NCBI GenBank assembly: GCA_014898425.1
Contig: RCSZ01000018.1
Coordinates: forward strand, 62,001-126,000
Direction: 5' to 3'
Origin: Botryotinia globosa
Taxonomy: Eukaryota; Ascomycota; Leotiomycetes; Helotiales; Sclerotiniaceae
DNA length: 64,000 nucleotides
Shown here: piece by piece, positions 1 through 64,000 of the stretch
How the letters are laid out: every line of letters starts with the position of its first letter
Numbering within the stretch: the stretch's first letter is position 1
Made by a program: the position numbers and the translations under genes
Notes under the pieces: model-generated
Told to the model about the DNA's origin: nothing
Database searches by the model: none
Seen by the model: only the letters and a program-made list of their open reading frames with translations

Positions 1-407
1 AAGAAAGAATCATGTTCGACTCCTGGCACAGCAGGTTTCGAAATATGATTACATGATTCTTTCAGTCTTCCAACTCCATATTCTTCTGACAGAAGCGCGT
101 TGCCTCGAGCGGGTTCGATTGGTGTGTCAACTACATCTTCGAATTACCATCTAGCTGTGCAAAGAGGAGCTGGTTTGCGACTGAGAAACGAGAGAGAAAA
201 TCCGAGAAACTTTCAATGGTTGTTCTTGCTTGCTTTGCGGGGTATAAGTTATTGTCTGAGTTTTCAGCAATGTTCAATATTACTGTACACCTAGTACTAG
301 GAATTATGATAAGTCAATCAAATTAGGTGAAAGAAGTGCATACCCCCGCGAAGGACTGTGAATTTTCCTGTGTTCATTGTCAAAGCTTTGCTTGGGAATC
401 CTAATAC
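1..407. other. Intergenic stretch at window edge
   Basis: No gene is supported here. Base composition is moderate, unlike the AT-rich block that begins at about 480. The only structure I see is a 12-bp perfect inverted repeat (3-14 against 52-63, sequence gaaagaatcatg and its complement) around a 37-nt spacer. A 64-codon open frame at 100-294 has no recognisable protein features. Confidence 0.5.
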
Positions 408-473
408 TAAGGGCCCGTTCGGATCGTTTTTGTTGCTAAAATGAGTTTAGTCGGTTTGTTAACTAATAATTTA

Positions 474-883
474 GGGCCCATTCGGATCGATTTTTTTTTA
501 GATAATATTGATAACAAATGTAATCTAAATAAATATTTATTAAATTTAAATATTTATTAAATTTAAATATTTATTAAATTTAAATATTGATCAATAATTT
601 ATATTAATAATATAATTAAGAAAAAATTATTGAATACTAATATTGAGCTACAAAATACTATATCATATTAATCAACAAATTTTAAAATTTGTATGGTAAT
701 TTTATTAAATTTATAATATAGTTTTGATTAGTATTTCTTAATATATATTACTTTACATTTTGTAAACTTATTAATCTAAAATTTAATATCAATAAAACAT
801 ACAAAATATAGATTAAATCATTAGTTAATAAATCTACTAAACTCATTTTGATAACAAATTAAAAAAACAATTCGAATAAACCC
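474..883 (-). mobile_element. Harbinger/Tourist-like MITE, copy 2 (inverted, nested)
   Basis: This 410-bp element lies inside copy 1 in the opposite orientation. It begins gggcccattcggatcg and ends with the degenerate complement (ttcgaataaaccc). TTA is duplicated at 471-473 and 884-886. Read on the minus strand it follows the 19388-19765 copy throughout, with two to three extra repeats of the taaatatttaaattt type near 530-585. It has no coding capacity. Confidence 0.8.
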
Positions 884-1001
884 TTAATCTATATTTTATA
901 CATTTTATTGATATTGAACTTTAGATTAGTAAACTTGCAAAATATAAAATAATATATATTAATGAATGCTAATCAAAACTACATTACAAATTTAACAAAG
1001 T

Positions 1002-1663
1002 TGTCGTTGGTCACTCGCTTAGCGTGGGATAAGCTAAGCCGAATTGGGAATAATATTAAAATAATACTATATTGGAAACTTAGGCTAGTAGAATAGATAG
1101 AATTTATTATTGAATTGTATTGTATTGTATTATATATTCATATATATATATAAAAGTAAATACTAGAAAAAGATTTGAATATAGAGATCCAAACCACTTA
1201 TTTATGCTTTTTCTTACCCCCTGTATATAGATGACGCAAGCTCATAATACGTATATAGCGTACTTGAAATTTCTGATTTTGTAATCAATTTTATCAATTT
1301 TCTTTATTGATTTACAATTAATTTTTATAATAAAGAAAAAGGAAAAATAATATTGTACAAGATTGCATCTGTCATTCCGCATTCGAACTAGCTCCTACAT
1401 CATATTTCAAATTTTTCAAAATAATGAATTATTATTTTGAATAAAGAACTAATAAAGGATTTCCTTTTTAATAAAGAGTTCTTTATTTTATTTTTATAAT
1501 AATATTCTTCCTTATATAAAGAGAATAAAGAATATAAGAAATTTTTCTTATATTATTGAATTTTTATTATTTTATTATAATGATAGAATTTTATTATTAT
1601 AATTAGTTCCCTTAATATTATAATAATATTAAGTGATTTAATTAATATTTATTAAAAACAACA
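1002..1663. mobile_element. LTR-like insertion (probable solo LTR)
   Basis: This 662-bp insertion interrupts the older MITE. It starts TGTCG, ends CAACA (TG...CA termini) and is flanked by a perfect 5-bp duplication AAAGT (997-1001 and 1664-1668). Deleting it with one copy of the duplication restores MITE sequence that matches the 19.4-kb copy. The 5-bp duplication and TG/CA ends fit an LTR retrotransposon, and the absence of any internal coding sequence fits a solo LTR. The family cannot be named from this alone. Confidence 0.7.
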
Positions 1664-1873
1664 AAAGTTATTATATCAATTTTAAAATTTGTTGATTAAT
1701 ATAATATAACTTTTTATAACTTAACATTAGTATTTAATAAAACATTTTTTTTGTCTTTTTTTCAATTACATTATCAATATAAATTATTAATTAATATTTG
1801 TATTCGATAAATATTCATTTAGATTATATTTATTATCAACATCATCTAAAAAAATCGATCCGAATGAGTCCTA

Positions 1874-2666
1874 AGTCGCCCACTCTACTTTAAGGCCATC
1901 TCTATTTTGAGCTACCCTTTCATATTAAAAATCACTTTTTTAGTTTGTTAATATCTCTATAAATACAAAATTCAATTTAATAAAACTCTATATTTATATA
2001 ATTCAAATTATTTTAATTTATATTTTAAATTTTTAGATTTTTAGAATTTTTTTGGATTGAAATTTCAAATTTCAAAATGTTGATTTTTGAATTTGTATAA
2101 AAATTATATAAAAATTTGAAGCTTTTATACAATCTTAAATAACTTTTTAGTAATAATTATTAAAAGAAAACCGTTCACCTTTTTATATTTCTTAAATCTA
2201 AATTTATATATAGACTCAAAAAAATTCAAAAAATTCAAGAAATATACAGATATAACTTAGATAAACAAATTTTTTTTTTCAACGTTTAATTATGAAAATT
2301 TCCTTATTCTTTTAAATTTCTAATGAAAATTATAATAAACTTATAATTAAATTTTTATTTTATTTTAATCATTCTTTTAAAAAGTTATTATAGATTTCAT
2401 GATATTTCAGATTTGTATATAATTTTTAATATAATTTTAATACAACTTGAAAATCAATATTTTAAAGTTTTAGAAATTGACTTACAAAAATCCTACAATT
2501 TTTAAATTTTTAAAATAGATTTAAAATAAGTTAAAGACATAAATATAAAATTTATTAAATTATATTGTATATTCACATTATTAGAAATATTAATAAATCA
2601 AAAAGTAATATTTGATATAAAAAGATAGTCTAAAAGAAAGATGACCCGAAAATAGAGTATTCGACT
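1874..2666. mobile_element. TA-flanked inverted-repeat element, family B copy 1
   Basis: The ends are AGTCG...CGACT. The inner terminal repeat in its best-preserved form reads agtcgactaccctactttcg, followed by gggccaccc. It is flanked by TA at 1872-1873 and 2667-2668, as expected for Tc1/mariner-type insertion. It is 793 bp long and non-coding. The copy at 10729-12005 has about 800 bp once its own insertion is removed, so the size of the family is consistent. This copy abuts the Harbinger-like element directly. Confidence 0.75.
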
Positions 2667-2668
2667 TA

Positions 2669-4071
2669 TTACAATCTGTTTAAAACGCATCTTATATTAG
2701 AGATTCATTTCCGACGATTTGAAACTCATCTCTCCTAGTGAGCATTTTATTTGTTGATATGTCGTATAGTATTAGTATAGATTTTATAATTAATATATAC
2801 ATTATATGAATCTAAGTTTGGAAATAATCTATTTATTTGTCTATTTATCTGTTTATAGATCATTTATATAGAGTAAATAATTTGAAAGCATTCACAAATG
2901 ATCTGCGATTAGGTAGGATTCTTGGTGAGTAATCTGTGGAGCGGATTACCCACAGTTGCGGATAAACTCTTCGCCGCCCACGATTCGTCACAATCCTAGC
3001 TCCAAAGATCTTCTCACTTACAACATCACCAGTAGCCTCCTAATCCATCTCTTCATCAATTTTAAATATGGTATCATCCAAAATCTGCGCTCAAGTAGGA
3101 AGCAGACTTTTCTTCATAAAATATGAAACATGGAAGTCCAAGTTCAGCATAGAGCCTACCCATGCTAGGTGGTGGGGGTGGCTCTTTTACCCTGATTATA
3201 AGGAATGTGTCTGGTCCCAAGAGCTGAAGATTGATTGCGCTTCTATTCGCGATACCGTAGCGTTCGGGATCAAGTGGATCTTTCTGGATGACTTGACGGA
3301 TTAATCCTCCAGGGACTGTGGCTTGTTCCTCTGTTTGCTGTATTCCTAGTGCTGAGGTTTCACAACTCGTTCCACAAAGTCTTATGCATAGATCTATGGT
3401 AGATACACAATATACATATGAGTATGGCTATTAAAGTTGAGTATCAGGAACCAGAGATTATTGATGCCTGTAGCCATTCCGAAGAGGCCCCCAAGAGCAT
3501 TACATATATCTGTTTCTTAGCTGGACTTGCAACAACCACAGGTATACTCTAGTGAGAAACGCTTGAGTAAGTAGTGGCCGAGTTTAAAAGTGGCATGCAT
3601 GCGAGGTGAGTATTGATGCTTCTTCAACGGCAGAGCTTTTGCTCCAAAGTTGTTACGAGGCAGATTTGTAGCTCTTAAAAGCTGAGTAGCGTCAGACCAA
3701 TTCGACTCACTTGATTTTGTTTTCTATTTACATTGGTTACTATCGCTTTCAAGCTTCAGAGTACTTGGTAAACACTCATATCACTTTCAAAATCACTTCA
3801 ATAAAAATTGTAGGTCAAGTAAGAAAAACATATTGTATTTATCGATTGTTTCTAGATGCGAGTATCAAACTATCCCGACATATGTCAACTCCACGCCGAG
3901 GGTGGACCCAGTAGTGAAACCCAAGTATCAGTAAAGAAGCATTAAGAGCTAGACGTGAACGCGACTTATTTTGGAAGGGCAACCTCAGTTTAAACGTAGG
4001 AGACTACGGGTTTCAACACGTTAGTCTTGAAGTTCATTCTTGAGGAAACGAGAGCGCGTAAATATCTTACA
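2669..4071. other. Intergenic stretch between repeat block and peptide precursor
   Basis: GC content rises from about 2.9 kb. Two short open frames lie on the plus strand: 3068-3304 (78 codons, Trp-rich) and 3424-3555 (43 codons). Neither matches a family I recognise, and no convincing splice path joins them. They could be remnants of a decayed gene or chance. This is the 3' flank of the precursor gene, which is transcribed from the other strand and ends at 4072. Confidence 0.4.
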
Positions 4072-4422
4072 TTAGTTCTTGGTATTGTATTCATCATGTG
4101 GGTATGGGCCGAACTCAGTGCTCTGACGCTTGGTGTTGTATTCATCGTGTGGGTATGGGCCGAACTCAGTGCTCTGACGCTTGGTGTTGTATTCATCGTG
4201 TGGGTATGGGCCGAACTCAGTGCTCTGACGCTTGGTGTTGTATTCATCGTGTGGGTATGGGCCGAACTCAGTGCTCTGACGCTTGGTGTTGTATTCATCA
4301 TGTGGGTATGGGCCGAACTCAGTGCTCTGACGCTTTGCAACCTCGTTGAGCCTTGAACTAGGGGCAGCGGCAGCGAAGCTGGCAGCAAACGCCAAAATTG
4401 CGGTGATCTTGAGCATCTGCAT
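4072..4422 (-). CDS. Tandem-repeat secreted peptide precursor (dikaritin/UstA-type RiPP candidate)
   Basis: A 116-residue single-exon protein. Residues 1 to about 19 form a signal peptide (hydrophobic, ending in an Ala run), followed by a short spacer to residue 29. Five consecutive, identical 17-residue units (KRQSTEFGPYPHDEYNT) fill residues 30-114, and Lys-Asn closes the chain. Each unit starts with Lys-Arg, a Kex2-type processing site, so secretory cleavage would release five copies of a 15-residue peptide with N-terminal Gln, two Tyr, one Phe, one His and two Pro. This layout is that of UstA-like precursors of fungal RiPPs. The nearby UstYa-family genes (9.1 and 15.1 kb) and a prolyl-hydroxylase-type enzyme (7.5 kb) support this. 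A repeated mating-pheromone precursor has a similar layout, but the Trp/Cys pattern of ascomycete alpha pheromones is absent. The ATG at 4420-4422 fits the signal peptide and there is no alternative start upstream. Confidence 0.8.
   Translation of the reverse strand: MQMLKITAILAFAASFAAAAPSSRLNEVAKRQSTEFGPYPHDEYNTKRQSTEFGPYPHDEYNTKRQSTEFGPYPHDEYNTKRQSTEFGPYPHDEYNTKRQSTEFGPYPHDEYNTKN
4081..4335 (-). repeat. Five 51-bp coding tandem repeats
   Basis: Five head-to-tail 51-bp units encode the repeated peptide. The units are almost identical at DNA level. The only variation I see is a synonymous His codon: CAT in the two outer units and CAC in the three inner ones. Open frames on the opposite strand across this array are artefacts of the repeat. 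Confidence 0.95.
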
Positions 4423-5320
4423 GATGGCTTTAAGTAACTTGATGTTGAGTTGAAAGATGAAAATGGAAGAAATTTGATAATGTTTGACTTGTCAGTTGTG
4501 TGAGTCTGATGAAGATTCAGAGAGAGCGGGAAGAAGCAGCTTTAAATATTGTTGTCTCTTAGACTTTTCGACGAGGTGAGCATATCATGCAGAGTCTACT
4601 TTGTTGACTGGATCGCGCGGCCGAAGACAGTCACTTTTCGTGAACGCATACAAAATTCCGATAACATAGTTACGCTGACTGAAGGCTCCAGATACTTTGG
4701 GCAATAAGTCGATAGATCGCATGCGGACAAGTACATTAGAGTTCAGCGAATCAGCGATCCAATGCTCAAGTGAACTGGTAAGGGGATCGCTGTTAGAACT
4801 GCCATCTTAATCTAGCTCAGTTCAAAGCTAAAAAGGCTATACTGTAACATTCCTGTGTCAGGTACAACCGTTGCTAGCACTGGTCTACTTTTGATACAAA
4901 TTATAGTAATAACCTCAAATAGTAAAATTTTATGTATTAGTACCTCAAAAATTAAAGTTTATGACCATTATAGTCTCAAATAACATTTTTGATACTTCGG
5001 TATCTACTTCTTTAGTCTCTTTTTTCTTCTAGATAGAAACTTATTAAAATAAGAATTTCGAAATGCTATACTTTTTAAACCCCTCGAGAAAGACCAAAAA
5101 GAACGGAAAAGACTGAGATAATATATACAACAAATTATAAATTTATATAAAGAAAATAAACCCTGATTTAAATGTTTTAGTTTTTATCTTGAATGAACCT
5201 TGAAAATTTTAGAAATATAATGATTTTTCTTCATGAGTTTCAGGCTACCATGTAATTATTTTATATAAAAACTATTATAATAATACTCATAAAAATAGAA
5301 TGAAGTAGTATCAACTAATA
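4423..5320. promoter_or_regulatory. Upstream region of the peptide precursor, then start of AT-rich block
   Basis: The first roughly 400 bp upstream of the precursor ATG have ordinary composition. A TATA-like tttaaata lies at about 4541-4548, roughly 120 nt upstream of the start on the minus strand. A GC-rich patch, gcgcggccgaagacag, lies near 4614. From about 4880 the sequence becomes AT-rich and repeat-like up to the family B element at 5321. No gene is seen. Confidence 0.4.
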
Positions 5321-6400
5321 AGTCGACTACTCTATTTTCGAGCCACCCTCGTTTCAGGCCACTCTTTAATACCAAAATCACTTTTTTGATCTATTAATCA
5401 GGGTTAGACAGCGGGCGGGTATACCCCGGATAACCCCAGGTATTTACTCAGAAAATTCGATAGGTATCCGCCCTGTTATATCTTACAAGGTAGAGTAAAT
5501 ATATTCGAAATAAAATCTATATGATATTGTATTTGATATATATAATGAACTTTTTTTAAGTCTTATTCACTTATGAATAATATTAATAATGATAATGATA
5601 TTATTAAAGTTTTTATTATATAGAAAATTGATATATAAAATAAAGAAATAAAATTATTACTGTGGAAATTTCATGATTATAATCTTATATATTTGAATTT
5701 ACAAATTAATTAAAGATAATCTCAAATTTTCAAATAATAGTTATAAAATCATTATATAATATATTTCGAATATTCCAAAAACTTGATGAATTTTCTAGAT
5801 ATCTATTCTAATATATCTTATAAGATAAAGTAAATTCTCAAAAGGAATTAAAACCCCCAGGTAGAATACAGGTGCTGAACCCTAATATTAATATTTCTAT
5901 CAATATAGAATACAATTTAATAAAAATTTATATTCATATAATTTATACCATTTTAAATTTATATTAAAAAATTTTAAATCTCAAAATATCGATTTTTGAA
6001 TTTATACAAGAATTATATATAGGCTTTAATAACTTTTTAATAATAATTAAAGCTTTTTTTATTAAAAAGCTTCTGTGCTAATTCAAGTTTATATCAAAAT
6101 TCAAAGAAAATCGAAAAATTTAATAAATATAAAGATAAAATCTAAATAAACAAAAATAATCTTGATAATCTCCAAAATGCATTTTTAAAATATTTAATTA
6201 TAAAGATTTTCGAATTTCAGTTAGAATTTTTTAAAAAAATATTTTATAAATCTATAATAAATTTATAATTTCTTTATAAAAAACTCTAAAATCAATTTCT
6301 TTATAATAGATTTGAAATAATTTGACTTATATAAATGTAATCTTTCATTAAGTTGTATTTTATATTAATAGAAGGATTAATAGGTTAAAAAAGTAATTTA
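5321..6400. mobile_element. Family B element copy 2, right end lost
   Basis: It starts agtcgactactctattttcg after a TA at 5319-5320 and continues with the family B interior. The interior is interrupted at 5399-5884 by a hAT-like element and resumes exactly afterwards. Similarity to the right part of family B is traceable to about 6400, but the right terminal repeat is not found, so the end coordinate is approximate. Non-coding. Confidence 0.6.
5399..5884. mobile_element. hAT-like MITE nested in the family B element
   Basis: It begins CAGGGTTAGAC and ends GTGCTGAACCCTA, giving inverted CAGGGTT...AACCCT(G/A) ends as in hAT elements. The flanks are ctattaat (5391-5398) and atattaat (5885-5892), an 8-bp duplication with one mismatch. 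The terminal A in place of G is compatible with RIP. It is 486 bp long without coding capacity. Removing it with one duplication restores the family B sequence. Confidence 0.65.
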
Positions 6401-6573
6401 GATTTTTCTTATATAAATTTAATTATTGTATAATTATCTTGAATTTTTATATTAGATTTTAAATTTTAAATTTCTTATCATGAATAATCTAATATAATAT
6501 TAATATCGAAAAATCTCTAATTTATTTTTAAATATTTTAATTGAAAGATTATATAAATTTTTAATTTGGACTA

Positions 6574-6723
6574 TGTCACGGCGCCAACTACGTTGCCTTC
6601 GTGCCTTAGGCACGAACCCTTAGCGTGCCCCTAGCGTGCCCTACTTCCTATAATAGGGCCTCAACCTTTCATAGCACTTAGAACCCTTATGATACAATAT
6701 AAGTCTTTACCTGTACCTTGACA
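6574..6723. mobile_element. Short LTR-like insertion with perfect 5-bp duplication
   Basis: A 150-bp unit begins TGTCACGGCGCCAACTACG, ends CTTGACA and is flanked by GACTA on both sides (6569-6573 and 6724-6728). It is much richer in GC than its surroundings. A second, longer copy lies at 23530-23690. TG...CA ends, 5-bp inverted tips (TGTCA/TGACA) and the 5-bp duplication indicate a solo LTR or a terminal-repeat retrotransposon remnant. Confidence 0.7.
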
Positions 6724-6728
6724 GACTA

Positions 6729-7467
6729 TTTTTTTATATAAATTAAATTAAAGTTTTGAAAAATTTGAAAGTTTTTGTAGATTTTTATAAATCCTTTTCA
6801 AAAATATAACTTAAAAAATATTTCAAAATAAATTATATCTTTTTTTTTAATATTTTAAACAATTCTAAATCTTTTTATAATATAATTTTCATGTTTTTTT
6901 ATGTAATAATAAATAAATTGAAATATAAAAAACTAAATAATTATATATTTTAATTAGAAAAGTGTTATATATACTATGAGCAGGGGCTACAACTCTTATT
7001 ACTAGTCGAGATACGAATATACAGAGTTCTGCTCTATGAGGGTTATTACCATATAGATTATATTACCCTGATCCCACACTAAAAGACATCAAGGTATTCC
7101 GGCGATATTCCCTTAGGAGGAAAAACTGTACATCTTTTCTGATATACAAGGGATCACAACAGACTGTCATATTGCCGGAAAACAGGGCTCGGCGGATCGG
7201 CCCACAAAATAGTGTTGCACCACCTCCACCTCTTGGTATAACTATTATCCCAGCTGCCGGCACAAAGTCAAGGTTATTAAGTCTCCTTGGCGTATGCTAT
7301 AGTTTGCATGTCTTATCTTGTGCCATTGTGTTACCATCGAGCATATAAGGCGGGTCAAATATCTTTTCTATCACCCAATTACCCTGTCACAAAAGTGTTT
7401 CAAGTCTTTGTGATTCCTATTCGGGACTTTCTCAAGACTTATATTAGCACAATATTGTTTAAACGAA
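6729..7467. other. Repeat remnant, then upstream region of the oxygenase gene
   Basis: From 6729 to about 7000 the sequence is AT-rich and parallels 23160-23370; both end in a gtgttatat...agcaggggcta-type segment. From about 7030 composition is normal and forms the likely promoter of the gene at 7468. A GC-rich patch, ggctcggcggatcggcc, lies near 7187. No gene is supported; a 66-codon minus-strand frame at 7063-7263 shows nothing recognisable. Confidence 0.45.
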
Positions 7468-8286
7468 ATGGCTCTCAAGCATATTTTTTACATTTCTTCC
7501 ATCGTGGCTCTACTTGCTGCAGTATTTTCAGTTGTTTCACCATCCATAACGGTACCTGGCTTCTTGGCCGGAAACTCCTGTTCGCAACCACAATACATAG
7601 TCCGCACCTTGTCATATGATCCACTTATCCAACACATCGAGAACTTTATCACTCCTCGAGAGGCTGCTCACCTGGTCCAGATCGCGTAAGTCATGGTTTC
7701 GATGGCAAATCCAGGTAACGGTGCTAATGAGTCGTGCAGACAGTCTAAGTTCCGCCCCTCTCGTGCCATAGAAATTGATGGGCGGGTAGTAGCTACATAT
7801 GAGCGAACCAGTTCCACTGCATATCTGCCTTCGGACGATCCTATCGTCCAATGCATTAGGTCCAGAGCTTCAGAGTTTCAGGGTTACGTTGACCTTGAAA
7901 TGATGGAGAGCCTGCAGGTAACGCGATATCTAGAAGGCCAGCAGTATATGAATCACTACGACTGGGCAATCAACCCTGCCGCGAGAAATCAAACAACGAA
8001 CAGGGAGACCACTTTTTTCGCCGTGCTTGATGTGGAGTGCTCTAACTGCGGGACTCGTTTTCCTAAGATCTCGGTAGACTGGAGAGTGGAGGATCAGAGA
8101 TGGTGCAGTATTGTTGATTGCAAGGCTACGAACGAGTTAACAGTACGTGGGGTTGCGGGCAGTGCTGTGTTTTGGAGAAATCTCCATTCTAATGGAACTG
8201 GGGATACGCGCACGCTACATGCTGGACTCCCCGCTCTGGGTGGCAAAAAGGTCGGATTGAATATTTGGACACGTCGAGAAGTTTAA
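7468..8286 (+). CDS. Prolyl-4-hydroxylase-type 2-oxoglutarate/Fe(II) oxygenase
   Basis: Two exons, 7468-7685 and 7740-8286, with a 54-nt intron (GTAAGT, branch GCTAATG, GTGCAG), encode 254 residues. The N-terminus is hydrophobic (about residues 5-27), a signal peptide or membrane anchor. The catalytic core shows the iron ligands of the prolyl 4-hydroxylase alpha-subunit family: His145-Tyr-Asp147 in NHYDW, distal His233 in LHAGLP, and Lys243, ten residues further, for 2-oxoglutarate. The Cys-containing insert before the distal His is usual in fungal members. Such enzymes hydroxylate peptidyl proline or small substrates using 2-oxoglutarate and O2. Its position between the Pro-containing repeat precursor and the UstYa genes suggests it modifies the core peptide; this is inference. 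All catalytic residues are present, so the gene looks intact. Confidence 0.85.
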
Positions 8287-9090
8287 TCCTCCCATTTGAA
8301 TCCACAGAGAAGGCAGTTACCTCATTTACGAGGTATTTTTTTACGCTTTGCTTTTCCAGATATTTTGTAATCACCAGCCTTCTCCTTTCGTACGGAGTGT
8401 AAGCGAAGGCCAGTGATTAGTAATGAGCATGTTTAGTCAATGAAAACTCAAATCAAAGTACTTTGTACTCGGCGACCGACGTGGGCCAATGATTATGCTT
8501 ACTAAGTTAAATTAATAAAGTGGGCTAAACTACGGAATGATCCGATCACAAAGCATGCTATCCCTGCTATTGAATTGATATCCCACTTTTGTATGCTAGG
8601 GAAAACTTAAAAATAAACCTTTTTTTATGAGGGGAAAATAGTGTGATCTACTATAGTATGCATGCAGACTCTCTACCTAGCCCGATCTGGTCAGCTCTTG
8701 TTGACTTTCAAGGTTTCATCCCATTGAACCTCGCTGCTACTTTCCCCGAGCAATTTAAGCATTCCAGAGCTGTCAAACAGAAAGGGAGTTGTTCTCATGT
8801 GGACAAGTGGACTAGCAGCCAGAAAATCAGATCTCAATAATGGAAAGACAAGGCATAGTGTGCTCCACTCCCGTTAGTTGGTAGAATAGCCTTCTAGGCT
8901 CGTTAAGGAAGCGTACACGGTCAGAAAAGATAGAATTCCTTATTGCTGCCAATTTGCTGGGCCATGTATGAAAACAAGAGGGCCTGTAATACCTATCGAC
9001 GCTCTCAAGAGAACTCCACACCATACCATTGACATCTCTTCTCTTCTACTTTCAACACTTTTCGATTTTAGTACCGCTTCATTTACTCCA
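8287..9090. other. Intergenic region between oxygenase and first UstYa gene
   Basis: About 800 bp of normal composition holding the 3' region of the oxygenase and the promoter of the next gene. Open frames at 8643-8840 and the 41-codon upstream extension from 8968 show no conserved features. I see no repeat or RNA gene. Confidence 0.45.
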
Positions 9091-10054
9091 ATGGAAGAAA
9101 ACAAGCTACTTGGACGCACTTCCTCGTCAGACGATGATGCAGAAGATACAACATTCGCTAGCAGAATCAAACGCATTCCTAATCGTGAAACTTTCTTCTC
9201 TCGCATACAGATATTTCGTTGTTGTCTTGAGGTCATTCTCATTGTCTGCCTTCTTGGTACGACAGCTCTTATTTTGAGGAATGACACAATCAAATCTGGC
9301 GCCTGTGATAATCAGGTTTGGCCGGCAGGAAGTGACTACAATCATTTTGTACCTCATGGTAAGTCTCCCTTGCCAGTCAAACATCCTGATCACTCGAAAG
9401 TCACTGACTTCAAGAACAGATGTCAGCTCAAGGGGTATCCCCAAGCCCTCTGGTCCAGATCAGTACCAGATAGATGCCGATGCATTTCATGACCGCAGTC
9501 TATTCAATCAAACTCTAAGCTCATGGCAAGGCCTTTCTCACGGTAAAGGAGCTCTTTAAAAATTATCCAATATGTTGAGCATGTCTAATCGAGAGATACT
9601 TAGCGTTTGTACGAGCCAAGCCATATGATGGCAGCGGACCTCAAAAGATGTTTGCAGGAGATCTGTTCGAAATTGCCGCACTTCATCAAATGCATTGTCT
9701 AGTAAACGGTTTTCCCGTTCCTGACACTTGAATTCACGCTTCTAACCTCTATGACAGACATCTATACTTGAGGACTTTGGTCTTCTGGCTGCCGGAATCC
9801 CCAAAGAAAAACTTCCGGGTTACCACAGTGGTGTAACGTTGACATGGGAAGAGCATAAGGCACATTGTTTTAACTACGTCCGGCAAGCTTTGATGTGCTT
9901 CGCTGATTCTACTGCCGAAGGGCACATTGAAGGCGACCCCCATCGCGTGGCTGATCATGGAGTAATGCACGTTTGTAACGATTTTGATGCCTTGCTAGCG
10001 TGGTCCAAGGAGCCAGAGAGAATTTTGCCTAAAAGTTGGAGGGTGACCGATTGA
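9091..10054 (+). CDS. UstYa/DUF3328-family membrane protein (first copy)
   Basis: Four exons, 9091-9358, 9420-9542, 9604-9701 and 9758-10054, separated by 56-61-nt introns with CTGAC, CTAAT and CTAAC branch sites, encode 261 residues. An acidic cytosolic tail precedes one membrane segment (about 43-62). The family signature is complete: His158-Gln-Met-His161-Cys162 in a LFEIAALHQMHCL context and His196-Lys-Ala-His199-Cys200 followed by FNYVRQ. UstYa-family proteins catalyse oxidative cyclisation or related oxidations of peptide side chains in fungal RiPP pathways; the paired HxxHC motifs are thought to bind metal. The start at 9091 gives the usual short acidic N-terminus; an in-frame ATG at 8968 would add 41 residues of unlike composition. 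No single exon carries both motifs, so a single-frame search would miss the gene. Confidence 0.85.
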
Positions 10055-10728
10055 GAAAAAGATTTGTTTGTAGTTATATTTGAAGAAATGGAAGTTCAAC
10101 TTTTCAATTGAGCGAACAATCTGATAGTTCTTGATGCAAAAAAAGAGGATACATGTGAAGGGAGCGATTGAAATGGCAACGCGCTAGTTGGACCCTAAGC
10201 CTAATAAGGAACCACGGAAAATCCAAATACCAATGAAAATATCTAATTGAATACTATGGTTTGCATTCAAAACAAGTGGATGCTATAAGGACTTTCTTTT
10301 CAATTGAATCAGTTAATCACATTTAAATTTCAATTATCTAAATTTATAATATAGAATTTGAAAATAAGCTTATGATTTTGATTAATATAAAGTATAAAAG
10401 ATTCAAAGGTCCTTATGATTTTATAATTGAAAATCTATATGTAAAAAAGCTTCTTATTACAAAAAAGAAAAAAAGATTGAAGTTAGTTTTTTTCACAAAA
10501 AGGGGGATTGAATAATACTCGATTGAGTTTAGTTTTTTTAGCGTGTTGTTATTTCAATCGCTCCCCATGTAAAGACTCACTATAGAAAATAAAATATTAA
10601 ATACAAAACAAGAAAGAATAGACGGTTGTATAGAAAGAATATAGTATACCAGCGAAAATATATTTAATAGATTTTTAGAAAACATAACTATTCATATACA
10701 TTCTTTTATACTTCATAACATATATTTA
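10055..10728. other. 3' flank of the UstYa gene grading into AT-rich repeat
   Basis: Normal composition to about 10300, then AT-rich. A longer imperfect inverted arrangement is visible: cgctagttggaccctaagcc and gattgaaatggcaac near 10160-10200, against gcgtgttgttatttcaatcg near 10540-10560. This suggests another decayed inverted-repeat element of about 400 bp. No gene. Confidence 0.35.
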
Positions 10729-12005
10729 AGTCGAATACCTTACTTTCGGGCCACCGCTCTTTTTGGCCACTCTTTTATATCAAAAATGACTATTTAGTCT
10801 ATTATTATCTCTATTAATATAGAATATAATTTAATAAAAATATATATTTATATAATTCAAATTATTCTAGGTTTCTATTAAAAAATTTAGATTTATAATA
10901 TCTTTGTAAATCGATTTCTAAAGTTTCAAAATATCGATTTTCAATTTATATAAAAATATCATACAAATTTAAAATTTTATAAAATCTATAATAACTTTTG
11001 AGAAAAAATAGTTAAAAGTAAGTTATGAAATTTTGTAATAAATTTGTAAGAAATATATTCCGATAGATCTTAAAAAAATTAAAGATTCTTTATAAATAAA
11101 TATTTAAAAAGATATTCTCAAAATTGTAAGAATTATTTTTATTATTATAAATTTATTATATATTTTATCTCTATACTTATTTATTTATTTAATTTTTTTT
11201 GAGTTTTTATATAAATTTAGATTTGAATTTTTCAAAAAGATATATAATTATCTTTTAATAATTATTATTAAAAAGTAATTAAAAAGTTATTGAAAATTAT
11301 ATAAAAGTTTGAAATTTGTATTTGATTTTTATATATATTCAAAAGTCGATATTTTGAAGCTTTAAATCTCAATCCAAAAAAAATTCTAAGATGAATCTCA
11401 AATAATTCGAATTACATATATATAAATTTTTATTAAATTATATTCAATATTGATGGAGATATTGATAAACTAAAAAAGTGATTTTTTGATGTATAGTACT
11501 AGGGCACAGATAGTTGTCGGACGCTAAAATCACACTAAAAATGATCATTTTGTTCTATTTATATAAATAAAAAAGAAATATTTAAAATCATTAAAATTAT
11601 TTAAAATTTAAAATATGTTTTTATTATATAATAAAAACTTAGAATTAATAATTTTTATAATTCTAAAATCTTAGAATATTATTATTTATAAGATTGAAAT
11701 TGAATTCAAAAAAAAGTTCTTAATTTTCGCTTATTTTACTAGTAAATTTCGATACCTTTAATTTATATCAACTTTCTATATAGATTTTATAATCAAAAAA
11801 AATCCTAAAAATAAATCATATTTTTATTATTAAATTTTACTTGAAAATAAATAGAAAAATATAAAATATATTTAATTAAATCTATATTATTATCAAAAAA
11901 TATATAGATAATCTATATAAGTTTTGGTGTGATTTTAGCATCCAACAACTATCTGTGCCCGGTTACTGTAAAAGGGTGGCCCGAAAGTAGGGTGGGTGGT
12001 TGACT
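10729..12005. mobile_element. Family B element copy 3 with nested TA element
   Basis: The left end agtcgaataccttactttcg and the right end (gggtggcccgaaagtaggg ... gact) are inverted repeats, flanked by TA at 10727-10728 and 12006-12007. Total length is 1277 bp; subtracting the nested element at 11494-11968 and one TA leaves 800 bp, close to the 793 bp of copy 1. It sits between two RiPP-cluster genes. Non-coding and RIP-like. Confidence 0.8.
11494..11968. mobile_element. 475-bp TA-flanked inverted-repeat element, family C copy 1
   Basis: Long terminal inverted repeats begin tagtactagggcacagatag on the left and, read as complement, cagtaaccgggcacagatag on the right. The match continues through a GCTAAAATCACAC motif. 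TA is present at 11492-11493 and 11969-11970. It is inserted in the family B element above. The copy at 35539-36014 has the same ends and size (476 bp). It is probably a Tc1/mariner-type MITE; no coding capacity. Confidence 0.8.
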
Positions 12006-12168
12006 TACATTATCTCCTTTCATCTCCTAGAAAACATGGCACAACGAAAGTAAAAATTTGTAGCAAAGAGCAGTCCAAAAAATGATTTACAACGTGTTGA
12101 CACTAAGTGCTTTTTAAACAACTACATTTGTAGGTATCCCGTGAAGCTATCTAAGAAATCATGGAGCA

Positions 12169-12870
12169 CTATACCATGTTTAAGTGTCCATTATGGTGCT
12201 TTTGTACACCTTCCTTTGCCTTCCCTGGAAAGTCCTTCGAGAAGTGACCGCAATCCGGATATTGAATTTTTGCCCTGACCTCAATGTCATCCGGGTCATT
12301 GATTCTCGTCAAGACTTGTGAACAGTGTTCCGTGTGGGTCAAGACATCTTCTTTGTGAACCATTCGACCTTCGGTCAGTGCTTTGTGGAATCTGAGAATG
12401 TTGTAGGCGCAATGAGTCTTGTGCAGTTTATTGGTGAGGTAGACGTGTTGCATGTCGGAGCCGAATTGTTCTTCAGTGACTGACGTAGTTTTGTTCTGAT
12501 CGGTATAGAATATCCACGGCCCAGCTTTGCGGAACTTTTCTGTCAGGTCTCGATCAATGCACTCATCCGGAACCCAGCAGAACGAAAGAACGTCGAAGTG
12601 ACATCCTCGGGCTAGCGCTTCACTGGATGAGTTTCCGCAGGGACTTTTGAGGATTCGTTGAGGGTTGGTATGGGTAGGCAGGAAGATAGACTGGAAAGCC
12701 CAAATGACTGAGAGTGCAAGTAAAACACTTGAGACGAGGCCGATTAGAAGCATAGAGCAGGTCCTATGACGGCCTTGAGTTGGCGGTGAAGTAGCAAAAG
12801 AAATCGAATTCTCATCTTCGTCTTCGTTGAGCATAGGAAGTTTACTTTCATCTGTATCTTGGAAAGCCAT
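12169..12870 (-). CDS. UstYa-like HxxHC membrane protein (divergent copy)
   Basis: A single-exon protein of 233 residues. An acidic N-terminal tail is followed by one membrane segment (about 38-59). A Cys-rich luminal region (CGNSSSEALARGC, then a FCWVPDEC segment) precedes two HxxHC motifs: His150-Lys-Thr-His153-Cys154 and His179-Thr-Glu-His182-Cys183. The motif pair and topology are those of UstYa-family oxidases, but the surrounding sequence differs from the two canonical copies and the gene lacks introns. It resembles small fungal membrane proteins with a GC-FD-W-P-C pattern often seen near secondary-metabolite genes. A role in peptide oxidation is inferred from motif and position. The ATG at 12868-12870 is the first in frame. 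Confidence 0.65.
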   Translation of the reverse strand: MAFQDTDESKLPMLNEDEDENSISFATSPPTQGRHRTCSMLLIGLVSSVLLALSVIWAFQSIFLPTHTNPQRILKSPCGNSSSEALARGCHFDVLSFCWVPDECIDRDLTEKFRKAGPWIFYTDQNKTTSVTEEQFGSDMQHVYLTNKLHKTHCAYNILRFHKALTEGRMVHKEDVLTHTEHCSQVLTRINDPDDIEVRAKIQYPDCGHFSKDFPGKAKEGVQKHHNGHLNMV

Positions 12871-15054
12871 GTTGTTGACGAGCTCGATGGAAGTCTTGAC
12901 AAGCTTGTGATACTCCTAGGTGGGAGATTTTTGGTTTTCTGGGCAGTATATATGAATGCAAATGTAGCGATTGGAAATATTTGGCAATGGTTTACAGCGA
13001 TCAAACAGCAAAGCGGCTTTCAAAGTATGAGATTGAGGATACTTCTAACCATAGCTTCCTGTTATGGCTCGAGATACGTCTTGTCCACTTCCCCAGCAGT
13101 CCGACCAAATACTCGTGCGGCCAGAAAGTATGCAACTCCGGCGCTATGAAAACCAGGTTAGTCCTCTTGTAGTTTACCATCCTGTGGTATGTGCATCTAG
13201 CGTTGGAGTTGCATACTTTCTGGCCGCACGAGTAACTCACTTGGCTAACTAACCATGTCACCAAGAGACTGGGGAAACTCGATCACTCCGTAACTTGCCG
13301 ACTCCTAAGCTCCTTAATCGCTCGGTATCAGGCCTGATAAATGCTACATCTATATTCTAGAGGATTCATTGGTTCACAACACATGTTAGCTATAAAGTAT
13401 CACGATATGATAGATATGACATTTAGCCATAACTAAACTCGAAAAGTTTATTCTTAGGTTCATCCCACTCTTCCCATGTACAGTCTTTTATTTCTAAGAT
13501 TGTGGTGTACTCGGAGAATCAGATGGTGTGACTTTAAGGTTAAATACCCTTCTTGTTTCCCACTTTATGTTGACAGCGGGGCCCATCAAATAACCTTTAT
13601 TCTTTGGGATATCCACAAACCTTAATATATCTTAGTGTGAACTAAATATCCTTGTTCATATTCTCGATTGATGATAGATAGAAGTTATCAATTAACATTT
13701 GTTTGGAAGGCACTCGAGCTATCTGTAAGCCCAAAGATACCTCGTGAGAGATGGACTGTTCGAAAGCCTCCGTTAGAGTTGAACAACACGTAACCTTATC
13801 ATAAAATCTGGGCATACAAGAGCCTTGTCTTTGATGAGTGCCGGGTCTGTATGCATGTGGGAAATGCCTAAACATCGAGACCTTAGTTTTTTTTTTCATT
13901 GAACAGAAATTCGATTTGTGAGGACGTGAAAGTGGAGCAAGTGATAGCAAAGCAATTGTACTTCGTAGTCATTGATGAGGCTCTAATAAATCATGATCCA
14001 ACGCAAATGAGCTACTGTAACAGATCAGGTGACTATATCCGTGCGCCCGACACAATCAACCTTACTCAACGTCAATTATCAAAAAATAGGTACTTTGATA
14101 AGATTATAGAAGCATAGGAGTATATATTAATATTAGTACTAGTATGTAAACTAACTGAGAAACAAGATACTTCTTAAAGTCAAGTAAATATTTATATATA
14201 AATGAGATAAATTTTCTTTGGGAGAGAACTAGAAGGTACATATGATGTAATAATATACTAAGAAAAGAATTTACTATAAAATTCTATATTTCTTCTCTGT
14301 TATTTTTTAAGGATTCAATCAGCCATCTTAACTCATGTATAATTATAATGTTTTATCTTATTACGCTCAAAAAACGCGGTAATATAGAATTATACTATGG
14401 TTCTTCAAAATGTACATTTTACTCAACTCTAGCTTCAGTATAGCGGTAATGATAATGAGTTCAACCAGTGTTTCACAAGAGGTATACCCTAGCACCGTCC
14501 ACTCAGTTCAATCAGATAGTTAATCAACAAAGTTAATGTACTCGTATACTCGTTTAAGTAGCCTTTACCAATTTCAGCTCAGTGGAGTTAAGCTAACGGT
14601 TCTCGGATGTCACCCCCTGAAATATTACCCCGCTAGGCTTGTCAGATACTTAAGTGCTATTCCCCCCACAGTGGAGAATACAGAACAGGTATCATGATTC
14701 ATGAAGGTGGCAGTCAAGATCGCAGTCAAGGTTGTTCTACAGCTCTCGAATTCATCAGCTTCTTTTGCTTATCAGAAGTGATCTCGTATTTTGACTTTCC
14801 ATGAAGAAAGATACAACGTTGTTTCATGGGTTGTTCTCGCAGTCCAGTGAGATTATGCGTGAAACGCGGTTCCTAGAATCACTCTCGAGATAATCATTGA
14901 CCTTAGTTGGGATTTTCAGCTATTGCACGATCACGATTCTTTGCAAAGATTCTCTAGTTTACACTGAGAAATTCTGTATCCACAACATCAAAATCTACCA
15001 CCTATACACCAGCTATTCATCAGTGAACTTCTGTTCAAATCTTCTGTTGCAAAT
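12871..15054. other. 2.2-kb spacer between divergent UstYa-type genes
   Basis: Composition is ordinary and the stretch serves as upstream region for both flanking genes. It holds a 125-bp hairpin-type inverted repeat (13110-13234). Short open frames at 13642-13950 (minus) and 13899-14117 (plus) have no recognisable domain and overlap one another; I do not call them. A missing cluster gene, if present, would have to be small or degenerate. Confidence 0.45.
13110..13234. repeat. Perfect 30-bp inverted repeat with 65-nt loop
   Basis: The left arm is 13110-13139 (tactcgtgcggccagaaagt and ten more bases) and the right arm 13205-13234 is its exact reverse complement. The loop is 65 nt. The pair lies 240-365 bp upstream of the start of the minus-strand UstYa-like gene. 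A smaller partial palindrome (taccatcctgtggta) lies inside the loop. It could be a MITE relic, a regulator-binding palindrome or a transcribed hairpin. Confidence 0.9.
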
Positions 15055-16123
15055 ATGTCATTCATAAAGCTCTTTTGGGCCGACAAGACTACAAATTACG
15101 TCTCTGTTGAAGATGGCTCTGACACCGAAGATCGAGCTACAGTAACAACCAGCCTTTCTTCAAAAGTATCAGTTTCTAGGTCGTTCTACTTCTTTTCCTT
15201 ATCTCTTTTTATCCTCTGCCCAGTTCTTGTTGTCGCCTTGTTTGTGCTACATGGTCGTCTTTCCCAAGCCCAAATCAACGACGGTTTTCTCAAAGGCTTC
15301 ACTACCGAGTTAGGTATTTATCTTCATTGAATGAGAATCCAGTCCACTAGCTAACCATATGACATTCCATAGATCCCATTAAGAGTGTAATTTCTGAACA
15401 AACTGTTCGTTTCACTGGCGGTCTTCACTACCACGAAAATGGGACATTATACCGGGAGACGATCGAAGGGGAGCCTCAGTATGTTGGGAACCCCTCCCCA
15501 GAGATAGATGCAGCATGGAATCAACTACTCAAGGGTATGGAAGTAGATGTAGTGATTACCACATGCAACTAACTAATCGTAGGTCAATATGTGAACCTTG
15601 TTGGAGACGAAGCCTCGAGTATGACCGACCGGACATGGAAAGATGATCATGGTAACTACGAAGTTGCGTGAGTTTACTATCCTCCTGTATTTTATGTCTG
15701 CTGGAAGCTGATGAGTAAGAAAAGTCTAGATGTGATGCATACCCTTCATTGTGTGGTGAGTTGACGTGAACAACTTGAAGTGCCTTGAGCCTGCCTAGCA
15801 AGACAGTTAACAAAGATTTAGAATAAAGTGAGAATGGCTTTAGATCCGGATTATTATCCAAGGAAGGAAAGCCATAGGATCCATAGGATACACGTTGGTG
15901 AGTAATGCAACATGACTCGTATAGAATAGCGTCACTGATTGCAACTAAAGACCACTGTGTCGACTATCTCAGACAGATTGTGCAGTGCCATGGGGACCTC
16001 ACCCCCATGGTTTTCAGTTGGTCAGATAACGCTGGTAGAGTGGTGGCCGATTGGAAAGAACCTCACACTTGCCGGAACTTCCATCAAATCCGCAGTTGGG
16101 CTGAAGATCATTTCCGGCCTTGA
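15055..16123 (+). CDS. UstYa/DUF3328-family membrane protein (second canonical copy)
   Basis: Six exons (15055-15313, 15373-15534, 15583-15667, 15725-15755, 15822-15897, 15951-16123) joined by 48-66-nt introns encode 261 residues, all junctions in frame. One membrane segment lies at about residues 44-66. The luminal part has the family block YVGNPSPEIDAAWNQLL (123-139), the first motif His174-Thr-Leu-His177-Cys178 and the second His203-Val-Asp-His206-Cys207, followed by VDYLRQIVQC. These are the hallmarks of UstYa oxidases that tailor ribosomal peptides in ustiloxin-type pathways. The 31-nt exon 4 carries the first motif and is easily missed. The gene is intact and lies about 11 kb from the precursor, with two decayed transposons between. 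Confidence 0.88.
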
Positions 16124-17286
16124 ATTTCCCCCTGTTGTATCATAGCTTGTTTGCCACCAATTTAGAGTGGATTGCGTAAACTATATCGTAGCGAAAATAT
16201 TCTCTCTTTATTCTCCTAGATTTCAATCGTGGGACAACGATAATTTCAAACGTTTTCAATTCCTCTAGTTCCGTCGTAGTCTCTTGAGTACCTCTATTTT
16301 TGCCTTTAACAGTTCTTATTTCCATTCATGCCTTTGATCTTACAGTTTGACGTGGTCTGGTGGCTTTATCAGTAACAAATGTACTTGGGGTAAGTCCTCC
16401 AAGTGATCAACGGTCAATCCTCAGCGGTTGAAGCACAACTTGACCATTTGCTTTTCCAAATGTTTAGATGTAACAGATAGTTAATTGGTTACAGCCTCCA
16501 CTTATAGAGCCCGTGAGGATTGAAGCCAAGATGGACATTTATTCTAAACACAAATCGTAGCACAAATAATCGAAAAGTAGATCAGCAATTCCTCAAGTTC
16601 TTGAAACAATTGAGACCAGATTGTGCGATGTTAAAAAACATAGTTCTGTGACAGATAGAAATATCTATCTCGCAGTGGTGCCATTTATCGCTGCTATCCT
16701 GTTTAGCATGTGCCTGAGAGCCATTCAATTTTCGATGCCCACTCACTCACACTCAAGAAGAAAACACAAAAAGCACGAATCAAATTGTTGGAAGGAACAT
16801 CTCAAAGCACTTTGAAATTCCCTCGTAAAGTCAGAGCTAGCCTCTAGAAAGCTGATATACTCACGGTGCAGTGATAGTGAAACGATATTCCGAGTAGTTA
16901 CACAAATATACATTTCTCTGAACATCTTCCATGGCCAAAGACCTTCTTGTTTAAATATCATTGCGACCAGCTGGATATCATCGAACAAGGAATAGAAATC
17001 ATAAAGAAAACGTCGGTAAATTCTGTGAAGTGAGAAACCTGTTGTTCTGGAAAGTCTAAAGTAGCGTTTCCCTTTCCAGCAAACATTGATATTTACTCTC
17101 AGATGTATATAGACTATTATTGATTCTAGCCAACTTGGAGAAATGATTTCGTTTTAAGCTAGGTATTATGATATAGTCAAACTATCTATTCCGAATATCT
17201 TTGATAAATATGTCCCTAGTATTTATCATTTCGGCGTTACACAAGCCCCGAGAAACATTTTCCATTTGAAGTTGATTGCTTTCAAC
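16124..17286. other. Intergenic region between convergent genes
   Basis: A 1.16-kb stretch between the 3' ends of the UstYa gene and the minus-strand ubiquitin-fold gene. Composition is ordinary. A 64-codon frame at 16621-16815 contains one hydrophobic stretch but no family signature. I see no repeats or RNA genes. Confidence 0.45.
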
Positions 17287-18834
17287 TCAAGTAGCATCAT
17301 CTGGCAACTTAAAAATCTCTCTCAATCTTTCTTTCATTTCCCCAACCGGAGCAAAACTACCGCTCGTTCCCGACTGATCAGTTGTGACCTTGAAAACTTC
17401 ACGACCATTCTCGTCTTCATCTTTATCTCGGCTATCTTTGTTCTTCTCCTCGTCATCATTGTGAACGCTAAGAAGTGGGCAGTGATACTCTTTGCATACT
17501 GCCGTTGAGATAGGGCACGGTGGAGGCTTCATGCCTAGTACGATCTCAGAAGACGGGGCACTTATCATCTGTAGGTTAAATATCAAAGTATTCTCTGTAT
17601 CCCAGTCTTCTGCGTAAAAGTCATCGACTTCTATATCTTGCACAATGTTTGTATTTGTATCTGCAAACATTACATCTCTTTTCTCGCCGTAACTCTCTTT
17701 TATCGCCACATGATGCTCCAGCAAACGTTTCTGTGCTGCTGTCTGGGGCATATATTTTTGAGCAGCATGAGATTTTGGCCCGCTAGCTGAACTAAGGGCC
17801 AGAAAAAGTTGTGAGCCCTTTAGAGAAAGTTAGACCAACCCAATTCATTTGAATCTTTGACATCGAAGATGTATGTAATCATAACTTACCGCCATAACGC
17901 CATAAGATGTTAAATAATGATCTTGTGACGAGTCAGCAATTGGTCATACAACTTGCCGAATTGACTTACGACGTTCAAGCTGATAACCTGCAAAGAAAAT
18001 TCGTTGTTCATCCTTGGGAATGCCAGTAATTCCATGGATCTTTTCGATGAGAGCGTCCACGACAGTTTCGAGAGAGACATTTATACGAATGACTTTTCCT
18101 GAGAGCATCTGCACAGTGATAGGGATGCGTTTAATCGAGTCCAGCTCTAGTGGTACAATCTCAAACCTTATTCCACGAATACCGTCAGTCGCTTTGATCG
18201 ACGATTTGATTGACGATATGACGGTCTGATTCGGGGTTGGGGCCGCAACAAACTGCATGATCTTGTCTCCCTTTATCTTAACACCGTCCAAACATCTTTG
18301 ACCAAGAGTCCCGGCTAGAATGTAATCTTGGATTGAACTCTTTTCGTAAAGTAAGGCTATACGTCTGAGATCCACTGATAAGGATTCTGTGCTCAATTCT
18401 CCAGAAACGGCATTCACGCCATCGACAATGACCTTAACCGCGAAAAATCCATTTGACTCGAAATGAATCCACATTGCCTCACGCTCTTTTAGTTTAGGTC
18501 AGTATTTTTTTAACCCGATGTATTATATCTAGTCAATGACCAGGAGAGGAATAGACTCACGATAAACTGGAATAAATACTCCATCTTTTGTACATATAGA
18601 TTGATCAAATTTATCCTTGTAACCATCTACTGGGTAGATTGGAAAAGGTCCCAAATCTGGAGGCACTTTCAACCGATTGCCGCTTTCTGGAACACGAATA
18701 GTGCGTCGAAATGATATATCGAGGATATCCCCTTCAATATTGCTGACACGAAGTTGCTTGAAACCTGTTGTGTCTAAGAGAGGCTCTCTCAACTCAACCT
18801 TCAAGCGGTTGTCAGGCCCAACTAAATTCTCCAT
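17287..18834 (-). CDS. Ubiquitin-fold domain protein without Gly-Gly terminus
   Basis: Four exons in gene order, 18834-18561, 18485-17970, 17921-17890 (32 nt) and 17817-17287, joined at clear GT...CTGAC/CTAAC...AG introns (48-75 nt), encode 450 residues. An N-terminal region leads into a block (EAMWIHF, then QDYI, then LDGVKIKGDKIMQFVAA) that I associate with fungal ubiquitin-domain proteins. A ubiquitin-like domain follows at about 212-286 (ITVQMLSGKVIRINV ... GIPKDEQRIFFAGYQLERH ... YGVMAGSQLFLAL). Where ubiquitin has LRLRGG this protein has LALSSASG, so it cannot be conjugated as ubiquitin is. The C-terminal 160 residues are acidic, with no domain I recognise. Function unknown; a scaffold or proteasome-interaction role is possible. 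Nothing ties it to the peptide cluster except position. Confidence 0.7.
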
Positions 18835-19384
18835 TCTGCGAGTCAGCTAATATCGGTGACTAAATAAGTTGATGTGTTTTCTGGTATGCGCCAAACAAAA
18901 AATACCTTGTGTCTTCGAAGAAAAATTGAAGCTCAAAATCGTTGTGAGCAAAGAAGAAGAGAACAAGGAAAATGATGTGGCAAAGCAAACATAAGGTACA
19001 GTGGAAAACAGTACGGTACTAAATCGCTCATTTCAAAAAGCTATAAGAAGTGAATTCCGTAATCTCTATCAATACAGGTGAATAATGAAATATCAAGAAA
19101 CAAACCCCCCTCCTATCATGCTCGAGAGAAAGGGATCAAAGTGGAGTCAAAAATGAGCGTAATAACTTAAAAATTATTAAGATGAAATTGACATCAACCA
19201 CTCCCACTTCAACATAATACAGAATTTAAAAATAATTACATTCACAAAAATCCTAAATTGGACATTGGTAAGCGCGCCAAGCGTAGGATCTTTGTTGGGA
19301 GTAAATGAGGATGAGATAACGTGAGATGTATAATATTGTTGTATATATTTTGTAAATATTGAGATAAGGAGATATCTAATACTC
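18835..19384. promoter_or_regulatory. Upstream region of the ubiquitin-fold gene
   Basis: A 550-bp stretch, normal then increasingly AT-rich, leading to the MITE at 19388. It is presumably the promoter of the minus-strand gene. I cannot point to a specific element with confidence. Confidence 0.35.
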
Positions 19385-19387
19385 TTA

Positions 19388-19765
19388 AAGCCTATTCGAA
19401 CTGTTTTTTTAATTTATTATTAAATTAAATTTAGTAGATTTGTTGATTAATAATTTAATTTATATTCATTGATATTGATATTAGATTTATAAGTTTATAA
19501 AATATAAAGTAATATATCTTAATAAAATGTTAATTAAAACTTTATTATAGATTTGATAAAATTATCATGTGAATTTTCAAATTTGTTAATTAATATGATA
19601 TAGCTTTTTGTAATTTAATATTAATATTCAATAAATTTATATTGATAATATATATTAACAATAAAATTCAAAATAATTTTGTGGATTATATTAGTATTTA
19701 GTAAACATCTATTTAGACTATATTTATTATCTACATCATCTAAAAAAATCGATCCGAACGGGCCC
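19388..19765 (+). mobile_element. Harbinger/Tourist-like MITE, copy 3 (uninterrupted)
   Basis: A 378-bp element flanked by TTA at 19385-19387 and 19766-19768. The right end reads cgatccgaacgggccc. The left end, aagcctattcgaac, is the same terminus with G-to-A/C-to-T changes. This is the reference copy for the family because nothing is inserted in it. Non-coding. Confidence 0.8.
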
Positions 19766-21105
19766 TTAGTCTAAGTCGAATACCCCACTTTCGGGCCACC
19801 TCAAAAAAGCTCACCGCAAGGAGGTATGTTTTGTTTTTATTTTTTTAATATCTTTATAACGTTTTTATTAATTGATTTAAATTTTTGATATATTATTAAT
19901 TATATTATATTTAAGTTATATATGGAAAAAGATATTGGTATAGTTTTATATATATTGTTAAATTTATAAAATTGGGGAGTATCTTTTTAATAATAAAAAA
20001 ATAATTCTATATTTAGAAAATAATAGATATAGAATTTTTTTTCAAAAAATCTAAAGATTAGAATTAAAAAACAAATTAAAATCAATTTAATATATATTAA
20101 AAATGCAATTGTTGATATTATTGAGAAATGATTTTCAAAATTGAATTTATTCTTAATTCATTATATTAAACTTGAAAATCTATACAATATAGATAAGATA
20201 GATATATAAAAAAGCTAGGGATTAAATAGACTAGTTTTAGAAAGCTTTGAATATTATTTTATTTAAAAAAAAGGAGCTTGGTTTTAGAATTTAAATATTA
20301 TTTATAGAATGCATTTTAATTGTAAATGTCACGATATACACGTGATCACGTCCGATCGGAGCTAATATAGCACTAAGCTTCGAGTCAATCGCATATATAG
20401 CTTTGTAGTATATTTTCTTTAAATCTATAGCTTTTAATTTTAAGATTGATCTTAAAATATTCATTAGATTTATTATATTATTAAAAACTTTTTTAAATAA
20501 AAAATAAAATAATATTAATATATATTTATGAATAAAGCTTATATATATACTCTATTTGCTTTTATTTAAATATATTGCTTATATTTTTTTGTTTATTTAT
20601 AAATCTTTTTGATATTGATTAAAGATTTTTTTTTCTAAATTATAAACTACAATTTAATAAATCTTATAATTATAAAACTTTATAATAAAATGATTTATTA
20701 ATAGAATAAATTCTCATTTCTATATTTTATTATTATTTATATATATTTCTAATCGAAATTCTTATTTTTTTTAAAAGAAAATTCAATAATAGTTTTTAGA
20801 AGTTCGATATATAATCATCTTCAATTCAAATAAAATTATAAATAGATAATATTACAATTAATAACTCTATAGCTCAATTTTATTATATTTATTTCAATCT
20901 CAAATTTCATATATACATTATGGATTCGAAGAAGCAAGTCAAGTTTTTTTGTACTCATGTATTATGTAATTATATATCTCTATAACTATAGCAAATTTGT
21001 CAATTGGTATATATAAGGTTCCCTTTGATTGGTTATAAGTAATGTGCGAAACTTTTTATTGATTAGAGTTTAGTTTTTCCGATCGGATAAAGGGGGAAAC
21101 TTTAA

Positions 21106-21405
21106 AGAAATTGATAAAATAGAATAAAAAGATATATTTTTATTAATTAGAATTCAAGAAATCGATTGATATAATTCTTTTTGAATTATCTCAAAAATTG
21201 GAATTTATATTAATTATTAAAGTATTAAAATGATAAAAGATTAAATACTAAAAGCGATTCATTATTTGAATATATTGAAATATTTTAATAATGAATATAA
21301 ATTCTACTTTTTGAGATAATTCAAAAATAGGTATATTAATCGATTCCTTGAATTCTAATTAATAAAAATATCGTTTTTCTTTTTATTTTATTAATTCTTT
21401 TAAGA
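21106..21405. repeat. Imperfect inverted repeat with arms of about 115 bp
   Basis: Arms 21106-21220 and 21288-21405 are reverse complements with scattered substitutions, mostly of transition type. Shared segments include tttttattaattagaattc and ttgaattatctcaaaaa. The unpaired centre is about 67 bp. It is probably a small MITE altered by RIP; target duplications are not clear. Confidence 0.65.
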
Positions 21406-22630
21406 TTGTATATTGAATTTAATAGTTTTTTTTATATAAATTGAGGATTGATTAATAATCAAATCTAATCTTTAAGGTATTAATAAAAAATATTTTGAAA
21501 ATTGAAGTTTATTAAAGTAGAATTAAATATAAAATTTTATTTTCAAAATAATTTAAAAAAGATTATATAAATTAATTTCTTATATAAATTGAGAATATAA
21601 ATTAAAAGAAAAAGAAAAAAAGTGATAACTATATATAAGAGATTAAGGGTTTTCAAATGATATATTCTTTATATTACTAGCTTCAAAACTAAAGTTTTTA
21701 TAAAAAGTTGAAGTTGAAATAGTAAAAATATAACTAGAGCTTATATAATCAATTAAAAAAGGTTTATATTAAATGTAGCTGACCTAATATTAATAAAACT
21801 TATTTTAATACTATAGCTTTCGTAGTTTAATAATATAATTAATGATCTAATAAAAAGTGACCCACTAAAATCTAAATAAGATTAAAAAATCCGAAAAAAA
21901 AAATTCGACTTCGCCTGCAAGCTTTCAATAAAATTTCTTTTTTAGATTTTTATAATTATAAATATAATTATATAATACTTTCTTAAAAAGCAAGAGGTCT
22001 AGGAGCTTGTAGGCCTTTAATTTCTTTAAGATTGTATTTTGAATTGAATAATCTTTTATATAAATTGAGGATTAATTAATTATATAATTTAATATTTAAA
22101 TTCGAATTCAAAATAAATAAGATAAGAAATCCTTATTAAAATTCTTTCGCTTATAATATAATAATTTATATATAAAAAGAAAATTATTCAAAAAAGATTT
22201 TATATTAAAACTTGAATATTAATACATTCCTTTTGAAAATTCTAAAATAGATTTTAAAATTATAATAATATTAATAATAATGAATGCTTTTTAATAATAT
22301 AATATTTTTTATAATAAAATTATAGTTTATATTGTTCTATATAATACAATTTTTCTTTCTAAGATTTCTATAAATATATTATACAAATTATAGAATTTTT
22401 TTTTATTTCAAATAGAAATCTATTTTTGGAATTTATATCAAATATTCCTTATAAATCTCGATAAAATAATTACAATTCTTTATATAAATAAATCATTATT
22501 ATTTATAATTAAATCTCGAGCGTAACAAGAATTGGGGGTTTGGGGGTTAGCCCCTATAAAGATTAAAGAAATAAGAGAAAAAGCTTTTACGAATTCACAA
22601 TCTGAAAAATTCTTTTTCCCCGACGGCTAG

Positions 22631-22905
22631 TAAGATTCATAAGATTCATAAGATTTATAAGATTTATAAGATTTATAAGATTTATAAGATTTATAAGATT
22701 TTAAGATTTTAAGATTTTAAGATTTTAAGATTTTAAGATTTTAAGATTTTAAGATTTTAAGTTTTTAAGGTTTTAAGGTTTTAAGGTTTTAAGGTTTTAA
22801 GGTTTTAAGGTTTTAAGGTTTTAAGGTTTTAAGGTTTTAAGGTTTTAAGGTTTTAAGGTTTTAAGGTTTTAAGGTTTTAAGGTTTTAAAGTTTTAAAGTT
22901 TTATT
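22631..22905. repeat. Graded 8-9-bp tandem array
   Basis: About 275 bp of tandem short units that change in one direction along the array: 9-mers of the taagattca type, then taagattta, then the 8-mer attttaag, then a long run of the 8-mer ggttttaa, and finally agttttaa. Each variant occupies its own block and the blocks are not intermixed. Non-coding. Confidence 0.9.
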
Positions 22906-23381
22906 ATACCTTTAATACTTTGATATAAACTAAAAGCTAGAGGTTAATAAAGATTATTATTATTATTTATATATATACAGATTGTTTTTAATATAAAAAC
23001 ATAAAATATAAGATAAATCTTTAGGGTTTTTAATATAAGATAAATCCAAGGTATAAAATAGACCTAAAGACCTTCCATTATATGCCTAGGGCCTAGCCCT
23101 CACGTGCCTTATTAAACCCTATAACCTTGCGACCTTGATACCAATCTTTTTAAATTTTTTAAACCTTTTTCTCAAAAAAAAAAAAAAAAATTTAAAAAAA
23201 ATTTAAAAACAAACTATATATATTTTTTTTGATATTTTTGATAATTCCAAGTCTTTTTATAATCTAATTTTCAAGGGTTTCTAATAAAAAAATAAAAAAA
23301 TTAGAGTCTAAGAAGCTGAATAATTTTATATTTTAATTGGAAAAGCGTTATATGTATTATAAGCAGAGGCTAGAATTCTTA

Positions 23382-23473
23382 CAAAATATAAAATATAAAA
23401 TATAAAATATAAAATATAAAATATAAAATATAAAATATAAAATATAAAATATAAAATATAAAATATAAAATAT
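23382..23473. repeat. (AAAATAT)n 7-mer array
   Basis: About 13 tandem copies of aaaatat. It directly follows a segment homologous to 6.95-7.0 kb, at the position where the first copy diverges. Confidence 0.9.
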
Positions 23474-23529
23474 ATAATCTTAATATTTTAATGTAACTTT
23501 ATAACATAGAAAAAAGTATTAGAGGTTTA

Positions 23530-23690
23530 TATCACGGCGCCAACTACGTTGCCTTCGTGCCTCAGGCACGGACCCTTAGTGTGCCCTTAGCGGGCCCTTA
23601 GCGTACCCTACTTCCTATAATAGGGCCTCACTCTTTCATAGCTCTTAGAACTCTTATAATACAATATAAGTCTTTACCTATATCTTGACA
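23530..23690. mobile_element. Short LTR-like insertion, second copy
   Basis: A 161-bp relative of the unit at 6574-6723: cacggcgccaactacgttgc ... ggcctcac ... cttgaca. The first bases read TATCA in place of TGTCA (a G-to-A change). It has about 11 extra bases from duplication of a cccttagcg-like motif. The flanking pentamers (gttta, atttg) do not match, so the insertion boundary has decayed or recombined. Confidence 0.65.
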
Positions 23691-24360
23691 ATTTGCGAGC
23701 TCTTGAATCTTTTATTTTTTGAGAAAGTATAATACAATTATTATATTTATAATTATAAATATTAGAAAAAAGAAATTTATTAAAAAATTATAAACAAAAT
23801 CGATTTATTATTTTCAATTTTATAATTTATTTATATTTTCAATTCTATTTATATTTTCAATTTTATCTATATTTTCAAATTTTATTTATATTTTCAATTT
23901 TATTTATATTGAAATGAATTACTTTTATATTAAATCAATAATTATACTACTAAATTAAAAAAACTATAATATTAATAATATACTCACTATACTCAATATA
24001 ACGCTCTTTTAATTACTTACATAAGCATTAATTTTATATATATGATTAAAACTTTAATTCTTTATAAAAATCTTAATTTTGAAGTTAATATTATAAAAAT
24101 TATATTATTTAAAACCCCTTAATTTTTGAAATATAATTACTACTTTTCTTTTCTTTTTCAATTTATATTAATTTAAATAAATTAATTTGAATAATTTTAT
24201 TGAATAAGAATTTCCATTATAATTATAATATTAAGAAAATTACAAAATCATTATAACTAATAGAATTACTAGAATCGAGTTTTACTCAATAAAAATTCTC
24301 TTTTTTATATATATATCTTTAGTTCTTTTGAATAGTAATAATATTAGCGAGATAAATTTT

Positions 24361-25080
24361 TAATTATTCTTCTCTCCTTTTCTTTCTTCTTTCTTCTTTC
24401 TTCTCTCTTCTCTCTTCTCTCTTCTCTCTTCTCTCTTCTCTCTTCTCTCACCATTTCATAGCAAACCTTATTTACAATCTTATATAAACCTTATCCTCTT
24501 ATCCTTTTATTCCCTTATTCATTTATTTTCTCATTCACTCATCCTCCCATCCACTCATTCTCTCTCTCATTCTCTCCCCCATTCATTCTCTCCCTCATCA
24601 TCTCATTTATCTTCTCATTCATTTCCTCTCATTCATTCCGTCTCCATCTCTCCATCTCTCTCTCTCTTATTCTCTTCTCTATTTATTTATTCATTTATTC
24701 ATTTATTCATTTATTCATTTATTCATTTATTCATTTATTCATTTATTCATTTATTCATTTATTCATTTATTCATTTATTCATCTATTTATTTATTCATTT
24801 ATTCATTTATTCATTTATTCATTTATTTATTTATTCATTTATTCATTTATTCATTTATTCATTTATTCATTTATTCATTTATTCATTTATTCATTTATTT
24901 ATTTATTCATCTATTCATTTATTCATTTATTCATTTATTCATTTATTCATTTATTCATTTATTCATTTATTCATTTATTCATTTATTCATTTATTCATTT
25001 ATTCATTTATTCATTTATTCATTTATTCATTTATTCATTTATTCATTTATTCATTTATTCATTTATTCATTTATTTTATC
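24361..25080. repeat. Low-G simple-sequence tract with 8-bp (ATTTATTC)n array
   Basis: About 720 bp in which the plus strand has almost no G. It starts with polypyrimidine 7-mers (tctcttc, 24380-24450), passes through ct- and att-rich sequence and ends in roughly 48 copies of attcattt (about 24683-25075), with a few units degenerated to atttattt. It lies 0.7 kb beyond the 3' end of the minus-strand transcription factor gene. Confidence 0.9.
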
Positions 25081-25790
25081 ATCTATTCATCTATTTATCT
25101 ATATCAACATTAATATAAACATTAAGCTCAAATTCCAAAGCCCAACGCTAAATTCAAATCTCAAAGCTAAATTCAAATCCTTCAAAAATCAAAACCAAGA
25201 ATACAAGCCAAGTATATAACCGAGCAAATAAATCGTAGTCATGAATTAAATAGATATCAAATATTCACTTTGAGATTAAATAATAAGATATCAAATGACA
25301 ATACATGAAATGATAATATACCAAATCACAATATATCAAATGACAATCAAACTAAAACTTTTCCTTGGATATATAATATAACATGCCAAATCAATAAATT
25401 CATCATTACAACACCCATTCACATCTACAAATTCACAACAAGACGCCATCAAAAAGATGATAACAAAAAATATTCCGCGTGCAATTGCTATTACTTAGCA
25501 CTATGCTGTGCATCCTTACCCCAGACCACCTCATCACCTCATCACCCTACCCCCACCCATCCTCATTCCTTATTCTCATAACTAAATAAAATCAATAAAT
25601 CAAAAATAAATCCAAAAAACACATAACAACGCCTAAAAAGAGTGGGTAGATGAACAACCCCATCCAACCCAAAGATTTCCCAAGTCCTACACCCATCCAA
25701 ACCAGCCTCTTTTATCCAACCCTAAAATTCCACGCCCTCTAGTGTACACTTTCAATCCAAAGAAGTTGGAAGAAATATCCCAACATTCTC
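25081..25790. other. 3' flank of the transcription factor gene
   Basis: About 700 bp between the simple-sequence tract and the stop codon. The plus strand is still strikingly poor in G and rich in A and C. Direct repeats of a tatcaaatgacaata type lie at about 25310-25350. No gene. The 3' untranslated region presumably lies at the right end. Confidence 0.4.
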
Positions 25791-28139
25791 TCACGGACTG
25801 CCAAAGAAGACATCCTCTTCATTCCTGAACATGCCAGAATTATCAGCTGCGACGCCAAACATATTGTCGAATTTTCCCATCAAAAGATCTGGATCACGTT
25901 CGAGTTGCGTAATGCTGGTACTTCCCGTGACAGCAAAAGCCTCCAAGAACATATCATCTTGCTCTGTAATATTTGGCAGATTACTGAGTTCACCACTATT
26001 TGAAACGGCATCTAGGTCATATTGATTGGCGCTAGCCGTGGGCGAGGAAGATGACTGGCACAAAGCAGGCGGTGAGTAATTGCCATGTGCAGATTTGGTG
26101 GGTGATCTCGAGTTTGATCGCAGATGTTCAGGAAAGTTGAGTCGAGTCCGGAATCCATTTGGCGCATGCGTTGATTGCATTGAATTTGGTTCGACGCATT
26201 CGGCAATTGATGTCATTGAGGAAATGGAAGATATTGATGCTGCTACCGAAGAGGACCTTTCTCTAGAGAATTGATAGCTATCGCGTGTGGCGAGAGAGCT
26301 TTGAGAGAAGCCATAGTCTCCAAACGGCCTCTCATCAAGGATGTCTAGATCGCTACGAGGTGATTGGGCGCATGCACTTTCCGAGTATTCTGATGATGAT
26401 GTGTCGGAAGGGCTCGTCTTATTTTTGCTGCGAGTGCGTGATGCCTTTTCAACCCGTTCTTCATCGTCAGGCCGATTCTTCCTCGGTCTACCTCTCTTGA
26501 CCGTCTTCTTCACCACACCTTCGAAAGCACCAATACACATCCCGCGTTGTCTGTGGCGAGTCAAAGCATCATGTCTCGCAAAACTATTTCCACATTGGCA
26601 CGGATAAGGCTTTACACCAGTGTGAATCTTTGCGTGTCGTTTGAGATCATGTTGGCGTACAAAGCATTTGTGGCAGTGTGGACATTGAAATTGTCTATCC
26701 CCAAGATGGGTCTGAACATGTGACTTGATATTTTCCTTTCGACCAAATCGCTTACCGCATTCTGGATACAAGCAGAGCCACTTGGTATCGCCCGGTTCCG
26801 GTGCCTGAATGTAGGTAGCGATATCATCAATGGTGATGCCCGTATCGGTAATTGACTCTTCGAGGTTGATACTCGAGACTGATTCCGATCGTCGATAGGA
26901 TTGAGCAGGAGAACTACAAGCTGGCTCCGAAGCGGGAAGACCGTGAGAGTAATTAGACATAGGGTAAGGCGATACGTCTGGCGCTTCCAAGATAGGTCTG
27001 CTTGTGAAAGGATCTCGGAAAACATTTCTGCGAGATTGTTCTGGAGATGAGGGATATGATAGATCTTGTGAAACATTAGAAGTCGGTGAGTATTGTGCCG
27101 CTTGGAATTGTGCATCATTCTTCATAAAATCGAGGTTGATAGTCGACATATTCATGAAATTCGATGTTGGCATCGGTGCGGAGTCAAATGTGCTGGCAGT
27201 GGGCATGGGTCCTGATCCTAGTGGGGCAGGTTCGGCTTTCATCTCAGCTTCTCGTCTCATGTCGTCAAAAACATTCTTGGTTCTCTGATTACTTTTAGGT
27301 TTGATCGTTTCCTCCATAGAGGTGTCGTAATCATCACGAAATCTTTGTGGGATGTGTTCCAGCTTGATGGTTCGGTCGTATGGACTCTCGAGGGGAGCTG
27401 GGGGGAAGTAATCTAGCACAATGAGAAGATGTTCGAAAACTCAGGATGACAACTTACTGGTAGAGTTTGCATCTGGAGGCGTAATTGGTCTCGACGGTGA
27501 TTTCAAAGCTAGATTCTCGAATTGGGCAACCCTATCCAAGATGACACCAGTAATACTTCTCGATGATCTTCTGCTGTGGTTTGCAGAACTCGGTTGTGAA
27601 TGGACACTGTGTACCTCGGAATCCTGAAAGAATTCCATGAATGTTGGTGTCATTGCCGTGTTTGTGGTGAAGAAGTCGAACTCATTGTTCCCATTGAAGT
27701 TTGGATCGACTGGTATGATCGGGTTCATTGGGCCGGAATATGAATATGAGTGTTGATGACCTTGCACTTCATATGGATTTGAACATCCGGCGTCGAACGA
27801 TTGTCTGTGTGGGGTGACGAGTGGTGAAACAAAATGATTCTCGTCATTGTCGTAAATCGGAAATGGCTGCTGGCCCGGGCGAAGCAGTCTCTGCTGCTGC
27901 GTCTCTCGCAAAACATGCTGTTGTGTCGATTGATATCCTATGTTAGTATTACTTACCGATTGACCCTGCTGTGGGATTGGCCGTGGTCGTGTATCCAGAC
28001 TCATCCCACGTCGGTGGGCATGTCGTTGGACCGGTGGCAGGTTGTTTGCCTTCACTGCATCGAATGCGGTTGGAGTGGAATTTTGTCGTCGATGTTGTCG
28101 ATGTCGATTTTGAAGGTTGTTGGATGGATTAGACAGCAT
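25791..28139 (-). CDS. Swi5/Ace2-type C2H2 zinc-finger transcription factor
   Basis: Two exons, 28139-27458 and 27412-25791, with a 45-nt intron, encode 767 residues. Three zinc fingers occupy about residues 439-520. The first two are C2H2 (WLCLYPECGKRF..H..H and FQCPHCHKCF..H..H). The third has the CxC start and terminal Cys (PCQCGNSF...H...C) that mark Swi5/Ace2 proteins, which control cell-separation and late-mitotic/G1 genes. An AT-hook-like KRGRPRK follows at about 533-539. The rest is Ser/Pro/Gln-rich and disordered. The start at 28139 gives a polar N-terminus (MLSNPSNN); an in-frame ATG at 28226 would add 29 residues. A GTAAGT...TACTAAC motif inside exon 1 may define a 39-nt optional intron (27918-27956). 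The gene is divergent from the CBS/PB1 gene. Confidence 0.85.
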
Positions 28140-30539
28140 TATGAATGCTCGAAGAGTTCGGAAATGATGTCGATTGAAAGTATTGCAATTAAGCAAACCT
28201 ATATGTTCCGAGACTATGCAATGCATGAATTAGCGCGATGATCGATGTATGAAGATAGAGCGGTCTAGATATCCATAATCGTACATACATACCTCACGCA
28301 GCGCAAGCCGTTAGGCCGGGCAAATGTTGATCTCAGGACTGTTCAGCAGTACTTGAGTCTTTTTGTTTTTGTTCTTGTTTTTGTTAATATGTGTGAGAGA
28401 TAGCGGACTTTCCTCAGCCCTTTGAAGTCAATGGAGCAATGAGCTAATAGGTGTGTCTAACGAGCGTCTTCTCTTCTCCGGTCGAGGAAGAGTGATCTGA
28501 TCTACTTTCTTTGGTAGTTGTAAGATGCAAGTAATATAATGATTGTTTCTTTTGCAGAATGAGAATCTTTTTGGGAATCTGGATATGAATTTGTGGGGAG
28601 GTGTGGAGAGATAAATGAAGGATGAGGGGAGCGAAGAGAGGAATTGAAGGTTTAGATAGTCCAGTGCGCGACCTGAAAGCTGATGTGATCTCAGGCGCCA
28701 AAATCAACAAATCCGAGGGTCGGTTGGGATAGCAACGAATTTGGATGGACTACTGTAATTAACCAATGAAAGATAAATCGAGATGAATCAAGATAAAAGA
28801 GCAGATACAAGAACAAGAGCTTAATCAGATGATCCGTGTACCATGGAAAGGAAGGAATGGATGGATGGATGGATGGATTGATTGATTGAATTGAATTGTC
28901 CTAGGTACTTTGTCCGCTTTTATAAAGAGAAAACTTCGGATAAAGTTTTATTAAAATGGTGAGAGTACCTGGGTAAGCAAAATCAAGAATTTAGGGCGGA
29001 TGGCCAATCACTCAAGTCAGGTAGGGAAGGAAGGAAAGGAAAGGTTTATGGGAGAGAGGGAGAGAGAGGGAGAGAGAGGGAGAGAGAGGGAGAGAGAGAG
29101 GGAGAGAGAGAGAGAGAGAGTTATGGTATACAAAGTCAATGTGATGATTTCCCGAGGTCCCTTTTACAGATTACCAGACAGGAAGGAGAGGGGAGGAAGG
29201 ATGGAGCATAGGTATGAGGAAGATAATAAATGGTAATCAGTACTCGGTATTGGATGATGATTAAATTAATAATGTAATTTATGTGATTATGTAATTTATT
29301 AACTATATAATTGATGTGATTATATAATTGATGTGATTATATAATTATGTGATTATATAATTGATGTGATTATGTAATTATGTGATTATGTAATTATGTA
29401 ATTATGTAATTTATGTGATTATGTGATTATGTAATTATGTAATTATGTGATTATGTGATTATGTAATTTATTATACCTAATTATCCTCTGTTTTATTCTC
29501 CGTTTTATGTTGGACTTGTATATCAAGATATCTATGTTTATATACGTAGGTAGTATAATTTCTATAAATATTAGATTCTTTATATTATACTATACTATAT
29601 TATATTATATTATCCTATCCTATCCTATCCTACATCGACATACTACTTCCTAGCTACATATCACACACATACTACCTAGATACATACCACATACAAAACA
29701 CCACATACATACTACCTAGATACATATCATACACTCAACACCATACACCCACACTACACACCCACACCACCTAGGTATACACCACATTCAGAATTGATGA
29801 TTTCACCATGATTCATTTGGAATTTCCAATCTGAAACTGTTTCACATCCTTCTCTCCCTAGTCACTACCCAGTACCTCCCCAGCCCTCACCTACTACAAA
29901 CCACATACTCAGAATCCTCACCCATCTATTTTTAACCCTCATCATGAGATCACTGCAATTTGAAATTTCCTCTTCGAGCTCTCCCAAGAAACAGCGTCCT
30001 CAATTCAATCTCCGGCTGGGAATCGTGCACTTGGTACCAAAGATTCATTCCCTCTCTTCTTCTTCCACCGGTGGGCTGTCCAGGTATACCTAGGTAGTAC
30101 CGTGCCTACCGTCCCTACCGTATTGAATGGGAATCTCCGTGTTTCCCTGTCAACTATCACCCGTCCTTCCATTTCTCCTTGACGATGATATGTTATATAC
30201 CTACCAGAGCGTCCCGGAAAGATACTTCGTCCACCACCAAAAAGATCACGACAAAAAGATTACGACAAAAACCTTCCAATCCTTCCAAATCTTAATCATC
30301 TACACCTCTTCAACTCTCCTTCGTCCATTCTCCATTAACTTTCAACGTTACTTTATAAATGATGCACAATTGACTTTTCTTATTGCTTTCTCCCGAATTT
30401 CCTTGGGCCATTTCATACACACATCATACTACTGTACTTGATAAAACTCCCAAACGACTAAACCCCCTAATCCCTAGTCTCCTCTCAGCCTAACTAATCA
30501 GGTACCCCCGTTCATAAAGTTGTGGGCGCTTAATTAATC
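28140..30539. promoter_or_regulatory. 2.4-kb divergent intergenic region with microsatellites
   Basis: The shared upstream region of the Swi5/Ace2-type gene (minus) and the CBS/PB1 gene (plus). It contains an (atgg)n run at 28857-28878, a gggaga/gaga purine tract at 29046-29120, a long degenerate series of tgtgattatgtaat-type units (29250-29470), and two copies of an actacctagatacata repeat near 29671 and 29708. A TAATTAATCATGGC context precedes the plus-strand ATG. The long leader is plausible for a cell-cycle regulator. No additional gene is supported. Confidence 0.5.
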
Positions 30540-32800
30540 ATGGCATCCACCACGGGCACAATGCGTGGGACTCCAAGTCGCAGCGGTCAGGCGCGTGGTC
30601 AATTGCCTGTCTTTAGCAATAGTCCGGCGTCGAATATCCCTCGACCCGCACAAGATTCTCATGCGACAAATGCAACGACTCCAAATACACAAAGTGAAGT
30701 CGGTGGATCCAGTATGAGTGCAAGCAGAGCAAAACAATCCAAGAGGGATGAGGTATGTTGTATTATTCTCACATTATTGTTTCATCGTGTTTCCCCGTCG
30801 CCATTTTGGTTAAATCCTTTGCATATCAAGAAATTCGTTCGTGGTGTCTGCAGTTGCCAACCCTCCCACCATGCCGCAAATCAGACGTCAAAAGAGTAAA
30901 TCGAGGTTGACAGTTCCGCAGGCCATCCGGAGGAAGATCGAGACGGATCTCAGTAAGAAGAGCAAGACGACAGGTCGCGCTCGTCAAACAAGAAAGGCCC
31001 CGCCAGGAACCGTTCTCGCCCTGCGTCCCAGTCAAGCCCTCCAGATCAAGCCGAATACCACGGTAGCAGAGGCTGCACAGTTGATGGCCGCAAAGAGAGA
31101 AGATTGCGTTCTAGTTACCGATGATGACGACCGTATTGCAGGCATTTTTACTGCCAAAGATTTGGCCTTTCGAGTCGTTGGAGCAGGAATCAAGGCCGCC
31201 AATATCACAATCGCAGAGATCATGACCAAAAATCCTCTCTGTGCGAGAACCGACACCAGTGCTACCGATGCCTTGGATCTGATGGTCAGAAAGGGATTCC
31301 GCCATTTACCAGTCATGGACGAGAACCAAGACATCTCGGGTATTCTTGACATCACAAAGTGCTTTTACGATGCCATGGAAAAATTGGAGCGGGCTTATAG
31401 CTCATCGAGAAAGCTGTACGATGCTTTAGAAGGTGTTCAATCCGAATTGGGATCCAGTCAACCACAACAAATCATTCAATATGTGGAAGCTCTTCGATCA
31501 AAAATGTCCGGACCTACTTTGGAATCCGTCCTCACTGGAATTCCACCTACCACGGTTACCGTACGTACATCCGTCAAGGAGGCTGCGGCATTGATGAAGG
31601 AGAACCATACCACGGCTGTTCTTGTACAAGATGGGGGATCAATTACTGGTATTTTCACAAGTAAAGATGTCGTTTTGCGTGTCATCGCCCCAGGATTGGA
31701 CCCCTCCAACTGCTCTGTTGTACGTGTCATGACCCCGCACCCGGATTTTGCTCCTATGGATATGACGATTCAAGCAGCGTTAAGAAAGATGCATGGTAAG
31801 TTTTGGTTGATTTTCTTGACATGTACATGGACTGACGTTATTAGATGGACATTACTTGAACTTACCAGTCATGAACGATCAAGGCGAAATTGTCGGCATG
31901 GTTGATGTTCTCAAACTAACGTATGCTACCTTGGAGCAAATTAACACCATGCAAACAGGTGAAAGTGATAGCGGTCCAGCATGGAATAAGTTTTGGATGT
32001 CTCTGGAGCATGACAATGAATCAATGATATCTGGTGAGGGAAGTCATCATCATACTACTGGCGGTCGTTCTTTGATGTCCCCAGACATGTCAAAAAGTCA
32101 TGAACGTCAAGTGGATGCTAGTGTTGCGCCTAATGATTCTGCTTCACATGTTGGTGTAGATTCTCCCTCGCATTCACATCTGAGTCGTCACAACGATATT
32201 CCTCCTGAGGATGTTCCCTTTGCATTCAAATTCAAGGCTCCAAGCGGACGTGTGCACCGAGTTCAAGTCATAGCCAGTCATGGTTTAGCTGAACTTATTT
32301 CTGCTGTAACAGGCAAGCTGGGTTCAGAAATTGATGCTGTCGGAGGTGTAGCAAATGTGGAGGACGGTAAAATCGGCGCATCTGGGTTTGCTCTCAGTTA
32401 TCTCGATGATGAGGGTGATTCTGTATCAATCACAACTGATGAAGATCTTCTGGAAGCAATTGTCCTTGCTAGAAATGGTCATCGGGATAAAGTCGACTTG
32501 TTCGTTCACGATCCTGAGAAGCCACCCATGGCTGCTACTTTAGATCCTCCGCCACCCATCATTCAAGTAGCGACTCCACCAGCGTCAGCTACTATCCGAA
32601 GACGTCGCGTCGTTGATTCTGAAGATGAAAGCGACGATGAACCTCGAGTCAAATCAAAGTCACGAAAGGCAGCAGCTCCACCACCAGCGGCAGACGTCAT
32701 TCAAGGAGTACCAAATGAGCTCTTATTGCCTGGAGCAATTGTAACTCTTGCAGTTGTTATTGTTGGAGTTTTTGCATTGACTCGCGCTACGAGCCGTTAA
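30540..32800 (+). CDS. Four-CBS plus PB1 domain membrane protein (Mug70-like)
   Basis: Three exons, 30540-30752, 30922-31795 and 31845-32800, encode 680 residues. Four CBS motifs form two tandem pairs (about residues 105-157, 168-224, 280-330 and 340-395); CBS pairs usually bind adenosyl nucleotides. A PB1-like domain follows (about 487-585) and a single C-terminal membrane segment (about 655-676). This arrangement is that of the fungal Mug70-type protein. Exon 1 is Ser-rich, with SASRAKQSKRDE at its end. I chose acceptor 30921 because it joins in frame to AIRRKIETDLSKK and gives the family's usual continuous basic segment. The nearer CAG at 30853 would shift the frame, and an in-frame acceptor at 30894 is a weaker alternative. 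The precise cellular role is uncertain. Confidence 0.85.
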
Positions 32801-33154
32801 CCTAATGTTTTAGAGTTTGCGTTGATATTGTTAGACTTCAATTCTCTGTAGATCTCCATCTTTTCGACGGAGTCATACAAGCATCATGTTGCCTTTTGAT
32901 AACCATTTGATAGTTTTGCGGGAATTCAACTCTATACCCTTCTTTGCAAATAAATAGAATTTACACCTTATGCTACATGTGAAATTGAGATTTTTACTCC
33001 ACGATGGTGATTATTGTCTCAAACATTGTCACCGTCATGAAAAATACAATGCTCCGAAACGGGGTTAGCGTGTGTTGCCCCACTAGCGTGATATCAATGT
33101 CCGAGATCTCAAAAAAGTCTCGATAACGTCAACATAGCCATAACAACCCCCGAA
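32801..33154. other. Intergenic region between CBS/PB1 and MRP4 genes
   Basis: A 354-bp stretch with the 3' region of the upstream gene and a compact promoter for the ribosomal protein gene. No repeats or RNA genes are seen. Confidence 0.4.
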
Positions 33155-34406
33155 ATGATATTAAGAAATATTGCGATACGGCATGGTAAGTAATCGTATC
33201 TCTGTCTACACGGCTATTAATTGAAGTTCAAAGTAGGCCGAAAAGCACTCGCTGCACCCCTCCGCCTCTCCCCATCCCGCACTCTCTCAACAGAGACCTC
33301 GACCCTCGAAGCCTCAATAGACAACCACAACAAACAAACCAATTCCCTCGAAGCCACACTCAATTCCCTCCACCTCACCCGCAACTTCGCGCCCCCTCAA
33401 ACAAAGAAAACCCCCGGGCCCAAAGTCCCCAATGTCGCCGAAGATTTCCACAGATTCAACCACATCAAGAAACGAACTGCAAAATTGGGAGCCGTCGTCT
33501 CTCAACACTATGAGCCCCATCAACTCATCGTCAATCCTCCCGCTCCGAAAGATGTAACGCTCGAACTTCTCATGGCGAGTCAATCTCATCTGGGCCATGC
33601 GACGCAGTTGTGGAACCCCGCGAATCAGAGATATATCTATGGTATTCGCCAGGGCGTCCACATTATCAGTCTTGAAGAAACCGCCGCGCATCTCCGTCGC
33701 TGTGCGAAAGTCGTCGAAGGTGTGGCTTATCATGGGGGTCTTATCCTCTTTGTAGGCACGCGCGCAGGCCAGGATTCCGCAGTCGTGAAGGCGGCGGAAT
33801 TAGCAAAGGGTTGTCATCTTTTTAATCGATGGGTTGCGGGTAGTATCACTAATGGGGATCAAATTCTGGCGAAGTGTGCGATCAAGGCGGTCGATGCTCA
33901 TGATCAGAGTGTGTCGGGCTATGAAGATAAACTTTTGAAGTGGAAAGCGCTGAAACCGGATTTGGTGGTCTGTTTGAATCCATTGGAGAATTATATCTTG
34001 TTGCATGAGTGTGGTCTGCATAATATTCCGACGATTGGGGTTATAGATACAGATGCGGATCCTACTTGGGTGACTTATCCGATTCCGGCGAATGATGACA
34101 GGTGTGTTTTTCTTTCTTTTACTCTCTCTGCTCTTTCCTTTAGTTTCTTCCGTCCTCTGCTCACCCATTTCGTAAAATACACACTAACACCCCTACAGTC
34201 TCCGCTGCATCCAACTGATAGCCGGAGTCCTCGGTCGCGCTGGCGAAGAAGGTCAGAGAAAACGTCTCCAAGCTGCCAAAGAAGGTACGGTGACTTGGCT
34301 CCCACCACCAGATCTAGGGGAACCCGTCACGGCGGAAAGTAGAGCGAGGGAAGCGGCGGAAAAAGCGGCGGCAAAGAGGAGAGGTAGTGCAAGTACGAGT
34401 ACGTAG
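33155..34406 (+). CDS. MRP4: Mitochondrial small-subunit ribosomal protein uS2m
   Basis: Three exons, 33155-33185, 33234-34101 and 34199-34406, encode 368 residues of the ribosomal S2 family. The first exon gives MILRNIAIRH, a basic hydrophobic mitochondrial presequence. The S2 core runs from about residue 115 (LELLMASQSHLGHATQLWNP, then YIYGIRQGVHIISLEE, FVGTRAG, GSITN) to about 325 (PTIGVIDTDADPTWVTYPIPAND, then SLRCIQLIAGVLGRA). The C-terminal tail is Ala/Lys/Glu-rich. The 31-nt first exon fits acceptor 33233; using acceptor 33226 with a start at 33183 would also be in frame but would lose most of the presequence. A third intron-free reading is not possible. The protein would act in the mitochondrial ribosomal small subunit. 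Confidence 0.88.
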
Positions 34407-34508
34407 AGATTTGTAGGATTGTGTAGATATGATACAATGGATGGATTGGTAAAAATGAATAAAATGCATGATATGGATGAGATTATTTTATCGAGTATTT
34501 GTCGCGTG

Positions 34509-34553
<45 letters not shown>

Positions 34554-34687
34554 ATCGATTTAGCTTACCTATCTAGTCGTTGCTAAATCCGACATCGTAG
34601 GTGAGTGGGTATATTTGAGATTGGATTGGAGTTTGCAAGGGAGGTATTAATTTTTCATTTATTTATTTTATCTATCTTTTATTTATC

Positions 34688-34874
<187 letters not shown>

Positions 34875-35138
34875 ATCCCCTAGATTATCAATTTATATTC
34901 TTTAAATCCCAGATTATTCATTTCTTCCTATTACTTAGCTTTCTCCTTCTCATTCTTTTCTTATAAAAGAATTAACATATTCATTGTTTCTTTTTCGAGT
35001 GGATGAATAATGTTATAGATTGTATTTAATTATAGTTGTGATTATTTATGTGTATATTTATATATGTATATGATTATGTGTATGTAGTTAGTTTAGTATA
35101 TATGAGTATTTTTTAGTATTTTACTCTTGTTTTTTTAG

Positions 35139-35253
35139 TTGTAGATTCTGTAGTTATAGATTCTGTAGTTGTAGATTCTGTAGTTGTAGATTCTGTAGTT
35201 GTAGATTCTATAATTATAGATTCTATAGTTATAGATTCTATAGTTATAGATTC
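35139..35253. repeat. 15-bp minisatellite
   Basis: Seven to eight tandem units of ttctgtagttgtaga. The later units carry tataattataga variants. The uniform left units and diverged right units suggest recent expansion on the left. Confidence 0.85.
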
Positions 35254-35538
35254 GAAGAATAAATTATATTTTGTTTTTGTAGTTTTTTTAGGAAAGTAAT
35301 ATAGATGATTGAATAGATGGATAGATAGATAGATAGATGAATAAATTAATATAAGATTACTTACTTCTTTTATTTTCTATTCTTATACTCTATTCTTGTA
35401 TTCTATTTTTGTATTCTATTCTTGTATTCTATTCTTATATTCTATTCTTATATTCTATTCTTATATTCTATTCTTATATTCTATTCTCACTTCTCATTTT
35501 CTCTTCTCATTCTCACTTCTTCGTTTTTTCGTTTTATA

Positions 35539-36014
35539 TAGTAACTATGCACAGCTATTCGTCGAACATCAAAATCACACCAAAAATAGTTATTTTGCTC
35601 TATTTATAATAATAAAAAAGAAATATTAAAAATTATTATATTAAATTAAAATTTATTTAATACTTTTATTATATATTAAAGAATTTAATTATAATATTTA
35701 TTATAATTGAAAAATATATAAATATTATTATTTATAAGATTAAATTAATATCAAAGGATAGACCCTTGATTTTTGCTTATTTTATTAATATATTTCAATA
35801 TTTCAAATTTATACTAATGTTTTATATAGATTTTATAATCAATAAATTTTTTAAAAATAAATTATCTTATTTTTATTAAAATATAATTAAAATTAAAGAA
35901 ATGAATATAAGATTCATTATATAAAAATTATAATCTTATAGAAATGTTTATTAATAATTTATATGAGTTTTAATGCGATTTTAGTATTCGACGAACAACT
36001 GTGCCCTAGTACTA
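35539..36014. mobile_element. Family C TA element, copy 2
   Basis: A 476-bp element with ends tagtaactatgcacagctat and (as complement) tagtactagggcacagttg. It is flanked by TA at 35537-35538 and 36015-36016. The interior ATCAAAATCACACCAAAAA segment matches the copy at 11494-11968. The right terminus is better preserved than the left. No coding capacity. Confidence 0.8.
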
Positions 36015-36193
36015 TAAAAGAATTTAATTACATCAAACTAAGATATATCGGAATTTTGAATCTATTTAAATATTTTGAATCTATTTAAATATTTTTTTTA
36101 ACAATATTAAATTTTGAAAAAAAAAATCAAAATAATTAATACTTTTTTATAAATCCAATATAAATTTGAATAATCAAACTGATTGAATGAACT

Positions 36194-36450
36194 TTTTTAT
36201 TTTATTTTATTTTATTTTATTTTATTTTCTTTTATTTTATTTTATTTTATTTTATTTTATTTTATTTTATTTTATTTTCTTTTATTTTCTTTTATTTTAT
36301 TTTATTTTATTTTATTTTATTTTATTTTCTTTTATTTTATTTTATTTTATTTTATTTTATTTTCTTTTATTTTATTTTATTTTATTTTATTTTATTTTAT
36401 TTTATTTTATTTTATTTTATTTTATTTTATTTTATTTTATTTTATTTTAT
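36194..36450. repeat. (TTTTA)n pentanucleotide array
   Basis: About 50 copies of tttta with a few ttttc interruptions. Translation in two frames gives only Phe/Ile/Leu/Tyr strings, which I treat as artefacts. Confidence 0.95.
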
Positions 36451-39400
36451 CTACTCCTAATATTACTCGCTTTACTTTCATCTATTTCTATTTCTATTTC
36501 TATCCTCCTCCTATTCAATTACTTTAGAAAAATTTCTCTAATGTTTTTGTTTTTATTTTTGTTTTTATACATCTGAATAGATTTTAATCTGATTTAAGTA
36601 ATTCACTTATCTCTAATATTTCTCTCCTTCCTCACCCTCACTCCTCACTCCCCCCTTAATCTCCCCTTCACACTCCTCCTCTTCCCTCTCCTCTTTCATT
36701 TTTAATATTTCTTATTTCTATTCTACTCAAATCTTTTTTTTTTCTTTCTTTCTAATTCATTACAATTTGATTTATTTCGAATCATTTCAATCCATTTAAA
36801 AATAATCCCTCTCAATATCATCTTCCACTTCTCTTAATCTTCCCTTTATACTTCTCTTTATATTCCTTTTTCTCTCTCTCCTCTTTCACTTTTAATCTTC
36901 TCTCTCCTCCTATCCTGGTTTATTCTGATCATCGATTTACTCCCATTCAATACTCTTCTACACATTCATACAATGCATGCACTTATTTATTATTTTCCCC
37001 CGATTCTTTAGGTGTTGATGGGTTTCTCCGTTCTCGCTTCCTTTCATCTCTTCGTATCTTGCAGGTGTCCTATTCAATTCTCTCTTTTAATACTCCCCAA
37101 TTTTCGTTTCTATTTTCATTTTTATTCGTATATTTATTCTTATATTCATTCTCACATCCCACCTATTGAAAACTCCATCCTTTCCACTTCCAAAAACCAA
37201 GTACTTGTAGGGTCCACATACTATCACCCCCAACATGGCAATAGAGATATGCGAGGTGGTGGGTGTGGGAGGGAAGGAAACAATAGGCGTAGCATGATGT
37301 AATCTTCAGGGGGAGGGAGAACATATGGTGAGAGTGAGATGATTGGTAGTAGTGAATAGATAGATATGCGTGCACTGGAGTGTAATTACACAAACAGTAG
37401 GAACAATCATAAATGTTCTTCAATGATAATTTCTTATCTTCACAGATTTTATCATCATCATTATTGTTATCATCGTCATTGTTACTATCACTGAATGCTT
37501 ACCATCGCTTAATCTCCATCTTCCAAACCCCTTTTTGAATTCAATCGAAATCTTGCAACCCCGCAAAACCATTCTTGGAATAGAAGAAGGCTTCTGTTAA
37601 ATATGAATTTGAAGTAGTGCTGAGGATGACAAAAATTGTTCCTTGGATTGAAGATGGACTTGATTTGAGTTTTTGGGTGTGAGGAATGTAAGATCTTACT
37701 TAGGGGAGGAAGAGGAGTTTTGTATAGGGATTTTTGAAGATAATTCGGAGAAGGCGATTGGGAGGGGAAAGGTGGAAAAGGGGGCAGATTTAGTGAATTG
37801 GAGATGTGGAAGTTAGTATAGTGGAAACATAGGAATGGGATTTGAGAATGGCGGAGAGGATTCAGAGAGATGGGAAGCGATTAGTTGGGTTGTTGGGCTT
37901 GTAAGTTTATATTTGTGTTGTTTTGGGGGAGAAATAACGCCTGTGGCTATGAGGGGGTGTAGAATGGAGTATGCTGTGATTCAGTGATGAGAAAAATGGA
38001 GATGATAATTATAATGGATATGATAAGTAAATTTTAGTTCTCATCTCATGAATCATAATTATATAATTCTCTTTATTCCTATTCTTCATCCCTCTGAAAA
38101 TCAATTCATTGATTAAAAAAGTCAAATGAGTTTGAAGTTGTTCTATAATTGACCGGGGTATGGAGATAGTGATGAATATAGAATATAGATTATAAATAGG
38201 TAAGTGTGGGTTGTGGGGAATACTCGATGTTGCAGAGTATTTGATCTGTCTGGTGTGCTTTATATACTGTTTACTGGGAGGTTTGGAGGAAGGCTGAGGG
38301 AGGCGGGGGAGGAGGGGATGCTATATACTGGAAGTGATGTATGGACATGGAGTTATAGTGCTTGGGAGATCTAACGTGGAGGAGTGGTGGGGTTGTGTAT
38401 TAACGCCTTCTCTCCTCATTCTTCCCTGATGGATACTCATGCTTAACAGACCTGTCATCGTATCCTTCAATTCACTATCCACTCCGTTCTCAACCTTCTC
38501 ATAATAGGGATTTCTCGCTTAGAACTTGGAGGTCCGAACTCGGAAGATTAAAGTTACACTTCAAATCTTAACTTTCTTTTTTGAATTCTGGGTATATAAG
38601 GGGTTGGCTTGTTGTGGATGGGAGGGAGATTAAAGCAACGAGCAAACCTAATCAGAATGATGAATGTTGGGGAGTGTGGTGGGATGGGGTGGGACGGCTG
38701 TGGCGTGGTGTGCGATGTTGGGTTGGGGAAAGCGGGTGACTAAGATTCGGGGACTTTTTATTGTCGTTGTTAAAAAATTTCTTGTCCTAGATTTTCGGCG
38801 AGACAATGTTGCCGTAAAGATTTGAATTCGACCAGAGCATGCAGATAATTGTCGCTTATATCTGGTACTTGGAGTTGGTAGATAGTCAAATGAGTGAATT
38901 TCTCGTATTCAAACAGTCTCACTGTTCTTATGCATGGGCTATTTAGAGTCCACTTCCTCCGTTACGGATATACCTATCCATACATATTCCATAAAAAGGA
39001 AAGAAAATTCGAGTCTAGAGTCTGAGCTTTGATGGGCGAGGTCTTGATATGTATCATATATCGAGTATTACATGAAGTTCTTGATACTATTAGGAGACAA
39101 TGATGATTCTTCCTTTTACCAGCCCGGATTCTATTTGGCTCACTATTGTCATTCTATCCCCGTTTCCCATCTTTCCTTCTTTTTATTGTCATACTTTACA
39201 CAATTAACATCACTCACTAATGCACCATTGATTTTCCAATCTTCCAATCTCACAAACACCTTCCAAAAGATGGAACGAGAGTCCTCAGATCCTACACACA
39301 ACGCACATATATACATACCCCTCTCCGAGAAACTTAAAGACTAAAACTTCAACCGCGACAGTGTAGAGGTATAAGAGAGAAAAACAGGCTCACGGCGCCA

Positions 39401-42400
39401 TGTCGCAGCGATAACCAATCTCCATGTCTGAGGTTCTGGTATTTTAATTGGAAGAGAATGGAGGGGGTTTATCTAGGGGGACTTTGTGGGACCTGAGGTT
39501 TGAGATCTAAGATCTAGGAGATTTTGATGATGAGTGTAGGTTAGTAGACTATTTTGAGTGGTTGAATTCTGATTGGGAAGGTGGTTGGTATATCGATTTA
39601 TACAGGTGTCAGTGTATATATATACCAACTTTTCGCTCTTTGCTTTTGAATGGAAGTGCTTCAATCTGGAGAAACTTCTTGCCTATAGTGCGAGACACTG
39701 TGCATTTTCTCAGCACAGAAATTTTATTGACAAATATATTGATAGATTATTGTTGGGGCGAAAGTCTAAAGTTGATCGTGACGGGCAAGTTAAATCTCGG
39801 CAATGAATAGATGATTAAGAGACGATGAATATGTTCAGAGACTGCGTGAAGTATTCTGTAATAGTTAAGATAAATATTTTTTGGCCATGTTTCGGTATGC
39901 AGGTGATAATGTTTGCTTCTCGAAAGACCAGAGAGAGAGTGTGTATATGTATGACGATCTCCAAGCCTTGCAAATCTCTGATCAACTTTGTCAACGTTAT
40001 TATACCTCGACAAACATAACCCTAAGCGCACCTTTTATAGATCCAGAAATAGAGCAATGATTGTGGTTCACCTCTTAACTTTACTTACTAAATGTCATAC
40101 ATCTATCATGATGCGGATGTTCACTTTGTGCGTGTGTGCTAAAATCAGAACCTCGATGTGATTCTCAATATTGTTTTACAAAAGGGACGATGGGATCTGT
40201 GGTAAGTCTCTATCTAAGGAAGATTGGAGGAGTAGCACAATGAAAGGACTTGTGGAGTCAGAAAGCAATTTGGGACTCGGCCATATGAAAATTGATCATA
40301 ATTTCGCAAGAGCGCCGAACTCAATCGTACCATTGCAGAGGTGGGCTTGAATCACGGAATAGCTATACTTATAATGACTGAGCGGTGGTGATGGTAATAG
40401 CAATAAAGATGATATAGGATGATAATAACAAGGAGAAATTCTTACAGTCGAACTTTCCATTAGTGAATTTTTTAATGACATAGATACTCAAGTACCTTTC
40501 AATAGATTCTGCATCTTAATTTAGCAAATTAAAATTCATGCACAATTCACACACCTTCCGCAATCCTACCCCGTGTAAAAACTGCTGTATCACTATCCTG
40601 ATGTTTTCCAGTGTTGGCTTGAACTCTTTTATACTAGTAAGGACCGGGAGGATCCCGGCCACCAAGCGAATATTCATTTTCTACTCCTCTTGTCTTCTGC
40701 TATTTACTCCTATTATCGGAGTGATGTTTGTAGTATTCATTAACTTCGTATGATTTCTATTCACTTGCTGAATGCGTAAACTCCGGTCCACACTCATCGA
40801 TTTTGAGGAGATCTTCTCTCCTGATTGAGTTTTGGTGTCTGTATGTGTACTTATTTAAGATACAGAAATGTCCCCGAAGTTTTCTTTTCCTGTCAAGTTC
40901 AATAAGAGACCAACTTGCACATTATATGTCAGTTGAACACCGGGATATTGAATGAGTTATTATTGCGATCGATTGCAAAGCTTACCAGTGGATTTTCGTA
41001 GCTACATGGGGGTGCTTCAAGACATTGTATGTACACTGAAGTAGTTTGAACAGATTGGTGTTGTTGCCGTCGAATTATTTTGATTGTCTTTACTAGTTGC
41101 ATGTATTCATCCAAATGGGACGAATATATGGAATAGCATTGATCGGAGTATCAATATGTGGGCATGGGATAAGATAATGTAAAAATACCATCTTGCAATC
41201 TAAGATCGATTTCTGCACGCAATTTTAATCCAATTTCCAATTCAATTAGGAGAGTGTGTATTGAGACAGTATTCTAGTATTATTGTGAGAAAAATGGCCT
41301 AAAATCTGAATCTCCATCATCCGAATGAGAAATTAGATGAGAGGAAGATCGGGAATTGATAAACGGCAAGAATCGTTAAAATTGATAAGAAATAACGACA
41401 ATAGTAAAATTAGGATCACTTCAAACTCAGAGAATAAACTAGAGGGCTATCTTCAAGCTAAAATTACTGCTCAAAGCTGTATAAACTAAAATAATACTGC
41501 TAGTCGTATTGACACAAATCTAGGGCCCCTTCAAGCTTGAGTATGTATTTTTACTGATTCATAAGATCCAAGTGAGCAGAACGCAATAGCTTATTATATA
41601 ACCATCGAAGGGAGATACATTGTGAGGATTTGTCTCGTTGATACAACTAGTGAATGGCTGCTCAATCACCCCCTACCTTGTACTGCGCCTCAGTATTCTG
41701 TGCTGAAAATGATTCCTTCCATGTGTGCATTATTAACTACATACCACAAATATGTAAACTTTTTCTCCCCACTTTAGACATCCATTTTACAGACGTGATT
41801 TATATAAGAGACCACCTTCGTATCTTTTTGATACCGCAAGGAGATCGCGGAAATGAAGAATGTAGACTCAATAAGCAGAAGTGATCTCATAATTCTTAGG
41901 TCGTCCGAAACAAAATCGGAATTTGGACTTTTGGTATGCTCACTATGTAGAAGTAAAAGTAAGAATGACTCTGTATCTGAAAAATCAGATGAGTTTCATT
42001 GTTTAAATTGTAAGCAACTTGTTTTTTTCACTGTCGCTATTGTGGGTGGTGATATTGGAATAAAAGTGATGGTATGAGTTGATGCACCAACTATGACAAA
42101 TTATAGTGTCAAGAATTCCTTTTCTCCTTGAAACAGAATATATTAAGAATTGTTGAAAATCAACGCTTGAAGTAGCTAGCACACTTAGATATCTTGAACG
42201 GAAGTTGCAATGCCACCTTTGTTTCATAGTAGGTTGACCTCAAAAATATGTATAGTGAACAAAGGTGAGTGTGATAGACTTTATACATGGGGATAAAGTC
42301 ATGCCAAGCTAGCTTATTACTCGCTTGAGCAGAGTGGCCTAGAACAGCTAGGTAAATCATGACTGATGAAATTAGGGTTTCATGGCTTAGTAGTGAATTG

Positions 42401-45400
42401 TCCGTTACTTGATCACCAAAGCCACGATCTTTCAATTTCTAAATCTTTAAATAACCACCTGTATCAGGACATTGGAGAACCACAACAATAACAGGGGTCT
42501 CAAAGACAACGAATGAGTTAAGATCTGTGCGCCATTGTAACTAACTGATACAAAATTTCTGAATTATACTTAATCAGGGACTACATTTTGTGGATAATGA
42601 GATCTGACCATAGCGTAAATAGTAAGATAACAACCTACGAACAGGGCCGACATTGATAGATCAGGACAACCATACTTATTCAAATTCAGTATACATATTC
42701 AAATTTAGGAAGAGGTATAGCACTAGTAGTATCCTTGCTGATCGTCGAAATTTCAATCTCAAGTGATGATTTGTTGCATATCTGCTCAATCTCGAATTCG
42801 ACGTAATTTAGTTTAGAGAGCCAATAATATCACGATCACAAAGGAAATTTGAATATCATTCTTTTTTGGAGAGACGGAAATCCAATACAGGCGCAAAAGC
42901 TAAAATTTACTACGTATCGTATTGGAAGATCACTAGTATGCCATAGATACTAGTTCTATTAGAACTAGACGTGAATGAATAAACTCGAGCCCAGATCTCC
43001 CGACATGAATCTGTTGCATATCTGACGGATCTCGAAATTGACGTAATCATGTTGAAAGAGCCAATCAGATTCCGATTGCAAAGAGAAATAAGATCCCGTC
43101 CACTGTGAAATAAAGGATCATCCGATCTTGTGGTCGGTGCTATTTACTAGCTCCTTTTGGGGACATAGCTACCTAGGTAACTGAAGAAATTTAGCTCGCT
43201 AGTCTCAGCGACACTTATTTGGTACGACAGATACTCTTCTTTAGATCTCCAATCTGAGTTTGTTGCACATCTGGTGAATCTTGAATTTGACGTAATCACA
43301 CCAGTTGAACCAATAGCATTGTGATCGCAAGAACTATGTTCTGAGCTTTCGGTTAGAGCTCCCAATTCAGTATCAGTAGTTTGGATCTTGGAGTTAGCGT
43401 CATGACATCATTACTTACCAGAGGCATAAGGTTTAAGTTAATTTATGAAATTTTGTTTGGAGATGTACATACTAGGCAAGTGTCTAATTTGAGTGAGTCG
43501 TTACTATCGTTTTCAATATTATATTGATTTTAGGATTCATCCTCTTGATTGGAGACTGAAACCACCCACTGAGCACCAAATATTGTTATATAGTTTGAAC
43601 AGTTGTCATTTCATATTATTGAATAGGGAGTAAAGTTTCTTATGTTACTAGGTACACAATAATGTCGGACCAAAAAATGAGCATCGACACTGACACTTCG
43701 GGGTGGTACACCCAAATTCTTTCTTCATCGCTGCATGAGGAAGGCTGGAGCTTGCATTACCTCATCGAAGGCAGTTTTTCAGTATCAATGAAAAGCAAAC
43801 ACATGTATACTCTCATTCAGCTTCGTGAAAATTGAAACATGCGAATCCATACCTCTGTAGCCCTTTTCATCAAACATAGATGGGAATCCTTCCACTCGGC
43901 CACGAAAAATCTCACACAATAGAAATCCGGACTCTATAACCAACGAAAATGATGGAGGGTTGATATTTTGACTACATCCATTCAAGATAGCGCTTGAAAC
44001 CCAAAGGAAGTTGGTGACCATTCACTCCCGGATATTCTCGCGTGATTCAAGCAGCCCGGTTAGAACTCATGAATTGGAGCCAATACAAAATATATAAGGA
44101 CTACAATTTTCACAACGCAATCTCTATGCCAAGGAAAAATGGAGGAACAAACAGAAGGGTCTGTTGAGTCAGCGTGTTTGCAATCATCTTTTCCCTTCGG
44201 GGCACGAAAATGACATTACCTTTCAGTGTACAGTTCGACAGAGAATATTTATACTATTCAAATCGTGTTCCAAGGAAATGGCAGCAAAGATATGGACGAA
44301 GACCCAAAGTAGCATCAAGATGTTGCTGTTAAAATTCCAGAATCTGTATTCCAATTTCTCCAACGCATACACCCGACTTCGAAGGCTTGTATGTATTTAC
44401 ATGCAACATTTACTACTCATAAGTTTGTATGTAACGAACTTTGTACCAGCACAAACCATCTCCGTCGTTGTCTGCAATTTGAGCTTTTAAATTTGTGCAA
44501 TGATACTGACACTTTGAGATGTCTTATACTTAAAGCAACGAATTCTGCATTGAGCCTTGGGAATGCAGAGGCTTATTAGGCATATTGCATCGGAATCAAG
44601 CTTTTATCCGTCAGACCTTGGGGTCTGGCTATAAATAAACTTATCCACTGCATGTTGCTCTGCAGTACAATATTGTGTAAGCTTCATCGGGAAAAATTGT
44701 GGCAAGTACATATTCATTTCGGTATTTGCAATAGCAGGGCCTTGCATTCAAAGCCTTTAGTTTCTCAACTTTTGTCGAGGAAAAATGGTGGAAATTGGAT
44801 GTGAAAATACAACAGAAAAGTTAAGAAATGACGGTCAAACCACAAAAAGCTAATGTTTTATAGGATGCCACTTTCGTATCCGGTCAAATCAACATTGAGT
44901 GGTAAACCGGGCGCAAAGCAGGAGCAAGGTTCAGAATAGGTTCCAATTCAACGACAAAGGAGCCCAGTACCGAAACAGAGCACATCAGGGTCCGGTGCTA
45001 CATTGGACGTGGCTCCATGACCGCTATTCAAGCTATCTACTCTTATTCTTATAGCACCCACAAACATAATCTTTCGAACTTGAAGCGGGGTTATAACTTT
45101 GTAAGCATCAGATACCAAGATTCATCAATCGATTCACCACCACCACAACCCTCTACGTAATCTCTTTCTGCTTATGATTGAAAATGCAGTATAAATAGAA
45201 AGATAGAATCCCAAGTATTGAAACCTCAAGCAAATAGAAAAAGACGCGCTCCCATATCCATGGCTCTGTAGCTCCATGTGAATGATGAAGCCGACCAGAT
45301 GTAACTATGGCTATCGCAAGTGTCTTCCATGCATCTTGTTTCGTTCTTGCCTCTTCGTCAAATACGAGGAATGATAACACACCTGGAGTCAGATAATGAC

Positions 45401-47810
45401 AGTGTGATATGAGTAAGTGACAACAGCGACTGTCTCTAAAAGGCTCTAGCAAATCTTGACTTTCTATTGCGGTGAAATTTGCGATCAAAGGCTCGAGAAA
45501 AAACCAGGAAATGTATCTATCGATCGTGGTATCATTGTGCTTTTCGTTCCATATTCAGATTGTCTCAAATTCTGTTACTCCCCTTTGATACGAGAGAGGT
45601 GTGCTTAGAGGCGTGAGAAGCAAGGTGTAAGGGAAAGCAGATCTCTTCACACTTTAAGGACTGGTATTGACTGGGGCTCCACAAAATTGAATAAACCGGG
45701 CGGGAAAATCCCGACTATCAAGGTGTCCAGATTCACAGACTAGAAGCTCGTCAAAAGCGGTGAATAGCCAAGCTACTCCCTCGGCCAAGCAAAGCTGGAC
45801 TCGCCGCTAACCAAAATCGCGAACCTCTATGTCACAGGTGTTTTTTTAGAACCTGAAAGAAGCCATATAGCAAAACTGATATTAGGGAGATGCCATATAG
45901 GTGCTGTGCGATTCCCGTCAGACCACATCGCTCATAGATATTCAGAATTGACTGGTTTCGATTGATAATAGTCATTGTTGAGTCAAATCCGCAAGATTTA
46001 AGCGGAAAAAATATTGACGTTTTACACGCAAATAAGAATATTACATGCAATTAGACTTAAAGCCACGGAAGAATCCACACTCTAGGCCGCAACTGCACCA
46101 TAATTATCTAGTCGTAGGCCCTTAGCGTAGCGTATGATTGTGAATGGGAGATATACTCCGCTACAACGTGTAATTCTGTTATACCACATTATTAAATTCT
46201 GTGATTCTGTATAGATATTTTTCGAAGTCAGAGCCTATGCGGCCTACAAGGAAGGCGAATAAAGTAATCCAAGTGCGAAAGTATCAAGGCATAGATACAT
46301 CCATTAACAAATTCCCAAGAAAGATTTTCAATCATATCGTTGATTGTGATTGAAAGTATAATTCATGAATGCCAGATCTGTCTAATCCACTTATGACGTT
46401 GACCAGTATTGCCTCTTGTGGAACGATGGCAAGTTGCTCTTTAACCACGATATTAGAGATCAATATGCAAGGTGCGACTATAGGTTCTGTAAAGTCCACG
46501 TCGCACGATCTTGTGTACTCGGGGAATTCAATCTCTTTGCAAGCTAGAATAGAAATACACTTCTAATGAAGCAATTCTTTTCACTCGGGAATGCTGAAAC
46601 TAATCATTGTTTTAATCATCCTATCGAGAACGAAAACTTACATCATTTGCAACTCAATTCACGTTGCATGGCAAAAACACAACGAGAAATCAACACACGA
46701 TGCTCACTACCACCATGCGGTTCAAGAACTTCAAAAGAAGATTCAAGCTTCCCAGATCAAGCCCAACACAGACACAATCCCAGAGAACGCAAAGCATAGC
46801 CACCAAAGTACAGTTTTACCAGAATTGCTTTATCGTCGCATTCTCTTCTCTTATGGGAACGATCTGGTTTACTGGGAGAATCTTCTTTGAGGATCGCAAT
46901 GAAATTGCACTCCTAAAGAATGAGAACGACAATTGGAGGACTTGGTGGAATGAGGAAGGAAGATATGTAACCTAGTGAGCACAGGCAACGAAATGCGTAG
47001 ACTGAAGGAAATATAACTTCCGGACTCAAGAGAGAGAACGAGCAGACCAAGACTATAGAAGAACCAATTTCTTGCAACGAGGGATTATATAGAGAGAAAG
47101 AGGAAGTGAAGAAGAATTTGAGGGAACTATTGGTTTGGGTCGAGAAAAGGGAGCAGGAAGGCGTTTGCAAACACAGAGTAAAGTGATAGCTACATGTTGG
47201 AACCAACCATGGTGAATGATAGCATTCACGTAATCCCCGCTTATCTTGTACAATTGGAGGGTTAAATAGCATCCATCAAGGCCTGATAATAACTGTATAA
47301 TGTAGCTCTTGAGTTCTGACTGTTCTGCAAACTCTAACAATTCAATATAAAATTCATCGGAAATGGACCTTTGAGCTTTCAAAGACCCCCGGGCCTCTCA
47401 CATTCAAGCTCAGTGTAACAAATTATTGTAGATTCGCTGAAAACGAATTGCTAGCGGATCCATATCATATCGTGAATCCACTATGTCGTACATCAATTCC
47501 TTTATAGTCCCAGACCAAGGTTTCGAGTGAACAAAAAAGGTGTAAAAGGGTTCGAGCCTCGAGGATTATATTAACCTTAGCGCCGTCTCACTGTGGCTGA
47601 ACCCCACACCAATAGTGACATGCATGGATTCCAAGGTTGCTTTGATTCACGTTCCACTAACACACCTAGCTAGAGGCCTTCAACCACCAAACCGCTTTCA
47701 ATTCCATTCCCCTTCTTTGTAACCAACATCAACTGCTTTAAATACCAACCACGGTCCATTGCTTCTAGCTTCAAAAGAATTGACATACTACCATCTCAAA
47801 TAATGCAATC
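36451..47810. other. 11-kb stretch without a convincing gene
   Basis: Composition is intermediate and not of the extreme AT type seen in the repeat blocks. The left part (36.6-37.0 kb) is poor in G on the plus strand. Open frames are short (under 120 codons) and scattered on both strands. The least random-looking are 44284-44579 (plus), 45153-45488 (minus, ends in a hydrophobic helix) and 46664-46975 (plus, one hydrophobic segment); none shows a recognisable domain or a good splice chain. A hairpin CAGACC-ttgg-GGTCTG at 44612-44627 directly precedes a TATA-like ctataaata. A ccgggaggatcccgg palindrome lies near 40648. It may hold non-coding RNA, regulatory DNA or decayed genes. Confidence 0.45.
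42771..43336. repeat. Three dispersed copies of a ~78-bp motif at ~240-bp spacing
   Basis: Copies at 42771-42850, 43011-43090 and 43260-43336 share, in order, tgttgca(t/c)atctg, a tct(c/t)gaa core, (t/c)gacgtaat, a (g/c)ccaat box and a cgat(c/t)(g/a)ca segment. The second and third also share agatctcc about 20 bp upstream. Spacing is 240 and 249 bp, while the sequence between copies is not obviously similar. TGACGTAA resembles a CRE/bZIP site and CCAAT a Hap-complex site; their conserved order is visible, their function is inferred. Confidence 0.7.
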
Positions 47811-48728
47811 ATGATATCTCCTTTTACGGATTCTCCAAAACGAAAACGAAATGATCCCCAGGCACCAACTCCGCCGGATTCCTCACCTATGTGTCTCCAA
47901 ACTTCGATTTCTTTACCTACATTATCTCCAGAAGAAGCTGGCCAAGGTAGTCCACGTACAAAAGTCGCATACCACTTTCAGGGTCTTGCGCTTGATGGAC
48001 CCACAGATGTCAACAAACTGAATCTCGAGAAGAAGGGTCAAGAAGCCAAGAATGCTGAATCTGATATGCGCAAAAGGGCTAAAATATTTGCTTCTAATGA
48101 TGTGGATATGACTGGAAGTACAGTACCTGAAATTCCTGAGACACCACAACCACAAGCCTTCAGGGCTGTCATTGGGGAAGACAGGAAAGTCGATCCAATA
48201 ATTCGGGAGTTGGGAAATAATATTCGGCTTCATAACGAAGTTGATCCCATAATATTCCGAGCCGGATTAAGTGATGCAAACGAAAAGGATGGGTTGGCAA
48301 GGGCATATCCATCAATCAATCGATTGGCTGATTCTACGTCTCGGGGGAAGAAGAGGATGGGTACACCGCCATTGTCCAAATCTGAAGATGCCATGGAAGA
48401 AGAAAGGGAGGTTGTGGATCCGGACCGAGCTGCTTTGACATGGCATAATAATGAAATCACTGGGCACAAACCAGATGATCCAGATGATGATGGAGAGGGA
48501 ATCAATGGAATTGGATTCCGGCCAACGCCTGCTCTTGCCTATGCTAGAACGGAAAGAAGGAAGCAACAGATGGCAGATTACAGAAGTCGCGAAGCAAGGG
48601 AAGCTCGAGCTCGAAGGAGTGAAAGAAGACGAGGAACAGAGGAATCCGCCAGAAAGGAAGCGGAGAAGGTAGCCAGGAGAGTAAGGTTTATTGATTCTGA
48701 TAACCCGGGAATCATTTCACCGTCTTGA
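47811..48728 (+). CDS. Conserved-type hypothetical nuclear protein
   Basis: A single exon of 305 residues. The N-terminus has a basic, phosphorylation-prone start (SPFTDSPKRKRND, PPTPPDSSP style). A central acidic/polar region leads to a distinctive block at about 215-245 (TWHNNEITGHKPDDPDDDGE, then GINGIGFRPTPALAYAR). A long Arg/Glu-rich helix (KQQMADYRSREAREARARRS onwards) ends the protein. I recognise this last pattern as typical of an uncharacterised ascomycete family, but I know of no assigned function. The KRKR cluster suggests nuclear location. It is convergent with COX20, 243 bp apart. Confidence 0.7.
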   Translation: MISPFTDSPKRKRNDPQAPTPPDSSPMCLQTSISLPTLSPEEAGQGSPRTKVAYHFQGLALDGPTDVNKLNLEKKGQEAKNAESDMRKRAKIFASNDVDMTGSTVPEIPETPQPQAFRAVIGEDRKVDPIIRELGNNIRLHNEVDPIIFRAGLSDANEKDGLARAYPSINRLADSTSRGKKRMGTPPLSKSEDAMEEEREVVDPDRAALTWHNNEITGHKPDDPDDDGEGINGIGFRPTPALAYARTERRKQQMADYRSREAREARARRSERRRGTEESARKEAEKVARRVRFIDSDNPGIISPS

Positions 48729-48971
48729 GCTTTTAGTATTCGATTATTTCAGGAGTTTGATGGAAATAATGGTTACAGCGTTTGGTTATGAGCATAGTCT
48801 CGAGACATGGCTTAGGAATTATCATCGGTATAGGTACCAAAAGGCGTTCGGAGTATTTATGAAAAGGACAGGATTTCAAGTTCTGAGTATACGAAATTAT
48901 GCAAGCAGGATAGATGGTCATTATGGCGCAGTATGGGGCTGCTAATACATTGTTTTCGGGATTTTACATCT

Positions 48972-49608
48972 TTACCAAAACTTCCAATTTGGTTTCTTAG
49001 CTGCTTCTTCAGCCTTTTTGTCCGCTTCTTCCTTCAGCCTCCTCCTTTCTTTCCTCCTTTCTTCTGCCTGTGCCTCCTTTTCTGCTTTCTTCCTATCAAT
49101 AATTTCTACAGCACGCTTCATATGTGCTCGCTCTAATCGCCGTCTGTACAAACAAAATTCATAGGCTCCAAAGGCAGAGAACACAAATGTCCCAACTGCC
49201 CAGTTCGCGGCTTTAGGTATCGGCGCTTGAGTAAGGCGTTAGAATTCGGTCGTTCAAGCACAGGACACACAATTGCAATAACATACCTCCAAATATAGCC
49301 CTGATTCCACCCATTGCGAAACCACCACCAATTCCAGTAAGAAAACTTTCCCTAGCACATGGATACATATGAACTTGTGAGAAATCTTGCCATCGTACAG
49401 TCTTGACTGCTGCTCCTAGAGTCGGTGTCTCTTTATGTGCACCTGCAGTATTCTGCCCCGAGCCGTCTGGTAAGGCATTTGCATTTTCAGGTGGCGTGTG
49501 GAATACTTCATATACTTTGTTGGGGGTTTTGACGTGATCGGGCGGTGAGGTTGCTCCAGGAGGTGGGCCCCGTAGAGTAGAATTGGAATTTCTATTATCG
49601 TCTGCCAT
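48972..49608 (-). CDS. COX20: Cytochrome c oxidase assembly protein COX20
   Basis: Two exons, 49608-49287 and 49225-48972, with a 61-nt intron (GTATGT, branch CTAAC, AG), encode 191 residues. After a long Pro/Asn-rich N-terminus comes the family core: VRWQDFSQVHMYPCARESFL, then a Gly-rich first membrane helix (TGIGGGFAMGGIRAIFG), a short loop APIPKAANW and a second helix (AVGTFVFSAFGAYEFC). The charged C-terminal tail is Lys/Glu/Arg-rich and coiled-coil-like. Cox20 is an inner-mitochondrial-membrane chaperone of Cox2 during respiratory complex IV assembly. The paired helices and the W-x-D-F...P-C-A-R signature make this assignment firm. It shares a 435-bp divergent promoter with POL2. Confidence 0.85.
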
Positions 49609-50043
49609 TGTTGTAAAAAGTTGTCTGTGAATTACTTTTTTGTCGTACTATTGAGGGGAGCTTTGTGAATTGATACCGACGGGACGTAAATATGTGGGCC
49701 GCCGTAGAAGGCTGCGGTGCACCTCACTTAGCCCTGCTGATAAGGCTGAATTATACTTTACACGATTCCCACGCGCTATGGATATTTTCGCGACTCGACG
49801 CGTTCCCCAATTTGTGTCCCGCAGCCAAAAGTTACTACCTTCAATCATAAGTTCACGATTTGTAAACACCCAAATTCCCTACCTCATACACCAATTCACG
49901 TTTAATATTCATGGTAATCTGATTCAGTAAAAGACTCCTTTTCGAACACCATAATTCTTTCAACAGAACTGTTCAATTCCTTCCAGGAGTAAACAACTTC
50001 ACCCCTTTCGCCCCGCCATTTTGGCACCACACATTCGCTCACA
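49609..50043. promoter_or_regulatory. Divergent COX20/POL2 promoter with MCB- and SCB-like boxes
   Basis: A 435-bp bidirectional intergenic region. It contains a perfect ACGCGT (49798-49803), the MluI cell-cycle box bound by MBF-type factors, 241 bp upstream of the POL2 start, and TTTCGCG (49786-49792), the complement of a Swi4/6-type CGCGAAA box, six bases to its left. S-phase replication genes in yeasts are commonly driven by these sites. Function here is inferred from position and sequence. Confidence 0.55.
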
Positions 50044-53000
50044 ATGCCACCACGAAAACCACAACATGGCTTCCGCCGTGGAGGAAAGCAAGCATATCAT
50101 GGACCTCGAAAAGCGAAAACTTTTGAAAAATCGTCGGGGAGAAATGAAGGTACATCATTGGAAGAAAAGGTTGAAGCTGTCAAATTAGGCCATTCAATAG
50201 ACGAAGCCATGGGATTTCCGCGGCATGAGTCTGGCAAGAAGAAGGTTGGATGGTTGGTTAACATAAAGGCTACGACTATTGAGGACGACAAGCATTTAGA
50301 AGGTCGAGCCGGTGTAGACTGTTACTTCATTGAGGACGATGGAGGAACTTTCAAAGCAACAGTAGAATACGAACCCTATTTCCTGGTCGCGGTCAAAAGA
50401 GGATATGAACCAGAAGCAGAGGAATGGCTTAAGAGAGCGCCAGGAGGAGGTGTCTTGAAGAGCATAAAAAGAGTGGAAAAAGAAGATTTGTCAATGCCAA
50501 ATCATTTATTGGGTTACAGGAGGAGTTTTTTTGAGTGTAGATTTAGGAATGTGTCGGATCTGCTGGCGGCTAGGAAAGACATTATGCCGGTGGCGGAGAA
50601 GAACAAAAAGAACATGAATGCAATGGATACGTATGCGGAGGTTGCTAGGTGAGTTTTCTGGTCTAAAGACTTTTTACAGAAGACTAATTGGTAATTAGCG
50701 CAAATGCTGGATTCGATCTGTTTGACGACTCACGAGATGATGATAAACGACTTAATGTTTCTATTGCGGAGGGTAGCGATTTTATTGTAGATATTAGGGA
50801 ATGGGATGTACCATACCATGTACGAGTAATGATAGATCAAGGTAATGGAGGGAATTGCAATCAAGGTGCGGACAAATAAACTGACAAATTGTAGATATAC
50901 GAACGGGAAAATGGTACTCGGTAGAAGCAAAACACGGTACAACGACGTTGAAATGCCTGGAAGATCGCTTGGCCAGAGCCGATCCAGTAGTTATGGCATA
51001 CGATATCGAAACGACCAAACTACCCTTGAAATTCCCAGATGCTACGATCGATCAAATTATGATGATATCCTACATGATAGATGGGCAAGGATTCTTGATT
51101 ACGAATCGAGAGATTGTTTCTGAGGATATTGAGGACTTCGAATATACGCCGAAACCTGAATACGATGGACCATTTATGATTTTTAATGAGCCGGACGAGA
51201 AGGCTGTTATCGAGCGTTTCTTTCTACATATCAAAGAAGCACGACCTACAGTTATAGCGACATACAACGGAGACTTTTTCGATTGGCCGTTCGTTGACGC
51301 ACGAGCTAGTGTTAATGGTATTGATATGTACCGGGAGATTGGATGGCGCAGGAGCCAAAGCGAGGATCAGTACATTTGTGATTACAGTGCTCACATGGAC
51401 TGTTTCCACTGGGTTAATCGTGACAGTTACCTGCCACAAGGAAGTAGAGGTCTAAAAGCTGTAACAACAGCAAAGCTAGGTTATGATCCAGATGAGATCG
51501 ACCCAGAATTGATGTTGAGATATGCCAGCGAGAAACCTCAAACTCTTGCAGAGTATTCCGTCTCTGATGCTGTAGCAACATACTATTTATACATGAAATA
51601 TGTACATCCTTTCATTTTCTCTCTATGTACTATTATTCCTCTAGGACCAGATGCGGTTCTTCGAAAAGGGACAGGAACCCTTTGCGAGATGTTACTCATG
51701 GTACAGGCTTACCAAAAAGAGATCGTACTTCCAAATAAACATGTAACGCCGAAAGAATCATTTTGGGAAGGTCATTTGCTGGAGTCGGAAACTTATGTTG
51801 GTGGACATGTGGAGAGTATTGAAGCAGGAGTTTTCCGAGCTGACATACCCGTCAATTTTGCCGTCGACACAACTGCTATCGATGAACTTCTCGAGGATCT
51901 GGATTCTGCGCTGAAATTTAGTATCACGGTTGAAGAAAAGAAATCACTGGATGATATCGAAAATTATGAGGAAGTCAAACAACAAATTGCAGATCGCCTG
52001 AATAGTCTCAAAAAGACCGCGAATCGAAGCGAAAAACCCCTCATTTACCATCTGGATGTCGCTTCTATGTACCCAAATATTATGACGACAAATCGACTTC
52101 AACCCGACTCCATGATTCAAGAATCGGATTGTGCGGCGTGCGACTTCAATCGACCTGGTAAAACTTGCGACAGGAGAATGCCCTGGGCATGGAGAGGCGA
52201 GTATCTTCCAGCAAAGAGGGACGAATATAATATGATCAGGCATTCGCTTGAAAATGAAAGATTTCCAGGAAAATATCCGAAGCAACCAATGAGATCATTT
52301 CAGGATCTTTCTTATGAAGAGCAGGCTGGGCTTATTCGAAAGCGCTTGCAAACATATAGTCAGAAAATTTACCACAAGATTCACGACCAGACCACCATCG
52401 AGCGAGAAGCAATCATTTGTCAGCGAGAGAACCCGTTTTATATTGATACTGTAAAGGACTTCAGAGATCGTCGATATGATTACAAGGCTAAGCAAAAAGT
52501 CTGGAAAGGCAAAACTGACGCTCTTAAGTCAGCAGGTGCTCCAGCTGCTGAAGTCGAAGATGCGAAGAAGATGATTGTGTTGTTCGACTCCTTACAACTG
52601 GCTCACAAGGTTATTTTGAACTCCTTTTATGGTTATGTTATGAGAAAAGGATCGCGATGGTATTCTATGGAGATGGCCGGTGTCACTTGTTTGACTGGAG
52701 CTCACATAATTCAAATGGCTCGGCAATTAGTCGAACGAATTGGACGGCCTCTAGAGCTGGATACTGATGGTATTTGGTGTATGCTTCCGGCAACATTTCC
52801 GGAGAATTATGCTTTCAAGATGAAGAACGGAAAGAAACTGGCTATCTCATACCCTTGCGTGATGTTGAATCATCTTGTCCATGACAAATTCACGAATCAC
52901 CAATACCAAACTCTCACTGATCCAAAAACCTTCAAGTACGAGACGCATAGTGACAATTCCATCTTCTTCGAAGTCGACGGTCCTTATCGTGCTATGATTC

Positions 53001-56000
53001 TCCCTACTTCAAAGGAAGAGGACAAGAATTTAAAGAAACGTTACGCTGTTTTCAACGATGATGGAAGTCTAGCGGAACTCAAGGGTTTCGAGGTGAAGCG
53101 AAGAGGAGAACTGAAGCTTATCAAAATTTTCCAACAGCAAATCTTCAAATTCTTTTTGGAGGGTACAACTCTTGAAGAGACTTATCAAGCAGTGGCAAAA
53201 GTTGCGAATCAATGGCTGGATGTTTTAGATTCGAAAGGAAGAACTCTTGCCGACGCAGAACTTATCGACCTCATTTGCGAAAACAGAAGTATGTCAAAGA
53301 GTTTGGAGGAATATGGCACACAAAAATCAACTTCGATCACTACTGCAAAGCGCTTGGCAGAATTCTTGGGTGAACAAATGGTGAAAGACAAAGGTTTGAA
53401 TTGCAAGTACATCATTTGCGCTAAACCAAAGCATGCACCGGTAACTGAACGAGCTGTTCCGGTTGCAATCTTCTCGTCGGATATTTCAGTAAAGCGACAC
53501 TTTCTGCGCAAATGGCTGAAGGAGGATCCTACAGACATGGATCCAAGAGCGCTCTTAGATTGGGATTATTACTCTGAGCGTCTTGGGTCAGTCATCCAGA
53601 AACTCATCACTATTCCTGCAGCTCTTCAAAAATGTTCAAATCCAGTACCCAGGGTAGCGCATCCAGACTGGTTACAGAGAAGGATTCGAATCAAAGATGA
53701 CAAAATGAAGCAAAAGAAGATGACCGATATGTTTACCAAAACTCCCCTCGAAGACATATCAAATCTACAGGATCCAAGAATGGCCGATATGGAAGACTTC
53801 GGAACACAACTTCTGAAACCTAAGACTCTGGGCTCTCAGCTAAATGCAGCGTCGCAGAAACCTATGAAAAGAAAGTCTCCAGAACCTGCGGTAGCAGTCT
53901 CCATAAATCCATTTGCAGCACTTCCTGATAAGATGCCATCACCAAGCGAAGACTACGAAGGATTCTTGGAGTATCAAAAACAAAAATGGAAGATTCAGAA
54001 ACAGGCAAGAATACGACGTCGACATCTTTTTGGTGAAAATCGTGGCGCCCAAAGCAACATTGCGACTACTTTCCAAAATCAAGCCGAACAACTGTTCAAG
54101 AGTACGTGGCAGGTATTGCAATTGAGAGGCACTGAAAGTCCAGGTATCGTTCTTGCGTTCGTTCTTATTGACTCGAAGGTACATACATTGAAAGTCAAGG
54201 TTCCGAGAACAGTTTTCCTTAATTTGAAAGGCAAGGAACTACCAGATATTGAAATTGATGGCTGCGAAGCTGAGAAGGTCACCCATACACTACCGAACGG
54301 ACATCCATCGGTGCATTTGTTCAAACTCACAATGTCCGAAGATGTCTATGTAAACGAAGCTCAAAAGATATCTTTACTCTTCAATCATCCGAGTGTGGAA
54401 GGTGTTTATGAGAAACAAGTTCCACTGAACATTCGTGCTGTTCTTCAATTGGGAAGTTTGTGTACATTTGATGAGACGCAGCCTGGTGTCTTAGGAAGAG
54501 GTCTCGAGCAAGGCTTCGATTTATCTGGACTCCGTCGCGCGGCTCCGAAAAATCCATATCTTTCACATTCGTCGATGGAATACCTCTTTCTTTACCATGT
54601 TATTGCTGGTGATAGACAAGTCTTTGCACTCTTCTCAACCTCAAAAGAGCAGGCACATGTTGTCATTCTCCAGAAGACCAAGGTTGCCGAACAAGATCTC
54701 CCTAACATCGCGAAAACTTACGCGGATGCCATTGCCAAACGCCATCAAGATGCAAAGGGAGGAGTTTGGCAAAATTGCTTCGAGTATCAAGAAAAGATTC
54801 AGTTCAAGATCAGTCAAGTCACAACGAGAAGAAAAGCATTGCTTGAAGTTGGTGACCTTGTCAAGAAAATGAAGAATGATGAGTCCAAACCACTCATGCT
54901 CGTTGTCCAGTCTCCACAGAGGAGATTACTGGTACACGATGTGCCTATTCTAGGAGACTTGCCAATACTTCCCCTGAAATCAGACGTTCAAGATAGTAAA
55001 CTCCCTCCACTAAACTGGCAATCTGTCATAGCAAAGCGCTTGGTCAGTCATTACTTAAACCTCGGGGAATGGGTCATTCATTTGACTGAGCTCGCGAGAT
55101 ATGGAGATGTTCCACTCTGCAACCTGGAAAGAGACGATCCTCGTTTCTTGATCGATGTGGCTTATGCGAGAAGACTCCAAAGGAGCAATGTTGTTTTGTG
55201 GTGGTCTGGTGGTCCAAAGCCAGATCATGCTGGATATGAACTCGATGATGTTCTTGGTGGTCTTGATACTGTGCAAATGCCTTCAGTGAATAATCCTGGT
55301 ACTTATCCATCAGTTTGTATTGAGCTTGATGTCAGAAATTTGGCTATCAATACCATCTTGACGTCATCTCTGATCAATGAGCTTGAAGGAAGCGACTCGA
55401 TATCTTTCAATCCTGCTGCGCCATCAGACGATGCTCCTAGCGATGGTACCAACGTTCTCTATGCCGAGAATGCTTTTGCTACTGCCGGTGTTACAGTTCT
55501 CAGAGAGATGGTCAAAGCTTGGTGGACTGAAGCTTGCAGAGGTAGTAGCATGGCTGATATTATGGTGCAGCACCTTGTCCGCTGGGTTGAAAATCCAGAC
55601 TCGTTTCTCTACGATCGTTCACTACATTACTACGTACAAATGATGTCTCGAAAGGCTTTCCAACAACTCATGACCGATTTCAGGCGTGTCGGATCTCACG
55701 TCGTATTCGCAAACTCAAATCGACTTCTACTACAAACCACCAAAGCTGAAGTCGGGAATGCCTATGCATACAGTCAATATATTCTCAAATCAATCAAGGC
55801 AAAGCCACTTTTCCATTTTCTAGACCTCGAAATCAAAGAGTATTGGGATTATCTAGTTTGGTACGATGAATTTAACTACGGCGGTAAAGGCTGCTCGGAA
55901 GTCGTCGAAGCTGAAAATCAATCACTGGATAACATCATGCATTGGCAACTAAGCAATTTCCTTCCCGACAAACTCCAACAAATCTTTAATGACTGGGTTT

Positions 56001-56809
56001 TAGAATTCATTGATATAATGCATGGGCTCAAGAAACCACGTCTTGGCATTGATTCTACCCCTCGCGCCACTCAAATTCCAGTCCGAAATCTAGGAGATGA
56101 CATGGAAGATAAAATCATTCTTGGAAAAAGTTTTGAGAAACCACTCAAGAAACAAATCGCCGGTATCATTCGCAGACAAAAAGATGAGATGCTCCATCCC
56201 GAACTCGCTGAAGATTATAAATTTCCCGTTCTCCCTGGTTCACATCTCAAACCCACAAACCCAGCACTAGAACTCGTAAAGAGTCTTATGCAAGTTCTTT
56301 CTCTCGACAAAAATATCACACTCGAAGCTCGTCTCCTACGAAAAGAACTTTTAGAAATGTTTGAAATCCGCGAATTTTCTAACGCTGCTAAGTTTCAGAA
56401 TCCTTCCACTTCTGCTAAACTCTTCAGCGTGGTCTGCGATTCTTGTACCACGTCAAGAGATATGGATTTCTGTCGTGATGAAGATTTACTTCCTAATAGT
56501 GAAGGAAGTTGGAGCTGGAAATGCCTATTCTGTAATGGAGAGTTTGAACATCTAGGCATTGAAGAGAGGATCATTGGGGAGGTGATGGGATGTGTGGGAG
56601 AGTGGGTGGGCCAAGATTTGAAATGTGTCAGATGTAGAGGATTGAAGGTTAATGATCTGAGACAGGGCTGTGGGTGTGGAGGAGAGTGGGGGGAAAGTGT
56701 AGATAGAGGGGATATGAAAATGAAGATTGAAGGGTGGGGGAGGGTGGCAAGGTCTTATGGGCTGAGAATGCTGGGGGCGGTTGTCGAGGAGGTTTTGGGG
56801 GGTCTGTAG
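50044..56809 (+). CDS. POL2: DNA polymerase epsilon catalytic subunit A
   Basis: Three exons, 50044-50648, 50699-50841 and 50895-56809, encode 2220 residues, close to the 2222 of budding yeast. This is the leading-strand replicative polymerase with 3'-5' proofreading. The exonuclease motifs are intact: Asp286-Ile-Glu288 in YDIETTK, then TYNGDFFDWPF and EYSVSDAVATYY. Polymerase motif A is LDVASMYPNI with Asp637; motif B is KVILNSFYGYVMRKGS; motif C is LDTDGIW with Asp872 and Asp874. The Cys cluster CAACDFNRPGKTC lies just after motif A, where the iron-sulphur cluster binds. The catalytically inactive C-terminal half follows, ending in two CysxxCys modules (VVCDSC...CLFC from residue 2096, and CVRC...CGCG) that contact the B subunit. 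No lesion is seen. Confidence 0.97.
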
Positions 56810-56816
56810 GCTGGGT

Positions 56817-56926
56817 GGCTGGCCGTGGGCTGGAGTTGTTTCTAGGAATTTTTTCGAGGTGTTTACAGGGGCTGGCCGTGGGCTGGAGTTGTTTCTAGGA
56901 ATTTTTTCGAGGTGTTTACAGGGGCT
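56817..56926. repeat. Perfect 53-bp tandem duplication after POL2
   Basis: Two head-to-tail copies of a 53-bp unit (ggctggccgtgggctggagt ... gtttacagg) begin 7 bp after the POL2 stop codon, followed by the first four bases of a third. The copies are identical, so the duplication is recent. It lies in the probable 3' untranslated region. Confidence 0.95.
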
Positions 56927-57706
56927 TTGCTTTTGTTGGAAACGGAGTGGGGTTGGTTGGTGTAGAAATATTGACTGCATGGCGTCTCGTATTCATATAG
57001 TACTTAATCAAAGAATTCCATTTTGTCTCTAGCTCTCGTTTTTATCAATACGTATCAGGCATTTCATAATTATACCCTTTTCTTGAGGATACTAGAGCTG
57101 GATATTGAGCTTCAATTCGAGTTGTAACATCAATTTACGTCTATCAATTCAAAATTCCAGATTAATTAGTCAATTCGGAATGATATTTGTGTGGTGTTTA
57201 GTGATATTATATACCTTGGAAACCCCTAATTGAATAGGATTTTTTCAATTTTTTTCGGTTTCTTTCATCAAAAACACTCTTTAGGAATTATCCTCTGAAT
57301 GATATAGAGCAGACATCAGTTAATATTACTATCTACTGGATGCAATTTAAGAAATGGGTTATATGCAGACTGCCAACTCAGAATCTCCAGCCTTAGAAGG
57401 TATATACACCGTTCTACCATGAGATCGAACATTAGCACCTATTTTATTAATAGATGGCTTTTGTAGACGCTTGATAACTTTCAGCTACCTCGCTTTCGTC
57501 TCAATCTCCTCGATACCCTACAATAATTTTTTGCCTCTTGAAAAATGCACCTCGAGTATTAATGCCAAATGGAGCATTCCAAAATAAATGATATTTTCCA
57601 CGTATCTCAATACAATCAATTCTTTCAGAAGCGACTGCCCTCAAATAGTCAATCCCCAAAGCCAGAGGGTTCCAAATGGCTTGGAAGAACGCCATTTTTG
57701 TCTGCT
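56927..57706. other. Intergenic region between convergent genes
   Basis: About 780 bp. The left part is the 3' flank of POL2 and the right part the 3' flank of the minus-strand hypothetical gene. A 69-codon minus-strand frame (57501-57710) starts inside the last codons of the neighbour's alternative reading and might be further decayed coding sequence. No other feature. Confidence 0.4.
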
Positions 57707-58500
57707 TCATTCTTGTATTCTTGTATCTCGGGGGGAACTAATTGAATGGTCTGCAATAGAAACCTCGTGTTTCAGCATTTCGTTTCCTACCCAGCTCGTT
57801 CTTTCAGACAACATTCTCCGAACAGGGGTCTTGATTTCCTCATACGCGATAGCATCTCTGCTAAACTTTGCTATGGGGTACAAGGTGTGGTTTCTTCGCT
57901 TCTTTTTGACTCGGACTGAGATCTTTTGGTTGTGCGATCTTGTTCTTGTTTACTTTTACGCGCATCTTTTCACATTCCTTTTCAAAGTCTTTTTGAAAGT
58001 ATGCTTTTGAGGTTTCATAACTATCCTCAATGACTTTGTCTTCCTTCAAAAGGTCAAGGAAGGCCACATGAGTTTTTCTGACCTGAATCATATTAGTTAC
58101 GTCACTCTCTCATCGTCTCACGGAAACGCAGAGTACCCACCTGATGGCCTCCGCTCATTTTGCTCCAGATAGATTTGCCCCTATACAATATCTCTATCAA
58201 ATCGAAAAGCCGATCTCGATTTCTTGGTTTAATATGAAACATTGACCTCAACCCTTCCTTTGGCTTGGGAAATGTCTTTCCATCCGCCAGTACTTTGTAC
58301 ACTTCGCTTAGAAAAACTACTCCATTGCCTTGCGATTCATCATGACTGGTTGGAATCCAATAAATCTGTCTCATGCGAAGTCGCTTCCGATGATCTTCGT
58401 ATTCTGCGAAATAAGTGTAAATAGGAAGTGGAATTGAATCACAGTCTTCTATTGAACTTTTTTCGGCTAGAGCGATACTAGACTTATGTGTTCGTGACAT
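57707..58500 (-). pseudogene. Hypothetical protein gene with apparent single-base frameshift
   Basis: Exon 1 (58500-58141) and exon 2 (from 58082) are joined by a clean 58-nt intron (GTGGGT, branch ACTAAT, TTCAG) and give 193 residues ending at a stop at 57861-57863. The reading is polar with an IYTYFAEYEDHRKRLRMRQI block and an acidic/basic helix; I do not recognise the family. Immediately before that stop the sequence GCAAAGTTTAGC appears to carry one base too many. In the next frame an open, coding-like stretch of about 50 residues (SRDAIAYEEIKTPVRRML onwards) continues to a TGA at 57707-57709. It is either a frameshifted gene, a base-call error, or a true stop followed by chance coding sequence. 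Confidence 0.45.
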
Positions 58501-59943
58501 TTTCGTTGAATTTATGGCTGCGTAGAAGAAGAAAAGAAATTATGTACAGGATTAAAACTAGAGGTAATGACCAGAGAAAATGTAATTATTATTTGATGTT
58601 CGTCATTGTATTCCTCAAGTAATGTTGCAAACATTTATAAGTTTCGTCTGCTCATTAGTAGTTGGGCTTGCACCAGCCAGTACAATCCAAGATGGTGGGA
58701 CGGATTTGCCAAGCATTGTTTGGCCCAATGTATACACACATGTTGCACTGGTTTCTGACCCAATCCTTTCCCTGCTTTCATAGTTCTATCGGTCTATTCT
58801 CTTACCGTTTCGTATATGAATGCGTAGCTTTTGATGGATGCATATTGATATCGAGATATCTGCGCTTTTGTGGACGAAATGCCCAAAACCCTCGAGATTT
58901 ATATAACATGGCAATCCACGATTGCATTTGATGTGATCTATCAATTGTCCATATTTTTGGCAAAATCAGCTCTCAATATCTCATCGGACACAATGAGTGC
59001 AGAGCCTCGGCGGTAAAAATCCCACCAGCTCGCTTCTCGACCGCGTATCAATGTATTTTAGTCTTTGACCCCAACACCGCTTTGTCAAAGCGCATAAAGC
59101 GCTGCAATAAGCGCTTTAGTGGTCTCCTAATGTGTGGCACTGTTACACAATTATTGTGTTGCTGGTCGAACTTGATGATAGCTCTAGACTTTAGGGATTT
59201 GTATTCGGGCTTTTCTATGTCCAGGGATTCTGTGTCTCGGCGCTTAGTGGGTTGGAAATGGGGAGACGTCATTGTGAGCCTTGTTTCAAGTCCGTGCAGT
59301 CGAAATTGACTAGTTTTAGATAACAAGCTTTATTAGTTTTGTTTTAAGTCCAACTCTTGGTCGGTAGCTCAATGCCCCTTTATTGATCGCGTATCGTTTT
59401 TCAGAGCATTTGTTGCACATCTCTCATTGGTTTTATTAGAATGGTTCAGCGCAATGACGCATGTTCACGCTAGATGTTCAATATTCTATCATTCTTTATG
59501 ATCTCTAAAATTATTTTTTGGAATGTAATTGATAGCCCTGCCGAACACATGATCGGACAGATACTTCTGCGCTATCAATAAAATTCTCTAAGGTGCAGTA
59601 TTTGACGATGACGTCGCCTTATTTATTATTCAAATCATATTAAGCATGAAATACATTTATCGTTGATAGATAAATCATATTCAAATGACAAAATGGACGC
59701 AGAGAAATCTCAAATTTATATTGAAAATTTATCATAGACAATACGAAACACCTACCCGAAACAGAATTTGTTACCTTTCCGAAAAAACAAAGTACAACAC
59801 CGTTTCCCCAAGTTGTTACTTATACACTGCTACAAGCGAACACAAGAAAACCGAGCCCCGGAAAGGATCCGGCCATCCTCAAAGAATCAAACACGGAATC
59901 AAAGATAACAAAAATCATGCCCAAAACCCGCATCAACCCAGTT
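58501..59943. other. Intergenic region upstream of hypothetical gene and downstream of laccase
   Basis: A 1.44-kb stretch of ordinary composition. Short open frames (58662-58931, 59048-59326, 59685-59966) lack recognisable features. A local short repeat of gcgc(a/t)taa...gcgcttta type near 59088-59115 is visible. No RNA gene is found. Confidence 0.4.
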
Positions 59944-62049
59944 TTAAAGACCGGAGTCGGTCTTGAGATAAGGAGCTTGAGATGGGTACCATGCATTCCA
60001 CTTATTGCAGGTATTTGTCAATGCTGGCGAGATTGGATTTACAGCGTTGATCTGATTTTTGGTTTCCAGGAATTGTACCGCGAGACCTTCGCTTACATGC
60101 CATGCCTAGTTTATGTGTTAGTATGAGTATTCTGGGAAGTGGTTTATGGAAAGCAAATACTTACAATATGACAATGCATTAACCAAGCACCAGGGTTGTC
60201 AGTTTGAAATGCTAGAACCATCCATCCTCCAGCGGGCAACATGGCAACATCTCTTCTAGTTGGGTTGTCATAATCAAGGTTTTGTGCATTGATTGTGTTG
60301 TTGTAAGTTCCAACTCCTGTACCCAAGAGGAAAAAATCATGACCGTGTAAATGCATTGGATGTGGGACGTTAATAGAAACTGGGTTTCCGTTGACGTTTC
60401 CAGGTACTTCTTGAATGATCCAATAATACCATTGAGCGGCATTGGGCAATTCAATTAAATTCTCTGAAGCAGGCCAGGAATTGTTGCCATCGAGTACGTA
60501 TTGCAGGATGGGTTTCTTCCAGTCGACATCAATGGCACTGAGGTTGATTCCCCATGTTACGATTGGTCCGCTGGCATCGACACCAATATTGATGGCGACG
60601 TTGAGTTGATCAACATTTCCACTAAGTGGACCACTGGGCACAAAGCTATCCCAGAAAGGAATGAGTCCAGTTTCATCGGTACATCTTCCAGTGTATGGAG
60701 TAGCTGAAGATGATGGAGTGGTACTTGCTGCTCCTGAATAGGTGAAGATACTCTTGATGTTTCCATTATTGTTGTTAGTACCGCACCCATTCTGAACTTC
60801 AGCTCGGAACCAATAGCTTCCAACAGTTTGGTTGGCAGTGATGATGACGTCATATCTTTGGCCGATACCGATAAAAATCCAGTTTGTGGTGTATGGGACA
60901 ATGGGCACAAAATCACTTGTGATCACAGTAAAAGCATGGTTATCTAATGACACCATGAAATGATTGTCGACTGAAGTGTTTATGAGACGAAGACGGTACT
61001 TTTTGCCTGCGGTTATAGTGTTCGTGGTATATTTTCCACCAGTTTGACCGGCAGGGGCGATCATACTGCCGTTGATGAGTCCATTGTCACCCGATGGTGG
61101 CCCAGCCTGAGAATGAGCTATTCTTTCACCGAGTGCAAACACTGGAGTGTAATACCAGTCTGAGATGGTGTATACTCCAAGATCAACATCATAGTTAGAA
61201 GTCGCGGGCCCATTGATTACGATTCCACCGATCATTCCTTCGCCATATTGAGCGGAGAAATGACTGTGATACCAGCTCGTGCCGAACTGGGTCGCTTGGA
61301 AAGTGTATGTCTTGGTATCACCGGGAGCAAGGGGACATTCTGTAATTCCTGGTACACCATCCTCTGTACAGGTGTGGTATTGTCGAAGTCCGTGCCAATG
61401 AATACCAGTACCGTTATCTGGCATGGAATTCTTCAAGGTAACTTGGATCATATCACCCCACTAAAAGTATGTTAGCAATTTAAACATGTTACGAGAGCAA
61501 CGATAAAAGTCTTACGTCAGCATATAGGGTTGGTCCAGGATATTGGCCATTAACCAACATGCAATTTTGGCGGGTAACTCCATCGGGAGCACAAGTCGTG
61601 TTGGTCACTTCCCAATTATATTTCCTGGTGACACCAGTGTTGGGGTTCTTAGTATCAAAATCAGTTGCAATACTGAAGCCATTGCCCCAACAGGCTCTGG
61701 TGAATGGCGAATTAGTGCAAGCAGGATCAGCGACCAGACTAGAGAGAGCAGAGGTGGAGCTTGAGCTTAAAGTTGTCGTGGTACCAACAGAAGTTGACGT
61801 GCCTGAAATAGTTGTTGAAACATTCGAAGATGATGAGCCAGCTGATGACGACTTCAAGGTTGACGAACTTGAGGACTTGGAGGTACCAGATGATGTTTTT
61901 GATGAAGTACTGGAAGCTTTCGATGAAGTGCTTGTCTTGCTACTGGAGACCGTCTGTCGTTTCAATAGACCATCACGTTCATTAACTTGAGCTGGAAGGA
62001 TTGCTCCAATGGCAGCGGAAGACAAAAGTAGAATATTCAACAACTTCAT
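59944..62049 (-). CDS. Laccase (multicopper oxidase) with Ser/Thr-rich linker
   Basis: Three exons, 62049-61516, 61460-60165 and 60105-59944, with 55- and 59-nt introns (the second with a perfect TACTAAC branch), encode 663 residues. A signal peptide is followed by a Lys-Arg prosequence site (LLKRQTVSSS). About 65 residues of almost pure Ser/Thr/Lys/Gly come next, then the ascolaccase start (DPACTNSPFTRACWG). All four copper-binding motifs are present: HWH (199-201), HSH (243-245), HPMHLHGHDF (545-554) and HCHIAWHVSEGL (607-618, Leu at the axial T1 position). The chain ends in Asp-Ser-Gly-Leu, the C-terminal plug typical of ascomycete laccases. It is a secreted phenol oxidase that reduces O2 to water. 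The frame extends three codons upstream, but the first ATG is at 62049. Confidence 0.93.
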
Positions 62050-63366
62050 TTTGAGCAAGTTAGAGAAAGAAACTTGAGGGAATTGATCTGAAGAGAGTAA
62101 TATCTGCGCATTAAAGTGAGACTTGATGTATTTATCTTGTCAGATCAACACTCAGACAGTTTTGACTAGCATGGAGATGCTTTTTCTGGATTCCCATGTC
62201 GATGCACACGAGATCGCGGTCCCGTCTCTGACACGAGGTGAGGCTCGACTGACAAGGAGGAGAAGCAGCCATCACAGTGTTACCACACGCGCTATCAGAT
62301 GGCACTGTAAATCAAAAACTTTGTGTCTTATTTGCATCCCGGGATGGAACATCCAATGACCAAAAATTACTGTGACTTCAGCTGAAAACATTTCATGTTC
62401 AATCGTCTGATTTGTTGATTGAAATCAAGATTCTGGATCAGGATTACTTCAAAGGTGTACATCACTTTACATGATGCCAATCCTCAAGAACTAGAATGAT
62501 AAGACTTAGTGCATGGCTTGTGATATTGGTAGAAAAAATCAGGCACGGCAGCATGGTACATATGCTGTCAGCCCTCGGACAATACTGTAGTTGCTTTGGT
62601 GGCACGCCAAGATTCGTTCAAACTTCCACATCCGAGATTCTACGGGAAAAGATGATAACAATAGCAACAGTTGCATCTCACACGATTATTGGCATATGTA
62701 TGCTTCCCGTTTCCGAAGATATCCACATGAAGATTATCAATATCACGATCTTATGCCGAGGCCGAATTTCTTCATGTTTGCGAGGCTGAAATGTTCAGGT
62801 GTGATCCTTCTTCATGGAATAGATGACTAGCTCGCTTGGCTTTGGCCGTGTTGATCTTTGACGGGTTGATGGGCCTAGGATTTCTTTTGTGCCGTAGAAC
62901 TTAAGATCGATGGTTTATGGAAGATCTCGTGAGTGCAAATTCAGTCAACCTACCAATTTTGCTTACTCAGACTTGCAGAAACCCCTTGGAAAGGCTGAAG
63001 AATTAGTCTAGCGTCTGGGCACCTGGAACTGAGCTTCAATTGGGCCTAAGTCGTCCGTTATTCACGAACTTTTGACGCTAAATTACATTCAATTCATCCG
63101 CCGGAAGCATCCGACGGAAAATAAATATACGAAACAATACTAAATCACATGAATCACCAAAAAGAGTCAAAAGGGTCCAATGAATCTTTGATTTTGTAAT
63201 AAAAATTGACAAAACAATATTATGCAGCTGTTTTTGATAATCTGCAGCCTATCCTTGGCTTAAAATTAGTGAGCCACAGCAGCGGCTCGTTTATTTATCG
63301 GCTTAGTCTTCAGGCTTCTGGCGCACGTGTTTACCCTGCATCAGGGCTTCTTTTTTTCACAGGGTA
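62050..63366. promoter_or_regulatory. Laccase upstream region and spacer to repeat block
   Basis: A 1.3-kb stretch. The first few hundred bases are presumably the laccase promoter, with TATA-like tttatct/tacatcaag on the minus strand near 62125. A coding-like but short reading at about 62680-62830 (plus) has aromatic and His-rich residues and could be a gene remnant; I do not call it. A near-palindrome, tccgccggaagcatccgacgga, lies near 63096. Confidence 0.4.
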
Positions 63367-63839
63367 CAGCAACCATACACTTCTATTTGGTCGATCTCAA
63401 AAATACACCCAAATACACTATTTTATTACTTTTTAGAAATTAGATTATTATTCTTTTGAATAGTTTTTTTAGAACAAATTCAATAATTTAATTATTTATA
63501 TATAAATAATATTTATAATAAGATTTTCCTTCTTTTTAAAGAATTAATAGATATAATATATATTTTTAAAATTTTCTTATCAAAAAGTTCTTGAGAATTC
63601 GCTTATTTTGGCTGTAATTTCTAATATATTAGAATTTTAAAATATTAAGTGAATATTTTATAATATATAAAATTTCTAAAAATAAAATAAATAATTTTTA
63701 TCAAAGAAAAGATAAAAATGAATAAATTAATATAATTATTTCAAAAATAAATACATAATTTTGTTTAAAACTAAATATATTTAAATAATGAGTTTTAATA
63801 CAAAATGATTATCGACCAAATAGAAGTGCTCTAGTACTG
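63367..63839. mobile_element. TA element related to family C
   Basis: A 473-bp element with TA at 63365-63366 and 63840-63841. The inverted ends share acttctatttggtcgat (left 63379-63395; complement at the right). The right tip cagtactagagcac resembles the family C tip cagta-c-gggcac, and the length equals family C, so it is probably a sister subfamily. It abuts the family B element at 63842. Non-coding. Confidence 0.7.
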
Positions 63840-63841
63840 TA

Positions 63842-64000
63842 AGTCGACTACCCTACTTTCGGGCCACCCCTGTTTTGAGCTACCCTTTTATACCAAAAAA
63901 TCACTTTTTGGTTTATCAATATCTCTATCAATATTGAATATAGTTTAATAAAAATTTATATATATATATAATTCGAATTATTTTAGACTCATATTAGAAT
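63842..64000. mobile_element. Family B element copy 4, cut by window end
   Basis: The left end agtcgactaccctactttcg, then gggccacccctgttttgagc, is the best-preserved terminal repeat of the family. It is followed by the usual tcactttttggtttatcaat interior. The right end lies outside the window. Confidence 0.75.

What the first reader, a model, noticed from the sequence alone, without database searches (positions are those of the whole stretch)
4072..16123. Candidate fungal RiPP cluster (dikaritin/ustiloxin type) scattered among decayed transposons
Seen: a secreted precursor with five identical Lys-Arg-bounded repeats, two UstYa-family genes with complete paired HxxHC motifs once introns are removed, a third HxxHC membrane protein and a prolyl-4-hydroxylase-type oxygenase, all within 12 kb. 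Known: UstA-type precursors plus UstYa oxidases define ustiloxin, phomopsin and asperipin-type pathways. Inference: this locus makes a new oxidised peptide whose core contains the EFGPYPHDEY segment. No P450, methyltransferase, protease, transporter or regulator is recognisable, so the set is either minimal or incomplete.
Basis: partly seen in the sequence, partly recalled or inferred. Interest (0 to 1): 0.93.

Follow-up and report, generated by a model that had tools for sequence, protein, structure and literature searches.

The report
Botrytis gene cluster for modified peptide
A short stretch of a grey-mould relative's genome carries what looks like a small, conserved set of genes for making a secreted, chemically modified peptide, including a proline-hydroxylating type of enzyme whose role in such clusters is untested.

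Summary
The window lies in Botryotinia globosa (P4H exons equal EAF00_011371; contig of 770,863 b). Within 12.1 kb are a secreted precursor with five identical 17-residue Kex2 units; a prolyl-4-hydroxylase-like oxygenase (P4H); two intact UstYa-family genes, each with two HxxHC motifs; and a third membrane protein with two HxxHC motifs and no Pfam family at cut-off.

New evidence: precursor relatives in B. narcissicola, five Colletotrichum species and one unnamed source share (T/A)EFGPYP plus a following Tyr. Close relatives of the P4H and of the third HxxHC protein occur in Botrytis, Rutstroemia, Colletotrichum and Diaporthe. Exact contig lengths put two cluster genes together in four other species, on contigs under 10 kb in two. 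In this genome 4 of 6 distant paralogs of the third HxxHC protein lie within 2.1 kb of UstYa hits.

Best reading: a dikaritin-type RiPP cluster whose core is oxidised by UstYa enzymes and probably hydroxylated at the GPYP prolines. Kex2-repeat/UstYa pairs are known to be common, so the kind is known; the conserved P4H and Pfam-less partner look like a new variant. No product, expression or chemistry is shown, and UstYa genes were not checked in relatives.

The parts
4072..4422 (-). precursor: signal-peptide-like N-terminus, five identical KRQSTEFGPYPHDEYNT units
   Evidence: only match in the genome; seven relatives
7468..8286 (+). prolyl-4-hydroxylase-like 2OG-Fe(II) oxygenase, two exons (7468-7685, 7740-8286), N-terminal hydrophobic segment, HxD...H...K kept
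   Evidence: PF13640; solved P4H relatives; EAF00_011371
9091..10054 (+). UstYa-family gene 1, four exons, HQMHC and HKAHC
   Evidence: PF11807; exon phases
12169..12870 (-). single-exon membrane protein with HKTHC and HTEHC, no Pfam family at cut-off
   Evidence: model with each motif in its own helix
15055..16123 (+). UstYa-family gene 2, six exons, HTLHC and HVDHC (second motif split by an intron)
   Evidence: PF11807; exon phases (exon 4 start corrected by hand)

Best explanation
This is a compact dikaritin-type RiPP cluster. The precursor enters the secretory pathway and Kex2 cuts after Lys-Arg, releasing five copies of a peptide beginning QSTEFGPYP. The two UstYa-family oxidases, and probably the third HxxHC membrane protein, oxidise the core, most likely by a cross-link or desaturation that uses the conserved Tyr or Phe. 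The P4H-like oxygenase, which also carries an N-terminal secretory-type segment, hydroxylates one or both prolines of the invariant GPYP. Shown: gene content, open frames, motifs, conservation of the precursor core, linkage of some gene pairs in other species. Inferred: Kex2 cutting, the order of steps, the reactions, and that all five genes act in one pathway.
For: 23 of 23 counted repeats in 8 proteins keep [T/A]EFGPYP with a Tyr soon after, 21 of 23 with KR ahead of the Q (the count takes only repeats that match the pattern, so one degenerate repeat in P0003 is left out). The precursor is the only match in the genome and lies 5.4 kb from a UstYa hit; 0.6% of the genome lies within 5.5 kb of such a hit. 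Exact contig lengths shared by two proteins of one species: C. sublineola 7,859 b (precursor P0006 and HxxHC P0019), C. limetticola 9,689 b (HxxHC P0016 and P4H P0027), C. tabaci 855,242 b and Rutstroemia 2,405,129 b (HxxHC and P4H). The 12 cluster-type P4Hs (P0020-P0031) group together on mostly short branches; the fork has support 94/92, just under the tree program's 95/80 star. The P4H site motif is found in 11 of these 12; P0031 has an aberrant C-terminus. 98.6% of putative fungal pheromones lack UstYa neighbours, 22% of KEPs have them (PMC7329392, passages).
Against: No expression, peptide or mass data. No annotated precursor was found for B. cinerea, although it has the P4H and the HxxHC protein. 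Linkage of the P4H to the precursor itself in another species is not shown directly; it goes through the HxxHC protein. The two Diaporthe helianthi proteins are listed on different contigs (6,934 and 8,431 b). The third HxxHC protein could not be shown to be a UstYa relative (hhalign probability 1%).
Confidence: 0.8

Rival explanations
1. The precursor makes a linear Kex2-processed secreted peptide (signal or effector) and the oxygenase and UstYa genes belong to another pathway that happens to be adjacent.
For: Most KEPs (74%) have no UstYa neighbour and no pheromone annotation (PMC7329392, passages); the precursor lies at the edge of the set, 3 kb from the P4H across an AT-rich block.
Confidence: 0.12
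2. The precursor is an alpha-type mating pheromone gene.
For: Same signal-peptide and KR-repeat design (design of pheromones from PMC9233826 and PMC7329392, passages).
Against: No pheromone family among its Pfam matches up to E 1, all of which were below cut-off; published pheromone genes almost never sit beside UstYa genes; only 7 relatives were found, in a few genera.
Confidence: 0.02
3. The P4H is a bystander with a general secretory or wall-protein substrate; the RiPP is made by the UstYa and HxxHC proteins only. (Not exclusive of the rest of the best explanation.)
For: P4H-like relatives of 33-60% identity occur in many other fungi and metagenomes, with no link to such clusters tested.
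Confidence: 0.3
4. The cluster is decaying and makes nothing, being enclosed by AT-rich repeat debris.
For: AT-rich, repeated blocks beside and between the genes; no transporter or peptidase recognised.
Against: All five genes are open with consistent splice phases (one exon edge set by hand); the variation among the five repeats is silent.
Confidence: 0.08

Closest known systems
Ustiloxin, phomopsin and asperipin-2a clusters (dikaritins)
   Same: Signal peptide, Kex2-separated repeated Tyr-containing cores, neighbouring UstYa-family proteins with two HxxHC motifs (definitions from passages in PMC12048977, PMC10512285)
   Different: Different core (TEFGPYP..Y rather than YxIx of ustiloxin and phomopsin); no tyrosinase, methyltransferase, peptidase or P450 recognised; a P4H-like oxygenase and a Pfam-less HxxHC protein instead
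KEPs with DUF3328 neighbours (survey PMC7329392)
   Same: Same gene pairing; survey tables name Botrytis, Botryotinia, Rutstroemia and Colletotrichum (passages)
   Different: GPYP is not in the main text (term search); supplementary lists were not readable here, so the type may already be catalogued there
Epichloecyclins and victorin
   Same: Secreted multi-core precursors from plant-associated fungi, counted among dikaritins in PMC10512285 (passages; also PMC9233826, passages)
   Different: Other cores and accessory genes; victorin is chlorinated
Prolyl 4-hydroxylases (PF13640; e.g. 2jig, 7zsc)
   Same: HxD...H...K site; sequence match E 7.6e-11 and 3.8e-12
   Different: Small, with an N-terminal hydrophobic segment, and physically beside a RiPP-type precursor

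Membership tests
Dikaritin RiPP cluster | precursor with secretory signal and repeated Kex2-separated core | tested here: met
   five KR-bounded units; signal peptide judged by inspection, no predictor run; homologs keep a similar N-terminus
Dikaritin RiPP cluster | UstYa/DUF3328 protein with two HxxHC motifs close by (class-defining enzyme, as quoted in PMC12048977) | tested here: met
   two genes, PF11807 E 1.6e-15 and 6.2e-17 on last exons; motifs (one motif read across an intron by hand)
Dikaritin RiPP cluster | Tyr in the core | tested here: met
   GPYP and a following Tyr in 23 of 23 counted repeats
Dikaritin RiPP cluster | tyrosinase, methyltransferase, peptidase or transporter (older five-gene definition; not required later, PMC12048977 passages) | tested here: inconclusive
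   none recognised among the ORFs scanned; not every ORF was scanned
Dikaritin RiPP cluster | UstYa-dependent cyclised or desaturated product | not testable with these tools
   needs LC-MS/MS and deletions
UstYa family (third HxxHC protein, 12169-12870) | match to PF11807 or profile similarity | tested here: inconclusive
   1 of 12 relatives matches PF11807, at E 0.1 only; hhalign probability 1% against 3 UstYa sequences; yet an N-terminal helix and two HxxHC 29 residues apart (31-32 in two own-genome UstYa proteins), each in its own predicted helix
Prolyl 4-hydroxylase | 2OG-Fe(II) family match with HxD...H...K | tested here: met
   PF13640 above cut-off (30 and 29.1 bits, cut-off 27); motif; solved relatives
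Prolyl 4-hydroxylase | 4-hydroxylation of peptidyl proline | not testable with these tools
   needs enzyme assay

The most novel reading that the evidence does not exclude
The cluster makes the first hydroxyproline-bearing dikaritin, by pairing UstYa oxidases with a 2-oxoglutarate prolyl hydroxylase on the same secreted core; and the Pfam-less HxxHC protein is a second, unrecognised family of UstYa-like oxidases or partners that recurs at other UstYa loci.
Probability: 0.35. Interest if true: 0.7.

Novelty: new variant of a known kind. Interest (0 to 1): 0.52.

Why it matters
Only five dikaritins had been reported by 2022 (PMC10512285, passage). This gives a predicted core conserved between Botrytis-type and Colletotrichum plant pathogens, an enzyme pair not seen together in the listings of my literature searches, and a candidate new HxxHC protein family to screen for beside UstYa genes. 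All are directly testable by deletion and mass spectrometry.
Full report
Where it is. The genome search places the window at C18:62001-126000 of a 45.7 Mb assembly of 27 contigs; that contig is 770,863 b long. The best P4H match is EAF00_011371 of Botryotinia globosa, 100% identical, on a contig of the same length. B. globosa belongs to Leotiomycetes, Sclerotiniaceae; Colletotrichum to Sordariomycetes.

What is there. The precursor (4072-4422, -) has a short hydrophobic N-terminus and five identical KRQSTEFGPYPHDEYNT units; the DNA copies vary at two silent third positions. To its right are a P4H-like gene (7468-8286, +), UstYa-1 (9091-10054, +), a single-exon HxxHC membrane protein (12169-12870, -) and UstYa-2 (15055-16123, +). 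All exons are open. UstYa-1 splices in phase throughout. For UstYa-2 the first exon-4 start that I tried was out of phase; an AG five bases upstream restores phase and leaves HTLHC intact, and the last intron splits HVDHC. That correction is by hand. On each side of the set lies a ubiquitin-domain gene; the two are related (38% and 32% identity over two ORF pairs). They are not recognisable biosynthesis genes.

Is it more than chance. The precursor is the only match to itself in the genome. UstYa family hits number 37, in 22 loci when hits within 15 kb are joined; both are lower bounds. 0.6% of the genome lies within 5.5 kb of such a hit, and the precursor is 5.4 kb away; the P4H is 1.5 kb away, with 0.26% of the genome within 2 kb. 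The genome search found only one weak second match to this P4H and one other PF13640 gene. These figures take random placement as the null; secondary-metabolite genes do cluster, so they overstate surprise somewhat.

Relatives. The precursor search gave 7 proteins: Botryotinia narcissicola, five Colletotrichum species and one unnamed. The pattern [T/A]EFGPYP occurs in 23 repeats of the 8 proteins including the window's; 21 of 23 have KR ahead of the Q, the others TR and WR. Gly-Pro-Tyr-Pro is invariant in the alignment. The third HxxHC protein gave 12 proteins including itself: Botrytis/Botryotinia, Rutstroemia, Colletotrichum, Diaporthe and unnamed, with both HxxHC motifs kept in all 12. The P4H gave 89 proteins. 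The first 12 (P0020-P0031, 77-100% identity) are from the same genera plus two unnamed; apart from a Botrytis galanthina fragment (P0092), the next named one, Lachnellula, drops to 60%. A tree of 31 that I chose from the 89 groups those 12 with fork support 94/92. The search reaches only relatives sharing short exact words, so absence elsewhere is not shown.

Linkage elsewhere. The protein search lists the length of the longest contig that holds each protein. Equal lengths within one species occur four times: C. sublineola 7,859 b (precursor and HxxHC), C. limetticola 9,689 b (HxxHC and P4H), C. tabaci 855,242 b and Rutstroemia 2,405,129 b (HxxHC and P4H). The two short contigs show close linkage; the long ones show only the same contig. 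The contigs themselves were not seen. Diaporthe helianthi has the two proteins on different short contigs, which says nothing either way; no annotated precursor appeared for B. cinerea, which counts somewhat against. The UstYa genes of these species were not examined.

The third HxxHC protein. It has no Pfam family at cut-off; 1 of 12 relatives touches PF11807 at E 0.1, and a profile comparison with three UstYa sequences failed. Still, it shares with UstYa an N-terminal hydrophobic helix and two HxxHC motifs about 30 residues apart, each in its own helix in the predicted model. Six distant paralogs lie elsewhere in the genome; four of the six are 0.55-2.0 kb from UstYa hits while 0.36% of the genome is within 3 kb of one; the other two are on contigs without any UstYa hit. 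Two of the four are neighbours in one cluster; counting them once gives three of five, with a binomial chance of 4.5e-7 under random placement. The simplest reading is a partner or remote relative of UstYa.

Comparison with the literature. Kex2-processed repeat proteins beside DUF3328 (UstYa) genes are published in quantity: 22% of KEP genes in a survey of 1,461 genomes, mean distance 3.09 genes (PMC7329392, passages). Nine dikaritin clusters were called in Venturia inaequalis by such criteria (PMC9632046, passages), and four pairs of adjacent DUF3328 genes in Sclerotinia sclerotiorum (PMC6941272, passages). Two HxxHC motifs and a signal-peptide repeat precursor are the working definition (PMC12048977, passages). 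So the kind is known. I found no paper with this core and saw none pairing a prolyl hydroxylase with UstYa in a fungal RiPP cluster in the listings (8 of 8 papers listed; 12 of 209 listed). Supplementary tables and subscription papers were not searchable, so the core may already be catalogued.

Verdict. A real, open, conserved dikaritin-type cluster with two unusual members. Confidence 0.8 that the precursor is modified by at least one of its UstYa neighbours; about 0.55-0.6 that the P4H acts on it.

Noticed in passing
G000 C8:2477802-2483535, C12:1483508-1486719, C17:1034600-1036966 (L029, L030, L031): Other loci in the same genome where UstYa-family hits sit beside relatives of the Pfam-less HxxHC membrane protein; the C8 locus has three UstYa hits and two such relatives.
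   Followed up: partly
window 1900-2600: AT-rich self-inverted repeat found again in 40 scored regions out of 299 candidates (101 matches, both strands), full-length copies mostly 71-73% identical; resembles the remains of a palindromic mobile element.
   Followed up: partly
window 17944-18834 (-) and L010 9028-9919 (-): Two related ubiquitin-domain genes lie one on each side of the cluster (32% and 38% identity), suggesting an old local duplication.
   Followed up: partly
L024 3734-4200 (+): Tandem KREPELSYVNS repeat in frame, no signal peptide seen, near a UstYa locus on C4; probably a simple DNA repeat.
   Followed up: no
window 60144-62058 (-): Multicopper oxidase (laccase-like), with an adjoining Ser/Thr-rich ORF upstream that may be its N-terminal exon, 44 kb from the cluster.
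   Followed up: no
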